From Pyrinomonadaceae bacterium (lineage in GTDB: Bacteria > Acidobacteriota > Blastocatellia > Pyrinomonadales > Pyrinomonadaceae), in NCBI GenBank assembly GCA_025054715.1, contig JANWYH010000002.1:248001-312000 (forward strand): a DNA stretch of 64,000 nt, given 5' to 3'. The position numbers and the translations under genes were made by a program. This document shows, piece by piece, positions 1 through 64,000 of this stretch (position 1 is the stretch's first letter; every line of letters begins with the position of its first letter). Under the pieces are notes generated by a model. That model was not told the origin of the DNA and did not search any database. It saw nothing but the letters and a program-made list of their open reading frames with translations.

Positions 1-2
1 TT

Positions 3-3512
<3,510 letters not shown>

Positions 3513-3825
3513 ATTTTAAGTTTGGAATGCTCTTCTGGCCTTATGAAGGCTGGCATGCACTCTTAATCTAAAATCTCAAGCAGCCTTCGCCTCCCTAAGG
3601 CTTTAGATATCAGCCTGTTACAACTTCTTTATTTCTATTTTCTTACTCAATTTGCTTGTAAACTTACTCTGTTCGTCAATAGAAAAAGTTGTTTTGCGTA
3701 AATTAGCATTCTCATATTTTACAATATAACGATAAAATGATATACTTCTTAAGCGTTTATTGGGTTTTGTAAAAGGTAGTGGAAAGGCAATTTTGATGAA
3801 TGTTTTAAGAAAGGAGAATCTTTGT
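3513..3825. other. Intergenic region between the pirin gene and the FadL-like gene
   Basis: No supported gene in 313 bases. Two short inverted repeats follow the pirin stop: GCCTT-ATG-AAGGC (3538-3550) and AGCCTT/AAGGCT (3582-3587 with 3597-3602). Neither has a good T-run, so they are weak terminator candidates for the nusB-ligA-pirin transcript. The second half is AT-rich and probably holds the promoter of the outer-membrane protein gene; I cannot choose one -35/-10 pair with confidence. A strong ribosome site, AAGGAG, is at 3811-3816. Confidence 0.5.
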
Positions 3826-5076
3826 ATGAAGGGGAAAATGCTTTTAGTAGTTTGTCTAGCTTTAGCACAGACAGTATTCGCCACTAATGGCTCGAATCTT
3901 ACGAGCGTATCTCCTGCGTCTAGGGGCATGGGTGGTATAGGTGTTGGTATGCCAGTAGGAGCAGTTGATACTACTTTCAAAAACCCTGCTTGGATGCCTT
4001 ATTATAAGGATTTTCATGTAAGCTTCGATGGCATACTTTTTCTGCCTTCCGTGAAAGCTAGAACGAATCTTAGTCCGATGGGACCAATGAATCCTCCTGC
4101 TTTTGAAAAAAGTGAAGTAGATAGAACAGTTATTCCTGGTCTTGGCATAGTTGATCAGTATAACGATAAGCTCTGGCTTGGAATGGCGGCTTATGGTGTC
4201 TCTGGTTTTGGTGTGGACTACAGAAACAAAGATCGAAGACTTGCTAATATGCACACTAATTTTCAATTTTTAAGGATAATGCCTTCCTTTGCTTACAAGG
4301 TCAATGAGTCATTTTCCGTAGGCGGTTCGATTCACATAGGTTATGGTTCTTTGGACATGGGAGCGAATCTATGCCGGCCAGCAACTCCTCCTACTTGCTG
4401 GAATGCTGGTGGTGGGCAATCTCAAACATTTGGAGCTGGTTTTCAAGTAGGATTTGCTTTCAACTCAAAAGATAAGGTGTTTGCAGGGTTTACGTATCAA
4501 AGTCCAATCTCGATGACCTATAAAAGGGTGTTTGATTCTGATGGAAATGGATCGTTTGAAGATTTTAAGCTGTATCAACCTCAAGAAGTGGCTTTCGGTT
4601 TTGGAGTAAAGCCTTCGGAAAATTTAAAAGTAGGAACAGATTTTAGGTGGATAAACTGGAAAAATGCGAAAGGCTACGAAGGTTTTCAGTGGAAGGATCA
4701 ATTAGTGATTGCTGTAGGCAGTGAGTATGAGCCTGCGGAGGGAGTTCAAGTAAGAGCTGGATGGAACTATGGAAAGTCTCCAATAAGAAGTGGTACAAAG
4801 AATCCAGCTACATCGAGGAATATTCCTAACTTTACTGCTCCTTTTAACGATCTACAAATAGCTTACTTTAACTTGGTTGGATTTCCCGCGATTACGGAAC
4901 ATCACATAAGCCTAGGAGTAGGCTACAAAATTAGCGAAAATTTCGGCTTAGATATTTCATATGAGCACGTCTTCAACAAGAAGATAACAGCGACTGATAC
5001 GCTCGGCATAGGTTTTATAACCGAAGCTCAAAACGCACAAAACTCTCTTTCGATTGGGCTTAAGTGGAACTTCTAA
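3826..5076 (+). CDS. OMPP1/FadL/TodX-family outer membrane protein
   Basis: A predicted beta-barrel transporter of the FadL family, whose members carry long-chain fatty acids or other hydrophobic compounds across the outer membrane. I chose the ATG at 3826 (416 residues) because AAGGAG sits 9 bases upstream and the product then begins with a signal peptide, MKGKMLLVVCLALAQTVFA, cut near residue 19. The mature N-terminus NGSNL..SPASRGMGG matches the plug (hatch) region typical of the family. The remainder alternates polar and aromatic residues and ends in phenylalanine (LKWNF), as barrel proteins do. It stands alone, with its own terminator downstream. Substrate is unknown. Confidence 0.88.
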   Translation: MKGKMLLVVCLALAQTVFATNGSNLTSVSPASRGMGGIGVGMPVGAVDTTFKNPAWMPYYKDFHVSFDGILFLPSVKARTNLSPMGPMNPPAFEKSEVDRTVIPGLGIVDQYNDKLWLGMAAYGVSGFGVDYRNKDRRLANMHTNFQFLRIMPSFAYKVNESFSVGGSIHIGYGSLDMGANLCRPATPPTCWNAGGGQSQTFGAGFQVGFAFNSKDKVFAGFTYQSPISMTYKRVFDSDGNGSFEDFKLYQPQEVAFGFGVKPSENLKVGTDFRWINWKNAKGYEGFQWKDQLVIAVGSEYEPAEGVQVRAGWNYGKSPIRSGTKNPATSRNIPNFTAPFNDLQIAYFNLVGFPAITEHHISLGVGYKISENFGLDISYEHVFNKKITATDTLGIGFITEAQNAQNSLSIGLKWNF

Positions 5077-5084
5077 AAGGACGG

Positions 5085-5110
5085 GAAGACTCCTTCGGAG
5101 TCTTCTTTTT
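5085..5110 (+). terminator. Intrinsic terminator after the FadL-like gene
   Basis: A perfect 9-bp stem, GAAGACTCC (5085-5093) with GGAGTCTTC (5097-5105), a 3-base loop and five T residues straight after. It starts 8 bases after the stop codon and separates this gene from the convergent penicillin-binding protein gene. Confidence 0.92.
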
Positions 5111-5195
5111 CTTAGTTAAGAGGTTAGAGTCGAAATTCCGCCTCATTTTTAAGCTCTTCTAGGCGAGTCAGTTAGCCCTATGTTTTTTCCATAGA

Positions 5196-6683
5196 TTACA
5201 TGATGCGACTGCTCGTGACGGTTTTAACTACTCTAGGGCGAGTTTCCGTGAGTTTTTCATTTCTGGTTTTGGGTTCTATGATGATTGGTCTGAAAATATT
5301 GTTTTGTTGAGATTTTTCAGCTCCTTTTTGTTTGTTTTGAATGCTTTGTTTTGATTGCTCATCTTCAAAGAGAACTGACACATCTTGTTTTTTCGTAAGC
5401 TTCGGTTTTTGTTTTGTTTGAGGCAAGATGTCTTCTATATCTTCATTTTCTCCGCCATCTAGTAGTATTGAAGTTTTTTCATCGACTTTAGGTTTCGGTG
5501 TAGGAATCTCTTTTGCGATGTAGTAGTTAGGTTTCTGGAAAAGTCTTTTTTCAAGGGCTTTGTATATTTTGCCGGCAATAATTGCTGCAGTTTTCCCGCG
5601 CTCATTGTGTCCTCTGGTTAAAACGACAACCGTAAATTGAGGATTTACAACAGGGGCTACAGAAGCAAAGATTCCAAGCCAAGAGCCTTGACCGATGCAT
5701 GATCCAGTTTTTCCAGCAACATTGAGATATGAAACGCCGGAAGATCGAGCCGTTCCGTAATTGACTGCAGCAATCATTCCAGGTAGAACACTCTGTAAAT
5801 TTTCTGCGGAAAGAGGTATCTGGCGGCGTAGAAATCCTTGGAAGGATACTTTTTGGGAGGCGACTTTCGGTATTTGCGGAACTATTATTTTTCCGTTATT
5901 CGCTATTGCAGAGATCATAACAGCAAGCTGTATGGGAGTAGCTTCCACTGAGTCTCCGTGTGAATAGATTCTTGGATTTTGGTTTGCAAAGGGAAGTTGT
6001 CCAGGGTATTCCCCTTCCAAGTTGATACCAGTTTTCTCGCCTAAACCTAGTAAATGAGCATAGAACAAAAACTTTTCATTCCCTAGGACTGAGCCGACCC
6101 TTTGAAAATACGCATTATTTGAATAGGCGAGCGCATCCGTTAAATCCAATCTGTAAGGCTGAAATGAGATCTCGCCTGATTTTTGGATAAGCCCTTCGTT
6201 TAAGCCTGCTATTGCTGTAATAAGTTTTATTGTTGAACAAGGTTTGAAGCCACGCCTAACGGCCCAGTTTTGATTTACAATGGTAAGGATTCTGCCACTT
6301 TGTGTTTCCATAACGACGATAGTGCCAGCTTTCCGGCCAAGAGCAGATACAGCAACGCTTCTTATTTCAAGGTCTTCGCCTTCGGTTTGATCAGACTGAA
6401 TGTTTATAAGAGTTTCTTCGATAAGACTTCTTTCAAAAGCTACCTGCTTTTCTATTGCCAGACGGATGGCTTCTTGGCGTTTTCGCTCCTCTGAGAGTCT
6501 TTTCTTGAGTTCTTCCTCAGCTCTTTGACGTGTTCTTATAGTAGTGATTTTCTGTTTATGAGTTTCCTTTTTCTGACCAGTTTTTGTCATGATTGCAGGT
6601 TTTCTGCTCTGGGACGGCGTATAGGCAGCAAAAAAGAAAAACACAAGAATTATTGCTAAGAACATTCTAAAAAGGAGGGACAT
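5196..6683 (-). CDS. Penicillin-binding protein, single transpeptidase domain
   Basis: A serine DD-transpeptidase for peptidoglycan cross-linking, anchored by one N-terminal membrane segment (FRMFLAIILVFFFFAAY). I chose the ATG at 6683 (495 residues) because GAGAGG lies just upstream and it puts the anchor at the N-terminus; an ATG at 6740 in the same frame is less likely. All three active-site motifs are present: Ser150-T-I-Lys153, S-N-N at 188-190, and KTGS at 325-328. Between anchor and catalytic domain is only a short charged coiled coil (about 45-95), not the dimerisation domain of FtsI/MrdA class B enzymes. After the catalytic domain comes a Lys/Glu/Gln-rich tail of about 100 residues. 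It resembles short PbpA-like proteins; the exact class is uncertain. Confidence 0.88.
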   Translation of the reverse strand: MSLLFRMFLAIILVFFFFAAYTPSQSRKPAIMTKTGQKKETHKQKITTIRTRQRAEEELKKRLSEERKRQEAIRLAIEKQVAFERSLIEETLINIQSDQTEGEDLEIRSVAVSALGRKAGTIVVMETQSGRILTIVNQNWAVRRGFKPCSTIKLITAIAGLNEGLIQKSGEISFQPYRLDLTDALAYSNNAYFQRVGSVLGNEKFLFYAHLLGLGEKTGINLEGEYPGQLPFANQNPRIYSHGDSVEATPIQLAVMISAIANNGKIIVPQIPKVASQKVSFQGFLRRQIPLSAENLQSVLPGMIAAVNYGTARSSGVSYLNVAGKTGSCIGQGSWLGIFASVAPVVNPQFTVVVLTRGHNERGKTAAIIAGKIYKALEKRLFQKPNYYIAKEIPTPKPKVDEKTSILLDGGENEDIEDILPQTKQKPKLTKKQDVSVLFEDEQSKQSIQNKQKGAEKSQQNNIFRPIIIEPKTRNEKLTETRPRVVKTVTSSRIM

Positions 6684-6832
6684 CTTACTAACCTCTCTAA
6701 AAATCAAATCGGTTTGGTTTTGGCGAAAAATAGGATTCAAATGTCATCTAGCAAGTTTACTTGAAAGCCAAACAAAATATAACATTCAAACAGAGCCAGA
6801 CGCAAGAAAATTTTTAACAAATTTTAACAATT

Positions 6833-8317
6833 ATGAAAGTTTTTAGTAGTTTTCGTTTTCGACTTCTTCTTGTTTTGGCATTTCTTCTAGTAATTACGCT
6901 GGGGGTTCAGTATTACTTAAATCTTAGAACAGAGCAACAAAACGCTATTTTACGTAAGAAGCAGGAACAAGCTTTGGTAGCTGGTATTGTGCTTGGTGTT
7001 AATGGAATGCAGTCGCCGGATTATAGGCTAAAGGATTTGATCGAGCGTGAGAGTTTTTTTGGAGAGCGAATAATTGACCGTATTCAAGATATTATTGTAA
7101 TAAGCAATGATTTGGAGGTTTACGATAGTCTCAATCCTGATTATTGGCCTGTTGCTACGGATGAAGGGGAGATAATTTATAAAAGATTGGAAGAGTTAAA
7201 AAACCTGCCGCCACTAGTTGATGCAGAAAAGCTGGGCGATGATGTTGCGAAATTCCCAAATGCTTACAAAATTGATGAGAATGTTGATGCCGAGGCGCAT
7301 GTTATACCGATAGAGACGAATCGCGGGAGGTGGTATATCATGGTCATTCTGAAAAATGACAAGAATCTGCTTTCTTGGCGGGCGGCTTTAAGTTTGGTTT
7401 ATACGCTTGGGGTTTTATTGATTTCTACATCCATAACGATTTTCCTGATTTGGCGTTTTACTCGTCCCATAGCTAATCTTTCAGAAGCGGCAAGGCGTGT
7501 AGCTCAAGGAGATTTGTCGGTGAGAGTTCCCGTCGAAAAGCGTTCAGATGAGATGGGAAAATTAGCCATGCAATTTAATGAGATGATCTCACAACTTCAG
7601 AAGAAAGAGATGTTAGAAGATCAGTTAAGAGAGGCTGAAAAGTCAGCGGTTATTGGAAGATTATCGTCAGCAATTGCCCATGAAATTCGCAATCCGCTTA
7701 ATTACATAAATCTAACTCTTGATTACTTAAGAGCAAAGTTTGCTCCCGAGGGCGATAGGCAAGCAGATTTTAATAAGCTAACCCTACAGCTTAAAGAAGA
7801 AGTAGCTCGGATAAATCGTTTGGTTACGGACTTTCTAAATTATTCTCGCCCTTTGAAGTTGAATTTTCAGAAAGTTGATCTCGGAAGCTTAATTTCTGAT
7901 TCGATCAGATTGGTTGAGGTTGAAATAGAAGATTTGCCCATAAAGGTTAGTTTTTCAAAGCCTAGTAAACGTATAGAAATAACAGCAGACGAACAAGCTC
8001 TACGTTCGGTTTTTAACAATTTGTTTATAAATGCTGTTCAAGCGATGGGCAAATTGGGTGGAGAGCTAAAAGTTTCGATTTTTGAGAAAGACAGGTTTGT
8101 GCAGATAGAAGTAAGCGATACTGGCGTAGGAATTGAGTCAGAAGATTTGCCTAAAATTTTCGAGCCCTATTTTTCTACTAAAGAAACGGGGACAGGATTA
8201 GGACTAGCCATAGTCAAGCGGATAGTCGATGAGCATAGAGGTAAAATAGAAGTAGAATCAGAAGTTGGAGTTGGAACAAAGTTTATTCTGAAATTCCCGA
8301 AAAATCAGGAGAGTTAA
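6833..8317 (+). CDS. Membrane sensor histidine kinase (HAMP-HisKA-HATPase)
   Basis: Sensor kinase of a two-component system, 494 residues. Order: membrane helix 8-27, periplasmic sensor region 28-182, second helix 184-208, HAMP 207-259, HisKA with phospho-accepting His283 in AIAHEIRNPLN, then the ATPase domain with N-box Asn396/Asn400, G1 box DTGVG (429-433) and G2 box GTGLGL (453-458). The kinase core is of the NtrB/ZraS type that usually pairs with NtrC-like regulators. The partner regulator begins 4 bases after the stop. No signal-specific domain is recognisable in the periplasmic part. No clear Shine-Dalgarno is seen before the ATG. Confidence 0.95.
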   Translation: MKVFSSFRFRLLLVLAFLLVITLGVQYYLNLRTEQQNAILRKKQEQALVAGIVLGVNGMQSPDYRLKDLIERESFFGERIIDRIQDIIVISNDLEVYDSLNPDYWPVATDEGEIIYKRLEELKNLPPLVDAEKLGDDVAKFPNAYKIDENVDAEAHVIPIETNRGRWYIMVILKNDKNLLSWRAALSLVYTLGVLLISTSITIFLIWRFTRPIANLSEAARRVAQGDLSVRVPVEKRSDEMGKLAMQFNEMISQLQKKEMLEDQLREAEKSAVIGRLSSAIAHEIRNPLNYINLTLDYLRAKFAPEGDRQADFNKLTLQLKEEVARINRLVTDFLNYSRPLKLNFQKVDLGSLISDSIRLVEVEIEDLPIKVSFSKPSKRIEITADEQALRSVFNNLFINAVQAMGKLGGELKVSIFEKDRFVQIEVSDTGVGIESEDLPKIFEPYFSTKETGTGLGLAIVKRIVDEHRGKIEVESEVGVGTKFILKFPKNQES

Positions 8318-8321
8318 GTAT

Positions 8322-9653
8322 ATGTCCAGAAGAACTATTTTAGTCGTTGATGATGAGAAAAATCAGCGTGAGATTTTACGGATGATTTTATCGAGCGAAG
8401 GATATGATGTAACTACAGCAAGTTCAGGCGAAGCTGCAATGAAGTTTGTCAGAGAAAAACATTTTGACTTAGTTTTGACGGACCTCAAGATGACAGGAAT
8501 GAGTGGAGTTGATTTGTTAAGAGAGCTAGTTGCTTTTGACAAATCAATAATAGTAATCTTGCTGACTGCTCATGGAACGGTTGATTCAGCTTTTGAGGCG
8601 AAGGAACTTGGGGCGTTTGCTTATCTGCAGAAGCCTTATGATAGGGATAAACTACTTGAAACGATAGAGCGGGCTTTAAGTAAACTGAATCAGCTTGACA
8701 CCGAGATAATATCGGCTTCGCCTCAAATGGATAAGGTAAAGAAGATGATTTTGAAAGTTGCCCGTTCAAATTCCACTGTTCTCATAAGAGGGGAATCTGG
8801 AACAGGAAAAGAACTGATAGCTCGGGCTATTCATCAGAATAGCTTGCGTTCAAATGCGATTTTTCAAGCGGTTAACTGTGCCGCAATAAATGAGAATCTT
8901 CTCGAATCGGAGCTTTTCGGTCACGAAAAAGGAGCTTTTACGGGCGCTGTTAGCGAAAAGAAGGGTTTATTTGAAGTTGCCGACGGTGGTACGCTTTTTT
9001 TGGACGAAATAGGAGAGCTTGATACGTCTCTTCAGGCAAAGTTACTTCGGGCTCTTCAAGAAAAGACCGTTAGAAGAGTTGGTGGAACGAAGGAAATTCC
9101 TGTTGATGTTCGTGTAATTGCTGCTACTAATCGGGATTTATTGAAAATGACTCAGGATGGAAGGTTTCGTGAAGACCTTTATTATCGCCTTAATGTGCTT
9201 TCCATAGAAGTTCCTCCGCTTAGGGAGCGTCGAACAGATATTCCTCTCTTGATAGATTACTTCATTAAAAAACATACAAAGAATACTCCTAACAAGGTAA
9301 AAGGAATATCCGCGGAGGCAAGAAGGGTTTTGCTCGATTATTGGTATCCAGGGAATGTTCGACAACTGGAGTCAGCAATTGAGCGGGCGGTTTTGCTCGC
9401 TGAAGGTGATTTGATTCAGGTTGAAGACCTACCGCCGGAAATTGTCAAGGCAGAGGCGGCTTCAAGTAACAGCGAGCATGTTTTCAAGCTGCCGCCAAAC
9501 GGGATAAACTTTGAAGAGGTTGAGAAAAGTCTAATAATCCAAGCTATGGAGCGGACGGACTACAACATAACAAGAGCTGCAAAACTGCTAGGTTTGACTT
9601 TTAGAACACTGCAGTATCGCCTTGAAAAGTTTGGAATCAAAAGGGAAAAATGA
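8322..9653 (+). CDS. NtrC-family sigma-54-dependent response regulator
   Basis: Transcription activator of 443 residues. Receiver domain 1-120 with phospho-acceptor Asp54; AAA+ domain with Walker A GESGTGKE near 157 and the sigma-54 contact loop GAFTGA at 204-209; C-terminal Fis-type helix-turn-helix about 400-440 ([19 protein letters not shown]). All activating residues are intact, so it should drive sigma-54 promoters after phosphorylation by the adjacent kinase. The stop overlaps the start of a 58-residue membrane protein by ATGA. Target genes are unknown; I did not find a convincing TGGCAC-N5-TTGC element close by. Confidence 0.96.
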
Positions 9654-9826
9654 ACGTTTCCGTAGCTTTCAAAATCCTATCAATCGTTTTAATAGCTGTC
9701 GCTTTTTATTTTCTTTTCTATAGGAATGATCGAGAGACGGTTTTCATTATTGCAGTTTTGGGCGCTGTGGCTTTCTTTTTAAGCATTCGATTTGAAATTC
9801 GAGAAAGGCAAAAAGAACAGAATTAA
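9650..9826 (+). CDS. Small two-helix membrane protein, translationally coupled to the response regulator
   Basis: An ORF of 58 codons whose ATG overlaps the response regulator stop (ATGA). The product has two hydrophobic segments, about 6-23 (FKILSIVLIAVAFYFLF) and 30-45 (TVFIIAVLGAVAFFLSI), joined by a short charged loop RNDRE, and ends in a charged tail (REIRERQKEQN-like). Its only upstream ribosome entry seems to be by coupling from the regulator gene. I do not recognise a family. The overlap, the membrane-protein composition and the tight fit before the convergent methyltransferase gene (4 bases away) support it being real. A link to the kinase-regulator pair is inference from position. 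Confidence 0.7.
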   Translation: MNVSVAFKILSIVLIAVAFYFLFYRNDRETVFIIAVLGAVAFFLSIRFEIRERQKEQN

Positions 9827-9830
9827 GTTT

Positions 9831-10442
9831 TTAATCTTTGTTTTTGCAGACTATCAAATTAAATATGCCAAACGCTTTTTTCGAAAGCTTCGTGATTTCA
9901 AGGTCTGCTTCAACTGCGAGTTTTGCAGTTTGGCGATTGAAGCAATCTTGAAAAAGTCTTTCAGTGAAGAAGTTTATAAGGTCGAAAAGATAACCCAAAA
10001 ATCCTTCTGGACGGACGTGTTCGAGAAATATTATGTCGCCGTCTTTTTTAACAACTCTCTTTAATTCATTAAAAGCTTTGTGGGGAGATCGTATGGAACA
10101 AAAGACAAGTGTCGCAACAGCGGCATCGAAGTATTTATCTTCAAAAGGCAAATTTTCTGCATCGGCTTGCACTAAAAGAAAGTCTTTGCTTTTTTCACTA
10201 GCCTGTAAAAGCATATTTCTCGAAATGTCTGATGCTACAAGCAGTCTTGATGTTGGGTAAAATTGAAAGTTTAAACCTGTGCCTGCTCCTATTTCTAGGA
10301 TTTTTGCATTTTCGGGTAGCAAACCTAATGCTTCTCTACGCCATTTTGCCAGAAACTTCTGTTCTGCTGGTAGTAGAAATTTGTCATACTTTTTTGCAAA
10401 TTTATCGTAAACTAAAAAATGAGACTTCATAAGATTTATCAT
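9831..10442 (-). CDS. Class I SAM-dependent methyltransferase
   Basis: A 203-residue methyltransferase of the UbiE/METTL7-like type. Motif I ILEIGAGTG is at 48-56, the acidic motif II region (LLVASDIS) follows, then QADAENLPFEDKYFD and the post-motif VVKKDGDIIFLEH. The sequence GYLFDLINFFTERL resembles the membrane-proximal part of phospholipid or quinone methyltransferases, but the substrate cannot be read. ATG codons at 10442 and 10430 are both possible; neither has a clear ribosome site. It is transcribed divergently from the second NtrC-type regulator, whose ATG is 14 bases away, so the promoters must overlap. Confidence 0.88.
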   Translation of the reverse strand: MINLMKSHFLVYDKFAKKYDKFLLPAEQKFLAKWRREALGLLPENAKILEIGAGTGLNFQFYPTSRLLVASDISRNMLLQASEKSKDFLLVQADAENLPFEDKYFDAAVATLVFCSIRSPHKAFNELKRVVKKDGDIIFLEHVRPEGFLGYLFDLINFFTERLFQDCFNRQTAKLAVEADLEITKLSKKAFGIFNLIVCKNKD

Positions 10443-10456
10443 AATCGAGATGTGAT

Positions 10457-11866
10457 ATGCCTAAAAAAGGAAGTATTCTCGTAGTTGATGACGAAGAGAT
10501 AATGAGGGAGGTTTTAGAGACGCTTCTTTCCAACGCCGGATACAAGGTAGATTTAGCAAGAACAGGCGAAGAAGCCATAGAAGCATATACGAAAAAGCCT
10601 TATGATCTGGTCATTATGGACGTTTCAATGCCTGGGATGGGTGGACTATTGGCGTTGGAGGAATTGATAAAGATAGACCCAGAGGCAGTAGTTTTGATGA
10701 TAACCGCATACGCAACTTTTGACACGGCGATTTCCGCCTGGGAAAAAGGAGCTGCTGGGGTTATAAGAAAACCATTTGAGAACTCTCAAGTTCTGGCAAT
10801 GGTTGAACGAGGCATAAGAAAGCGTCGTCAAGAAGAAGAAAGAAAAACGCTTCGTCAAGCCATGAGCCGATCTGTCAATCGAGAAAATTTTATCTGGCGA
10901 TCTGCTGCCATGGAAAATATCTTTCGATTGATAGAAAGGGTCGCGCCAGCCAGATCAACCGTTCTAATAACAGGAGAGTCTGGAACAGGAAAGGAATTAG
11001 TTGCTCGGGCTATTCATGAGGCTAGTCCTAGAGCTGATAAGCCTTTTGTGGTAGTAAATTGCTCCAATATACCTTCGGAGCTTCTCGAAAGTGAGCTTTT
11101 TGGACATACAAGAGGTGCTTTTACAGGTGCGGTTACGGCTAAAAAAGGATTGTTTGAAGTAGCTGATGGGGGCTCAGTTTTTCTTGATGAAATAGGTGAT
11201 CTTAAACCAGAAACCCAAGTCCGTTTGCTTAGATTTCTTCAAGAAAGAGAATTTACACCTTTAGGCGACGTGAAACCTGTAAAAGTAGATGTGCGCATAA
11301 TTGCCGCAACGAATGTAAACTTAAAGGAGGCTATCAAAAGCGGTCGGTTTCGCGAGGATTTATACTACCGTCTTTCTGTCGTTCCTATAGATCTGCCGCC
11401 ACTGCGTGAGCGACGTGAAGATATTTTACCTTTGGTTCAGCATTTTATTCGTAAGTTTAACAAGGAGAATAACCGAAACGTAAGCGAAAATCTATCTGCA
11501 GAAGTACTTTCTGTGCTTGAAAACTACGATTATCCAGGAAATGTTCGAGAGCTTGAAAACATCATTGAAAGAGCAGTTGTAATAGCGCCTAGCAATGAGA
11601 TAACTCTTGATTGCCTTCCGACGGAAGTTCGCAACTTTAACTCGGCTGCTAGAAAAAACGGCGTATCTTTTTCATTAGATATTTCTGAAGGTATAGATTT
11701 TTACGAAGCTGTAAAAGAATTTGAAATAAACCTTATTAAGCAAGCCCTTGAACAAACAGGTGGTAATCAATCCCGCGCCGCTCGCCTTTTAGGTCTTAAT
11801 GTTACCACCCTAAATTCTAAAGTTTTGTCTTACAATATCTTGAAGAAACAAAAAAAGGGTGCATAA
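10457..11866 (+). CDS. NtrC-family sigma-54-dependent response regulator (second copy)
   Basis: Activator of 469 residues with receiver domain (phospho-acceptor Asp55), AAA+ domain with GESGTGKE and the loop GAFTGA at 220-225, and a Fis-type C-terminal helix-turn-helix (NQSRAARLLGLNVTTLN). It is a paralogue of the regulator at 8322 but differs in linker and DNA-binding domain, so it likely has other targets. No histidine kinase gene adjoins it, so it may take phosphate from the kinase at 6833 or be an orphan. Downstream lie 247 bases without a gene, holding a 7-bp hairpin (11910-11928) without a T-run. Confidence 0.95.
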   Translation: MPKKGSILVVDDEEIMREVLETLLSNAGYKVDLARTGEEAIEAYTKKPYDLVIMDVSMPGMGGLLALEELIKIDPEAVVLMITAYATFDTAISAWEKGAAGVIRKPFENSQVLAMVERGIRKRRQEEERKTLRQAMSRSVNRENFIWRSAAMENIFRLIERVAPARSTVLITGESGTGKELVARAIHEASPRADKPFVVVNCSNIPSELLESELFGHTRGAFTGAVTAKKGLFEVADGGSVFLDEIGDLKPETQVRLLRFLQEREFTPLGDVKPVKVDVRIIAATNVNLKEAIKSGRFREDLYYRLSVVPIDLPPLRERREDILPLVQHFIRKFNKENNRNVSENLSAEVLSVLENYDYPGNVRELENIIERAVVIAPSNEITLDCLPTEVRNFNSAARKNGVSFSLDISEGIDFYEAVKEFEINLIKQALEQTGGNQSRAARLLGLNVTTLNSKVLSYNILKKQKKGA

Positions 11867-12113
11867 TTTTGTCCGCCAGAAACTTATGCTGAAGTAGAGC
11901 TTGCCGGTAGTTCTTTTTAGCAAAGAACCTGAAAACTGATAAAAGTTTTCCGAAATTAAGTGAAGAGAAAGTTTTTCCCTAAATACTTGTATTTTTCGAT
12001 TTTTTACAAGGGATACCAGCTACTAGATGTGAGATAATCTACTTTGTTTTTTATCTCGCTGTTTTAGTTTTGCAGTTAATCATTCAGTCTTTCTCTCGCT
12101 AGGTCAGGTAATT

Positions 12114-13106
12114 TTAGCTTTCAATCGGCTTTTGATCTTTTTTGGTTAAGTAGAGTTTTCCATGTCTTTTTCTTATTATCAAATTTGTTGGTAACTCGGC
12201 AAAACGACCGCTTTTTTTACTCAATACTAAACGCTCTATAGCTTCGATATGAACGGCGTTTATGCCTTTAAGCTCACCTATTTCAGATTCAAGCCAACTT
12301 CGCAAGACCCTATGTCTTACGCCAGGTGACATTTTTTTTAATTCAGAAATTTTAATCTCTGCGTCAAAAGTTCGTTTTATCAGTTCTTCTAAAGCCTCAT
12401 TTTCTTCGCTAATCAAATTTGCAGTTCTAGATAAAACTTCGATTATTTTCGGGTTGAAATTTTCTAAAAATGGTATCAGCTCATACCTGACTCTAGCTCT
12501 TGTAAACTTTTTATCTTTGTTCATCCAGTCGGTGCGAAACTCAATGTTGTTTTTTGCGCAAAAATCTTCTGTGTCGCTTCGCTTTGCCCATCTTAACAGA
12601 GGTCTAATTAGAAGCGTGTCTGCTTGCTTAGAAATCTCTCTCAAAGGTTTCATTGCTGACAAACCACGAATTCCGCTGCCCCGAATCAGATTGATTAAAA
12701 AGGTTTCTGCTTGGTCGTTCATTGTATGAGCCGTTAGAACTCCGAAAGCTTTTTCTTTTCTAGCAATGTCTTCTAAAAATTTGTATCTTATCTGTCTAGC
12801 TTTTTGTTCCAGATCGCTTTTTATTCGTGACAGGTCAACTCTTTGAGATACGAATCCAAAACCGCATAGTGAAGCTAGCTGTTCGACAAATTTTTCATCT
12901 TCAGAACTTTCTTTGCGGAATCCATGATTGAGGTGAGCTACTATGAATCTTAATTTTAGCTTTCCTCTTTCTTTCAGTTCCTTTAGTGCTAAAGTTAAAG
13001 CAGTTGAGTCAGCGCCGCCGGAAACAGCTACTACAAAACTCTCTTCTGCAAATGGTAGCTGAAGCTTGCGCCATTCGGTTATGAATTTCCGAGTGAAGTC
13101 ATCCAC
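12114..13106 (-). CDS. tilS: tRNA(Ile)-lysidine synthetase TilS
   Basis: Adds lysine to C34 of the CAU-anticodon isoleucine tRNA so that it reads AUA. The ATP-pyrophosphatase loop SGGADS is at 29-34, followed by HLNHGFRKESSEDE and the characteristic LTAHTMNDQAETFLINLIRG-type segment. At 330 residues it is shorter than the E. coli protein and ends soon after the TilS substrate-binding domain. The start is GTG at 13106; an ATG at 13102 is out of frame. The gene lies just past the terminator of the cysteine-rich protein gene, so it probably has its own promoter inside or near that terminator. Confidence 0.95.
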   Translation of the reverse strand: MDDFTRKFITEWRKLQLPFAEESFVVAVSGGADSTALTLALKELKERGKLKLRFIVAHLNHGFRKESSEDEKFVEQLASLCGFGFVSQRVDLSRIKSDLEQKARQIRYKFLEDIARKEKAFGVLTAHTMNDQAETFLINLIRGSGIRGLSAMKPLREISKQADTLLIRPLLRWAKRSDTEDFCAKNNIEFRTDWMNKDKKFTRARVRYELIPFLENFNPKIIEVLSRTANLISEENEALEELIKRTFDAEIKISELKKMSPGVRHRVLRSWLESEIGELKGINAVHIEAIERLVLSKKSGRFAELPTNLIIRKRHGKLYLTKKDQKPIES

Positions 13107-13120
13107 AACAAAGAAAATTA

Positions 13121-13152
13121 TAATAAAAAAGCCCTGCCCTTAAGGGCAAGGC
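13121..13152 (-). terminator. Intrinsic terminator after the cysteine-rich protein gene
   Basis: Read on the minus strand, an inverted repeat centred on TTAA (13131-13152, one mismatch, GCCTTGCCC with GGGCAGGGC) is followed by a run of six T (A-run at 13125-13130 on the plus strand). It lies 30 bases after the cysteine-rich gene and 15 bases before tilS. Confidence 0.88.
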
Positions 13153-13182
13153 GTATTGAATCAAAAAGCAGGCTTAGAGTGG

Positions 13183-13581
13183 CTAAGCTCGCTTTGAGCA
13201 ACAAGCTGATGAGTTGCAGCAAGAAGCGCCTTCTTCACAGCAATCTTTTTCTGAAGAAGATGCTTTCATCTTTTTAAGCGGGCAGCTTTCTGATGAATTG
13301 CAGCAAGAAGTGCAACAAGTTCCACCCATTGCGCATCTGCCATCCTTGCAGCAATCCGGCATACCGCAGCATTCTTCGCAATTATCACAGCAATCGCTTT
13401 TTGCTTGCGTAGAAGCAGAAGCTGTTGAAATCGTAGAAGAATCAGTAAACGATTCATGCTGAGTGATCGGGCAATACTGGTTTTCTTCTGTCGTGGATAC
13501 ATTTGATATTTTACCAGCTATTGTAAGAGCTGAGACGACAAAAATAGCGAACGCAACAAAGTAAAATACTTTTTTCCTCAT
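13183..13581 (-). CDS. Cysteine-rich exported protein, 20 Cys in 132 residues
   Basis: I do not recognise the family. An N-terminal hydrophobic segment (FYFVAFAIFVVSALTIAG, residues 6-23) looks like a signal peptide or membrane anchor. From residue 37 on there are 20 cysteines, of which 16 form eight Cys-Cys pairs, in contexts such as DCCDNCEECCG, GTCCTSCC and ACCSKRA, with few hydrophobic residues. This is typical of metal-binding or disulfide-dense proteins; a role in binding copper, zinc or another soft metal is inference only. A ribosome site AAAGGAG is 13 bases before the ATG. It follows a second small Cys-containing exported protein gene and ends at an intrinsic terminator, so the pair may be an operon. 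Confidence 0.8.
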   Translation of the reverse strand: MRKKVFYFVAFAIFVVSALTIAGKISNVSTTEENQYCPITQHESFTDSSTISTASASTQAKSDCCDNCEECCGMPDCCKDGRCAMGGTCCTSCCNSSESCPLKKMKASSSEKDCCEEGASCCNSSACCSKRA

Positions 13582-13622
13582 AGTTTCGTGTTCTCCTTTT
13601 TTGGTTAGATTTGATACTTTTT

Positions 13623-13637
13623 CGGCAAAACTTGCCG
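13623..13637. promoter_or_regulatory. Perfect inverted repeat upstream of the cysteine-rich gene
   Basis: CGGCAA-AAC-TTGCCG (plus strand), a 6-3-6 palindrome about 42 bases before the ATG of the cysteine-rich protein gene. No T-run follows on either strand, so it is less likely to be a terminator. It could be an operator or a 5'-leader hairpin; this is inference. Confidence 0.35.
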
Positions 13638-13671
13638 TAGTTTTGAGTAATTCGTCTTTTGCGGATTGTTT

Positions 13672-14070
13672 TTAGATTCGGAGAACACGATTTTTTATGT
13701 GAAGTTTTTCTTGTGGGACTGGAGGACACAAGCAAAGCCTATTAGACTTTACTTCCTGTTTTGATTGCTCATGTCGTAAAAAGAAACTTACTCTTTCAAG
13801 GCTTGGTTCTAGAGTGTTATTTTGAGATTTTTCTTCTTTTCTTGTTTTATCGAAGAGCTTGATAAATGGCGAACAGCAATCAAAGCCAAGGCTTGATCTT
13901 TGTAGGGAATTAACTGTTTCTTGTCTCCTCGAGTTTTCGCAGTGGGCTATTTTGGCAAGTGGGCAACTGGCTTGGATTGCCTCTTCTGCTTTCATGTTAA
14001 GGCAGCAGAAAAGGAAAGCAACACCACTCAGCCAAAGAACTAAAAAGGTAGTGAAAACTCTCCTGACCAT
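13672..14070 (-). CDS. Hypothetical small exported protein
   Basis: Unrecognised protein of 132 residues. The ATG at 14070 was chosen over a GTG 6 bases upstream. The N-terminus is a signal-like segment (RRVFTTFLVLWLSGVAFLFCC), followed by ASCPLAKIAHC and a polar region with a late CLCPPVPQEK motif. The CPLxK pattern recurs in the neighbouring cysteine-rich protein (SCPLKKMK), which hints at a shared theme such as metal binding. It lies 36 bases after murJ and 90 bases before the cysteine-rich gene, all on the minus strand. No overlap with a better ORF. The function is unknown. Confidence 0.6.
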   Translation of the reverse strand: MVRRVFTTFLVLWLSGVAFLFCCLNMKAEEAIQASCPLAKIAHCENSRRQETVNSLQRSSLGFDCCSPFIKLFDKTRKEEKSQNNTLEPSLERVSFFLRHEQSKQEVKSNRLCLCPPVPQEKLHIKNRVLRI

Positions 14071-14106
14071 TACCACTTACCGATTATAGTATTTTTGCTT
14101 AGAGAA

Positions 14107-15777
14107 TCAAATTTTCAGACGTCTATTTTTAAGATATTCGGAAAGCTTTTCAACTTCTTCTATTTTTAACAGTTTTGCGAGCAGGAGAAACGAAAGCACT
14201 CCGAGGACAATTGGTACAAAGGCTTCTATGAGTTTGTATGAGAGGTTTTGAGCGCTGAAACGATCGTGTAAGAAATTGTAGCTAAACCAACAAACAAACG
14301 ACATTACGGTTGAGGCTATTCCTACTTTCAGGAAGGCAGAAGCGATCTTTTTGCCATTTATTCGACCTATTCTCTGTCGCATGACAAAGACTAAGATGAA
14401 GAAATTAACTAAAGCAACACAAGAAGTTGCAAGAGCAACGCCAACATGTGCTAATCCGTGAGGATGATTTTCTGATACGCCAAAGCCAGAAAGCCAATTT
14501 CGGAGGCTATAGGAGGCTAATGCGTTGACTAGAATTGAGATAAGGGCGGCGATCATAGGAGTTTTTGCATCGTTTAGAGCGTAGAAAGCAGGAGAAAGCA
14601 CCTTTATTGCGGCGTAACCTGTCAAGCCGATTGAATAACCTGTCAAAGCCCAAGCTGTCATAGGAACATCTGCTTCCGTAAATGCTCCGCCATGTGAGTA
14701 AAGAAGTCTTACAATGGGCTCTCCAAGCACAATCAAGCCGCAAGCAGAAGGTAAAGTCATCAAAAATACGAGATTGAGCGAATCTGAAAGTGTGTTTCTG
14801 AAGTCTGTCATCTTATTTTCACTTGCTAGCCTTGAAAGAACAGGCACGGAAGCGATTCCGACGGCAACGCCAAAAAGACCTATAGGAAATTGCATCAGAC
14901 GGAATGCGTATTGAAGCCATGACACCCCGCCTTCAATTCCAGAAACAAAAAAGGTATTTACCATGACATTTATTTGAACGGCACTCGTTCCCAAAATAGC
15001 GGGTGTCATCAAACTCATCACGCGTCTTACTCCTTCGTCCGTAAAACTTACGATTGGTGAAAATCGAAAGCCTACTTTTAGCAATGAAGGCACTTGGATT
15101 AAAAATTGTGCAGTGCCGCCGATCAAAGTTCCAATTGCCATGCCAATAATGGCCCACTGGGCATTTTCAGAGGGAATTAGGTTTCTATCGGTTGATCTTT
15201 CCCATCCTCCACCTGAAAGCCAGTAAGCAAATGCGAGACCCGTTATGATTGAAACTACGTTGAAGGCTGTGGAAGCCGAAGCAGGTATGCCGAAGACTCC
15301 TTTTGTATTTAGCACGCCCATCGCTACTGCGGCAAGTGCAACAAGCAAGATAAAAGGAAACATTATTTGAGTTAACGTGGTTGCAAGTAATGCTTTTTCT
15401 GTTGAGAAGCCATCAGCGATTAGGTTAACTATTTGCTCAGAGAAGAGGATACCAAATATCGTTATTATACTTAAAACAATTGCGACTGCATTCATTACCA
15501 AAGAAGCTAAACGCCATGCCTCCTTTTCGCCCTTATTTACTTGATAATCAGTGAATACTTTGACGAAAGCAGCTGAAAGAGCCCCTTCGGCAAAAAGGTC
15601 GCGCAAAACATTTGGAATACGGAATGCCACTTGATAAGCATCATTCAGGAATCCAGCACCGAAGTAATAGGCATAGACTTGCTCTCGCACTAGCCCCATG
15701 ACGCGCGAAAACATTACGGCGATAGAAACTATTCCAGCAGATTTTGCAACACTTTTTTGCTTGGTTACTTGTGTCAT
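14107..15777 (-). CDS. murJ: Lipid II flippase MurJ
   Basis: Moves lipid II across the inner membrane for peptidoglycan synthesis. 556 residues with about 14 hydrophobic segments, the normal MurJ/MviN size. The N-terminus carries the family signature: SRVMGLVREQVYAYYFGAG, then AYQVAFRIPNVLRDLFAEG (the conserved NxLRxLFAEG element) and GALSAAFV. Internal TPAILGTSAVQINVMV and GLTGYAAIKVLSPAFYA also match. ATG start at 15777; uvrA ends 41 bases upstream on the same strand. Confidence 0.96.
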   Translation of the reverse strand: MTQVTKQKSVAKSAGIVSIAVMFSRVMGLVREQVYAYYFGAGFLNDAYQVAFRIPNVLRDLFAEGALSAAFVKVFTDYQVNKGEKEAWRLASLVMNAVAIVLSIITIFGILFSEQIVNLIADGFSTEKALLATTLTQIMFPFILLVALAAVAMGVLNTKGVFGIPASASTAFNVVSIITGLAFAYWLSGGGWERSTDRNLIPSENAQWAIIGMAIGTLIGGTAQFLIQVPSLLKVGFRFSPIVSFTDEGVRRVMSLMTPAILGTSAVQINVMVNTFFVSGIEGGVSWLQYAFRLMQFPIGLFGVAVGIASVPVLSRLASENKMTDFRNTLSDSLNLVFLMTLPSACGLIVLGEPIVRLLYSHGGAFTEADVPMTAWALTGYSIGLTGYAAIKVLSPAFYALNDAKTPMIAALISILVNALASYSLRNWLSGFGVSENHPHGLAHVGVALATSCVALVNFFILVFVMRQRIGRINGKKIASAFLKVGIASTVMSFVCWFSYNFLHDRFSAQNLSYKLIEAFVPIVLGVLSFLLLAKLLKIEEVEKLSEYLKNRRLKI

Positions 15778-15818
15778 TTTAGATATAGGTAAACTGAACC
15801 AAAGCTTAACTCAAGTTT

Positions 15819-18590
15819 TTAGGAAAGTACTTTTTTCAAGTATCTTCCAGTGTGTGAATTTTGATTTGCAGCTATTTCTTCGGGCGTTCCTGTTGCAACG
15901 ATGTAACCACCGCCACTACCACCTTCAGGACCGAGATCAATTACGTAATCTGCCGTTTTTATAACTTCGAGATTATGCTCTATGACCAAAAGGCTTGCTC
16001 CTTCTTCGATTAAAACTCTAAAGGCTGACAGCAATTTTTTCACATCTTCAAAATGAAGACCCGTCGTAGGTTCATCAAAAATGTAAAGAATTCGGGAATT
16101 GTTTTTCTGCAAAAGGTGGGCTGCTAGCTTGATTCTTTGAGCTTCACCTCCGGAGAGTGTAGTTGCTGACTGTCCAAGGCGCAAGTATCCTAGTCCAATG
16201 GCATCTAGGACTTTTAGTCTGTTAACGATTTTTGGTATTTCCTTAAAAAAGGCAATAGCCTCACGAACAGTCATTTGTAAGACTTCATGAATGTTTTTGC
16301 CCTTGTAACGAACATCTAGGATTTCATTTTTGAATCTGGTTCCATGGCACTCTTCGCAAGTTATCTCAACATCAGCCAAGAATTGCATTTCAATAGTGAC
16401 CGTGCCGCTACCTTGACAGGTTTCACATCTTCCACCCGGTATATTAAATGAAAAATAAGAAGCATCGTAATTTTTGGCTCTTGCAGTCATGGTAGAGGCG
16501 AAAAGTTCGCGGATGGCGTCGTAAATTTTCAGATAAGTTGCTGGGTTTGACCTGGGAGTTTTCCCTATCGGAGATTGGTCAACCAAAACTATGTCGTCTA
16601 TCAGTTCGCTGCCTTGTATCTCTTTGAAAAGACCTACTTTGCCTTGCCATTCGCCTTTCTGTTTTTTCAGTCCAGCGTATAGGACGTCATAGACAAGCGT
16701 TGACTTTCCAGAGCCAGATACACCTGTTACGCAAACGAAAATGTCAAGAGGTATCTCGACAGTGATGTTCTTTAGATTGTTTTCGCGAGCTCCGATGATT
16801 TTTATTTTTCTTTTGGTAGGCTTACGTCTTTGAGAAGGAGTTTTTATTCGGGTATCTCCTCGCAAATACTTTGCTGTCAGGGAATTTTCATCTTTCATCA
16901 ATTCATCAAAAGTGCCTTCAAAAACGATTTGCCCGCCTTGTTCACCTGCTAGAGGTCCTAGATCAAGGATTTTATCTGCAGCACGTATCATGTCTTCGTC
17001 GTGTTCTACTACGAGGACGGTGTTGCCGATATCGCGTAAGTTTTGCAATATTTTTATAAGTCTCAGATTATCGCGCGGGTGAAGACCGATAGATGGTTCA
17101 TCCAGAACATAGAGAGCACCTACAAGTGAAGAGCCTAAATTAGTTGCAAGTTGGATGCGTTGAGCTTCTCCGCCAGATAGTGTAGAAGCTAATCGGTCAA
17201 GAGTTAAATAGTCTAATCCTACATCGCACAAAAATTTTAATCTACGCTTTATTTCGAGAAGTAGTCTCTCAGCAATTTTTTCGCGTTCAGGGGGAAGTTT
17301 AAGCTCGTCGAAGAATCGTTTTGCTTCGGATATTGAGAGCCGGACTACTTCGGGGAGAGATTTACCAGCAATTTTAACGTCGCAGGCCTCGCGACGAAGT
17401 CTTCCACCGAGGCAGTCAGGACAAATAGTATATCCGCGATATTTTGACAAGAAGACTCTCACATGGAGTTTGTATTTTTTGGATTCAAGCCATCGGAAAA
17501 AACCGAGGACACCACGCCAGCCGTCAACGCCGTGCCAGATCATCTTCTTTTGTTCCTCTGTAAGTGTGTGGAAAGGAACAGAAGTTGAAATTCCTGCTTT
17601 TTTAGCAAATTTAAGAAGCTCTTTTTGCGCCCATTCTTGATTAGGTTTCGAGAAAGGTTCGATAGCTCCTTCTTCAAGGCTTAGAAGTTGATTCGGAATG
17701 ACCAGATCAAAATCTATGCCGGTTATATTTCCGAAGCCTTGACAAGTAGGACAAGCACCAAAGGGGGAATTGAAGCTAAAAAGAGCGGGTTCGGGTTCTT
17801 GGTAAGCGGTTCCGTCGTATTTGCAAACGAATTCAGTAGAAAATTTCATCTGAAAGCCGTCGGTTGTTATAATCAGAGCTTCGTTGGACTCGCGGAAACA
17901 GATTTCAAGCGAGTCAATAAGTCTTTGTTTAATAGAAGGTGATGCCTTAAGACGATCTATCAGAATGAAAGTATTTGAAAAGTCTTCATAAGGATAATCT
18001 TCTAACTGTCGCAACTCGATAATTTGTCCTTCGCGAAAGAGTCGGGAAAATCCTTGTTGCATTAAGCTCAAAAGCAAAGCTTGTTTTTTAGGTTTTTTCC
18101 CGTCAGTTTTCACCGGGAAAAGGACATAAAATCTAGTTTCTTCCTTAAGTGTTTGGATTATTTCTTCGGCTGCCGATTGAGGAGAATCTTTTTTTATCTC
18201 TCGCCCGCAGACCCTACAAAAGGTTTGACCTACACGCGCATATAGAAGCCTAAGATAATCATAGATTTCCGTTTGAGTTGCAACCGTTGAACGAGGGTTT
18301 CGTGTGCTATTTTTTTGTCTTATTGCGATTGCGGGGGCGATGCCAATAATTTCGTCCACGTCTGGCTTGTCCATTCTTTCAAGAAACTGTCTTGCGTAAG
18401 CTGATAGACTTTCAACATAGCGGCGCTGCCCTTCAGCATAAATTGTGTCAAAAGCTAAAGAAGATTTGCCAGAACCAGAAACCCCTGTTATTACGGTGAG
18501 CTTATTTATCGGTATCGAACAAGAGACATTTTTCAGATTGTGAACACGTGCACCGCGAACTTCTATAGCTTCTTCTTGTTTTACTTGCAT
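15819..18590 (-). CDS. uvrA: Excinuclease ABC subunit A
   Basis: Damage-recognition ATPase of nucleotide excision repair. At 923 residues it is close to the usual 940. Two ABC modules are complete: Walker [14 protein letters not shown] in the first and [13 protein letters not shown] in the second; signature motifs [14 protein letters not shown] and [14 protein letters not shown]; Cys-pair zinc modules (for example [21 protein letters not shown] with CEECHG). The start [11 protein letters not shown] is the conserved N-terminus. MFS gene upstream by 42 bases, murJ downstream by 41 bases, all on the minus strand. Confidence 0.98.
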
Positions 18591-18632
18591 AAATTTTCAG
18601 ATTATCACAGAAATTCCAAGATACTTAAAGCA

Positions 18633-19886
18633 TCAAGCTTTTTCCATTCGAAAGGCTTGTTGATTCTTCATTCGTAGAAACCAGAAAACGCCTGAGCTAC
18701 TGGCTATTAGTCCAGCTAAAAGCGCAACTGTTTGGACGGGCATGAAGGTAAGACTGATGCCGGCTACGTAGCTTGAAAGGCTAAAAACGGTTATTTCTGC
18801 GCCTCTGTCTAGGGTTGAGATTCTTCCTCTTATGTAGTCAGGCAAAGATTTTTGGAAGATTGTCTCTTGAACAGCATACTCTACGCCTATAATTGTTCTT
18901 GAAAGAAGAATTAAAGCTGCCGCCAAAAATAGCGAAGATACTAAACTAGCTGCAGCGAATAGAATACCGTGTAAGATTAAAGTCCAGCCGATAAAGCTTA
19001 TTTCTTGCCCTCTTGCTTGAACTATCGAACCAACTCTATGAGCTATTAACATTCCTAAAGTAAGCCCTATTCCGTTTGAGGTCATAAGAAATGAAATCGT
19101 AAAATCAGGATTCAGATTTTTGAAAACTTGCACGGCTAATCCTTCGAAAATTATGAAAGTAGCACCACCTCCTACAGCCCAGATAATATTCATCAGAAGA
19201 ATCGTGAAAGCAAATGAATTGTGAATCGTATATCTAACTCCTTCTTTAAGCTCGTAAAAAAATGATTCTTTTTGGGAAAAATTGAGTTCTTTTTGTTGCA
19301 TAGCGTCTTCAGGTATTAGCCAGACAGAAAAGGCCGAAATTAGGAAAGAAACTGAATTTATCAAAAAGGCTGCTTTGTAACCAAAGAGGGAAGAAACCAA
19401 GCCACCCAGAGCGGCGCCAACCGCCATAAAAAGAAAACGGGATGAGAATATGAGCGCGACAGCTGATAGTAAGCCTTCTTTACCTGCAAGGTTAGGTACT
19501 GAAGCTGATTTTGCACCATCAAAAAATGCTGCCGTTGATGACAGCAGGATTGAACCAAGATATGCTATCCATAGTTCTTCAGGTGAGTCTATCAGTAGAA
19601 AAATCAGAGCTATAAAAGCACGAGCAATGTCTGTGACTAGCATTATTTGTCGGCGTGAGAAAAGATCAGCAACCGTGCCGGCAAAAGGCATCAGCAACGC
19701 CCAAGGCAAAGTCCTACATAAAAGTAAGGTTCCAGCTGCTTCAGGTGATGCTCCAGAAATTGCTCTAACAAGTCCTAGTCCTGCTATATAGTTGAACCAA
19801 TTACCTAATTCTGAAATCAGTTGACCCCAGAATAAGTTTCTGAAGTTTTTATTAGTTTTCAACAGTTCCACATAGCCCAGGTTCAT
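18633..19886 (-). CDS. Major facilitator superfamily transporter
   Basis: A 12-helix MFS protein of about 417 residues related to the EntS/MFS_3 exporter group. The N-terminal NFRNLFWGQLISELGNWFNYIAG, the motif-A-like loop VADLFSRRQIMLVTD after helix 2, and a second IVQARGQEISFIG loop are typical. Its substrate is unknown; drug or siderophore efflux is common in the group. I chose the ATG at 19886 instead of a TTG 12 bases upstream because NLGYVELLKTNKNFR is the usual cytoplasmic N-terminus. It precedes uvrA by 42 bases. Confidence 0.87.
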   Translation of the reverse strand: MNLGYVELLKTNKNFRNLFWGQLISELGNWFNYIAGLGLVRAISGASPEAAGTLLLCRTLPWALLMPFAGTVADLFSRRQIMLVTDIARAFIALIFLLIDSPEELWIAYLGSILLSSTAAFFDGAKSASVPNLAGKEGLLSAVALIFSSRFLFMAVGAALGGLVSSLFGYKAAFLINSVSFLISAFSVWLIPEDAMQQKELNFSQKESFFYELKEGVRYTIHNSFAFTILLMNIIWAVGGGATFIIFEGLAVQVFKNLNPDFTISFLMTSNGIGLTLGMLIAHRVGSIVQARGQEISFIGWTLILHGILFAAASLVSSLFLAAALILLSRTIIGVEYAVQETIFQKSLPDYIRGRISTLDRGAEITVFSLSSYVAGISLTFMPVQTVALLAGLIASSSGVFWFLRMKNQQAFRMEKA

Positions 19887-19975
19887 AAAGGAAACCAAAT
19901 TTATAGTTTAACGCATTGAAAAATCTTTTTGTACACTGCTTTCGCTTTGCCTAAGGTTTACGGAGTTAGGAACGA

Positions 19976-20506
19976 CTAAAGGAGATTTAGTTTGATTCCA
20001 GCAAGAAGAACACCGAGCATTGTCTTTGCATCTTCTATTTCACAGTTTTTTATCATTTTGAAAAGTTGCTCGAAGTCTAACCGTTTGATTTGAAGCAGTT
20101 CGTCGAATTCAGGCTTTTGCTTTGTTGGTTTAAGTTCAGTTGCAAGAAAAACATGCATTTTTTCTGAGAGAAAGCCTGGTGATACGAAAAATTCTGTTAG
20201 TTTTTCCAGTTTACCCGCTCTTACACCTATTTCTTCTTCAAGTTCACGCCTTGCACATTCTTCGGGCGTTTCATCATTTTCAATCGAACCTGCAGGGATT
20301 TCTACCAAATATTTTCCTGCAGGGTGGCGATATTGTTTTACGAGAGCTACAGTTTTATCGTCGAAAACCGGGACAATTACGGAGCTTCCATTGTGAATGA
20401 CCATCTCTCGATTGTAGCTTATGCCTGCTTCAACTATCTCATCTATTAAGACTTTGAAAACTTTTCCTTCGTAAACTAGTCGGCTATTTTTGACTTCAGG
20501 TTTCAT
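19976..20506 (-). CDS. Nudix hydrolase, ADP-ribose pyrophosphatase type
   Basis: Hydrolyses a nucleoside diphosphate derivative, most likely ADP-ribose, to AMP and ribose 5-phosphate. The Nudix box GX5EX7REUXEEXGU is intact (GSIENDETPEEC then ARRELEEEIGV), preceded by VALVKQYRHPAGKYLVEIPAG, the typical NudF/ADPRase lead-in. 176 residues from the ATG at 20506; a TTG 9 bases upstream is also in frame. It stands alone, 89 bases before the MFS gene on the same strand. Confidence 0.92.
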   Translation of the reverse strand: MKPEVKNSRLVYEGKVFKVLIDEIVEAGISYNREMVIHNGSSVIVPVFDDKTVALVKQYRHPAGKYLVEIPAGSIENDETPEECARRELEEEIGVRAGKLEKLTEFFVSPGFLSEKMHVFLATELKPTKQKPEFDELLQIKRLDFEQLFKMIKNCEIEDAKTMLGVLLAGIKLNLL

Positions 20507-20569
20507 AAGATTCAAAGCTAAAATGCTAACTGAGTTTATGAAATTTTCAAATGTCGTGAGGCGTGATTT

Positions 20570-21067
20570 ATGAATTTTGCGAAAGATTGGTCATCATCAA
20601 AAAAGTTTTTATTTGCTTTTGCGATAGCGACTTTTATAGTTTCCGTTGCTGTTTTTGTGATTTCGTCAATTCCTACCAGCGAGGAAGTAGAGAGACGAAG
20701 TTTGGAAGGGGCTTTTCGAGAAGGCTCAGCCGAGTTTGAAAGGCTTACTAGAAAAATCTCCATAGCAAATGACGATGAAAATACTCTAGAGTCTCCGACA
20801 GCTTTAGGAACGATAATGATGTCACTTTCGGGTCGGATTCGCAACATGACAGGGAAATCTATTACGGGTCTCGAAATAAAAGTTTCAGTCGTCGATAGCG
20901 AGAACAAACCAATAAGGGAGAAAATTTTGGTAGTGATTCCAACTAGGAAGGAAGTTTTACTTCCAGACGAAATTTTACCCGTCCGGGTGACAATAGACGG
21001 ATTCAAGCCCGATGATGATCGCGCAATGGTTCGGTGGAAAGTTACCGCAATAAAGGTAGTTGAGTAA
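20570..21067 (+). CDS. Membrane-anchored hypothetical protein with FxLYD-like domain
   Basis: 165 residues, family not firmly recognised. One membrane helix near the N-terminus (FLFAFAIATFIVSVAVFVIS, 13-32), then a polar stalk, then a beta-rich domain about 80-160 (MSLSGRIRNMTGKSITGLEI, VVDSENKPIRE, LLPDEILPVRVTIDGFKP) that looks like the FxLYD/DUF3426 type of extracytoplasmic domain. The pattern suggests a protein displayed on the outer face of the inner membrane. Transcribed divergently from the Nudix gene. A long ORF on the opposite strand (20536-21006) is an antisense shadow. Confidence 0.75.
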   Translation: MNFAKDWSSSKKFLFAFAIATFIVSVAVFVISSIPTSEEVERRSLEGAFREGSAEFERLTRKISIANDDENTLESPTALGTIMMSLSGRIRNMTGKSITGLEIKVSVVDSENKPIREKILVVIPTRKEVLLPDEILPVRVTIDGFKPDDDRAMVRWKVTAIKVVE

Positions 21068-21129
21068 CGTAGGCAACAATGGTCAGATTGTCATTAAAGG
21101 AATTGCCGTGCTTCGCAGCGTGAAGTAGT

Positions 21130-21300
21130 TTAAGCAAAAAGCCATGTTAGAAGATAATAAATCGCTACGCCTGCGCCAATTATCAAAAGAATCAGCAAAA
21201 AAGCAAAAATGGCAACAGCAATCTTAAAGGCGCGGTAACGTTTAGGATCGGGTGGCGAAAGTTGTTCTTGAGGAAAATATGGTGGCGGTCTGTTGGGCAT
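21130..21300 (-). CDS. Small proline-rich single-pass membrane protein
   Basis: 56 residues from the ATG at 21300, chosen over a TTG 18 bases upstream because GGAG lies 9-12 bases before it. The N-terminal half is proline-rich and cytoplasmic-looking (PNRPPPYFPQEQLSPPDPKRY); the second half is one long hydrophobic helix (IAVAIFAFLLILLIIGAGVAIYYLL) ending at the C-terminus. No family recognised. It is the last gene of the minus-strand operon running from rpmE, 21 bases after the subtilase gene. Confidence 0.65.
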   Translation of the reverse strand: MPNRPPPYFPQEQLSPPDPKRYRAFKIAVAIFAFLLILLIIGAGVAIYYLLTWLFA

Positions 21301-21321
21301 ATTAGTTTTCTCCGTCAATTT

Positions 21322-22155
21322 TTAATTACTATCTTGAATCGAAAAACTATGGTTTGCAAGTTTAGAAGACGTTTCGTTTTTATTTTTTCTTGCAATTTCG
21401 TAGAGGATTGTTTTTACCTGAAAGGGAGTAAGAATTGGGCATTTTTCAAGAATTAAGGCTATTATACCGACAATGTGGGAACAAGCGAAACTGTTTCCTG
21501 TAACTCTCTTAAAACTTCCATTTTGCCAACAAGATAGGATGTTTACTCCTGGGGCAGTTAATTCAGTGGTTTCGCCATAATGAAATCCGAAATTAAATGG
21601 GTTCTCTTCGTTACTTCTTCTTACTGAGATCAGAGAAGAGCAAAATGCTGAGGGATAAGAAGGTTGTGGCAGATTGTTAGCAGCAGCTACGATTATCGAG
21701 CCGATTTGATAGGCTCTATCTAATAGTTCGTGTAAGGGAGCTAGATATTGAGTTTTCGTCGTGCCAACGCTTAAATTTATAAGTCGAAACTTTCTTCTTA
21801 TTGCATATTCGAGGCCGGCAATGAGAAATCTAGCATCATTTGAAACTGCTTCATCTAGGACCTTAATGCTGTAAAGTTTGGCTTCTGGCGCTATCGAAGT
21901 TATTATTCCGGCGCAAGCCGTTCCGTGTCCAGTAGAGTCTTTGCCGTCGGAAGAGCGAAAACTTATTTTATTATTTTCAACGTATGCTTCGACTGATTCG
22001 ATGATTTTCCCTTTTAATCTTGGATGAGAAACTTCTATGCCGCTATCAATTATAGCGATTTCAACATTTTTGCCAGTGCCTTTTTTCCAGCTCTCATCAA
22101 GCAAGAAAAAGTCTAGCCATTTAGATGGCTTAAATTCTTCAGTCATTTTAGCCAT
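21322..22155 (-). CDS. S8 family serine peptidase (subtilase), no leader
   Basis: A compact subtilisin-like protease of about 277 residues. The catalytic triad is visible: Asp37 in IIDSGI, His77 in GHGTACAG, Ser222 in GNSFACSH, with the oxyanion asparagine in VAAANN. There is no signal peptide and no propeptide; the catalytic domain begins within 30 residues of the start, so the enzyme is predicted to be cytoplasmic. It overlaps or abuts the GAF-domain gene, and a GTG at 22161 overlapping that gene's stop is an alternative start. Substrate unknown. Confidence 0.87.
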   Translation of the reverse strand: MAKMTEEFKPSKWLDFFLLDESWKKGTGKNVEIAIIDSGIEVSHPRLKGKIIESVEAYVENNKISFRSSDGKDSTGHGTACAGIITSIAPEAKLYSIKVLDEAVSNDARFLIAGLEYAIRRKFRLINLSVGTTKTQYLAPLHELLDRAYQIGSIIVAAANNLPQPSYPSAFCSSLISVRRSNEENPFNFGFHYGETTELTAPGVNILSCWQNGSFKRVTGNSFACSHIVGIIALILEKCPILTPFQVKTILYEIARKNKNETSSKLANHSFSIQDSN

Positions 22156-22160
22156 AGTCA

Positions 22161-22907
22161 CTAGAATAAAAGAGTTTTCTTTTTAGAATAATCCAAAGTC
22201 AGCTGAAGCAATTCCTTACACAGTTGTCTTTCTTCTTCTCCTTGTTTTGAAAGCTCTTTTACTAGAACGGCAAGCTCTATCATTTCACGATACTCATTAG
22301 ATGTTCGGATAGATCGAAGCCAATCGCGTATTTCTGAAATGTCTATTTTCTCTTGACTAATCATTTTCTCGCCTAGATTCCTAAAAATTTTTACCGACTC
22401 GTAAGTATTAACAAGAGAAGCAATTATTTCTGCAAAAATAGCGGCTTCATCCATTTCTTCAGAAGTAAAAGGCATATAAGGTGGTTCTCCAACTCTATTT
22501 ACATACTCTAAAACGCCGATGATTCTTTCATCGTATCTCAGAGGTGTTGCTAGCATTATTTGGGTTGTGTAGCCCGTTTTTTTGTCAATTTCATCGTAAA
22601 AACTAGCTTCATTTGAAACGTCGGATATAGCTATTTGCTGCCCCGATGAGAAGACAAATCCGGCAATGCCTCTTCCCGCTGGAATCCTCATCCCCGTAAT
22701 CTTATCAGCTACCTTGCCAGTGGCCATTAAAAAGTACAAATCGTTAGTATTAGCGTCTAAAACCAACACAGACGAACCGTCAGCTTTTAACCGAGCGGAT
22801 GATATCTCAAGAACTTTCCTTATTGATTCGGTAAGCGGCTCGGTCATTGCGTTACCTATGTCAATAGTTTCCAAGATATACTTGAGTTTTTCTTCAAACT
22901 TTGTCAT
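22161..22907 (-). CDS. GAF domain-containing protein
   Basis: A 248-residue protein with one GAF domain, about residues 15-165, including IPAGRGIAGFVFSSGQ, SDVSNEASFYDEIDKKTGY and ATPLRYDERIIGVLEYVN. GAF domains bind small molecules or mediate dimerisation; no output domain follows, only a helical C-terminal region. I prefer the ATG at 22907; an ATG at 22949, which overlaps the phosphatase gene by 20 bases, is possible. The subtilase gene starts at its stop codon, so the two may be functionally linked, for example GAF-sensed control of proteolysis; that is inference. Confidence 0.85.
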   Translation of the reverse strand: MTKFEEKLKYILETIDIGNAMTEPLTESIRKVLEISSARLKADGSSVLVLDANTNDLYFLMATGKVADKITGMRIPAGRGIAGFVFSSGQQIAISDVSNEASFYDEIDKKTGYTTQIMLATPLRYDERIIGVLEYVNRVGEPPYMPFTSEEMDEAAIFAEIIASLVNTYESVKIFRNLGEKMISQEKIDISEIRDWLRSIRTSNEYREMIELAVLVKELSKQGEEERQLCKELLQLTLDYSKKKTLLF

Positions 22908-22929
22908 CTTTCTGATTATTCTATCACAA

Positions 22930-23586
22930 CTATTTTGAGGCAAATGCATCGTTTCCAGTTATTTTTTCTAAATGACTTGTTTCGTTAAAGGCTAAAAGCC
23001 GAACGTTTTTGCGCCCCCGAAATTCAAATTTGCAAATACCGCAGTTAGAAGTAACTAACCAAGGCGTGTTTTTCGTGTTTTCATTTATCGCTCCAAGCAG
23101 GTAAAGACTAGTAAAGCAAATTACTCCCGTATGAGTAAAGATAACTATGTTTTTTCCTTCATTTTCGGCTAGTATTTGTTCGAGCTTGGTAGAAACTCTC
23201 TGAAGAAGCTGAAAATAGCTTTCACCATTTTTGATGACATGTAAAAAATCTCTAGTTATGAGGGCCTGGTAATCTTCTGGGTATTTTTGCGCAGCTTCTT
23301 CAAAAGTCAGTCCTTCCAGAACGCCAACGTTTCGCTCACGGAAAGCTTGCGTCTTTTGAACTTCTACTTTTAGAAGTTTTGATAATGGTTCTGCAGTTTG
23401 GACTGCTCGGACGAGATCACTAGAAAAAATAAGGTCAATTCTTTCCTTTTCAAGGGCTTTTGCAGTGGCTAACGCTTGCCTTTTTCCTAAAGCTGAAAGA
23501 GGCGTTGCTGAATGTCCGCCAAATCTTCTTTCGGCATTTTTTTCTGATTGTCCATGTCTTACTAAAAATAGCCTCGTAAGTTTCAT
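22930..23586 (-). CDS. Histidine phosphatase family protein
   Basis: Phosphoglycerate-mutase-like phosphatase of 218 residues. The catalytic RHG motif is at 10-12 (LFLVRHGQSEKN), followed by FSSDLVRAVQTAEPL, the RERN(V)G-type motif and the second catalytic histidine in IVIFTHTGVI. The exact substrate is unknown; the family includes cobalamin-pathway, sugar-phosphate and protein phosphatases. Its ATG overlaps the prfA stop (TGATGA), indicating translational coupling. Confidence 0.9.
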   Translation of the reverse strand: MKLTRLFLVRHGQSEKNAERRFGGHSATPLSALGKRQALATAKALEKERIDLIFSSDLVRAVQTAEPLSKLLKVEVQKTQAFRERNVGVLEGLTFEEAAQKYPEDYQALITRDFLHVIKNGESYFQLLQRVSTKLEQILAENEGKNIVIFTHTGVICFTSLYLLGAINENTKNTPWLVTSNCGICKFEFRGRKNVRLLAFNETSHLEKITGNDAFASK

Positions 23587-24671
23587 CAACCTTTAACCAG
23601 CGCTTCTGATTTTAATTTCTCGGTTTGGTAGTGTGTTGTTAAAGCGTTTATAAATTCGTCTAATTCTCCATCCATAACGGCATCGAGTTGGTAAAGAGTA
23701 AGTCCTATTCGATGATCTGTAACGCGATTTTCTTTGAAATTATAGGTTCTGATTTTTTCGGAGCGGTCGCCGCTTCCAACTTGTGCCCTTCTTTCTGCCG
23801 ATATAGCTTCTTGACGCTTTCTTTCCTCAAGCTCCTGAAGTCTGGCACGAAGAATTCGCATAGCTTTTTCACGGTTTTTTATTTGAGATTTTTCATCCTG
23901 CATCGAAACTACAATGCCTGTGGGTATATGAGTAATTCTTACGGCTGAGTAAGTAGTATTTACGGATTGACCTCCTGGGCCAGATGAACAGAAAGTATCT
24001 ATTCGCAAATCTTTCGGGTCAATCTGAACATCTACTTCTTCTGCCTCAGGTAATACTGCAACCGTGACGGCAGAAGTGTGAATTCTTCCGCTGGCTTCTG
24101 TTTGAGGAACTCTTTGAACACGGTGAACACCTGACTCATAACGCAATTTTGAGTAAACTCTATCGCCTTCTATGACCGCAATGGCCTCCTTAACACCGCC
24201 AAGTCCGGTTTCAGAAATGTCCATGATTTCAAACTTCCAGCCTTGTTTTTCAGCGTATCTTGCGTACATCCTTAATATCTCTGCTGCAAAAAGGGCTGCT
24301 TCTTCACCGCCCGTTCCAGCTCTTACCTCGAGAATGACATTTTTCTCGTCATTTGGGTCTTTTGGTAGCAAAAGAATTTTAAGAGTTTCTTCTACTTGAG
24401 GAATTTTTAGCTCGATTTCGTCAATTTCAGACTGAGCCAATTTTCTAAGCTCGTGATCATCTGTTTCCATAAGAAGTGATTTGGCACTGTCGAGGTCTTC
24501 TTTTAGCTTCTTAAGTTCTCGGTATTTTTCGACTATTTCGCCAAGACTTCGGTGTTGTTTCATTAGTTTCGCATAAGTCTTTACGTCTGATATGACCTCA
24601 GGCGACGAGATTTGCGCAGTCAATTCTTCGTAAGTTTTTTCTATTTGTTCTAGTTTTTCAAGATCAAGCAT
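23586..24671 (-). CDS. prfA: Peptide chain release factor 1
   Basis: Releases the finished peptide at UAA and UAG codons. 361 residues from the ATG at 24671; an upstream TTG (24692) would overlap the preceding gene and adds nothing conserved. The GGQ catalytic motif is at 233-235 ([10 protein letters not shown]) and the stop-codon-recognition tripeptide is P-Q-T at 189-191, which is the P-x-T form of RF1, not the SPF of RF2. Downstream genes are tightly coupled. In this phylum prfA commonly follows rpmE and a DUF1385 gene, as here. Confidence 0.97.
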
Positions 24672-24688
24672 AATTACCCTTGATAGAC

Positions 24689-25000
24689 TCAAGTTTTAGA
24701 AGCTACTATTGCGACTTCGAGCTGTTCATCTTTTGGTTCGCTTGTTGTTATCTTTTGAAGCCACAAGCCTAGCTTGGTTACCAATCTAAAAATTTGACTA
24801 GATTCTTCTTTTGCCGCATATCTTATTATTTCATAGGCAAAGCCAGTAATCGGTAGTATAATAGCGATTCTAGCTATTAAATTAAGCATCATCTGGTCGA
24901 ATTTTACTACGGAAAACAGAAAAATTACTAGTAACGTTGCGACCATTAAAAGGGAGGTTCCTTTTTCCGGCAAGAAGAAGATGTGCAAAACTTTGCTCAT
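24689..25000 (-). CDS. DUF1385 family protein, N-terminally truncated
   Basis: 103 residues that match only the C-terminal third of DUF1385 membrane proteins: [19 protein letters not shown] corresponds to the conserved RCGTS... helix, followed by [19 protein letters not shown] and the family's hallmark ending [20 protein letters not shown]. Full-length members are about 300 residues. Only 98 bases separate this ORF from rpmE and the frame is closed by a stop at 25060-25062, so the N-terminal two thirds are missing, not frameshifted. There is no ribosome site before the ATG. It may be a decaying remnant or a minimal version; its place between rpmE and prfA is the expected DUF1385 locus. Confidence 0.7.
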
Positions 25001-25098
25001 AGAAAAGCTAGAAAAGCCGCACTTTTCGGACGCGAAAAAATCTTTTTCACGCTCTTTTTAGCGGCGATTTTTGAAGTGCTAGTGTTTATTGTTTTCTT

Positions 25099-25311
25099 TC
25101 ATTGTTCGGTCTTTCTTCTGTAACGCCTGTTAAATTTTTCGACTCGTCCTGCAGTATCAACTAGTTTCTGTTTTCCTGTGAAGAAAGGGTGACACTCGGA
25201 GCAGATTTCTATATGAAGGTCAGTTTTACGAGTCGAACGAGTCTTAAACGAATTGCCACAGGCGCATGAAACCGTAATTTCTTGATAATCCGGATGTATT
25301 CCTTGTTTCAT
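25099..25311 (-). CDS. rpmE: 50S ribosomal protein L31, zinc-binding type
   Basis: 70 residues from the ATG at 25311 (GGAG 9-12 bases upstream); a longer in-frame start would add only an unrelated hydrophobic run. The start [12 protein letters not shown] and the end [12 protein letters not shown] are classic L31. Four cysteines (CACG and CSEC) mark the zinc-ribbon C+ form. It heads the minus-strand operon that continues into the DUF1385 remnant and prfA. Confidence 0.97.
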
Positions 25312-25341
25312 TTCTTTTTCTCCGTAAAGAAAGCAAATAAT

Positions 25342-25371
25342 AATGATAATCATTTAGCCTTGAGAAAGCAA
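25342..25371 (-). promoter_or_regulatory. rpmE promoter overlapped by a Fur-family-like palindrome
   Basis: On the minus strand a -35 TTGCTT (25371-25366), a 17-base spacer and a -10 TATCAT (25348-25343) precede rpmE. The -10 lies inside the perfect 6-1-6 inverted repeat AATGATAATCATT (25342-25354), which matches the core of Fur-superfamily boxes; 15 of 19 positions agree with the classical Fur consensus by my hand alignment. Repression by a Fur- or Zur-like protein is inference. Confidence 0.5.
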
Positions 25372-25380
25372 GTTAGGCTG

Positions 25381-25409
25381 TTGATAAAACTTGATTACTT
25401 GTATATAAT
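25381..25409 (+). promoter_or_regulatory. Sigma-70-type promoter of tRNA-Ala
   Basis: TTGATA (25381-25386), spacer of exactly 17 bases, TATAAT (25404-25409). The -10 is perfect and the -35 has 5 of 6 consensus bases. Transcription would start near 25416, 18 bases before the mature tRNA. Confidence 0.88.
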
Positions 25410-25433
25410 CTAAGTTTCTTGGGTATTTGAAGT

Positions 25434-25509
25434 GGGGCAGTAGCTCAGTTGGGAGAGCGCAACGTTCGCAATGTTGAGGTCAGGGGTTCGATCCCCCTCT
25501 GCTCCACCA
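25434..25509 (+). tRNA. tRNA-Ala, anticodon CGC
   Basis: A full 76-base cloverleaf with encoded CCA. Acceptor stem GGGGCAG/CTGCTCC contains the G3:U70 wobble pair that marks alanine tRNAs; D stem GCTC/GAGC; anticodon stem CAACG/TGTTG with loop TTCGCAA, giving anticodon CGC for codon GCG; T arm AGGGG-TTCGATC-CCCCT; discriminator A. No intron. Confidence 0.96.
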
Positions 25510-25567
25510 ATCTAGCTGTCCTGCCTTTTGAAAGTCCGACAAAATCTGTTAAGATTTTCGACTACTG

Positions 25568-26416
25568 ATGGAAATAATAAGTCGTCGAGCAAGGATTGCT
25601 TCTGTAGCTCGCAAGTTGAGGCGCGAAAACAAGACAATAGGCTTTGTTCCGACGATGGGGGCTCTTCATAAAGGGCACATCTCGCTCATCGAGCAAGCAC
25701 GCCAGATGGCTGATGCAGTTGTCGTTTCTATTTTTGTAAATCCTATCCAATTTAACGACAAGGAAGACTTTCAAAAATATCCCAGAGATTTGATGGCAGA
25801 TGCGACGATTTTAAGTGAGTATCAGGTAGACTACATTTTTGCGCCCTCAGAAGAAGAAATTTACAATGAAGGTTTTTCAACTTATGTTTATGTTGAAGGG
25901 CTTTCGGATATTTTTGAAGGAGCTTCAAGGCCGGGTCATTTTAGAGGTGTTGCTACCATAGTTACGATACTTTTTAATTTAATTAGACCCGATTTTGCGT
26001 TTTTTGGGCAAAAAGACGCTCAACAAGTTGCCGTCGTAAAGCGTTTGACTAAAGACCTTGGATTCGATACTGAAATAGTGGTTATGCCGACTGTAAGGGA
26101 AGAAACAGGATTAGCTATGTCCTCTAGAAACGAGCGTTTAACGAAAGAGCAAAGAGAAAAAGCTTCCGTAATCTACCGTTCGTTGTGCGAGGCAAAGAAG
26201 GCTTTTGACAGTGGTGAAAGAAATGTTTTCGTTCTAGAGAATTTGATTCGCGAAGAGCTTGCAAAAGAACCGCTAGCAAAAATAGATTACGTTGCTGTAG
26301 TAGAAAACGAGAGCTTTAAGCCTTTAGAAAAGATAACCGAAGGCACGAAAGCGATTGCATTGGTTGCAGTTAATTTTGCGGGGGTTAGGCTGATTGACAA
26401 TTTACTCTTATCCTAA
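25568..26416 (+). CDS. panC: Pantothenate synthetase
   Basis: Condenses pantoate and beta-alanine with ATP to make pantothenate, the precursor of coenzyme A. 282 residues, the usual size. Visible motifs: VPTMGALHKGHISLI (ATP-binding HxGH), FVNPIQFN, RPGHFRGVATIVT, FFGQKDAQQ and the MSSRNERL signature. ATG at 25568, no overlapping neighbour; 58 bases after tRNA-Ala in the same direction. Confidence 0.97.
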   Translation: MEIISRRARIASVARKLRRENKTIGFVPTMGALHKGHISLIEQARQMADAVVVSIFVNPIQFNDKEDFQKYPRDLMADATILSEYQVDYIFAPSEEEIYNEGFSTYVYVEGLSDIFEGASRPGHFRGVATIVTILFNLIRPDFAFFGQKDAQQVAVVKRLTKDLGFDTEIVVMPTVREETGLAMSSRNERLTKEQREKASVIYRSLCEAKKAFDSGERNVFVLENLIREELAKEPLAKIDYVAVVENESFKPLEKITEGTKAIALVAVNFAGVRLIDNLLLS

Positions 26417-26459
26417 GTTGTTGGCAATGCGTTTTGAAATTTAAGCATCATAAGATCAT

Positions 26460-26966
26460 ATGAAAAAACTCGTATCAGCTGTTATCTTCATCGGTTTTGC
26501 CTGTTTTGTAGCTTTTGCCCAAGGAGGTTTCAAGAACTTGGATGATCAAGTTTTGGAGCAAAATCGTGGCAAAGTTGTAGTTCTTGCTGTTAGTGCTACT
26601 TGGCTTCCCTTATCAAAACAACAGGCTTTACTGCTGAATCGTTTAGCAAAAAAGTATGCTTCCAGAAAGGATATAGCACTTTATTTTGTTACGGTTGATT
26701 CAATTGACCCGAAATCCAAGAATTTTGCTTCGGACGAACAGATAAAGGAATTTTCTACAGAAAACAAGATAAGCGTTCCTATATTGCGTGATACAGATGC
26801 CAGCACGGTCAAAAGGATGAAGGTTAGTCAATTACCGTCTTTTGTTTTGATTAAAAAAGACGGGCAAATAACAGAAACTCTAAGCGGCTTGAGCGAGGAT
26901 AACTCTGCATTGGAAGTCTTTTTTAATCAACTTGTGCAAAAGATTGATTTGATGTTGACGAACTAA
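26460..26966 (+). CDS. Exported thioredoxin-fold (TlpA-like) protein lacking the CxxC motif
   Basis: 168 residues with a signal peptide (KKLVSAVIFIGFACFVAFA, 2-20) and a TlpA/AhpC-like thioredoxin fold: GKVVVLAVSATW aligns with the beta-strand before the active site, and the cis-proline loop is kept (SQLPSFVLIKKDG). Where family members have WCxxC, this protein has W48-L-P-L-S52, so both redox cysteines are gone. It should not act as a disulfide oxidoreductase; a binding or chaperone-like role is possible. The 3' end overlaps the convergent maf gene by 44 bases. Confidence 0.83.
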   Translation: MKKLVSAVIFIGFACFVAFAQGGFKNLDDQVLEQNRGKVVVLAVSATWLPLSKQQALLLNRLAKKYASRKDIALYFVTVDSIDPKSKNFASDEQIKEFSTENKISVPILRDTDASTVKRMKVSQLPSFVLIKKDGQITETLSGLSEDNSALEVFFNQLVQKIDLMLTN

Positions 26967-27534
26967 TTTGTTTAATGAGTTTATAGACGAGATGAATCGG
27001 GAGTCCAACAACATTCCAGTAATCGCCTTCGATTCTTTCAATAAATAAGGCTGCTTGAGCTTGAACGGCATAAGCGCCCGCCTTGTCAAGAGGCTCTCCA
27101 TTTTCAATGAGAAACTCTATTTCTTCTTCACTCATGTTGGCAAATTTAACGGAAGTTTTTTCGATAGCAGTAATGGCCCTAAACTCAAGATCGGATTTTT
27201 CTACAATTGCAACGCCTGTTAAAACTTGATGCCATCTATTAGAAAGAGCCCGAAGCATTCTGCGTGCTTGCTCTAGGTTTTCGGGTTTACCGAGTATCTT
27301 ACCGTCTATAACCACGGTTGTATCGGCTCCGAGAACTACTCCTTTGCTATATTTCGAAGCTACCGCAGAAGCTTTTGATTTTGCTAGTCTAACTACGTAA
27401 TCTTCGGGAGTTTCGTTTTCTGTAGCAGTTTCATCTATGTCAGCTACATCCTTTTCAAATTCCCAGCCAACAGATTTCAAAATTTCAGCTCTTCTTGGGC
27501 TTGATGAAGCTAGAATTATCTTCGGAAGTTTCAT
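26923..27534 (-). CDS. maf: Maf-like nucleoside triphosphate pyrophosphatase
   Basis: Hydrolyses modified or canonical nucleoside triphosphates to monophosphates, a house-cleaning enzyme. 203 residues from the ATG at 27534: PKIILASSSPRRAEIL is the canonical Maf N-terminus, with EDYVVRLAKSKA, VLGADTTVVIDGKILGKP and GEPLDKAGAYAVQ also conserved. An in-frame ATG further upstream (27807) lies inside the dciA-like gene and is rejected. Divergent from that gene and convergent with the thioredoxin-fold gene. Confidence 0.95.
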   Translation of the reverse strand: MKLPKIILASSSPRRAEILKSVGWEFEKDVADIDETATENETPEDYVVRLAKSKASAVASKYSKGVVLGADTTVVIDGKILGKPENLEQARRMLRALSNRWHQVLTGVAIVEKSDLEFRAITAIEKTSVKFANMSEEEIEFLIENGEPLDKAGAYAVQAQAALFIERIEGDYWNVVGLPIHLVYKLIKQISSSTSNQSFAQVD

Positions 27535-27571
27535 AGAAACTATGATAAACTTTTTTGGGCTAGGTGCTAAG

Positions 27572-28021
27572 ATGGAAGAGCTTTTTAACACTTTACCGAG
27601 AATAGTTGAAATAAGCGGCGATAAAAGTTTGCGCGAGGCGATGGTTTTTGCCGCTTGGAGAAAAGTCACAGGGGATTTAAAGGAGAAAACCTCTCCTGTT
27701 AAATTGGAAGATAGACGTTTGTTGGTTGCCGTTTCTGATAAGACATGGAAGAAAAATCTTGAGAAGATATCAGAAGAGATTGTTTTTAGGCTAAACGCAA
27801 TTCTCAAACAGCCAATAGTTGCCTTTATAGATTTTCAAGTTGATAAAAGCCGCTTTGTGAAAGAGAAAAAAAAGAAGCGAGTAGAAGAAACTTTGCTAAA
27901 AGCGGTTTCTCCGGAAGTAAGTTCTTCTGCCAATGCCATAGAAGATGAAGATCTTCGCCATCAGTTCTTGCTTGCCGTTGGTGCTTGTCTTAAAAGAATG
28001 GAAAGAGATGAAAAAAGATAA
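27572..28021 (+). CDS. DUF721 / DciA-like protein
   Basis: About 149 residues. The N-terminal DUF721 domain is clear (MEELFNTLPRIVEIS, AMVFAAWRKVTGDLKEKTSPVKLEDRRLLVAV, WKKNLEKISEEIVFRLN); DciA proteins of this family load the replicative helicase DnaB in many bacteria lacking DnaC. A basic stretch EKKKKR follows the domain. I chose the ATG at 27572 (AGG 8 bases upstream); ATG 27542 is possible but would leave only 7 bases to the divergent maf start. Replication role is from family knowledge, not proved here. Confidence 0.82.
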   Translation: MEELFNTLPRIVEISGDKSLREAMVFAAWRKVTGDLKEKTSPVKLEDRRLLVAVSDKTWKKNLEKISEEIVFRLNAILKQPIVAFIDFQVDKSRFVKEKKKKRVEETLLKAVSPEVSSSANAIEDEDLRHQFLLAVGACLKRMERDEKR

Positions 28022-28114
28022 GTTCATTTGGTTTAAGAAGAAAGAATTGACCGTTAAAAAATGTTGTGATACTTTCGTAGTTTGCGATATGCTATAAGTC
28101 GCCATCTGCTTGAT

Positions 28115-28954
28115 GTGATAACGGGATTTAATACAGACGTGGAATATAATGGTGAAGTTTACCATGTTCAAACCGAAGACAAGGGTTTGGAAGCACGGAT
28201 AATTTTGTCTTTGGTTTATCAAGGCGGGACTATCCTTGCAAGCAAGCGATCACCGTACGATGACCTGCTGAAAGACGGAAAGATTGATGAAAAAGCTTTA
28301 GCAGAAAGATTGAGTAAACAACATAAGCTTATATGCGCTGCTATAAAGGCGGGTAGAATTGAAGATCTGAAGAGAATGTCAATGCAGCAGTCAGGCTCTT
28401 TTAGCAAAAAACTGATTGTGAAGAAAGAGCTTTTTGAAACTACCTCAAAAGAAGATTCATCAGAAGAGCTTATACTACCTGTCGGGGAAATAGTCAGACA
28501 AGAGCTATCCAATCAGGAAGAGATCATAGAAATACCAGTTGACATAGCAGAAGAGCCTATTGTCGAAGAAGTTGAAATAATAGAAGAGGAAATGCTTCCA
28601 GAAGAGGCCGTGGAAATTTTGCGCGATCTTACAGAAGAAAAGACCTCTGTTAGTAGCTTGAACGTGGAGATACTTGGAAGTAAAGTTTTTAAGGCAGGAG
28701 ATAGGAGAATTTTAAGCATAGTAGTAACGCAAAGTGAGACAAAAAAAGCTGTGTCGAACTTACCAGTTATTGTAAAGGTTTTAGGTTCTGCTTTCCGACC
28801 GGTCATTTATCATGCTAGGACAGATGAAAATGGGCTTGCTTTGATAAAGGATTTTCAAATACCTATTTTCAAATCAGGAAGAGCCGCTATTCTCATCAAA
28901 GTTTTGTATAATGGAGAGGAGGTAGAAATAAGACAATTAGTAAGACCTTCTTGA
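28115..28954 (+). CDS. Conserved hypothetical protein with Ig-like C-terminal domain
   Basis: About 279 residues. The N-terminal part (ITGFNTDVEYNGEVYHVQT, EDKG, GGTILASKRSPYDDLL) is a pattern I associate with uncharacterised acidobacterial proteins. The middle (about 110-190) is acidic and Glu-rich. The C-terminal 90 residues form a beta-rich module (RRILSIVVTQ, LPVIVKVLGSAFRPVIYHA, TDENGLALIKDFQIP) that resembles bacterial Ig-like or carboxypeptidase-regulatory domains. I prefer the GTG at 28115; a TTG at 28082 is in frame. No signal peptide, so it seems cytoplasmic. The function is unknown. Confidence 0.68.
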   Translation: MITGFNTDVEYNGEVYHVQTEDKGLEARIILSLVYQGGTILASKRSPYDDLLKDGKIDEKALAERLSKQHKLICAAIKAGRIEDLKRMSMQQSGSFSKKLIVKKELFETTSKEDSSEELILPVGEIVRQELSNQEEIIEIPVDIAEEPIVEEVEIIEEEMLPEEAVEILRDLTEEKTSVSSLNVEILGSKVFKAGDRRILSIVVTQSETKKAVSNLPVIVKVLGSAFRPVIYHARTDENGLALIKDFQIPIFKSGRAAILIKVLYNGEEVEIRQLVRPS

Positions 28955-28957
28955 TTT

Positions 28958-29158
28958 ATGAAAATTTTAGTCAACGGACAAGAAAAAGAACTGGAGAAGC
29001 CGATAAGCTTATCAGAGCTTCTTGAAAGGTTTGAACTGCCTGTTGAAAGAATTGCTGTCGAAGTCAACGAGGAAGTTATAAGCAGAGCCAACTGGTCAAA
29101 AGTCCTTATAAAAGAAGGTGACAAGATTGAAATAGTTCATTTTGTAGGTGGCGGTTAA
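28958..29158 (+). CDS. thiS: Sulfur carrier protein ThiS
   Basis: 66 residues, ubiquitin-like, ending in the Gly-Gly tail (VHFVGGG) that is adenylated by ThiF and thiocarboxylated to supply sulfur for the thiamine thiazole ring. The start MKILVNGQEKEL and the IEIVHFVGGG end are typical. It lies 3 bases after the hypothetical gene and 3 bases before the TspO-like gene, so it is in an operon, but not with thiG or thiC. A ThiF-type enzyme is encoded at 52388-53407. Confidence 0.93.
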   Translation: MKILVNGQEKELEKPISLSELLERFELPVERIAVEVNEEVISRANWSKVLIKEGDKIEIVHFVGGG

Positions 29159-29161
29159 AAG

Positions 29162-29896
29162 ATGGTTCGTCTTGCCTTAGTTGTCATTTTTGCTACGGCT
29201 TCAACACTCTTTTTTAACTGGGCAGCGGCTTCGGGGAAATTCGGCAAAACTGTAGGAGAGATTTCAGCTAAATACTCAACGAGTGTTACTCCGTCAGATT
29301 ATGCTTTTTCAATTTGGGCGTTGATCTATGCAGGGTTGATAGCTTTTAGTTTGTATCAGGCTTTACCTAGAAATCTAGAAAGATTGGATTCAATAAAATG
29401 GTTTTATCTTCTTACCTGCGCCCTAAATGTCCTATGGCTTTATGCTTGGACTAAAGAAAGAATAATCGAATCTTTTATAACGATTCTTTTTCTACTCGTC
29501 CTTTTAGCTCTTATCAACGCTAGGTTAAAGAAGACAGAAAATACGTCTGATTATTGGTTAGTCAAATTCCCTTTCGGCATTTATTTTGGCTGGGTTACAG
29601 CGGCGACAGTACTTAACTTTGCCGTCTTTTTGGTTTATTTCGGTATAGAAGTTAAATCAGGTTCCACGGCTATTTTCCTTATTGCTTTAACTACTTTGCT
29701 GGCTGTGATTGTGTGCTGGAAAATGAGGAATTATTTTTATCCCTTACCAATAGCCTGGGCACTTGGTGCGATCGCCGTAGCGCAAAGTGGTAGTGAAACT
29801 TTGATCGTTGTAAGCTCAGTCGTAGGCGTCATTATATGCCTTATTGCATCTTTAAGCTTCGTTCTTCAAATGCCTTCCATGCGGGAAAATTTATGA
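29162..29896 (+). CDS. TspO/MBR-related membrane protein
   Basis: 244 residues with about seven hydrophobic segments. The first third (SVTPSDYAFSIWALIYAGLI) carries the Pro-x-x-x-x-x-FxIWxxIY pattern of tryptophan-rich sensory proteins; the long seven-helix form is a known variant of that superfamily, whose classical members bind porphyrins and sterols. The ligand here is unknown. The stop overlaps the aroDE start by ATGA. Confidence 0.75.
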   Translation: MVRLALVVIFATASTLFFNWAAASGKFGKTVGEISAKYSTSVTPSDYAFSIWALIYAGLIAFSLYQALPRNLERLDSIKWFYLLTCALNVLWLYAWTKERIIESFITILFLLVLLALINARLKKTENTSDYWLVKFPFGIYFGWVTAATVLNFAVFLVYFGIEVKSGSTAIFLIALTTLLAVIVCWKMRNYFYPLPIAWALGAIAVAQSGSETLIVVSSVVGVIICLIASLSFVLQMPSMRENL

Positions 29897-31371
29897 AGCA
29901 AATATGCGTTTCGATTTGTGCAAAAAGCCTTAGCGAGCTGATTGAGAAAGCTCGTTCGGTTGATGCAGAAATTGTAGAGTTAAGGCTGGATTGTCTCGAT
30001 GATTTAGGTGAGGAAACCGTTGATGTTCTGTTAAGTCTTAAAAAATGCCTGATTCTTACATATCGCTCTGAAAGCCAAGGTGGAGAAAAGCCTTTGAAAA
30101 AGCATTTATGGTTTAGTATTTTGCAGAGACTGTCTTCTAGATTGAAATCTGAAAATGTATTTGTTGATTGCGAATACGGTTTTCCGGAGGGGCTTTTTTC
30201 CGATCTTAAAAAAATAGTTTCTTTTCATTCTTTTTCGGGCAAGAAAACAGACATACAGAAGATTTATGAGCAGATGATCAAAAGTGCGGAGATTGTGAAA
30301 GTAGCCGTAATGGCGGACGATGCGTTAGATGCGATTGAAATCTGGGATTTGCTTGGTGCAGCGAAAAGAGACAGCAAAAAACTTATCCCGATTGCCATGG
30401 GCGAAGGCGGGAAATGGACTAGAATTTTAGGATTGGCTTATGGTGCATTTGTTACCTTTGCTTGTTTAAGCGAAGAAGAAGCTACAGCGCCGGGGCAGAT
30501 TTCTTTTCGAGAAATGAAGGAAGTTTACCGTGTAGAAGATTTGACAGAAAAGAGCGAAGTTTACGGACTTTTGGCTGGCGATACAACCTATTCTCTTTCG
30601 CCTTACATTCATAATCTTGCGTTCAGGCATAACTTTGTGGATGCTGTTTTTGTTCCTTTCCAAACTAGAAATATCGAGAAATTTTTAACCGAAATGGTCG
30701 CTAAAAAAAGAGTCAATTTCAAGGGATTTGCGGTTACAAATCCGCATAAAGAAAAGATAATCGGTTATCTCGATGAGATTGATTGCATAGCAAGCAAAAC
30801 GGAAGCAGTTAATACCGTGAAGATTGAGAATGGCAAGTTGAAAGGCTATAACACAGATGTAGAAGGATTCATTAAGCCGCTAACTGAAATTTACGGGGAA
30901 TTAAAAAACACACGTGTTGCCCTTGTAGGCTCCGGTGGGGCGGCTCGTTCCTGTGTTTATGCCTTAAAAAACAAAGGTGCTCAAGTCACTATATTTTCCC
31001 GTAATATGGAAAAGGCAAAAAAACTAGCAGAGAAGTTCGATGTTTCGTTCGCTGAGTTTTCAGTGGGGGAAAATTTATTTGATAATTTCGACATACTTGT
31101 AAATGCTACTCCGACAGGTACAAAGGGAGCCTACGAGAATGAAACGATTGCTAAGGCAGACGATTTGAAAGGTCTTCATTTAGTTTACGACCTCGTTTAC
31201 AATCCTTTTCGGACAAAGCTAATGAAAGAGGCTGAAAAAGCATGCATTCCTGCTATTGGAGGGCTTGCAATGCTTATAACTCAGGCAGCAAGACAGCAGC
31301 AAATATGGACGGGGAAGCAACCGCCTGTAGAGCAGATGAGTCAAGTGGCTTTAAGAAGGATTACTTTTTAG
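29893..31371 (+). CDS. aroDE: Bifunctional type I 3-dehydroquinate dehydratase / shikimate dehydrogenase
   Basis: Carries out two consecutive steps of the shikimate pathway. 492 residues from the ATG at 29893 (ATGA overlap with the TspO-like gene). The N-terminal type I dehydratase (about 1-225) shows VELRLDCLDD, the histidine in SFHSFSG and the Schiff-base Lys136 in VKVAVMADD. The C-terminal dehydrogenase (about 232-492) shows YSLSPYIHN for shikimate binding, the catalytic lysine in TNPHKEK, NAVNT-type AVNTVK, and the NADP-binding VALVGSGGAARS. The fused form is best known in plants and also occurs in some bacteria. The 3' end overlaps the convergent UbiB-like gene by 11 bases. Confidence 0.95.
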   Translation: MKQICVSICAKSLSELIEKARSVDAEIVELRLDCLDDLGEETVDVLLSLKKCLILTYRSESQGGEKPLKKHLWFSILQRLSSRLKSENVFVDCEYGFPEGLFSDLKKIVSFHSFSGKKTDIQKIYEQMIKSAEIVKVAVMADDALDAIEIWDLLGAAKRDSKKLIPIAMGEGGKWTRILGLAYGAFVTFACLSEEEATAPGQISFREMKEVYRVEDLTEKSEVYGLLAGDTTYSLSPYIHNLAFRHNFVDAVFVPFQTRNIEKFLTEMVAKKRVNFKGFAVTNPHKEKIIGYLDEIDCIASKTEAVNTVKIENGKLKGYNTDVEGFIKPLTEIYGELKNTRVALVGSGGAARSCVYALKNKGAQVTIFSRNMEKAKKLAEKFDVSFAEFSVGENLFDNFDILVNATPTGTKGAYENETIAKADDLKGLHLVYDLVYNPFRTKLMKEAEKACIPAIGGLAMLITQAARQQQIWTGKQPPVEQMSQVALRRITF

Positions 31372-33031
31372 AGAATTCGTCGTTTGCTCTTTCCAAAATG
31401 GTTTTTATTGCCATTTTTGCTAGCTTCCATGTTCTTTCAAAATCTATTTTGCCGTTGCTTTCTTCTTTTCCTAAAAGTTTGTTTAAGATGGTTTTACTGA
31501 GGTCTCTACCTTCTCGTTTCAACATAAATTCTTTGGCATAAGGCTTTGCTGTTTCGAAGAAGTTAAACTCTGGGTCGGTTATAATTCCGATTCCTTCTAA
31601 AGTCATCAAAGCGCGCATTATGTATGTGAAGTTTGAGGGAAGCCTAAACGGGTAATCATACATAACGTCTGCAAGCTCGTAAGTTAATTCTTTGAACTTT
31701 ACATCTTTGAGCTTCAGGTTTAGATGGTATTTGAACATTTTTTCGACGACTGGGCGAACTATTTCAGGATTGACTCCAGGCTTGAGGAAATCCAAATCAA
31801 TCAGGTCTTGTGCAATTCCTGCGGCGTCTCTTCTTACAACATGAAAAAAGGCATCAATCATTTTTGATTGTAATTTCGGTGTAATTCTTCCAACCATTCC
31901 AAAGTCGAAGAATGCCAGCCGACCGTCTTTCATTACAAGCAAGTTTCCCGGATGCGGATCAGCATGAAAAAAGCCATCTTCGAGAAGTTGCTTCAAGTAG
32001 GTGCGAATTAAGAGCCTGTTTATTTTCTCTGGAGCAATTCCTTTCATTCGTAGCTCTTCGATGTCAGTCACTTTCGTTCCCTCGATAAATTCCATCGTGA
32101 GAACTTTTTTAGTTGTGGCTTGCCAGTAAATTTTCGGAACGTAAATGTTTTTCCATTCACGGAAATTGTTTCTGAATCGCTCGGCATTTCTAGCTTCTGC
32201 TAAATAATCCATTTCTTCTTGGATAGTTTCTTCAAATTCTGTGAGCATTCCAGTCCAGTCGGCATTTTCATTAAGAGAGGGGAAGCGCTCGCTGAAACGA
32301 GCTATTTTCCTTAAAATTTCTATGTCGCCTTTAATGATAGTCGCAAGATTTGGTCTTTGGACTTTTACAGCTACAAGTTCACCTGTTTTCAGTTTTGCTT
32401 GGTAAACTTGACCTAGGCTTGCTGCTGCTATTGGTTCGTTTGAAATCCATTCGAAGACATCTTCCAACTTTTTTCCAAGTTCTTTTTCGATTCGAGCAAA
32501 TGCAAGCTGATTTGGAAATGGCGGAACTTTATCTTGGAGCTCGCCAAGAGTTTTTATAAAAGGCAATGGTAAAAGATCGGCTCGAGTGCCAAGAGCCTGT
32601 CCTATCTTTATAAAAGTTGGTCCAAGTCGGATAAGTTTTTCTCTAAGCCATACGGCTTGCTTTTCTTGAGCTTTCTCCTTACTTTGTTCGTTGCCTATAA
32701 GCAACCACCTTAAGAGTTCTAAGAATTTATGGAAAATCCAAAGTCTAGCTCTATAGAGCTTCTCTCCTAAGACGGCAAGCCACGTAAGCCTCGAAGCCAT
32801 CTGCATTCTAGCGTCTGCTTGTTTGAGATGGTGTTTTCGATGTATCTCATACTGATCAAGATAAAGATAAAGTGAGAGCATCCCTATGACGTGTCCGATT
32901 TCAATCAGTCGAAAAAGCCCGCGCAGACCTTTGTATCTTTTTCCGACACTTTTTTCTTTAGACAATAGGCTTTTTTCATTTGCCGTGATTATTGCCAGTG
33001 GTGAATTTATAACTTGTTCATTTTTTCTCAT
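31361..33031 (-). CDS. ABC1/UbiB/AarF-family atypical kinase
   Basis: 556 residues. Family motifs: KxGQ (FIKIGQALGTRADLLP), the Ala-rich loop AAASLGQVYQAKLK that replaces the glycine-rich loop, VAVKVQRPN with the lysine, EMDYLAEARNAERF, FFHADPHPGNLL (catalytic loop), and FFDFGMVGR (DFG). Such proteins support ubiquinone or other quinone synthesis as ATPases/kinases. No clear C-terminal membrane helix pair as in E. coli UbiB is visible, so I give no gene symbol. It ends against aroDE and is divergent from the type VI secretion cluster. Confidence 0.9.
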   Translation of the reverse strand: MRKNEQVINSPLAIITANEKSLLSKEKSVGKRYKGLRGLFRLIEIGHVIGMLSLYLYLDQYEIHRKHHLKQADARMQMASRLTWLAVLGEKLYRARLWIFHKFLELLRWLLIGNEQSKEKAQEKQAVWLREKLIRLGPTFIKIGQALGTRADLLPLPFIKTLGELQDKVPPFPNQLAFARIEKELGKKLEDVFEWISNEPIAAASLGQVYQAKLKTGELVAVKVQRPNLATIIKGDIEILRKIARFSERFPSLNENADWTGMLTEFEETIQEEMDYLAEARNAERFRNNFREWKNIYVPKIYWQATTKKVLTMEFIEGTKVTDIEELRMKGIAPEKINRLLIRTYLKQLLEDGFFHADPHPGNLLVMKDGRLAFFDFGMVGRITPKLQSKMIDAFFHVVRRDAAGIAQDLIDLDFLKPGVNPEIVRPVVEKMFKYHLNLKLKDVKFKELTYELADVMYDYPFRLPSNFTYIMRALMTLEGIGIITDPEFNFFETAKPYAKEFMLKREGRDLSKTILNKLLGKEESNGKIDFERTWKLAKMAIKTILERANDEFSKK

Positions 33032-33255
33032 AAAACGCTCTATCTTTAGAATCCCAGATCGTGGTAGGGTTTGTAAAGAGTTTCACAAGTTTTCTTTTGA
33101 TTCTTATTTGCTAAATCAAATAAAGCAGGATTATGTTTACAACATGTGTTTTTTGTGATAGTATCATTGTAAAGTTTGGGGCTTTGGTTTTTCTTAAGTT
33201 TCCTACCTTCAGATTTCACGAAGGCGGTTTTTGAGAAATTTCAAAGAAAGAAGTT
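33032..33255. promoter_or_regulatory. Divergent promoter region between the UbiB-like gene and the T6SS operon
   Basis: 224 bases with no supported gene. It must hold the promoter of the tssK-first operon unless that operon starts elsewhere. An AT-rich stretch around 33136-33167 (TTTACA, then TATCAT) has promoter-like elements, but the spacing (20 bases) is off consensus. Two copies of TTGTAAAG (33071 and 33167) are present; their meaning is unknown. No sigma-54 element is evident. Confidence 0.3.
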
Positions 33256-34608
33256 ATGAGCCGTTACAGAAAAATAGTTTGGAACGAAGGAATGCTCCTT
33301 ACGCCGCACCACTTTCAGCAGTGGGACAATTATCATGAAGACTTGCTCAATTCACGCATAAACTCTCTTTTTGCTTTCAACTACGGAGTGTTGGATTTAC
33401 AGTTAAATCATGAAGCTATAGCAAATGGAAACTTTCAAATAATTTCTTGCCGAGCTGTTTTACCTGATGGATTGATGGTTAACATTCCTGATACTGATCC
33501 TGAACCTAGCTTGCGTCCGATAGCTGAGCATTTTCGAACAGAGCAAGAATCTTTAGGAGCATATCTAGCTATTCCCGCTCATAGATTTGGTTCCGCTAAT
33601 TTTCAAGCTAACGGGGCCCCAGAAAATGTCAATGTAAGATTTTTGCAAGAAGGTGTTCTGGTAAAAGATGAAACCACAGGAACTAATGAACAACCTATAG
33701 CCTTTGCTAAACCTAACTTAAGGATAATTTTTGAAGACGAGTTGCGAGATGGTTTTACCTCGATAAAAATTGCCGAGTTAGTAAGGACAGCGACAGGACA
33801 ATTTAAGGTATCAGAGAACTACATTCCACCTGTGCTGTCTGTATCAGCTTCGCCTTGGCTTGTAAACATGCTTCGTCAGCTTGTAGAAATCCTTATAACT
33901 AAAAGCAGCACATTAGGCGAGCAGAGAAGACAGAGTCGATCCTCGTTAGCTGATTTTACAACTTCTGATGTTGCTATCTTTTGGCTTTTACACACTGTAA
34001 ATTCTGCTATTCCGATTTTGTTGCACTATTTCAACTCGCCATTAGTTCATCCTGAGAAATTATATTTGAAAATGTCGGAGCTAGTAGGTGAGTTAATGAC
34101 TTTTTCAATCGATCTTCATCCGAAGAACATAGTTAGATACGACCATGATGATTTGTATTATACGTTTAGTAATCTTTCGGCTCAACTAAGAGATTTACTT
34201 GAAACGGTCATTCCAACGCGTTGCGTGCCGATACCGCTGGAGAAAATTAGTGCTACTACCTATGTCGGTAGGGTAGAGGATGACAGATTGTTAAATGAGG
34301 CAGAATTTTATTTAGCTATTAACGCAAATATGCCAGCTTCTAGGATAATTGAGGAAGTTCCAAGAATTCTGAAAATTGCCTCACGTGATACGATTGATAC
34401 GGTTGTTGGACTAGCGTTGCCGGGTGTTCCTTTGATTTACAGAGAAACTCCGCCAGCTTCGATTCCGGCAAGAATGGGATTTAAGTATTTTCAGCTTGAT
34501 ACGAGCGGAGCTTATTGGGAAGGAATCAAGGGCTCGAAGGTTTTGGCTGTTTATGTTCCCGAAAAAGTCCCCGATGAAAAATTAGAAATGTATGCCATAA
34601 AACCCTAA
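33256..34608 (+). CDS. tssK: Type VI secretion baseplate protein TssK
   Basis: TssK links the T6SS baseplate to the inner-membrane complex. 450 residues, the family norm. The N-terminus is diagnostic: KIVWNEGMLLTPHHFQQWD, then the ImpJ/VasE core with PDGLMVNIPD-type turns and LLHYFNSPLVHPEKLYLKM, and the C-terminal head IYRETPPASIPARMGFKYF near the end. First gene of the cluster; tssL follows 13 bases later. Confidence 0.96.
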   Translation: MSRYRKIVWNEGMLLTPHHFQQWDNYHEDLLNSRINSLFAFNYGVLDLQLNHEAIANGNFQIISCRAVLPDGLMVNIPDTDPEPSLRPIAEHFRTEQESLGAYLAIPAHRFGSANFQANGAPENVNVRFLQEGVLVKDETTGTNEQPIAFAKPNLRIIFEDELRDGFTSIKIAELVRTATGQFKVSENYIPPVLSVSASPWLVNMLRQLVEILITKSSTLGEQRRQSRSSLADFTTSDVAIFWLLHTVNSAIPILLHYFNSPLVHPEKLYLKMSELVGELMTFSIDLHPKNIVRYDHDDLYYTFSNLSAQLRDLLETVIPTRCVPIPLEKISATTYVGRVEDDRLLNEAEFYLAINANMPASRIIEEVPRILKIASRDTIDTVVGLALPGVPLIYRETPPASIPARMGFKYFQLDTSGAYWEGIKGSKVLAVYVPEKVPDEKLEMYAIKP

Positions 34609-34621
34609 GGATTTTTAGAAA

Positions 34622-35329
34622 ATGTCCGAAGTAAATATACAAACCATTCGCAGAGTTGCACCGCAAAGTCCGCGTGATCTCGTGTATTTTGCTTCTCCGA
34701 TTTTTGATTTGATCTTGCGGCTACAAGCAGGACTTGTCAAGCCGTCTAATGAGTTACGGCCTAAGATAAAATCTCTTTTGGAAGATTTCGATCGCCGGAC
34801 AGAGCGTTATAAGTTCAATCACAGAATTGTAAACGAAGCGAAATTTGCGCTTGCTGCTTTTGTTGATGAAACTGTCTTGACAGGAGATTTTCACCTTAAG
34901 GAAGAGTGGGAAAGGTTTCCAATTCAGCTTGAGTACTTTCAGGAACAGCTAGCAGGTGAGAAATTTTTTGATCGTCTCGAAAACCTCTTGCTTGATATAC
35001 AGAAGACAGCTGATGCTGTTGAAGTTTATTACGTATGCTTGCTTTTAGGATTTAAGGGAAAATATGCTATTTATGAGCAGAATAAGCTTCTTGATATAAT
35101 GCAAAAAACTGCAAATGCCTTAGTAAAGGTAGGTAAAATCAAGCAAGTTAATCTATCTCCTAATGCCATAATTAACGATCAGCCGCCACCACCTGAAAAA
35201 AAAGGACTACCGATGTGGGCAAAATTGATGGCTCTCGGGGGTCTGTTATTTGTAGTCTTGATTTATTTGGTTATGTATCTTCTAGCGTCGAAATTTTTAG
35301 ATGACACGATGCAAAGGTTACAGCTTTAG
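34622..35329 (+). CDS. tssL: Type VI secretion membrane protein TssL (DotU/IcmH family)
   Basis: 235 residues. The cytoplasmic DotU domain has the usual KFALAAFVDETVL and the Y-Q/EFFxRL-type segment (GEKFFDRLENLL), plus VYYVCLLLGFKGKY. One membrane helix is close to the C-terminus (about 201-224, MALGGLLFVVLIYLVMYLLA), as in tail-anchored TssL. There is no peptidoglycan-binding extension. It should pair with TssM, whose gene starts 5 bases downstream. Confidence 0.95.
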   Translation: MSEVNIQTIRRVAPQSPRDLVYFASPIFDLILRLQAGLVKPSNELRPKIKSLLEDFDRRTERYKFNHRIVNEAKFALAAFVDETVLTGDFHLKEEWERFPIQLEYFQEQLAGEKFFDRLENLLLDIQKTADAVEVYYVCLLLGFKGKYAIYEQNKLLDIMQKTANALVKVGKIKQVNLSPNAIINDQPPPPEKKGLPMWAKLMALGGLLFVVLIYLVMYLLASKFLDDTMQRLQL

Positions 35330-35334
35330 TAAAT

Positions 35335-38300
35335 ATGTCAGAATGGCATTTTAATCAGCTTCGCTATGCACTTGGAATAGGAGGACTTTTCTCCTTTTAT
35401 GGAGTAGTTTCGTTGATTGTCTGGTTTGCAGGGGAGCAATTAGGTTATCCGATAAGCCAGCGAATAGTTGTCATTGCGCTTGTTTTATTAACTTTACCTA
35501 TTTCGCTAGTAGTTGGATATGTCGTTACGAGACGCAACAACAAGAGTGAAGTAAAACAGCATGTAGCTTCATCGCCGCAAGAGCCGACAACGCCTAGTGT
35601 GCATTTTGATGAACTACAGAAAGCAGCTGAGCAAGTGGTTCAGTTTCTTGCGGCTTCAAAGCATAATGTTTATTCTTTGCCATGGTATCTTGTCGTAGGA
35701 GCGCATAGATCAGGAAAAACAGCATTGATTTTAGGTTCTCGTTTGAATTTTCAGACTTTGCCGAATCAGCGTCAGTCAGAGATAAGATTTATACGTCCGA
35801 CGCGTTCAGTTGAGTGGAGAGTTGCAACGGAAGCAGTTTTTATTGACACGGCTGGTCGGTATTTATCTGAGAATCCTGTTGATATAGAGGAATGGAGAGC
35901 GCTTCTTGAAGTTATTAAAAGATATCGTCCTGAAAGGCTGGTTGATGGAATTATAGTTACAGCAAGCTGCGAAAAGCTGATGCTTGCTGAAGAAAAGGAA
36001 ATTGAGGAACAGGCAAAGATTTTGCGCGCAAGGATAGATGATGTTTTGGCAAAGTCTAAGGTTCAACTGCCAACCTACGTTGTTTTCACCTTTGCAGATT
36101 CTATCGAGGGCTTTAGAGATTCATTTTCAACTTCACAAAAGGAAGGAGAGAAGTTAGTATGGGGAGCGACAATTCCGCTTGAGAAAAGTCAGCAGGCAGC
36201 TGCTTCGTTATTTGATAGCGAGTTTGGCATTTTGCAAGAAGCCATAATGAAAAGACGGCTTTTTCGACTAAGTGCGCCTTTTCCGCCGATAAAGCAGCTA
36301 AAAATCTTCAATTTCCCACGGCATTTTGATTCGGTAGGTCAAAAAGCAGGATATTTCGTTTCAAAGCTTCTGCAGCCAAATCCTTTTAGTAGTAGCCCGC
36401 TTTTCAGAGGTTTCTATTTTACGGCTGTACCTGTTAGCCGCCCAAAAGTTTCTCCAGACAAGACCATGGCAGTTGCGCCGAGTGAAGTTAAAGAAACTTT
36501 TTTCACCGAACCTCTGTTTCGTCAAGTAATTTTGCGGGATCGCAATCTCGTTGTGAATTTTCTATCGCAAAAACAAGGTGCTCCTATTCTGGGCTGGGTT
36601 TTAATGGCGTTAGGGGCGGTTTTGTCAGTTTTGTTTTTGGGATTATCCGGATTTTCGCTTTATCAGAATAAGCTTCTTCTTGATGAAGCTACTGAAAAGG
36701 CTGAGCGGGTTTTCCAAATTTACAAAACTGATGCCGGCAGAGACCTTTTCACGAAAACGCACGATGAAGTGCTCCGAGAAATCAATGCTATTGAAGACTT
36801 GCGCAAGAAACTTGTCGAACTTGACGAATATGAAAGAAACGGTGCTCCGTGGTGGATGAGATTCGGGCTTTACTCTGGAAATAGAGCGTATAGGGAAAGA
36901 CTTCTAAACATCTACTTTAATGCCGTAGAGCATAGATTCAAAAAACCTGCTATTAGAAAGCTAGAATCCGATTTACAAGAATTTGCTTCAGGACAATTTA
37001 ACTTTCAAGGGACGCTTACCGAAAAGGACGAGGAAGTTCTAGGGAAAAATTACGATCTTTTGAAGGCTTATCTAATGCTTTCCGGAAAGCCAGAATATCG
37101 CGAGCATGCAGAGTCTAGCTTTCTGGCTTCTACTTTATCTGATTACTGGAAAAGAGAGTCGAAAATTGGAGAAGGATTATGGTTAGTTGCGCAGCAGCAG
37201 CTTGAATTCTGGGCAAAACAAGTTGACAGAGACGAATTTCCTTTTATTTTGACTAATGAAAATCTGATAACACAAGTTCGTCAGAAACTGCGGGCTTATC
37301 CAGCTTGGCAAAGATATTACAAACGTAAAGTTACAGATATATCGAAAATGCTAAATGAGAGACAAGGTGATATTACGGTTGCAAACATTCTTGCTCGAAA
37401 CGGTGCAAGCTCTGATTTTATAGAAGGCAATTATCGTGTGCCTAATGCTTTCACGATTGATGGTTTTTTGATGATGGACGAGGCTATAAAGAACGCTAGT
37501 AGGGAATTAAGTGCTGACGACTGGGTGGTGGGTGAAGAAAGTAAAGTTAGTGCAGAAGGAGTTGAGGCGAGTCTTATTCAAGAAAGGTATTTTCGAGACT
37601 ATACTGATGAATGGAGAAAGTTTGTCAAAGGTATAGATGTAAGAAAATATAATAATCAAGCCGATGCCGAACGAGCTTTTGAGGAATTTATTTCTGCAAA
37701 TTCACCGATGAAGATATTGATGAAAGAAATAGCTAGGCAAACTAACCTGTCAGAATCTGCAAGGCTGTCTAGTTGGTGGGGTTGGATAATAAGCTGGTTT
37801 CAGTCTAAAAAGGCTGAAACTGGTGGAAATACCGTTGTTGAACGTGATTTCCGTCCTCTGTTCAAATTTGTAGAGGATGAGACGATGGCGAAATATGCTA
37901 ATGCCTTAAAGTTGCTAAGAGATAGGTTTGCGGGAATGTCATCGGATGAATTCGCACGAGTTGCTCGTGATCTATCGCAGGACAGAGACACAAAGCTTAA
38001 GCTAAGAGATTCTGAAAACACTGTTTCTAATCTCCTAAGCTCTTTTAACGAAACGCCAGCAGGGCAAGATCTTGCAAATGTCTTGAAAAAGCCAATTGGA
38101 AATTTAAGAGAACTTCTCGGAGCCGGTGTTGCAAGCCAAATAAGAAAGATTTGGAGCGAGCAAATTTTGCCGAGAGCAAAAGAAGTTGAAAAAGGGTATC
38201 CGTTTGAAGAGACAGGCGATGCTGATATTACAAAACTAGCTTCTTACTTAAATCCTGTTGATGGAGACCTGACAAAGTTTTATAACGAAAGGCTTGCAAA

Positions 38301-38874
38301 ATTCTTTGAAGAGTTTGACGGGAAACTTAAAGTAAAAGAAAATAGCGAGGTAAAGTTTTCAGAAGATTTCGTGACATATCTAAACAATGCTTTTCGTTTG
38401 CGTGAAGCTCTCTTTGGAAAAAATAAAACTCCTTCATTTAGTTACGAATTCAGGGTGCAGAAAGTTGAAGGAGCGATAGTAGAGGTAACGATAGACGGGC
38501 AAAAGGTTGATTCTAGTGGAACAGGGTCAACGAATATGAAGTTTCCCGCTACTTCAGGCGAAACGGGTGTTTTCATAAATGTGGTCACGATGTCAAGCGG
38601 ACAAGGTTTTTCAGCAAACACTTCTTCTTCTAACGTCTCTACTTCTGATGTTTCTGCGGAAGGAAGTTTATCACGCAGATTTCCAGGTGCATGGGGTCTT
38701 TTTAGATTCTTTGACGCTGGTTCACCCAGAAAGAACTCAACCACGGGAGAATATCAGTTGAGCTATCGTATTGGAAACAAAGTAGTGAACGCATCTATTA
38801 GACCATCTGGCGGAGATCTTTTTGACAAAAACTTATTTAGATCGGTTCGAGCACCGCAGGAAATTTTGAGGTAA
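35335..38874 (+). CDS. tssM: Type VI secretion membrane complex protein TssM (IcmF/VasK family)
   Basis: 1179 residues, normal for TssM. Two N-terminal helices (about 12-30 and 45-66), then a cytoplasmic NTPase-like domain with an intact Walker A GAHRSGKT near 123-130 and DTAGRY, a third helix about 418-442 (WVLMALGAVLSVLFLGLSGF), and a large periplasmic region with IcmF-related and C-terminal TssM domains. In classical systems the periplasmic end binds the lipoprotein TssJ; no tssJ gene is present in this cluster. tagJ begins 6 bases after the stop. Confidence 0.95.
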   Translation: MSEWHFNQLRYALGIGGLFSFYGVVSLIVWFAGEQLGYPISQRIVVIALVLLTLPISLVVGYVVTRRNNKSEVKQHVASSPQEPTTPSVHFDELQKAAEQVVQFLAASKHNVYSLPWYLVVGAHRSGKTALILGSRLNFQTLPNQRQSEIRFIRPTRSVEWRVATEAVFIDTAGRYLSENPVDIEEWRALLEVIKRYRPERLVDGIIVTASCEKLMLAEEKEIEEQAKILRARIDDVLAKSKVQLPTYVVFTFADSIEGFRDSFSTSQKEGEKLVWGATIPLEKSQQAAASLFDSEFGILQEAIMKRRLFRLSAPFPPIKQLKIFNFPRHFDSVGQKAGYFVSKLLQPNPFSSSPLFRGFYFTAVPVSRPKVSPDKTMAVAPSEVKETFFTEPLFRQVILRDRNLVVNFLSQKQGAPILGWVLMALGAVLSVLFLGLSGFSLYQNKLLLDEATEKAERVFQIYKTDAGRDLFTKTHDEVLREINAIEDLRKKLVELDEYERNGAPWWMRFGLYSGNRAYRERLLNIYFNAVEHRFKKPAIRKLESDLQEFASGQFNFQGTLTEKDEEVLGKNYDLLKAYLMLSGKPEYREHAESSFLASTLSDYWKRESKIGEGLWLVAQQQLEFWAKQVDRDEFPFILTNENLITQVRQKLRAYPAWQRYYKRKVTDISKMLNERQGDITVANILARNGASSDFIEGNYRVPNAFTIDGFLMMDEAIKNASRELSADDWVVGEESKVSAEGVEASLIQERYFRDYTDEWRKFVKGIDVRKYNNQADAERAFEEFISANSPMKILMKEIARQTNLSESARLSSWWGWIISWFQSKKAETGGNTVVERDFRPLFKFVEDETMAKYANALKLLRDRFAGMSSDEFARVARDLSQDRDTKLKLRDSENTVSNLLSSFNETPAGQDLANVLKKPIGNLRELLGAGVASQIRKIWSEQILPRAKEVEKGYPFEETGDADITKLASYLNPVDGDLTKFYNERLAKFFEEFDGKLKVKENSEVKFSEDFVTYLNNAFRLREALFGKNKTPSFSYEFRVQKVEGAIVEVTIDGQKVDSSGTGSTNMKFPATSGETGVFINVVTMSSGQGFSANTSSSNVSTSDVSAEGSLSRRFPGAWGLFRFFDAGSPRKNSTTGEYQLSYRIGNKVVNASIRPSGGDLFDKNLFRSVRAPQEILR

Positions 38875-38880
38875 GTTAAA

Positions 38881-39678
38881 ATGCAAGAAGCGAAGGCAAA
38901 ATTTGATAGTGGCGATTTGAAAGGTGCTATAGAGTCTTTGATTCAGACTGTAAAGCAAAAACCTACAGATTTTCAGGCGAGAACATTCCTATTTGAACTA
39001 TCACTTTTTTCAGGAGATTGGGAACGAGCAGAGCGACAGTTAGATGCGATTGGACAAATGGACGCTAAAACCGCTTTCGGAGCAAAAGTTTATCAACAAT
39101 GCATAATTGCTGAAAGAAAACGATCTCAATTTTTTTCAGAGAACCTAAAGCCTGAATTTGTAACAGAAGTGCCTGAATATATCTATGGACTTTTGAAGGC
39201 GAATGGATACCTGATTAGTAAAGAGAGCGCTAGAGCTCGAGAAGTTCTTAATGAGGTGGAAGAAAAAAGACCAGCTTTTTCTTGTCAGATTAACGGAAAG
39301 TCAGTCAAAGACTTTAGAGATTGCAATGATTTGACAGCTTGTGTTTTTGAGGTTTTTGTTCGTGATTCTTATGTTTGGATTCCATTTGAACAAGTAAAAA
39401 GTATTGAATTTGTTCCGCTTAAATCTCTCAGAGACGTGTTTTGGCGACAAGCGAAGATTGAGACCTTAAATGGCACAAGTGGAGAAGTTTTTGTTCCTGC
39501 CATGTATTCGGATTCTTGGAATAGCGAAGACAACAATGTAAAACTAGGTCGCGCAACTGTTTGGCAAGATGCGGGTGATGAAGTCTGTATCGGTAAGGGG
39601 CAGCGAGTTTTCTTTGTTGATGAAGATATTAAGCCAATTCTAGAAATTGAAAAAATAGAGTTTCAGCATGCGGTATGA
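38881..39678 (+). CDS. tagJ: Type VI secretion accessory protein TagJ (ImpE family)
   Basis: 265 residues. The N-terminal half is TPR-like (AKFDSGDLKGAIESLIQTVK, RTFLFELSLFSGDWERAERQLD), and the C-terminal half is the ImpE domain (WIPFEQVKSIEFVPLKSLRD, VFVPAMYSDSW). In Pseudomonas TagJ binds the N-terminal helix of the sheath protein TssB; it is found only in a subset of T6SSs. The stop overlaps tssA by ATGA, suggesting coupled synthesis. Confidence 0.92.
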   Translation: MQEAKAKFDSGDLKGAIESLIQTVKQKPTDFQARTFLFELSLFSGDWERAERQLDAIGQMDAKTAFGAKVYQQCIIAERKRSQFFSENLKPEFVTEVPEYIYGLLKANGYLISKESARAREVLNEVEEKRPAFSCQINGKSVKDFRDCNDLTACVFEVFVRDSYVWIPFEQVKSIEFVPLKSLRDVFWRQAKIETLNGTSGEVFVPAMYSDSWNSEDNNVKLGRATVWQDAGDEVCIGKGQRVFFVDEDIKPILEIEKIEFQHAV

Positions 39679-40802
39679 GGGCAGAATCAAGACCAGCAGT
39701 TATTGACTTTGAAGCTTTGTTAAAGCCTATTTCCGAAGAGAATCCGTCAGGAGAAGATCTGAAGTATTCGGGGCTTTACGATGAAATACGCGAGGCGCGT
39801 CGAAGTGAAATAGGGATTCAGGGTGACTGGCAACAGGAGACGAAAACTGCAGATTACAAGAAAGTCATCCAAATAGCAACATCCGCTTTAGCCTCAGAAA
39901 CCAAGGACTTACAGATTACGGCATGGCTCGTAGAAGCTTTAGTCAGAGAACATGGTTTTGTCGGTTTAAGAGATGGTCTTCGTCTAGTACGATGTTTTCA
40001 TGAAACCTTTTGGGAAACCATGCATCCACAAATAGATGAAGGAGATATGGAGGCAAGAGCAAACGCTGTAGAATGGATTGGGGAGCAAATGGGCACTTTC
40101 ATCAGAACACTGCCACTGACAGGTGGTCAGGGATTTTCCTACGTGCAATGGGAAGAGTCGAAAAAATTCGATTTTCCAGATAATATAGACTCACTCGATT
40201 ATCACGAGAGAGAAAAAATGCTAGCCCTTAAGGCACAAGCCGAGGAAGAGAAAAGAGTTACGGGTTCGATGTGGCGAATAGCAAAGAGTCAAACGAGACG
40301 TGCCTTTTATGAGGACCTGAATTTACAACTCGAAGAATGTTGGGCTGAGTATCAAGCCCTGGAAAGTGCTATTGAAGAAAAATATGACCGAAATCAAACG
40401 CCTAGTTTAAGAACACTACAAAAGTCCTTGGATGATATTAGAGCTCTTGTAAAGAATCTTTTAGAGGAGAAAAGAGCTGAGGAGCCTGATTTAGTTGAGG
40501 AAACTCAAGAAGAAGTTGTAGATAAGGATGGACAAGCCTCGGTTGTAAAAACCACTGGGACGGTCGGTCCAATTCAAAGTAGGCAAGATGCTTTGAGGAG
40601 GCTAGCAGAGATAGCCGAGTATTTTCGTAAGAACGAACCACATAGCCCAGTTTCTTACCTTATCCAACGGGCTATTAAATGGGGCAACATGCCGCTTGAG
40701 GGTTGGCTTCAAGATGTTATAAAGGATGAGGGAGTCATTTATCAGATAAGACAAACTTTAGGTTTTAATACGCCGGATTCATACGAATCTAAATCAGATT
40801 GA
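39675..40802 (+). CDS. tssA: Type VI secretion protein TssA (ImpA family)
   Basis: 375 residues. TssA primes sheath and tube assembly. The conserved ImpA N-terminal domain is clear: LLKPISEENPSGEDLKYSG, WQQETKTADYKKV, ITAWLVEALVREHGFVGLRDGL and FWETMHPQIDEGD. A charged middle follows (about 240-300) and a short C-terminal domain with SPVSYLIQRAIKWGNMPLEG, the form seen in short TssA proteins. ATG at 39675 overlaps the tagJ stop. Confidence 0.94.
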   Translation: MRAESRPAVIDFEALLKPISEENPSGEDLKYSGLYDEIREARRSEIGIQGDWQQETKTADYKKVIQIATSALASETKDLQITAWLVEALVREHGFVGLRDGLRLVRCFHETFWETMHPQIDEGDMEARANAVEWIGEQMGTFIRTLPLTGGQGFSYVQWEESKKFDFPDNIDSLDYHEREKMLALKAQAEEEKRVTGSMWRIAKSQTRRAFYEDLNLQLEECWAEYQALESAIEEKYDRNQTPSLRTLQKSLDDIRALVKNLLEEKRAEEPDLVEETQEEVVDKDGQASVVKTTGTVGPIQSRQDALRRLAEIAEYFRKNEPHSPVSYLIQRAIKWGNMPLEGWLQDVIKDEGVIYQIRQTLGFNTPDSYESKSD

Positions 40803-40821
40803 ATTGAAAGGAGAATGACTT

Positions 40822-41346
40822 ATGCCGACGAAAGAGAGCTTACAACACAAAATAGCAAGAGTTCGACCGCCGAGAGTTCAAATAACTTATGATGTTGAAG
40901 TTGGGGGGGCAATTCAATTAAAAGAGTTACCCTTTGTTGTAGGAGTGATAGGTGATTTTGTTGGTAAACCGGAAGAACCTCTTCCACCCTTGAAAAACCG
41001 TAAGTTTATAGAAATTGATGCAGATAACTTTAATCAGGTTCTTGCTGGTATGAAGCCTCGTCTGGCTTTCACAGTGGAAAATAAATTACAAAATGATGGA
41101 AGTAAAATAGGAGTTGAGTTGAGATTTAGTAGCATTGAAGATTTTGAGCCAGACAACATTGTTCAACAAGTTGAGCCTTTAAGAAAGCTAGTTGAGGCAA
41201 GGCGTAAACTGGCAGATTTGCGTTCAAAGATGGACGGAAACGAAAAGTTAGAAGCCATACTTGAGGAGATCATCACAAATACTGAGAAACAAAAGCAACT
41301 AAGCGAAGCACTTGGTTTACAGCAAGAAGAGAAAGGAGGTGAGTAA
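40822..41346 (+). CDS. tssB: Type VI secretion sheath small subunit TssB (VipA)
   Basis: 174 residues. Forms the contractile sheath with TssC. ATG at 40822 with AAGGAG 7-12 bases upstream. Conserved stretches: RVQITYDVEVGGAIQLKELP, FVVGVIGDFVG, FIEIDADNFNQVLAGMKPRL and RFSSIEDFEPDNIVQQVEP. A very strong ribosome site for tssC (AGGAGGTGAG) overlaps its last codons, which suits the need for equal amounts of the two sheath subunits. Confidence 0.97.
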   Translation: MPTKESLQHKIARVRPPRVQITYDVEVGGAIQLKELPFVVGVIGDFVGKPEEPLPPLKNRKFIEIDADNFNQVLAGMKPRLAFTVENKLQNDGSKIGVELRFSSIEDFEPDNIVQQVEPLRKLVEARRKLADLRSKMDGNEKLEAILEEIITNTEKQKQLSEALGLQQEEKGGE

Positions 41347-41348
41347 AA

Positions 41349-42839
41349 GTGGTGGAGAAACAGCAAGAACAGACTTCTTCTGCTGAAACCGTAGAGCAAG
41401 TTAAAGAGGTTAGTCTTTTAGATCAAATTCTAGAAGAAGGAAGGCTAGCACGAGACGAATATCAAAGAGAAGCTGCGAAAGATATGATTGCAGAGTTTGT
41501 TAATCAAGTGATGTCGGGCGAATTGAAGCTGTCCAGAAATATGGACATAGCTATAAACGCCCGAATCGCCGAGATTGACCGTTTAATCTCGGCGCAGCTT
41601 AATGAAATCATGCATCACGAAGAATTTCAACGTCTTGAAGCTTCTTGGCGAGGACTTCATTACTTGGTTAGAAATACTCTTACAAGCTCGCAACTTAAAA
41701 TTCGCGTGATGCATGCAACTAAAAAGGAACTTCTGAAAGATTTTGAAAGAGCTCTTGAGTTCGATCAATCGGCTCTTTTTAAGAAAATTTATGAAGAAGA
41801 ATATGGAACCTTTGGTGGTGAACCGTATGGTGTAATTATTGGCGATTATGAATTTGGAAATAATCCTCAAGATTTGACTTTGCTTGAAAAAATCTCTCAG
41901 GTAGCAGCAGCAGCTCATGCACCTTTTATAAGTGCGGCTTCGCCTCAGATGTTCGGTTGGGATTCTTTTAGTGAAATGACGGAAGTTCGCGATATTGCAA
42001 AGATATTTGACCGAACCGAATATATGAAATGGCGGAGCTTTCGTGAATCAGAGGATTCTCGTTATGTAGGGCTTACCCTGCCACATATTCTTCTACGCGA
42101 GCCTTATGGTTCCGCTACAAAGCCAACAGAAACGTTCCGTTTTGAGGAAGATGTGGATGGAAAAGATCATAAGAAGTATCTTTGGGGTAACGCTGCTTAT
42201 GCCCTTGCGACTAGATTGACAGAGGCTTTTTCAATGTATGGTTGGTGTGTAGCGATAAGAGGTGTCGAAGGGGGTGGGCTTGTTCAGGATTTACCAACTC
42301 ACACTTTTGAGACTGACGAAGGCGAAATTGCTATGAAGTGTCCAACCGAGATAGCCATAACCGATCGTCGCGAAAAAGAGTTTGCCGATAGCGGATTTAT
42401 TCCGCTTGTGCACTGTAAGAATACTGATTATGCTGCATTTTTCTCGGTTCAGTCTTGCAATAAGCCTAAAAAATACGATACCGATGCTGCGAATGCAAAT
42501 GCCCGTCTTTCGGCACAACTTCAGTATATTTTTGCTGTTTCGCGGTTTGCGCATTATCTAAAGGCAATGATGCGCGACAAGATCGGATCGTTTATGTCAC
42601 GCAAAGAGTGTGAGATGTTTCTAAATCGTTGGATCAATCAATATGTCTTAGAAAATGATGTTGCTCCGCAAGAGCAGAAGGCTAAATATCCTTTACGAGA
42701 AGCAAGGGTTGATGTGATGGAGGTTCCTGGTAAACCAGGGGCTTACAGAGCAGTTGCATATCTTCGTCCACATTTTCAACTGGATGAATTGGCTGTATCG
42801 CTTAGGCTTGTTGCGGAATTGCCTCCGCCCGCGAAGTAA
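41349..42839 (+). CDS. tssC: Type VI secretion sheath large subunit TssC (VipB)
   Basis: 496 residues, normal size. GTG start at 41349 (a second GTG is the next codon), 9 bases after the strong site AAAGGAGG. Recognisable blocks: EAsWRGLHYLV-type segment (ASWRGLHYLVRNT), FGGEPYGVIIGDYEFGNNPQ, AAHAPFISAASPQMFGW, LPHILLREPYGS, WGNAAYALATRLTEAF, and the C-terminal ARVDVMEVPGKPGAYRAVAY. Forms the contractile outer sheath with TssB. Confidence 0.97.
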   Translation: MVEKQQEQTSSAETVEQVKEVSLLDQILEEGRLARDEYQREAAKDMIAEFVNQVMSGELKLSRNMDIAINARIAEIDRLISAQLNEIMHHEEFQRLEASWRGLHYLVRNTLTSSQLKIRVMHATKKELLKDFERALEFDQSALFKKIYEEEYGTFGGEPYGVIIGDYEFGNNPQDLTLLEKISQVAAAAHAPFISAASPQMFGWDSFSEMTEVRDIAKIFDRTEYMKWRSFRESEDSRYVGLTLPHILLREPYGSATKPTETFRFEEDVDGKDHKKYLWGNAAYALATRLTEAFSMYGWCVAIRGVEGGGLVQDLPTHTFETDEGEIAMKCPTEIAITDRREKEFADSGFIPLVHCKNTDYAAFFSVQSCNKPKKYDTDAANANARLSAQLQYIFAVSRFAHYLKAMMRDKIGSFMSRKECEMFLNRWINQYVLENDVAPQEQKAKYPLREARVDVMEVPGKPGAYRAVAYLRPHFQLDELAVSLRLVAELPPPAK

Positions 42840-42924
42840 CTGAAAGAAAAAAGGCAAAAAAGATTAAGTAGAACGTCTTTTGAAATGGTATCAATTTTAA
42901 AACCAAAGAAAGGAGAAAAAACGT

Positions 42925-43425
42925 ATGGCATCAGCGGATTACTACTTGAAAATAGATGGAATAGAAGGCGAATGTGAAGTAGCCGGATTTGAAAAACAAA
43001 TGCAAATAGAATCGTGGTCTTTCGGAGTGACAAACTCTGGTTCGGCCGCGATAGGAACAGGGCTTGGAGTAGGAAAGGCACAGCTACAAGACTTTCATTT
43101 TGTTATACAAAATGGCAAGGCTAGCCCACAGCTTTTCCTGCATTGCTGCAAGGGAACACACATAAAAGAGGCTGTTTTGACCTGTCGTAAAACAGGAGGT
43201 GATGGTAAGCCTTATACCTACTATCGGGTGATATTTAATGATGTTGTGATCTCTTCATTTCAAACTGGCGGTAGTAACGGTAGCCAGACCTTGCCGATGG
43301 AACAGATATCGTTTAACTTTACGAAAATAACTCACGAGTATTTCCAACAGAAAGCTGATGGAACAGTGTCGCTAACGAACACTGTCACATATGATCAAAA
43401 GAAGGTCGAGGCTTCAGGAGCTTAA
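42925..43425 (+). CDS. hcp: Type VI secretion tube protein Hcp (TssD)
   Basis: 166 residues. Hcp hexamers stack into the inner tube and can carry effectors. Typical features: MASADYYLKIDGIEGE start, the ESWSFGVTNSGS strand, KASPQLFLHCCKGTHIKEAVL and the TLPMEQISFNFTKI end strand. AAAGGAG lies 9-15 bases before the ATG. The 85-base gap after tssC and the intrinsic terminator right after this gene suggest it is made in excess, as expected for a tube protein. No toxin extension is fused to it. Confidence 0.97.
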   Translation: MASADYYLKIDGIEGECEVAGFEKQMQIESWSFGVTNSGSAAIGTGLGVGKAQLQDFHFVIQNGKASPQLFLHCCKGTHIKEAVLTCRKTGGDGKPYTYYRVIFNDVVISSFQTGGSNGSQTLPMEQISFNFTKITHEYFQQKADGTVSLTNTVTYDQKKVEASGA

Positions 43426-43435
43426 AAGTTTCCTA

Positions 43436-43472
43436 GGGAAGAACCAGCATTTTGCTAGGTTCTTCCCTTTTT
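43436..43472 (+). terminator. Intrinsic terminator between hcp and tssE
   Basis: Perfect 10-bp stem GGGAAGAACC (43436-43445) with GGTTCTTCCC (43458-43467), inner AGC/GCT pairs, and five T at once after. It ends 7 bases before the tssE ATG, so it should lower transcription of the distal genes tssE-tssF-tssG-clpV unless read through. Confidence 0.9.
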
Positions 43473-43479
43473 GGACTCT

Positions 43480-43965
43480 ATGTCAAGGCTCAGTAACGAA
43501 ATAAGCATCGTTCCTTCGCTTTTAGATCGTCTTTTGGACTTTGAACCAGAGCTTTCTCAAGAACCTCCTAAATCCAGATTGAAAAACTTGAGAGAAATCA
43601 AGCAAAGCATAAAGCGTGATCTAGAGTGGCTTTTAAATACTAGATCACATCTTTCAAGAATTTGTGATGACGGTGAAGAAGTAAGGAAATCAGTATTAGC
43701 CTATGGACTGCCGGATTTTACAGGTGTAGGTATTAAGAGTCATCTAGAGCAGAACAAACTCACAAAGGCGATAGAAGAGGCAATTTTGATTTTCGAACCA
43801 AGATTAACAAACTTAAAAATATCTCTTGAACCGTTTTCCGAAGTTGATAAGACTATAAGATTTCGTATAGAGGCTTTCTTAAAGATTGAACCTGTTCCTG
43901 AACCTGTGGTTTTTGACACGGTGTTTCGACTGGTAAGCGGAGAGTTTGAAGTCAAAGATGCGTGA
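43480..43965 (+). CDS. tssE: Type VI secretion baseplate protein TssE (gp25-like)
   Basis: 161 residues from the ATG at 43480; a TTG at 43471 inside the terminator T-run is less likely. TssE is the gp25-like wedge component that starts sheath polymerisation. Recognisable: SLLDRLLDFEPE, IKQSIKRDLEWLLNTRSHL, VLAYGLPDFTG and the beta-rich end IRFRIEAFLKIEP. No ribosome site is seen, because the terminator hairpin occupies the place; translation may be weak. Overlaps tssF by 8 bases. Confidence 0.93.
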   Translation: MSRLSNEISIVPSLLDRLLDFEPELSQEPPKSRLKNLREIKQSIKRDLEWLLNTRSHLSRICDDGEEVRKSVLAYGLPDFTGVGIKSHLEQNKLTKAIEEAILIFEPRLTNLKISLEPFSEVDKTIRFRIEAFLKIEPVPEPVVFDTVFRLVSGEFEVKDA

Positions 43966-45847
43966 TGAATTGTTAGGATTTTACGAACGTGAGCTATTTT
44001 TTCTAAGAAGAATGGGAGCAGAATTTGCTCGTAGATATCCTAAGATTGCATCACGTCTTTTGCTGGATGAAGAGAAAACTGAAGATCCTCATGTAGAACG
44101 CATTATAGAAGCTTTTGCTTTTTTGGCTGCTAGAATTCAACTTAAGCTTGCAGATGAATTCCCAGAAATTACAGAATCTTTCCTAAATGTTTTGTACCCA
44201 CATTACTTGTCGCCAATACCTTCGATGGCAATCGTTCAGTTCGTTTATGGTAATCCTAATGACAAGCTGACTACGGCTCAAAAGTTACCAAGAGGAACAA
44301 GTCTGTATTCGAGATCGGTTGAAGGAGTTAATTGCCGTTTTAGAACATGTTACGAAACCATTCTTTTTCCTTTGGAAGTAACCTCAGCCGCTTTAGAGTC
44401 AGATGCACCTCCTGATTCAAGAGGAAAGCTTGCAAGGGCTAGACTCAGAATAAGTTTTCGTTGTTATGGTAATGCTCAGCTTTCTGAACTCAGGGACGGT
44501 CAAACAAATCAAATTCCAAGGTTTATAAGATTTTACTTAAATGATACTCCGCAGATAGTTTATCCGCTTTATGAGTTTATCTTTAATAACGCTGTGGCTG
44601 TTGAATTTAAACCGAAAGACCCACCAGTTGACAATAAAACTTTTCTAACGATGACTGGCCTGCAACTGAAACTACCTGATCCAGTAATCCTCTCTGCAGA
44701 TTGTATAAAACAAGTGGGTTTTTCTGAAGAAGAAGCAATGCTACCTTACACGAAGCGATCTTTTCCTGGATATCGCCTACTTACAGAGTATTTTGCTTTC
44801 CCTTACAAATTTTTGTTTTTTGATGTTTATGGTCTTGATGAAGCAGTAAAGAGGAAGTTCGGAACATATTTCGATCTTATAATTCACCTCAAAGACATAA
44901 CTCTACCTGTTGGAGAAATCACGGCTCAAACTTTTGTCATAGGGGCATCACCCGTGGTAAATCTTTTTCAACAGACAGCAGATCCGATATATCTTTCTCA
45001 GCAAAAATACGAATATCACCTGATTGCTGACGTTCATCACCAAAGAGCGGTTGAGATATACTCGGTTGATGAAGTTTTTGCTACCGATCCAAAAACAGGT
45101 TCTACTAGAATTTACTCACCTTTTTATTCAATCAAACATTCTTACGAAGATGTAGCAGAAAAATCGTTTTGGTATGCCTCTAGACGTGCTTCGCAAAGAG
45201 AAAACGACAAAGGCACAGAGGTTTTTCTTTCGTTCGTCGATCTAAATTTTAATCCAAAAGTTCCTGCTGAAGAAGTTATAACTGTTAAGGTTACATGCAC
45301 GAATCGGGACCTGCCTGCCAAGCTACCGTTTGGGGGGAAAGGAAATGATTTTGAGGTAGAGAGCCCTGTGATTCTTTCGCGTGTTAGATGTTTGACAAAG
45401 CCAACTGAGACTCTAAGACCACCGCAGCGACGTGCTCTTCAGTGGCGGTTGATTTCTCATCTTTTGTTAAATCACCTTTCGCTCCTTGAAAATGCAGAAG
45501 GTGTGCCAGAAGCTTTACAGGAGATTCTACAGCTTTATAATTTTTCCAACAAAACGGCGATAAGAAAGCAAATCTCGGGCATTACGGGGATAAAAAGTAG
45601 AAAAATCGTTAGGCAAATAGGGGGCAGAATCGGCATGGGTTTTGTAAGAGGGGTAGAAACTCAAATTGAGTTTGACGAGAAGGAATTTGTAGGTGCAGGC
45701 ATTTATCTTTTTTCTTGTGTTTTGGATCATTTTCTTGGACTTTATGTTTCGCTAAACTCCTTTAATGAGTTAGTTGTTACTTCAAAACAGCGTGAGGGAG
45801 TAGTAAAAAGGTTTGCACCTAGAGCCGGTGCTAACTTTTTAATCTGA
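43958..45847 (+). CDS. tssF: Type VI secretion baseplate protein TssF (VasA/ImpG)
   Basis: 629 residues from the ATG at 43958 (an upstream TTG is possible). The opening is diagnostic: ELLGFYERELFFLRRMGAEFARRYPKIA in sequence order, then PHVERIIEAFAFLAARI and ADEFPEITESFLNVLYPHYL. TssF with TssG makes the baseplate wedge. Starts 8 bases before the tssE stop and ends 2 bases before tssG. Confidence 0.96.
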   Translation: MRDELLGFYERELFFLRRMGAEFARRYPKIASRLLLDEEKTEDPHVERIIEAFAFLAARIQLKLADEFPEITESFLNVLYPHYLSPIPSMAIVQFVYGNPNDKLTTAQKLPRGTSLYSRSVEGVNCRFRTCYETILFPLEVTSAALESDAPPDSRGKLARARLRISFRCYGNAQLSELRDGQTNQIPRFIRFYLNDTPQIVYPLYEFIFNNAVAVEFKPKDPPVDNKTFLTMTGLQLKLPDPVILSADCIKQVGFSEEEAMLPYTKRSFPGYRLLTEYFAFPYKFLFFDVYGLDEAVKRKFGTYFDLIIHLKDITLPVGEITAQTFVIGASPVVNLFQQTADPIYLSQQKYEYHLIADVHHQRAVEIYSVDEVFATDPKTGSTRIYSPFYSIKHSYEDVAEKSFWYASRRASQRENDKGTEVFLSFVDLNFNPKVPAEEVITVKVTCTNRDLPAKLPFGGKGNDFEVESPVILSRVRCLTKPTETLRPPQRRALQWRLISHLLLNHLSLLENAEGVPEALQEILQLYNFSNKTAIRKQISGITGIKSRKIVRQIGGRIGMGFVRGVETQIEFDEKEFVGAGIYLFSCVLDHFLGLYVSLNSFNELVVTSKQREGVVKRFAPRAGANFLI

Positions 45848-45849
45848 AA

Positions 45850-46875
45850 ATGAACGATATTCTCGAAAAACGAAAAGCTCAAAAAAATCTCTATGAAAAA
45901 ATCATGGAGGAACCTTACGAATTTGAGTTTTTTCAGTTTATAAGGCTTTTGAAAAGAATTTTCTCAGAGCAGGTAACTAGCCGTGAGAAGCTTTCTATAG
46001 ATGAACTTGTGAGGTTTCGCTCCACGTTAAGCTTAGAATTTCCGGCAAGCGAAATTCAAGAAGTCAAGAAAAGGTATGATGAGGTTTCAGGTAGCGAGAA
46101 ACTAGATGTCTTTGTTAATTTTATTGGAATGCTGGGCGTCATTGGGGCAATGCCGATGCGTTATACAGAGCTTGCGGCGGAAAGAGCTCGCTATGGTGAC
46201 ACGGCCTTATGGGCTTTCCTAGACATTTTTACTCATCGAGCGGTATCGCTTTTTTATCGTGCTTGGGTCAAGTATCGCTTTCCTATCGGTTACGAGCAAG
46301 GAGAAGATAATTTTACAGATTACTTGTTTTGCCTTGTAGGGCTTGGCATGCCAAGTCTTCGAGGCAAAATGCACATAGAGGATGAGTCGCTTCTTCCTTA
46401 TGCAGGTCTAATAACTCAAAGGCCTCACTCGGCAGCGGCTTTGAAGAATATAATTTCGGATTATTTCGATGTAAATGTTGAGGTTTTACAATTTCAAGGG
46501 CAATGGATTGAGCTTGAAAGAGAAAATATAACTTTTTTGGGAATAGCAAATAGCCATATTGGTTTTAACGCAATTGTTGGGATGAGAATATGGGATAATC
46601 AATCAAAGTTTAGACTAAGAATAGGACCATTAGGATTTAAGCAGTACGTTGCTTTTCTGCCCGTTGGAAGTGCCCACAAGCCGCTGAAATCCATTGTCAG
46701 GTTTTTTGTTGGTGAAGAGTTTGATTTTGATATTCAGTTGGTATTGAAAGCAAGGGAGGTTCCAAGCACCATTTTAACTACTAGAGCAAAGCGTCGTCCG
46801 ATGCTCGGCTGGACGAGTTTTTTAAAAAGTAAGCCCTTTGCCCAGGATGATGAGCAACTTATTTTCAGAGGATGA
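45850..46875 (+). CDS. tssG: Type VI secretion baseplate protein TssG (VasB/ImpH)
   Basis: 341 residues. Family blocks: EPYEFEFFQFIRLLKRIF, VRFRSTLSLEFPASEI, VNFIGMLGVIGAMPMRYTEL and AFLDIFTHRAVSLFYRAW. Partner of TssF in the baseplate wedge. The stop overlaps the ATG of an unassigned 52-codon ORF. Confidence 0.96.
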   Translation: MNDILEKRKAQKNLYEKIMEEPYEFEFFQFIRLLKRIFSEQVTSREKLSIDELVRFRSTLSLEFPASEIQEVKKRYDEVSGSEKLDVFVNFIGMLGVIGAMPMRYTELAAERARYGDTALWAFLDIFTHRAVSLFYRAWVKYRFPIGYEQGEDNFTDYLFCLVGLGMPSLRGKMHIEDESLLPYAGLITQRPHSAAALKNIISDYFDVNVEVLQFQGQWIELERENITFLGIANSHIGFNAIVGMRIWDNQSKFRLRIGPLGFKQYVAFLPVGSAHKPLKSIVRFFVGEEFDFDIQLVLKAREVPSTILTTRAKRRPMLGWTSFLKSKPFAQDDEQLIFRG

Positions 46876-47030
46876 AAGAAAGAGTGAGAGATATACGGAG
46901 AGGCAATTTAAGAAATTTGTGGGCGGTTGAGACCGTGAAGTTTATGCAAAAAGTATATGTTTTGAGCTTAATCGTTGCGTTTTCATTTGCTCAGAAAGGC
47001 ATTGCACAGGTTAAGCACCGGATTTATTGA
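46872..47030 (+). CDS. Possible small protein between tssG and clpV
   Basis: 52 codons; the ATG overlaps the tssG stop (ATGA). The first half is basic; the second half, from an internal ATG (residue 25), reads like a short signal peptide (QKVYVLSLIVAFSFAQKGIA) followed by only seven residues. There is no match I recognise, and the region may simply be the leader of clpV. It could be the remnant of an exported protein gene such as the missing lipoprotein, but nothing beyond position proves that. Confidence 0.3.
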   Translation: MKERVRDIRRGNLRNLWAVETVKFMQKVYVLSLIVAFSFAQKGIAQVKHRIY

Positions 47031-47073
47031 CTTGTTAAAGTTTGGAATTTCTGTGAAAGAGGAGGAAGTTTAT

Positions 47074-49737
47074 ATGGGCGTGAATTTAAAGTCATTAGTA
47101 GGCAAGCTAAACGATACTTGTCGAAGTGTGCTTGAGGCGTCAGCGGGCTTATGCCTTTCTAGAACGAACTATGATGTCGAAATCGAGCACGTTTTGGCAA
47201 AGCTATTGGAAACGGATAACACGGATTTTCAGAAAATTTTGCGGCACTACGAATGTAGTTCTGACAGATTAACAAAAGATGTTAGTGTAGCCTTAAATCG
47301 TTTGAAAACTGGAAATTCAAGAACACCTGGATTGAGTGAACATCTTCCTCGTTGGTTTCAGGATGCATGGCTTTTGGCTTCAATTGAATATGGTGAAGCG
47401 AGAATTCGTTCAGGTCATCTGCTTTTGGCACTTCTTACAAATGAAAATCTAGCTAGGATTGCTAGAGAAATCTCGAGAGAATTTAACCAAATAAGCGTTG
47501 AATCCTTGAGAAGCAAATTAAGAGAAATAACAAAAGATTCAAAAGAGGAGGTTGCTTCGAGAGATTTTGCCGAGCCATCTGCAGGAGCCACGCCTTCTGG
47601 AACAAAAGCACTTGATCAATATACTGAAGATTTAACCCAAAAAGCGCGTGAAGGAAAAATTGATCCGATTCGAGGACGTGATTTTGAAATTCGTCAGATA
47701 ATAGATATTCTAATGCGCCGACGGCAGAATAATCCAATATTGACGGGTGAAGCGGGGGTTGGTAAGACGGCTGTAGTCGAGGGATTTGCTTTGAGAGTTG
47801 CTGAAGGAGATGTTCCTGAACCGCTACGGAATGTTTCGGTTCGAGCTTTAGATTTAGGGCTTTTACAAGCAGGTGCCGGCATAAAGGGTGAATTTGAAAA
47901 TCGTCTTAAATCGGTCATAGAAGAGGTCAAGTCATCTCCGCAGCCTATAATTTTATTTATTGACGAAGCGCACACTTTAATAGGCGCAGGCGGTCAGGCA
48001 GGGCAAAACGATGCTGCTAACTTACTAAAACCTGCACTTGCTCGTGGCGAGCTTCGCACTATAGCTGCTACTACATGGGCTGAATACAAAAAATACTTTG
48101 AAAAAGATGCTGCTTTGGCGAGGCGCTTTCAAGTCATCAAGATTGAAGAGCCGGATGAAGAAAAAGCAATAGCAATGATGCGAGGGTTAGTTGCAAAAAT
48201 GGAAGAACATCACAAAGTCCGAATACTTGATGAAGCCATAGTCGAATGTGTCAAGCTTTCACACCGCTACATAACGGGAAGACAGCTTCCCGATAAGTCT
48301 GTTTCAGTTCTTGACACGGCTTGCGCGAAAGTTGCAATAGGTCAAGCCGCTACGCCTGCGCCCATAGAGGATACTATTAGAAGGATAGAAGACTTGACCT
48401 TTGAGATAAACTCTTTAGAAAGAGAACAAGCCGTCGGAACCGATCATAGCGAACGGCTGGCTGAACTAAAGGAAAAGAAGCGTATCGAGGAAGAAAAGCT
48501 TGGGAAATTAAGGGAACAGTGGGAAAAAGAAAAGGAACTTGTCGAAAAAATACGGAATATAAGACTGAAGCTGGAAGCAAATAACTTCGATGGAAATGGA
48601 AAAACCTTTTTGCCGAGCGAAAAAGGTACTCAGACGCAAACCGAGGTTGAATTCCTGAAGAAAGAACTTGAAAGACTAAATGAGCAATTGAAATCCATTC
48701 AAAACGACACTCCTTTAATGCAACCTGTAGTTGATGCTCAAACCGTTGCAGAGATAATTTCTGGTTGGACTGGCATACCTGTCGGGAAGATGGTTGCAGA
48801 TGAAATTCAAGCGATTATGAATCTAGCTGAAACGCTGAAAAAGAGAGTAGTTGGGCAGGACCATGCCATAAACTTAATTGCTGAGAGAATAAAAACTTCG
48901 CGTGCAGGCTTAACTGATCCACGCCGTCCAATAGGAGTTTTTCTTCTTGTTGGTTCTTCTGGAGTCGGAAAAACCGAAACGGCACTTGCTCTAGCAGATG
49001 CTCTCTATGGCGGCGAGCGTAACCTGATTTCTATAAACATGAGTGAGTATCAAGAAGCGCATACTGTTTCTAGCCTTAAGGGTTCTCCTCCGGGGTATGT
49101 TGGCTATGGGGAAGGTGGAGTTTTGACAGAAGCGGTCCGTCGAAAACCTTATTCAGTGGTTTTGCTTGACGAAGTCGAGAAAGCACACCCAGACGTAATG
49201 GAACTTTTCTATCAGGTTTTTGACAAAGGGGTTCTTGAAGACGGCGAAGGTAGGGAGATTGATTTCAAAAACTGTGTGATTCTGCTAACTTCAAATGTAG
49301 GAACTGATACGATAATGAAACTTTGTGCTGATCCAGATACAAAGCCTGAGCCACAGGGATTGATCGAAGCCATAAAGCCTGATCTTTTGAAGACTTTTAA
49401 GCCTGCACTCTTGGGGAGAATGACGATAGTGCCTTATTATCCGATTTCTGACGAAGTTTTGAAGATAATCGTTAAGCTTCAGTTAGAAAAAATTTCTGAA
49501 AGGGTTGCTGAAAATCATAAGGCTCAGTTTACTTATGACGAAAAGCTGATTGAAACAATAGCTAAGCGCTGCACTGACGTTGATTCAGGAGCACGCAATG
49601 TTCATAACATCCTGAATAATTCGCTTCTACCTGAAATGGCGAGCGAAATTCTTGCACGAATGGCGCAAGGTCAAACCATCAAGCACATTCATGTTTCTGT
49701 AAGCGAGGATGAGAGATTCGTTTATCAAGTAACATGA
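47074..49737 (+). CDS. clpV: Type VI secretion ATPase ClpV (TssH)
   Basis: 887 residues. Unfolds the contracted TssB-TssC sheath so subunits can be reused. The ATG at 47074 follows GAGGAGG; the upstream in-frame ATG (46975) adds unrelated residues. Domains: N-terminal Clp domain ([21 protein letters not shown]) which binds TssC, first AAA+ with Walker A GEAGVGKT at 225-232 and Walker B FIDEAHT, middle coiled coil about 400-540, second AAA+ with Walker A GSSGVGKT at 627-634, and the ClpV-type C-terminus. The N-terminal motif [17 protein letters not shown] separates it from ClpB. Last gene of the cluster. Confidence 0.96.
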
Positions 49738-49748
49738 AGGAAGTTGCT

Positions 49749-49777
49749 TTGAAATTTGTTCGACTCATAAGTAAAAT
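49749..49777 (+). promoter_or_regulatory. Sigma-70-type promoter of tRNA-Val
   Basis: TTGAAA (49749-49754), spacer of 17 bases, TAAAAT (49772-49777), with the mature tRNA beginning 14 bases later. It allows the tRNA to be expressed independently of clpV. Confidence 0.72.
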
Positions 49778-49790
49778 AACGTCTGTAGAA

Positions 49791-49865
49791 GCCGACTTAG
49801 CTCAGTGGTAGAGCATCCGCTTCACACGCGGGGGGTCAGAAGTTCGAATCTTCTAGTCGGCACCA
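49791..49865 (+). tRNA. tRNA-Val, anticodon CAC
   Basis: 75 bases with encoded CCA. Acceptor stem GCCGACT/AGTCGGC is perfect; D stem GCTC/GAGC; anticodon stem TCCGC/GCGGG with loop TTCACAC giving CAC for codon GUG; T arm AGAAG-TTCGAAT-CTTCT; discriminator A. It lies 53 bases after clpV and is followed by a terminator. Confidence 0.96.
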
Positions 49866-49878
49866 AAAGTAAGAAAAA

Positions 49879-49903
49879 GCCCTCTTCGCAAGAGGGCCTT
49901 TTT
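49879..49903. terminator. Bidirectional intrinsic terminator after tRNA-Val
   Basis: GCCCTCTT (49879-49886), loop CGC, AAGAGGGC (49890-49897), then CTTTTT on the plus strand. On the minus strand the hairpin is followed by TTTTTC (A-run 49874-49878), so it can also end the small exported protein gene at 49928. Confidence 0.92.
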
Positions 49904-49927
49904 GTTAAGGTTACATCTGCTAAGTTT

Positions 49928-50152
49928 CTATTCAGGTTCTCGGGGAGAGCGTTTTTTCTCTTCTTCTTTCTCCTTTTCCTTTGGCTTTTTTTCCTTTTCG
50001 GGCGCTATCACTACGGGTGGATCTTTTTTCGGAGGTGGTTTTTTTCGATCTTGATCTTCATTTTTCTGGGCTAAGGTAAAGGTAAAGCTCAGGAAAAGAA
50101 GAGTCAAGATGAAGAATTTTGTAATGTTAATTGCTTTTACCACTTTATACAT
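49928..50152 (-). CDS. Small Lys/Pro-rich exported protein
   Basis: 74 residues: an N-terminal signal peptide (FFILTLLFLSFTFTLA, about 13-28) followed by a low-complexity charged tail rich in Lys, Pro, Glu and Asp (KNEDQDRKKPPPKKDPP, VVIAPEKEKKPKEK). Proteins of this layout are common in the phylum and remain without function. The hydrophilic tail suggests an unstructured periplasmic or cell-wall-associated peptide. The ORF on the opposite strand over the tRNA is a shadow. It ends at a terminator that works in both directions. Confidence 0.7.
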   Translation of the reverse strand: MYKVVKAINITKFFILTLLFLSFTFTLAQKNEDQDRKKPPPKKDPPVVIAPEKEKKPKEKEKEEEKKRSPREPE

Positions 50153-50270
50153 ACCTTCTTAGCCTTAAAGCAAAATCGGTGCCATTTTTTCAAGATTCGA
50201 TCCAATTTGGCTGAAAAGTTAGAAGCCAAGAATCCAAGCACACGTTTTCCGAAATATTTGCACCAAAAGG

Positions 50271-52379
50271 TTATTTGAGTATTATTGCTTTTTTACTTCC
50301 TGAATTTCCGTTTGAGTCAATAGCTTTTAGAGTAAGGGTAGTTTCTTTTGTATCAAGATTTATTTCGATGGTGTAGCGCTCACTTGGGCTATCGGATATG
50401 CCGTCCTCTGGATAAACTTTTTGCCATTGACCGCCGTTTACGCTATACTCGGCACGAATTATGTAAGAAGCGTCTGAGGCTTCAAAAGTTACTCTAGCTT
50501 TATTTCCAGTTACTTTCTTTTCTATTTCTTTGATGGTCGGAGCTGAGTTATCAATCTCCACAATTTCGGTTAATTTTTCAGCTTTTAGACTTTTTTCAGG
50601 TGGATTTGAACTTAAATCGGTGGCTACGACTTTGAAGACATAGCGACCATCGGAAAGAGAAAGTCCATCAATCGTGTAGAAGTTATCTGAAATGTTTTCA
50701 GCAAGAAGTTTGAATTCAGATTCATTGATTTCCTTGTAATAGATCGAAAAGGTGAGTTTATCGCCGTTTCTGTCTTCGGCTCGCCACTGTAGGGCACGAG
50801 CTCCACGTTGGTAGATTCTTCTAGGGGGAACGTTTTGAACGGGAATACCAAAAATCTGCGGATCAATGCCGCTACTTTCAATGTTAGGATCGATGGGCGG
50901 AATCGGATTAGGAGCTAATCCTACGTTTGGTGGGAGCACTTCTACTAATAAGATTTCTGGAGCAATGTTTAAGGGAAGATAAGATATATTTACCTGATAA
51001 AGCATTGCATTAGAGCGCAAAATTGCACGCCATTGGAAGAATCTAGATCTTGGATTTTGAATTTGTGAAGAGTTCAGATCTGTTATCGTAGTCCAATCTG
51101 TCCATGTTTCGTCAGGTTTTTCGGAGTTACCTGATCGAGTTTGAATCGTAAGGTTGCCAGAAGCTCGCCACCAGATTCTGCCCCACAGGGCAACGCTTTT
51201 TGCATCTAGAATGCGTGATTCATAGATTCCTTCGTTTAGTTTTTCTGATTCGACAAAAGAGTAGAGATTTACCTTACTACTGGAAGCGGCGAAAATTTTA
51301 TTGCCAACGGCTTTGAGTTTTGAGACTTGGTTTTCTCCCGTTTCTAAAACTACACTTTCATTTCCTTCATCGTCAGAGGCATAGATTCTTCCTTTGTCTG
51401 AAGTCCCTATGAAAACACCGTTCGATGTGGCTAGAATTGAAAATGCAGTTACGGAAGAGTTCCAAATCACAACATTATTGCCTTCTGGCAGAATCTTATA
51501 AACTACGGATTTTGCCGAGGTGAAATCATATCTGCTTTTCGTGGGTTTTTCGATTTGGGTTTGCATTTCGGTTGTTTGAGGTAACGTTTTTGTGACATCT
51601 GTGGGTAGAGATTTTTGTTCAGTTGCCACGGATTCGCTTAATGCGAGAGCATAGATTGATCCGTCGGAAGCTACAGAGATGTCATGAATCTCACGAAGAG
51701 GGGAATCAAGCAATGCGAAAGGTTTTCCGTTTTGAGTGATTTTTATTACAAGTCCACTTGGGTCGGTGCCGGCGTAGAGATTACCTTGAGCGTCAGTTGT
51801 AAGGCATATTATGTGTGACTCGTTGCTCTTGAAAAGAATAGATTTTTCAGGATCGGCGTTCGATTCGCTAACGACGTAGATTCTAGCTTTTTCGCCCGTA
51901 CCAACAGCTAAACTTCCGTTAAGAAGGACAGCTAGGGACCAGATATACTTTTCTTTCGGTTCAAAAAAAACGGAGGATTTACCGGTTGAGTCTATTCTAT
52001 AAACTTTCCCATCTGGAGAAGTTGCTACGAAAAGCTCTCCATTCTTTCCTACTGCAAGAGCGGTTATGTTTTTTTCTGTCATATCCGCTATAAGGGTGGC
52101 TTTCCCAGTTGCATCTATTTTGAATACTTTTCCTTCTGTTCCTGTGCCAATATAAATATTCCCCGATGAATCCGAAGTCATAGACCAAACATAAAGCTCA
52201 TTGCTCTCAAATACTTTGTGCAGTCTCGGTGCAATGCTTATGGAGCCATTTTCCTTTATGGAGACTCCAAAGGCTCTGCCTTGCAAAATCTCTTCTTTGG
52301 AGTCAACGGTCCAAATTTTCGTTTCAGTCGCGCTTATCTTGAATACCAGTATTGAAAAAATCAAAGCTAATTTCTTCAT
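50271..52379 (-). CDS. Exported beta-propeller protein with Ig/fibronectin-like C-terminus
   Basis: 702 residues, family not named. Signal peptide MKKLALIFSILVFKISATET (about 1-17). Residues 60-390 hold at least six repeats of the form GNIYIGTGTEGKVFKID, GELFVATSPDGKVYRID, GNLYAGTDPSGLVIKI, GVFIGTSDKGRIYAS, spaced about 40-50 residues, the pattern of a beta-propeller. The C-terminal 250 residues form beta-sandwich modules (RYVFKVVATDLSSNPPE, ATVRVTFEASDASY-like). It probably acts in the periplasm or at the surface in binding. The ATG is 8 bases after the thiF stop, so it is in the msrA-thiF operon. Confidence 0.78.
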   Translation of the reverse strand: MKKLALIFSILVFKISATETKIWTVDSKEEILQGRAFGVSIKENGSISIAPRLHKVFESNELYVWSMTSDSSGNIYIGTGTEGKVFKIDATGKATLIADMTEKNITALAVGKNGELFVATSPDGKVYRIDSTGKSSVFFEPKEKYIWSLAVLLNGSLAVGTGEKARIYVVSESNADPEKSILFKSNESHIICLTTDAQGNLYAGTDPSGLVIKITQNGKPFALLDSPLREIHDISVASDGSIYALALSESVATEQKSLPTDVTKTLPQTTEMQTQIEKPTKSRYDFTSAKSVVYKILPEGNNVVIWNSSVTAFSILATSNGVFIGTSDKGRIYASDDEGNESVVLETGENQVSKLKAVGNKIFAASSSKVNLYSFVESEKLNEGIYESRILDAKSVALWGRIWWRASGNLTIQTRSGNSEKPDETWTDWTTITDLNSSQIQNPRSRFFQWRAILRSNAMLYQVNISYLPLNIAPEILLVEVLPPNVGLAPNPIPPIDPNIESSGIDPQIFGIPVQNVPPRRIYQRGARALQWRAEDRNGDKLTFSIYYKEINESEFKLLAENISDNFYTIDGLSLSDGRYVFKVVATDLSSNPPEKSLKAEKLTEIVEIDNSAPTIKEIEKKVTGNKARVTFEASDASYIIRAEYSVNGGQWQKVYPEDGISDSPSERYTIEINLDTKETTLTLKAIDSNGNSGSKKAIILK

Positions 52380-52387
52380 AATTATTA

Positions 52388-53407
52388 CTACACGCCTACA
52401 TATTTGGAGTATAGAGATCGGGCAAATCCAATGTTTTCTGTTCCGTGGATTATAGCCCTTGCATCATCGAAAATTGTTAATTCGTATCCTTCGACTTTCA
52501 AACGTATCAGGTATTCGTTTTGGGTTACCTGTCCTATTTTCGAAAGTTTTTCTGCTAAATGTTTTAAGTTTATATCTGCTTTGTTAGCTGGTAAAATCTG
52601 AACGGCATTTCGTCCGCAAAGAATCGTAGCAAAATCACGCCAATCAGCTGAAAGAAAATCGAACTGCTTGAGAGCACAGCATTTGCAATTACTTTGGGGC
52701 TTGTGCAAATTTACCTTTCGCCATTCATTTGTCCAAATGTCAATTTGCAATAGTGATTTATGAAGTTTATCTAGCTTTCCGACAAGGATTTTGATTGCTT
52801 CGGTCGTCTGAATGGCTGAAATAATAGAAACAATTGGTTGGATTATGCCGGCTGTTTCACAAGTTGGTGAAGAAGCAGCAGAAGGCATCTCTTCAAAGAT
52901 ACAGCGAAGGCAAGGAGTTTTTTGAGGAATTATCGTCATAGTAGCACCGTAGCTCGATACAACGGCTCCGTATATCCAGATTTTACCATGTTTTACGCAT
53001 GCGTCGTTTATCAAGTAGCGAGTTTGGAAATTATCTGTTCCGTCTAAGACAATGTCAATATCTTCGATTATTGATTCTATGTTTGAGTTATTTACGTCGG
53101 TAACGAGAGCTTCTATCTTGATCGAGGAGTTTATTTTTTTTAGACGCTTTTTTGCTGCTATGGCCTTTGGAACTTTTTTCTGAGCATCGCTTTCTTCAAA
53201 AAGGGTTTGTCGCTGTAGATTCGAAAACTCAACTAGGTCTCTATCTGCAATTCTTATAAATCCTACGCCAGCTCTGGCAAGTTTTTCTGCATGGGCTGTT
53301 CCTAGGGCTCCACATCCGATGATTAAGACCTTTGCTTTTTGGAGCTTCCTTTGTCCTTTTTCTCCTATTTCAGAAAAAAGAATTTGTCTGCTGTATCTTT
53401 CTAACAT
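52388..53407 (-). CDS. thiF: ThiF/MoeB-type E1-like adenylyltransferase
   Basis: 339 residues. Adenylates the Gly-Gly tail of a sulfur carrier such as ThiS (encoded at 28958-29158) for thiamine thiazole, or of MoaD. Visible: nucleotide-binding IGCGALGT (30-37), the NLQRQTLF arginine loop (63-70), DGTDNFQTRY (122-131), the zinc-binding Cys pairs CLRC (166-169) and CKCC (241-244), and the candidate catalytic cysteine in SPTCETAG (Cys183). The C-terminal 90 residues extend past the E1 core and lack a full rhodanese domain. The ATG overlaps the preceding 37-codon ORF. ThiF against MoeB cannot be settled from sequence alone. Confidence 0.85.
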   Translation of the reverse strand: MLERYSRQILFSEIGEKGQRKLQKAKVLIIGCGALGTAHAEKLARAGVGFIRIADRDLVEFSNLQRQTLFEESDAQKKVPKAIAAKKRLKKINSSIKIEALVTDVNNSNIESIIEDIDIVLDGTDNFQTRYLINDACVKHGKIWIYGAVVSSYGATMTIIPQKTPCLRCIFEEMPSAASSPTCETAGIIQPIVSIISAIQTTEAIKILVGKLDKLHKSLLQIDIWTNEWRKVNLHKPQSNCKCCALKQFDFLSADWRDFATILCGRNAVQILPANKADINLKHLAEKLSKIGQVTQNEYLIRLKVEGYELTIFDDARAIIHGTENIGFARSLYSKYVGV

Positions 53408-53514
53408 CGTACTTTTAGGTTGACAATTTTTGTAAAGATAGGCAAATCAAATTGGCATTCTGCTTCAGGTAGAGGTTTGCTTTCAACTAGCTGTTCAACT
53501 TCTGCAAAGCTCAT
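53401..53514 (-). CDS. 37-residue ORF coupled between aminotransferase and thiF
   Basis: 37 codons. The ATG overlaps the aminotransferase stop (ATGA) and its own stop TAG falls just inside the thiF start (ATGTTAG), so three reading frames are stitched together. The peptide (MSFAEVEQLVESKPLPEAEC, then QFDLPIFTKIVNLKVRC) is acidic in its first half and ends in a lysine-rich strand. No family recognised. Either a real small protein or a bridge for ribosomes; the position gives it moderate support. Confidence 0.5.
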   Translation of the reverse strand: MSFAEVEQLVESKPLPEAECQFDLPIFTKIVNLKVRC

Positions 53515-54692
53515 TTTAGTTTAAGTTTTTGCAATCTTTCGGCGGCTTCTTGCAAGGTTTCATCTCTTTTACAGAAACAAAATCTTACTTGTTGCTTGCC
53601 TAAAATTTTGTTCTGGTAAAATGATGAGCCAGGGACTACGGCAACTCCTATCTCTTTTATCAAAAATTTTGTAAACGCGAAATCATCTTCAAAACCAAAG
53701 TTTGAAATATCTGTCATGACATAATAAGCACCTTCTGGATAATTACATTTGAACCCAACGCTTTTTAGGACAGGAACGAAAAAGTCTCGTTTTCGTTGAT
53801 ATTCGGCTTGTAATTGTTCGTAGTAGCTATTGGGAAGTTGCATTGCATAAGCGCCTGCATGTTGTAAGCAGTTAGGAGCGCCGACGGTTAAAAAGTCATG
53901 AACCTTTCTGATTGCTGTTGTAATATCTGCTGGTGCGATAACATAGCCTACTCGCCAACCTGTTACAGAGTAAGTTTTTGAAAGAGAATTTACGACAACG
54001 GTTCTTTCTTTCATTCCTTCGATAGTTGCCATGCAGACGTGCTGTCTTTTAACGTCGTTGTCTTGATAGATAATATGCTCATAGATTTCGTCAGTGAAGC
54101 AAAGTGCGTCATATTCTTGGCATAACTCGGCTATAAACTTCATTTCCTCGAGAGTGAAAACCTTGCCAGTCGGATTGTTAGGATTACATATTATGATGGC
54201 TTTTGTTTTTTTATTGAATGCAGCTTTTAACTCTTCTTTGTCAAAATGCCAGCCTGTTTCGGTTTGATATAGTGGGACGTAAACTGGCTTTGCGTCAGAG
54301 AGAATAGCGTCAGGAGCATAGTTTTCATAGAAAGGCTCAAAAAGTATCACTTCTTCGCCTTTATCAACGCAAGCTAGCATTGCGGCTATCATTCCTTCGG
54401 TAGAGCCACAAGTGACGGTGATTTCACTTTCTGGATCGACATCTAAATTTAAGAATCTTTTAGTTTTTTCCGCTATTCGGTCTCTAAATTCCTTTACGCC
54501 CCAAGTTACTGCATATTGATTATAATCTTTTTCGATTGCCTGCATGGCTTTTTGCTTTATGTCTTCGGGTGCAGGGAAGTCTGGAAAGCCTTGACCGAGG
54601 TTAATAGCGCCATATCGGGTTGCTTCTCGTGACATTTCTCTGATCACAGATTCGGTAAGCAGTAGAGATTTTTCTGATACTTTTCTTTTCAT
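53511..54692 (-). CDS. Pyridoxal-phosphate-dependent aminotransferase, class I/II
   Basis: 393 residues, fold type I. The Schiff-base lysine is Lys239 in NSLSKTYSVTGWR; NLGQGFPDFPAP, GSTEGM, EPFYENY and ICNPNNPTG are the cofactor and substrate motifs. The FYENY and SKTYSVTGWRVGY segments are typical of the kynurenine/methionine/aromatic transaminase group (YbdL-type). Substrate unproven. The ATG overlaps the msrA stop and its stop overlaps a 37-codon ORF. Confidence 0.93.
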   Translation of the reverse strand: MKRKVSEKSLLLTESVIREMSREATRYGAINLGQGFPDFPAPEDIKQKAMQAIEKDYNQYAVTWGVKEFRDRIAEKTKRFLNLDVDPESEITVTCGSTEGMIAAMLACVDKGEEVILFEPFYENYAPDAILSDAKPVYVPLYQTETGWHFDKEELKAAFNKKTKAIIICNPNNPTGKVFTLEEMKFIAELCQEYDALCFTDEIYEHIIYQDNDVKRQHVCMATIEGMKERTVVVNSLSKTYSVTGWRVGYVIAPADITTAIRKVHDFLTVGAPNCLQHAGAYAMQLPNSYYEQLQAEYQRKRDFFVPVLKSVGFKCNYPEGAYYVMTDISNFGFEDDFAFTKFLIKEIGVAVVPGSSFYQNKILGKQQVRFCFCKRDETLQEAAERLQKLKLK

Positions 54693-55249
54693 CCTTTTGC
54701 ATGCTTCTTTTTAAGCTTTTCGGCAAAGGTTTTCCTAAATTTGGCTACTTTGGGAGCGACAACAGCAAAACAATACGGCTGGGAAGGATTTTTTGCAAAG
54801 TATTCTTGATGATAGTCTTCGGCAGGATAGAAATTCTTAAATTCAGAAACTTCAGTAACGATGGGATCATCGTAGATTTTTGCTTCTGTAAGCTCTTGAA
54901 TTATTTTTTCTGCTGTCTGCTTTTGTTCTGGAGAGTGATAAAAAATAACCGAGCGATATTGTGTGCCGATGTCGTTTCCTTGTCGGTTGAGCGTCGTTGG
55001 ATCGTGTATGGAAAAGAATACTCGGAGAATTTCTTCGTAACTGATGATCTTGGGGTTGAATTTTATTTGCACAACTTCTGCATGCCCTGTCGTTCCAGTG
55101 CAAACCTCTTGATAAGTAGGATTTGCCTTATGTCCGCCTGCATACCCTGAGACTACGTCTTCTACCCCTTCTAATTCATCAAAGACCGCTTCTACACACC
55201 AGAAGCAGCCAGCTCCTAGGGTAGCCGTCTCTAGAAATGTTTCTGTCAT
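54689..55249 (-). CDS. msrA: Peptide methionine sulfoxide reductase MsrA
   Basis: Reduces the S epimer of methionine sulfoxide in proteins. 186 residues from the ATG at 55249; an upstream TTG (55285) reaches into the terminator of the receptor gene. The catalytic GCFWC is at 14-18, with GYAGGHKANPTYQEV, TGHAEVVQIKF and YHQEYFAKNP further on, all diagnostic. No signal peptide, so cytoplasmic. Head of the operon msrA - aminotransferase - small ORF - thiF - beta-propeller. Confidence 0.96.
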   Translation of the reverse strand: MTETFLETATLGAGCFWCVEAVFDELEGVEDVVSGYAGGHKANPTYQEVCTGTTGHAEVVQIKFNPKIISYEEILRVFFSIHDPTTLNRQGNDIGTQYRSVIFYHSPEQKQTAEKIIQELTEAKIYDDPIVTEVSEFKNFYPAEDYHQEYFAKNPSQPYCFAVVAPKVAKFRKTFAEKLKKKHAKG

Positions 55250-55287
55250 AAATTGATTATTTGCATTAAAGGCAAGGGAAGTCAAAT

Positions 55288-55318
55288 GAAAAAGGCACCC
55301 CCGAAGGAGTGCCTTTTT
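55288..55318 (-). terminator. Intrinsic terminator after the TonB-dependent receptor gene
   Basis: Read on the minus strand, GGCAC/GTGCC arms (55294-55298 and 55109-type partner at 55309-55313) with inner CC/GG pairs, then five T (A-run 55289-55293). On the plus strand it also ends in TTTTT, so it can work both ways. It starts 7 bases after the receptor stop. Confidence 0.85.
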
Positions 55319-55324
55319 CAGTTT

Positions 55325-58300
55325 TTACTTGAATGTGTATCTTAAGACAAATTGCATGCTTCTAGGTTCCCCTTGAATTCCTATGAAGTTTGACCAGTTT
55401 GTTGGAGGATTGACTGGTGGACTTATGGCTGTTCCTGCTGGGTCAAGCGCTATACCGTAGCCAGAGCGACTGGTATCTATTGCACCCATTTTTTGGGTGT
55501 TTGTCAAGTTAAATATTTCCCAGCGAAACTGTAGCTTATGCTCTTCATTCCATGGCATATCGAACGTCTTTCCAAAGCCCATGTCAAGCACCCAGAAACC
55601 AGGGAGTCTGAAGACATTTCTTTCGCCGGTTTCGCCTGGATATGCATTACGGAAGCTACGATAAGCTTCGACTGTATTGCATCCGAAAAGTTTACCGCCA
55701 CGAGTAGGGCATGGTTTGATATTCTTCGTGCGAGTTGTGTAGCTTTGGACATTCCAATTTGTCGCCCAGCGGGTATCGTCATACGGAGCCGGGAAAGGAG
55801 TTCCTGAGTTATAGCGATAAATGGCAGCGACTTGCCACCCACCAATAAGAAGATCAAGCCATTTGCTTGCATTACCAAAGAAGGGTTGCCCTTTGCCAAA
55901 AGGCAATTGAACTATGGCATTAGCGTTAATAATGTGCTTCATGTCGAAGTCTGATAGCGCATACATGTCGCGCTGTCTGAAAGGATTAAGTATGAATCCG
56001 GCTCCCGATGTGACAAGGTCGCTTTGCAATCCAGAACCTTCGTCCATTGACTTTGAGAATGTGTAGTTGAAGTCGAATGTGACTCTATTTGCAAGTCTTT
56101 GACGAATTGTTAGTGTTCCTGCGTGGTAATCTGAGCGACCTATAGTGCTCCAAGCTCCGTAAGTTCCGTACTGAGGTTGATAAAAGATGTGTCTATTCGG
56201 AAATAGAGGCGAGAAGAAAGATAGTTCTAGTTGAACGCTTGTCCAGTCATTTCCATAGTCAGTTCCGCAGCCACCAGGACCAGTGTAAACAAGCGAATAG
56301 ACTACTTGAGTTGAATTTGCTCCTGGACATCCAAGTATTGCTCCAAGTCCGGGGAATAAGTTTTCAAAGTAAGGAATTGCAGGAACTTGATTTACAGGAA
56401 CACCTCTTTGTCTGAGAATTTCTAGCATCGTTGCTGCTGTATACCAATCCATTCCTGAACGTGGGTCCACGAAATTAGTCGGTGCAGCAGCGTCTCTAGC
56501 CTGTAAGAGTTTTCTAGCAGCTCTTCCTAGATAAGAAGTTGTAACGACGAACCCCCAGGGCAGCGTGCGTTCGTAAGTAAGGTTCCATGTGTAGTGAATT
56601 GGAGCTTGAAGATCGGAGTCAAGTCCGCCTTCAATGGCTGTCGGATAAGTTCTATTTGGCTGTCGACGCGGGAAGGAAATGCTGCTAGGTATGGTTATGT
56701 TTGGCAGAGTCCTAACAGATTGATTGAATCCGGTAAAGAGCGGACCGGGATTAGTTGTTAGATTGTAGAAATTGGCTCTTATTTGCGAGCTTGAAGAGAA
56801 TCCTAGCGTGTTGTTTAGGTCAAACCTGACCGCGAGGGCTTGACCGAAGTAGTCATTAAAGATACCAAATCCGCCACGTATTACAGATTGGCCATTGCGT
56901 CCAATCAAGCGTCCGAACCAATTATCACCAAAGTTAGGTGACCAAGCTACAGCGATACGTGGCTGAAAATTGTTTCTATCCCAATTATAAAGAGGGGTTC
57001 TACCATTTTTAGGACCTGAGAGATCAATTACGATCGGTTCATCATAGATTTGTCCTCGTGCAGCAGCTTCAGCACGACGTCTAAAGTAAACTCCAAGAGG
57101 GATCGTAGGTTTCGTTTCGTATCCTTCTGCCTCGTAAACAGGACGGCTCAAGCCGTAACGAAGTCCTGCCGTAATGGTCAGGTTTGAAAAGACTTTCCAC
57201 ACATCTTGGATGTAGAAGTCATATTCTTCTGTTCTAAAGTCCCTTTTACTCGGTGTTCCTGATGGCAACAATTGTCCTTGCCTGTTAAAAGTGAAGTTTG
57301 CAGCATATTGCGTGTACCTTCCTATAATCGCGGTTACAGCATTTTGAACGGGGCTTACTGATGAGCTTGCTATGGTGTAGCCTCTAGTTGAGCTTAGATA
57401 AGCATTTATTGGATTAGAAACAGATTGCCCACCAGCTGGATAAAAGGACGGATTGGTTATTGCCGAGTCATAGGCGGTTGCGTAAGTTTCACGCTTATTG
57501 CTTATTAGCCTTATATTTGTTCCAAACTGGAATGTATGTCTGCCCCAGATCCATGAGAAGTCATCAGTGATATTATAAACCGGAGTAACTCTCGAGATGG
57601 TTCTCGAAAAGAGTCTGGGCGAATATATGAATCTGAAGGAGATTGCGTTTTCTGACGAATCACCTTGATTGCTGAAAGCATCTCTTGTAAGCCCAAACCG
57701 AAAGTTATTCACAAGATTATTGGATATTGTCCAAGTATGTCCGACAACAAAACCGGTTGGATGCGACCATAATCTTGGTTTTGGAGTATCAGGAAACTGA
57801 GGTGTGAATGTCTCAACGTCGAAAATGTAATTGCCTCTGAAAAAGAGTTGCTGAGATGAGTTGATATTCCAGTCTATCCTAAGGACATGTGAGTTGTTAT
57901 TTATTTCATTATCCGAGTTGAATCGAAAGCCAGCCGTATTAAGTAACTGTCCTGCAGTGCTATCGCCAACATCAAAGTTGTTATGTGGGTATTTTGCTGC
58001 GGCTTGAGCTAAAGCGCTTAGAGCTGCGGGATTGCAAGCATTAGGAGTTTGAGGTGTTACTATGGCCGGGAATATGGTTGCTAAATCAGAGCATGTAAGC
58101 TGATTTACCTGGCCATTTGTGCCCAAGAAACGAACCACGCCTTGCCCAAGATTCGGAAGCGGAACGACTCTAACGGCTGTTTGACCGCGTGTGGTTCTTT
58201 CTCCTTCGTAGCTATAGAAGAAGAAAAGTCTATCCTTTATGATTGGACCGCCTATTGCGCCACCGAACACGTTCTTGTCAAATTTTTCTCTTGGGACACC

Positions 58301-59083
58301 AGCTCTATTATTGAAGAAGTTATTTGCAGACCACTGTGTTCTTCGACCGGTCAAAAATAACACTCCTTTGTATTCATTGGTTCCACGTTTTGTTACCAAA
58401 GAAACTTGTGCTCCTGAGGAGCGTCCTTGGTTCGCATTTGCTGTTGTAGTTGTTACTCTGAACTCCTCTATTGCTTCAGAGTTTAACCGAAGAACCGGGC
58501 TAAAAATATCGTTCGTTTGTGCCTCATTGATATCGACTCCGTCTAGTGTTATGTTCGACTGGTCACTTCGATTTCCTACTACGTAACCGTCTCTTGTAAC
58601 ACCTGGCTGAAGTGAGAGCAGATTGATAACATTTCTAGCTTCTGTTGGAAGCTGTGTGACTTGTTGCTCAACGAATGTATTGCCAACAGTAGCATCCTGA
58701 GTGTTCAATAGAGCTTCAGCCGTATTTCCACCGACTATGACAACCTCTTCTCTACCGCCTACTTCCAAAGATATGGAAACTCTTAACGGAGTATCAACTA
58801 CCACTTTTACATTTCGAACTGCTTTTTTAAAGCCTTGTGCTTCTACGGTTAACTCATAGTCTCCGGGCGGAATTGATGGAAAAGAAAAGCTGCCTGAACT
58901 ATCCGTAACAGCGGTTCTTGAAAACCCTTTTTCTTTGCTCGCTAGCGTAACAGTAGCTCCAGCAACATTTGCTTCTTGCGGATCAACTACCGTTCCACTT
59001 ACAGAACCTGTTCCAGTTTGAGCGATGATACTAACCGTTAAGGTTAAAACCATCGCTATTGCAAATACTAAAGCCTTTTTCAT
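55325..59083 (-). CDS. TonB-dependent receptor, Oar-like
   Basis: 1252 residues. Outer-membrane barrel for energy-dependent uptake. Signal peptide about 1-21; N-terminal carboxypeptidase-regulatory-like domain about 27-105 (GSVSGTVVDPQEANVAGATV, SIPPGDYELTVEAQGFKKA); plug with LPTEARNVINLLSLQPGV and NITLDGVDINEA about 140-190; then a large barrel with many aromatic strands and a C-terminal aromatic-ended strand (LRYTFK). The Oar-like layout is expanded in Acidobacteriota, where members are thought to import glycans or peptides. The ATG follows AGGGAGG. No partner SusD or enzyme is adjacent, so substrate is unknown. Confidence 0.93.
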   Translation of the reverse strand: MKKALVFAIAMVLTLTVSIIAQTGTGSVSGTVVDPQEANVAGATVTLASKEKGFSRTAVTDSSGSFSFPSIPPGDYELTVEAQGFKKAVRNVKVVVDTPLRVSISLEVGGREEVVIVGGNTAEALLNTQDATVGNTFVEQQVTQLPTEARNVINLLSLQPGVTRDGYVVGNRSDQSNITLDGVDINEAQTNDIFSPVLRLNSEAIEEFRVTTTTANANQGRSSGAQVSLVTKRGTNEYKGVLFLTGRRTQWSANNFFNNRAGVPREKFDKNVFGGAIGGPIIKDRLFFFYSYEGERTTRGQTAVRVVPLPNLGQGVVRFLGTNGQVNQLTCSDLATIFPAIVTPQTPNACNPAALSALAQAAAKYPHNNFDVGDSTAGQLLNTAGFRFNSDNEINNNSHVLRIDWNINSSQQLFFRGNYIFDVETFTPQFPDTPKPRLWSHPTGFVVGHTWTISNNLVNNFRFGLTRDAFSNQGDSSENAISFRFIYSPRLFSRTISRVTPVYNITDDFSWIWGRHTFQFGTNIRLISNKRETYATAYDSAITNPSFYPAGGQSVSNPINAYLSSTRGYTIASSSVSPVQNAVTAIIGRYTQYAANFTFNRQGQLLPSGTPSKRDFRTEEYDFYIQDVWKVFSNLTITAGLRYGLSRPVYEAEGYETKPTIPLGVYFRRRAEAAARGQIYDEPIVIDLSGPKNGRTPLYNWDRNNFQPRIAVAWSPNFGDNWFGRLIGRNGQSVIRGGFGIFNDYFGQALAVRFDLNNTLGFSSSSQIRANFYNLTTNPGPLFTGFNQSVRTLPNITIPSSISFPRRQPNRTYPTAIEGGLDSDLQAPIHYTWNLTYERTLPWGFVVTTSYLGRAARKLLQARDAAAPTNFVDPRSGMDWYTAATMLEILRQRGVPVNQVPAIPYFENLFPGLGAILGCPGANSTQVVYSLVYTGPGGCGTDYGNDWTSVQLELSFFSPLFPNRHIFYQPQYGTYGAWSTIGRSDYHAGTLTIRQRLANRVTFDFNYTFSKSMDEGSGLQSDLVTSGAGFILNPFRQRDMYALSDFDMKHIINANAIVQLPFGKGQPFFGNASKWLDLLIGGWQVAAIYRYNSGTPFPAPYDDTRWATNWNVQSYTTRTKNIKPCPTRGGKLFGCNTVEAYRSFRNAYPGETGERNVFRLPGFWVLDMGFGKTFDMPWNEEHKLQFRWEIFNLTNTQKMGAIDTSRSGYGIALDPAGTAISPPVNPPTNWSNFIGIQGEPRSMQFVLRYTFK

Positions 59084-59319
59084 AATTCTTCCTCCCTGAA
59101 TGATTTGTTAACTGCTAAACTGAAGAGCCATCTATCAAAAAGTCGCAGCCGAAAAAGACACAGCAATTCTTGTGCCATATAACTTAACTTAACTAAAGTC
59201 TGTTTTGTAAAGACTTATAGAGCATGAAAATCTGATTTCTAACAAAGAACATTCAAATTTTTGTAAAAATTTTACAGAACTTTGGAGATAATAATAGCAA
59301 AAAAGAAATATGTCAAGTT

Positions 59320-60225
59320 TCAAACCCTCATTGAGATAACTTTTGTTACTGTTGCTCCCATGCCAACGGCGGTGCTTATTGTAGGGGAAAGAGGTGAGGC
59401 TATATCGCCAATAGCGAACACATTTTTCAGATTCGTTTCGCAATTTGAGTCAACAACGACGTAGCCGTTCTCATCAAGTAGTATTTTTTCGCGGAAAAGC
59501 TCGTTATTTGGCTGAACGCCTATTCTAATTAAAACTCCTTCGACGTCGACGCACAAGCTCTCACCCGTTTTGAGATTTTCTAAAAGAACAGCTTCTAAGC
59601 GTTTTGTTCCGAGCAGTCTTTTCACGACTGTGTTTGTAAGGACTTTTATCTTTTCATTTTTTAGAACTTCATCAACAAACTCCCTGCGAGCACGAAAAGC
59701 ATCTCTTCGGTGTACCAGGAACACTTTTTTGCAGACTTTGCTAAGAATAAGGGCATTTTCTAACGCAGCGTCTCCACCACCAATTACGCATACGGATTTA
59801 TTTTTGTATTTTCCAAAATCCTTCTTTCCTGAAAGTAATATACCTTTGTTTTTGAACTCTTCTTCGCCTTCGAGATTTAGTTTTCTTCTTCTTACTCCTG
59901 TTGCAATAACGAGGAAGGAACTTTCAAAAACTTTTCCATTGCTTGTAAAAACTCTTTTTTTCTGAGGGTCTATTTCGGAAACTGTGGAAAGAGTTGAAAT
60001 CTCAATAGAGCGTTTTTCTAATTGTTTTAGGAAGATTTTGCATAATTCCTTTCCGTTTTTTGCTTCTACACCTAGGTGGTTTTTTATGGGATTATAGACT
60101 ATGTGAAGCTGTCCACCTGGTGAAGCTGCCTTTTCTAAGATTAAAGTTTTTAGATTTAATTCATTACACCATAGGGCAGCGGACATTCCAGCAACACCAG
60201 CGCCAATGATTATAACATCATACAT
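59320..60225 (-). CDS. TrxB-like FAD/NAD(P)-dependent oxidoreductase lacking redox cysteines
   Basis: 301 residues. Overall a low-molecular-weight thioredoxin-reductase fold: FAD-binding GAGVAGMSAAL at 8-18, GGQL at 37-40, ATGVRRRKL, NADPH-binding CVIGGGDAALENA at 146-158, HRRDAFRA, and FAIGDIASP near the end. The CxxC that lies before the NADPH domain in true TrxB is replaced by LLSGKKDF (about 130-137). It therefore cannot pass electrons to thioredoxin in the usual way and is more like TrxR-type ferredoxin/flavodoxin-NADP reductases. No neighbour tells its partner; the TonB receptor gene is 236 bases downstream. Confidence 0.88.
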   Translation of the reverse strand: MYDVIIIGAGVAGMSAALWCNELNLKTLILEKAASPGGQLHIVYNPIKNHLGVEAKNGKELCKIFLKQLEKRSIEISTLSTVSEIDPQKKRVFTSNGKVFESSFLVIATGVRRRKLNLEGEEEFKNKGILLSGKKDFGKYKNKSVCVIGGGDAALENALILSKVCKKVFLVHRRDAFRARREFVDEVLKNEKIKVLTNTVVKRLLGTKRLEAVLLENLKTGESLCVDVEGVLIRIGVQPNNELFREKILLDENGYVVVDSNCETNLKNVFAIGDIASPLSPTISTAVGMGATVTKVISMRV

Positions 60226-60288
60226 AAATTTTCTATTCCATTTTTTGTTTGGTTAGTTTATCATTTTTTGGTGATGTTTGAAAGAGAT

Positions 60289-60317
60289 TTGACATAAGGT
60301 TTCTATGGAAGCATAAT
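60289..60317 (+). promoter_or_regulatory. Sigma-70-type promoter of the chemosensory operon
   Basis: Perfect -35 TTGACA (60289-60294), exactly 17 bases of spacer, -10 CATAAT (60312-60317). It lies 39 bases before the ATG of the TPR-receiver gene, with the ribosome site AAAGGAA at 60344-60350. Confidence 0.88.
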
Positions 60318-60355
60318 TTGTCTGTTTTTAATTTTTTGTTAAGAAAGGAAGAGCT

Positions 60356-61882
60356 ATGAATCTATTTGATTCTCAAGAAGAAGTGAAGTTTGAGATAAAC
60401 CTCGATTCAGAACTTCTGGAGAATTTAGGTATGAGTCAGGAGGAAAAACTAGGCGAGGTTCTTAAAGCCGGGATAAAAGCGGCACAGAGGGGTAATAAAA
60501 CAGAAGCTCGAAGATTGCTTCTGTATGTTGTAAACGTTCAGCCTGACAACGAACCGGCTTGGATGTGGCTAGCTTCTGTTAGCGAATACCCTGAAGAGCT
60601 TTTATACTTTCTGAAAAATGTGTTAAGGATAAACCCTTCAAATCAAAAAGCTTTAGAGTGGCAAAAGACTACTTGTGCCTTGATGGCAAAAACGTTTGTT
60701 CAAAGAGGTATAAATGCTTACAAGGAAGATCGTAAGGGGCTTGCCAGACAGTTTTTCGAGGAGGCTCTAAAGCATGATGAAGAAAATGAGCTTGCTTGGC
60801 TTTGGTTAGCTTCTGTGACTGATGAAGAACAAGAGAAAATTTCTTTCTTGGAGAGAGTTCTTCAAATAAATCCTGAAAATGAAACTGCAAGAGATTCTCT
60901 GGAGAAGATTCGCCAGCAAAAGGCACGCGAGCTCTTAAAACAAGCAAATGCTGCTGTGATTGCTGGGAAAGGAAGAGAAGCCTATAAGATTTTAGAGGAA
61001 TTGATGAGTTTGGATTCACAAATAGAAGAAGCCTGGCTTTTAAGAGCATATCTTGCAAATTCTTATGAAGAAAAGCTCATGTGTTTTGAAAAAGTCCTAT
61101 CGCTTAATCCTAACAATGAAATAGCTCAAACAGGGGTCGAAGCGCTAAGAGAAATGAAGGAAGAGCGAAAAGAATCTCAAGGAGAGGGCTCGGTTGTAGG
61201 TTTTTCATCAGCAGATTTGCAAGCACCTCAAGATATTCTAAGTTCTGAAGCAGCCGAGGGAATGCAAGAGAAAGAAAAGGAATTAGAAGAAGTTTCTGAA
61301 CTGCCACGGCAAAATGAGAAAATTTTGAAAGAGGAATCAGAATTTTCTGAAGAGACTTTAGGAGATAAACTTGAAGAAGTAGCTGAAGAGAAAAAAGTTA
61401 TAGATTTTGAAGGCAAAGCAGAAAATGATGTGTTTGAAACTGATGAAAAGATAATGAGCAAGATATTTAGTGAAAAAGAGCAAGACGAAGAAGCCATCGA
61501 TCAAGGTCGTGTTATTTTAGTTGTTGACGATAGTCAGACGGTCCGTAAACTTATTTCAACGAAGCTGAAAAAATCGGGATATAGGGTTGTAGAAGCCGCA
61601 AGTGGTCTAGAAGCCTTACAGAAATTAAATGAGGTTATACCTGATCTCATTCTGCTGGATATTACTATGCCTGAACTTGATGGATATGAAGTTTGTAAGC
61701 GTATTCGAAGCAGTGAAGCAACTAGAGATATTCCTGTTGTTATGATTTCTGGTCGGGATGGATTTTTTGATAAGGTTCGTGGCAGAATGGTAGGCTCGAG
61801 TGGTTATATTACCAAGCCTTTTGGTCCTGAGACCATAATTACCACGGTGGAGTCTTATTTGAAGACTTATCAAAAGAGCTAA
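60356..61882 (+). CDS. TPR-repeat protein with C-terminal receiver domain
   Basis: 508 residues. The N-terminal 250 contain TPR-like units; three stand out: EPAWMWLASV..VLRINPSNQKAL, ELAWLWLASV..VLQINPENETAR and EEAWLLRAYL..VLSLNPNNEIAQ. Then an acidic, Glu-rich linker of about 110 residues, and a CheY-type receiver (about 385-508) with acidic pair VDDSQ and phospho-acceptor Asp435 in LLDITMPELDG, plus the conserved Lys in ITKPFG. First gene of the operon with CheW and MCP-like proteins, so it is likely the target regulator of that pathway, like the PilG/FrzZ class. TPR repeats probably bind a motility or polarity protein; that is inference. Confidence 0.88.
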   Translation: MNLFDSQEEVKFEINLDSELLENLGMSQEEKLGEVLKAGIKAAQRGNKTEARRLLLYVVNVQPDNEPAWMWLASVSEYPEELLYFLKNVLRINPSNQKALEWQKTTCALMAKTFVQRGINAYKEDRKGLARQFFEEALKHDEENELAWLWLASVTDEEQEKISFLERVLQINPENETARDSLEKIRQQKARELLKQANAAVIAGKGREAYKILEELMSLDSQIEEAWLLRAYLANSYEEKLMCFEKVLSLNPNNEIAQTGVEALREMKEERKESQGEGSVVGFSSADLQAPQDILSSEAAEGMQEKEKELEEVSELPRQNEKILKEESEFSEETLGDKLEEVAEEKKVIDFEGKAENDVFETDEKIMSKIFSEKEQDEEAIDQGRVILVVDDSQTVRKLISTKLKKSGYRVVEAASGLEALQKLNEVIPDLILLDITMPELDGYEVCKRIRSSEATRDIPVVMISGRDGFFDKVRGRMVGSSGYITKPFGPETIITTVESYLKTYQKS

Positions 61883-61885
61883 TTT

Positions 61886-62302
61886 ATGTCTTTTAATGAT
61901 GGAATTTGCGAAAATGGCAAATTTCTGATTTTTTCTCTTCAGAATAATTTTTATGCCGTAAGTGTGGAATTTGTAGTAAAGCTCGCAACAGGATTCAGAG
62001 TAACTACTTTGCCTAAAACACCTAACTATTTCGAAGGTATAACAAGTTTTAATGGTGAGGTAATCCCAGTAATTAATCTAGAAAAATTCATTGAAAAGGT
62101 TGATTCTGGCGAAAGTAAGTATTTTGTCGTTATCAGCGCAAACGATAATTTGCTTGCGCTAAAAGTTCGCTTTGTCTGGGATATTGTTTCTATCTCAAAC
62201 TGGCGGCAAAAGGCGGATTCTATATTGATAGCAGAGTCCTCTTATAGGCAGAAAGAGCTCTTTCTAATAGATGTAGAAAAGATGGTTTCTTTATTATTAT
62301 GA
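61886..62302 (+). CDS. CheW-like coupling protein
   Basis: 138 residues of a single CheW fold: FLIFSLQNNFYAVSVEFV at the start, TTLPKTPNYFEGITSFNGEV, IPVINLEKFI and NLLALKVRFVWDIV. CheW connects chemoreceptors to the kinase CheA. Starts 3 bases after the TPR-receiver gene and its stop overlaps the MCP-like gene by ATGA. The PilI-like length fits a Pil-Chp or similar pathway; no cheA is in the window. Confidence 0.88.
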   Translation: MSFNDGICENGKFLIFSLQNNFYAVSVEFVVKLATGFRVTTLPKTPNYFEGITSFNGEVIPVINLEKFIEKVDSGESKYFVVISANDNLLALKVRFVWDIVSISNWRQKADSILIAESSYRQKELFLIDVEKMVSLLL

Positions 62303-63789
62303 GTAGGAATCCTGCAAACTCTCTTTTGAATTCCATAAAGGGAAAAATCTGGATAGCAACCACCGCAATAGCTTTTTTTGTTTGCATATTTGGTTTTGTT
62401 TCTTATCTTTTGGTTTCTTTCATTGTTAGCAACACGATTTATGCCGTTTTAATTCCTTTTGTTCTTGTTGCTATTTCCGTAATTTTTTTTGGTTGGTGGT
62501 TATCGGGTGAGGTAGTGGCTCCTTTGGAGAGGTTGAATTTGGCAGCGAAAACGCTTGAGCGGAGCATAACTTCCAGTTTTCCAAGCACTTCTGGGGCGGT
62601 CGAGACAGATGAAATACTCGATTCTCTAAGAAGAATAGGTTTACAAATGCAGAAGCTAGTGGTTTCTATGGAAGAAGTAATGAAGGGAAACTTGGAAAGC
62701 GTTACAGTTTTAGGTTCTGCGGATAGGTTAAATCAAACCTTTCAGAGGCTTTTGAGCAGACTGGGTGAGTCAATAAGAGCTAAAAACGAGTTTGAAAGGT
62801 TGAACGAGGAAATTGAAGAGCTTGCGCGTAGAATTACATCGGTTAGATTTGGAGCAGATGGAATTGAACTAGGTTTTCATACGAAAAAGATTCAGGAAAT
62901 AGCAGCTAATTTTGTGATCTTATTTGATGATTATAAAAATGTCCTGCAAAAGATTGAGCGAATGGTATCAAAGGGCTATGAAGATGCTTCTGAGGTCAAG
63001 GCTACACTGATTTCTGCGATAGAAGCGAATGAAAAGGAAGCTAGACAAATACAGCAAGTGATCGGCGAGTTAAGAAAGTTTCCTAACACGATTCGCAGAA
63101 TCTCCGATGAGCTGAATCATTCGACTGAGTGGGTAAAGTTTACGGTCGAGCAAGTGAATGATAGGAGGGAGTTCATAAGAGAAAATATTGAATTGTTATC
63201 GGCAGTAATCTCGAAAGTTCAGAATTCGATTATGCAGCTTAGGCGGATGAATCAAAATTTTTTAGAAATTGACAATTTAGTAAAAGACATACAAAACGTA
63301 AGTCGCCGTATGGGAGTACTTTTCCTTTCACTTGAAGTTTCTTCTTTTGATGGCTTTGAGTTTATTGGAGAAGTGTCGGATTTAAGTCGGAAGATGGAAG
63401 GGATCTGCGAACAGGTGATGACGATTCGCCAAGCGTTTCAAAAGCATGTTGAGAACAGTTGTTCATCGCTTGAGTCGTTAGTTAAGGATGTGGAAAGAAT
63501 TAGTGAATTGATGCTTGAGGTCGAAGAAGGCATAGAAGGGCTGCAAAGAAGCGTTACGAAATTTATGGATTTGCAGGATAGAGTCATTTCATTTTCTCAG
63601 GAGCAGTTGCAACAGGTTGAAAGAGCTTTCCAAGTTCTAGTGAAAAGTACTTCTGAAGCAGAGTCCGTTTTTGAAGGGTTGAAGGAGTCTTCCGTAAAGC
63701 TTAATTACTTGCTTGAGTCAATTAAGTTACTCCAGAAGCCTTCTCCGAGAGGAAAGCTCTTCAAAGAACAAGAGGAGAATTTCCAATGA
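62299..63789 (+). CDS. Methyl-accepting chemotaxis-like protein with an eroded tip
   Basis: 496 residues. Two adjacent membrane helices (about 17-38 and 46-69) joined by a short loop, so there is almost no periplasmic sensor; a HAMP-like region follows (VVAPLERLNLAAK), then a long coiled coil to the end. Where receptors have the hyperconserved hairpin tip, this reads LFLSLEVSSFDGFEFIGEVSDL (about 341-362, given here in parts LFLSLEVSS and FDGFEFIGEV), which lacks the EAARAGE..GFAVVA stretch. It resembles PilJ-like proteins in position but its contact with CheA/CheW may differ. The stop overlaps the next membrane gene by ATGA. Confidence 0.8.
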   Translation: MSRNPANSLLNSIKGKIWIATTAIAFFVCIFGFVSYLLVSFIVSNTIYAVLIPFVLVAISVIFFGWWLSGEVVAPLERLNLAAKTLERSITSSFPSTSGAVETDEILDSLRRIGLQMQKLVVSMEEVMKGNLESVTVLGSADRLNQTFQRLLSRLGESIRAKNEFERLNEEIEELARRITSVRFGADGIELGFHTKKIQEIAANFVILFDDYKNVLQKIERMVSKGYEDASEVKATLISAIEANEKEARQIQQVIGELRKFPNTIRRISDELNHSTEWVKFTVEQVNDRREFIRENIELLSAVISKVQNSIMQLRRMNQNFLEIDNLVKDIQNVSRRMGVLFLSLEVSSFDGFEFIGEVSDLSRKMEGICEQVMTIRQAFQKHVENSCSSLESLVKDVERISELMLEVEEGIEGLQRSVTKFMDLQDRVISFSQEQLQQVERAFQVLVKSTSEAESVFEGLKESSVKLNYLLESIKLLQKPSPRGKLFKEQEENFQ

Positions 63790-64000
63790 CAAAGCTTCTT
63801 CATAATTTTCTGATTAGAATATCTTCGGCTGTTGCTATAGTTTTTCTGGTGCTTGGGCTTATTTTTATTTTAGTTTCGTATTTCGCCGACGAACCTAGCA
63901 GTTTTGTAGGTTTGGTAATAATGACGTTTGCCGTTTTGGTTGCCATTTTAGCTATTGTGATGGCAAACTTTGCTATCTTTAACCTTTCAAGCGAAATCAG
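63786..64000 (+). CDS. Second two-helix membrane protein, likely receptor paralogue (3' end outside window)
   Basis: ATG at 63786 overlaps the preceding stop (ATGA). 71 codons are visible: a short basic start (TKLLHNFLIRIS), a helix (AVAIVFLVLGLIFILVSYF), a brief loop (ADEPSS), a second helix (FVGLVIMTFAVLVAILAIVM) and the beginning of a cytoplasmic part. This is the same two-helix, minimal-loop layout as the upstream MCP-like protein, so I infer a tandem paralogue. The rest lies beyond the window. Confidence 0.75.
   Translation, partial: MTKLLHNFLIRISSAVAIVFLVLGLIFILVSYFADEPSSFVGLVIMTFAVLVAILAIVMANFAIFNLSSEI

Follow-up and report, generated by a model that had tools for sequence, protein, structure and literature searches.

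Candidate copper-responsive leader genes in Blastocatellia whose last codons pair with the Shine-Dalgarno region of the gene they precede

In the 64,000-nucleotide stretch of DNA analysed here (the window), the last codons of a small gene, B, are complementary to the Shine-Dalgarno (SD) region of the following gene, A, which encodes a Cys-Cys-rich protein predicted to be exported. B codons AAT CGT GTT CTC CGA hold TCGTGTTCTCC, which forms 11 bp with GGAGAACACGA ahead of A. This complementarity was missed by the original prediction, in which the two proteins were put forward as a possible metal-binding pair. B and A are proposed here to constitute a two-gene copper-response unit, and we put the probability of this reading at about two in three, as the best of those compared and not as the product of all its steps. 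That B acts as a cis-acting translational leader is very probable. Copper is the likely signal, while arrest at the stop codon of B is given slightly better than even odds.

According to this proposal, B would be exported co-translationally, and when the ribosome reaches its stop codon a Cys site 61–70 residues back would have newly emerged in the periplasm. About 50 extended residues are needed to cover the path between the peptidyl transferase centre and SecYEG's periplasmic end (PMC7513700), so that this Cys should be just exposed with the ribosome at the stop. Copper, probably Cu(I), may then be bound by the nascent chain at that site together with other Cys sites, and would slow or arrest termination through the C-terminal sequence [CN]CVF[RL]I-stop. 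The held ribosome would cover the last codons of B, which otherwise pair with the SD of A, and A would be translated mainly while the ribosome is held. Its product, largely unstructured and exported, would serve as a Cys-Cys-rich Cu(I) sink. Another soft metal may take the place of copper as ligand, or B may respond to redox or export state.

The genes lie on the minus strand in the order murJ, B, A, a terminator-like hairpin and tilS (Table 1); tilS, like murJ, was identified from its sequence. B is directly 3′ of murJ on the same strand, with its own promoter-like element just ahead of it. The location of the pair between murJ and a terminator, as predicted originally, was borne out, and so was the 6-3-6 palindrome in the gap. 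The palindrome was considered as a terminator and rejected, since the transcribed strand has no T-run after it. Two tRNAs were the only Rfam matches in the window. Translation of B may start at the ATG given originally (14070, 132 aa) or at an in-frame GTG (14076, 134 aa).

Table 1. Positions of the B-A unit and neighbouring features, numbered along the window.
Feature	Position	Strand	Remarks
murJ	14107-15777	minus	named by sequence
Promoter-like TTGATT-16-TATAAT, just 5′ of B	14083..14110	minus	consensus match only
Gene B, predicted exported leader/sensor	13672..14076	minus	N-terminal hydrophobic helix, Cys sites, C-terminus KNRVLRI
B terminal codons R-V-L-R-I-stop	13672..13691	minus	conserved; proposed termination-arrest sequence
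Anti-Shine-Dalgarno arm TCGTGTTCTCC	13680..13690	minus	within last codons of B, N-R-V-L-R
B-A gap, loop of the long-range helix	13582..13671	minus	90 nt
Palindrome CGGCAA-AAC-TTGCCG (6-3-6)	13623..13637	.	local hairpin within the loop
Shine-Dalgarno arm GGAGAACACGA, 5′ of the ATG of A	13586..13596	minus	exact complement of the anti-SD arm
A start codon ATG	13581-13579	minus	
Gene A, Cys-Cys-rich, predicted exported; controlled gene, likely metal sink	13183..13581	minus	132 aa, 20 Cys
Intrinsic-terminator-like hairpin, 3′ of A	13131..13152	minus	

The Cys content of A, described in the original prediction, was reproduced in full. Sixteen of its Cys lie in eight CC doublets, against 2.9 doublets expected after shuffling its residues, and the probability of at least 20 Cys in 132 residues is 9e-20 at the window background of 0.79% Cys. 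The shared CPLxK-type motif was likewise found, as CPLKK in A and CPLAK in B. Bacterial metallothioneins (SmtA, MymT) and the exported copper storage protein Csp1 are small or Cys-rich and presumed to bind soft metals. A is similar in being small, Cys-rich and presumably soft-metal binding. It differs from them in its CC doublets, in lacking any metallothionein match in Pfam and NCBIfam, and in that AlphaFold2 does not predict a helical bundle for it. The profile searches proposed originally assigned neither protein to a curated family: neither A nor its relatives had a convincing match in Pfam or NCBIfam, and B and all members of its family had no informative one. From its Cys content and context, A is likely an exported metal sink. 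In B, AlphaFold2 predicts an N-terminal helix (residues 2-36) with high pLDDT; past the N-helix, confidence is low for both proteins (pLDDT 55 and 61). Matches to Fab chains in PDB profile searches were discarded as an artefact, being signal-peptide matches at positions 1-40.

The pairing between the end of B and the downstream SD was studied across loci, the first set of which was found by the C-terminal pattern of B and the second by profile search; downstream gene starts were set by rule, three of them by hand. In a majority of the initial 30 loci, the minimum-energy fold also contains this long-range helix. The last 24 nt of B formed duplexes with their own SD at a mean of -12.3 kcal/mol, against -9.1 kcal/mol with permuted partners. 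The specificity of cognate pairing reached z = -10.7 (p < 5e-5) in 67 loci and z = -6.9 in 36 loci collected once the hypothesis had been formed, although such permutation scores overstate significance because related genomes are not independent. Against kinship the analysis relied on two safeguards: control segments, and the loci collected later, which are themselves not fully independent phylogenetically. Segments from elsewhere in B or from the gap gave |z| <= 2.6 when taken over all loci, and ordinary neighbouring gene pairs at the same loci averaged -7.8 (n = 30, p = 5e-6). Synonymous recoding of the last codons of B weakened the pairing (z = -11.9; 58 of 67 loci), which indicates that codon choice in B is tuned. 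Between the window and a sister genome (G001), a synonymous CGT to CGC change in B is mirrored by an A to G change in the SD arm.

When a ribosome footprint was blocked at the stop codon of B in the calculated folds, the unpaired probability of the SD rose from 0.20 to 0.45, compared with 0.21 for an upstream control block. In the window locus another weak pairing limited this rise to 0.13, and duplexes were weak (-4 to -7 kcal/mol) in about ten loci; both results count against the leader reading. So does the setting of the pair, which in the window genome (2.45 Mb, G000:C16) is flanked by murJ and tilS without adjoining copper genes. The nearest CopA-type P-type ATPase found, the one strong match in that genome (G000:C16:356493-358271), is about 94 kb away on the same contig.

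The protein sequence of B is conserved in ways that the RNA pairing does not entirely explain. B of the window has eight Cys, with Cys sites at C24-C25, C38, C46 and C67-C68, and ends NRVLRI*, the family consensus being [CN]CVF[RL]I-stop. Invariant throughout the family are one Cys where the N-helix ends, another Cys (often as HC), a third Cys site and the final Ile. The last residue is Ile in all 67 loci, with ATT, ATC and ATA all in use and this codon paired in less than half of them. In the terminal codons third positions vary most, whereas the residues hold. The stop codon is TAG in 38 loci, TAA in 27 and TGA in two, against 43% TGA in long ORFs of the same loci (p = 7e-14). This scarcity of TGA and enrichment of TAG may reflect either RF1-dependent termination or extension of the helix. 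A Cys is found 61-70 residues from the C-terminus in 63 of 63 full-length copies (sd 2.8), although the length of B varies widely. Within the spacer (-16 to -58), pairwise identity is 10.5% and Cys are almost absent.

B also precedes genes of other kinds. At eight loci B is followed by a gene whose product is not Cys-rich: multicopper oxidases in L137 and L138 (PF07732, E = 1e-42 for L137), YtkA/FixH-like proteins with CusA-type RND pumps after them in L152, L164 and L166, another YtkA-like protein in L153, a long 'HEGH' protein with no Pfam match in L141, and in L086 a very short ORF that precedes an outer-membrane-type protein. Among 57 genes downstream of B, 5 matched multicopper oxidase, 6 YtkA, 4 ACR_tran and 6 redoxin families. 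The first three were absent from the 25 most frequent families among 59 genes upstream of B, a comparison in which single matches could be hidden and in which the downstream set includes non-A targets by design.

These observations bear on three other explanations. In the first, which is unlikely, the helix provides plain translational coupling for stoichiometry, and B (membrane-anchored) and A (soluble) are structural metal-binding proteins without nascent-chain sensing. The helix alone would suffice to couple the translation of A to that of B, and both proteins are Cys-containing, predicted to be exported and usually encoded side by side; this explanation does not account for unrelated copper genes headed by B, for a Cys-to-C-terminus spacing fixed across a spacer of random sequence, or for a final Ile kept through three codons. 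B heads unrelated copper genes, its 3′ codons pair with each downstream ribosome-binding site, and its C-terminal motif and Cys spacing suit a co-translational sensor or leader, so that a structural metal-binding partner is not the best reading of it. The metal-binding pair of the original prediction was thus upheld in part: export, conserved Cys, a copper context and A as a likely sink agree with it, but B is better read as a sensor or leader.

It is improbable that B monitors export or redox state, by a SecM/VemP-like logic or through Cys disulfides, with A answering thiol or envelope stress. The ruler would suit a force or export sensor equally well, and redoxin and thioredoxin-type genes occur downstream of B (6 of 57), though they are found upstream too (4 of 59); the targets are not sec, yidC or dsb genes but copper genes (multicopper oxidase, YtkA and RND). 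Marginally less probable still is a B C-terminus conserved solely as an RNA anti-SD with an inert peptide, as the core pairing positions overlapping codons -5 to -2 might suggest, since residues hold where third positions vary, Ile is invariant in a codon often left unpaired, and the Cys lies at a set distance from the C-terminus.

A check of relatives, as proposed originally, showed the B-A pair to be conserved as neighbours across Blastocatellia. With a profile of 28 B sequences, B was detected in 68 of 162 Blastocatellia genomes. No convincing match was obtained outside the class in a phylum sample of 297 genomes; marginal matches to B in 6 genomes (E 0.001-0.01) and one weak match to A were treated as noise. 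B-like genes with a gene for an A-like, CC-rich protein next to them on the 3′ side occur in further genera of the family (G020, G023, G027, G032) and also in different families of the class (G037, G045, G422, G343, G054). The Cys are retained in relatives, A-type targets having a median of 15 Cys in 130 aa (n = 58). The nearest named matches to B come from an Acidobacteria MAG and Pyrinomonadaceae MAGs, and a search of genome contigs with three closer B sequences gave three named MAG loci. The B-A gap has a median of 96 nt across the family. In the sister genome (L047, G001) it is 221 nt and contains several strong local hairpins, with the helix between the B end and the SD kept. No description of the B-A pair was found in the literature.

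The closest precedent for the mechanism proposed for B, by analogy, is CutF of the Rhodobacter capsulatus cutFOG operon, an exported leader whose Cu-binding and C-terminal arrest-like motifs open an RNA structure masking the cutO SD (PMC9973294). As with CutF, B is a small Cys-containing candidate leader, predicted to be exported and heading copper genes, with the downstream SD predicted to be masked by RNA structure, gaps mostly below 100 nt and a C-terminal motif thought to slow translation. B differs in ending [CN]CVF[RL]I-stop, while CutF has a PP motif within its last 15 residues, and in carrying the anti-SD inside its own last codons, where CutF has it in a stem-loop of the gap. The main proposed target of B is the Cys-Cys protein, which has a Sec-type signal, and that of CutF is a multicopper oxidase of the Tat type; oxidases are nonetheless headed by B too. 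With 134 aa and a predicted helix, B of the window lies within the filter used for CutF (< 150 aa and an N-terminal export signal; PMC9973294), and several of its relatives exceed 150 aa.

A second comparison is with CruR (Bordetella pertussis bp2923, DUF2946), a metal-responsive uORF heading copper operons. Its copper response became much weaker when its conserved 45-residue spacing was made five residues longer; it could do without its export signal, and its output, which copper represses, is Rho termination (PMC9426467). In B, as in CruR, a Cys motif stands at a conserved distance from a C-terminal arrest-like motif. However, B has CC or a single Cys instead of CXXC, and B of the window lacks RAPP; RPPP or RGPP occurs in some relatives only, about 15-18 residues from the end. 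The dispensable export signal and the Rho-dependent output are features of CruR. B was not assigned to either family because none of the 28 B proteins matched DUF2946 (E <= 1) and the PP of the window protein, 16-17 residues from the end, falls outside the last 15 and is absent from many relatives. Arrest peptides of a third kind (NSP-stop, NAP-stop and others) stall when a stop codon occupies the A site, and according to the same 2024 paper stalling itself was not demonstrated for CutF or CruR (PMC10987492). B resembles these peptides in its conserved residues up to the stop and the predicted masking of the downstream SD. They head sec and yidC genes; for B, arrest is proposed.

Co-translational metal sensing by exported leaders has had two worked cases so far, both proteobacterial and with proline-type C-termini. 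If the present reading is true, B would represent a leader family of its own from a different phylum, its ruler (Cys 61-70 residues before the stop) being very clear, and its dual-coded arm would be directly testable. It would also supply a regulator and a likely function for a widespread, unannotated family of exported Cys-Cys proteins. In its widest form, for which we put the odds a little below even, the proposal would be of class-wide, termination-type, metal-sensing arrest leaders. Their terminal codons would serve as both arrest peptide [CN]CVF[RL]I-stop and anti-Shine-Dalgarno, with synonymous codons re-tuned for each target, and they would control unnamed exported Cys-Cys copper sponges, multicopper oxidases and RND pumps.

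In L141 (G026:C113) two copies of B occur in one cluster (6014-6418 and 9218-9652), the first heading the long 'HEGH' protein and the second an A-type protein, as if the leader family were reused gene by gene. Some A genes apparently have no B upstream, which is counted against the leader reading: in L077 (G033) A directly follows a CusB-type gene, and in L082 (G375) it lies 26 nt after ychF. B of L055 (G359) contains an in-frame TGA and the A-type reading frame of L161 (G387) is unusually short; these units may be broken or mis-assembled. A redoxin/TlpA-like protein with the N-terminal motif CC(E/A)(E/D)CWAEADR is encoded 3′ of A in several families (for example downstream of A in L085 and L134, and near the pair in L003), and may be part of the same response.
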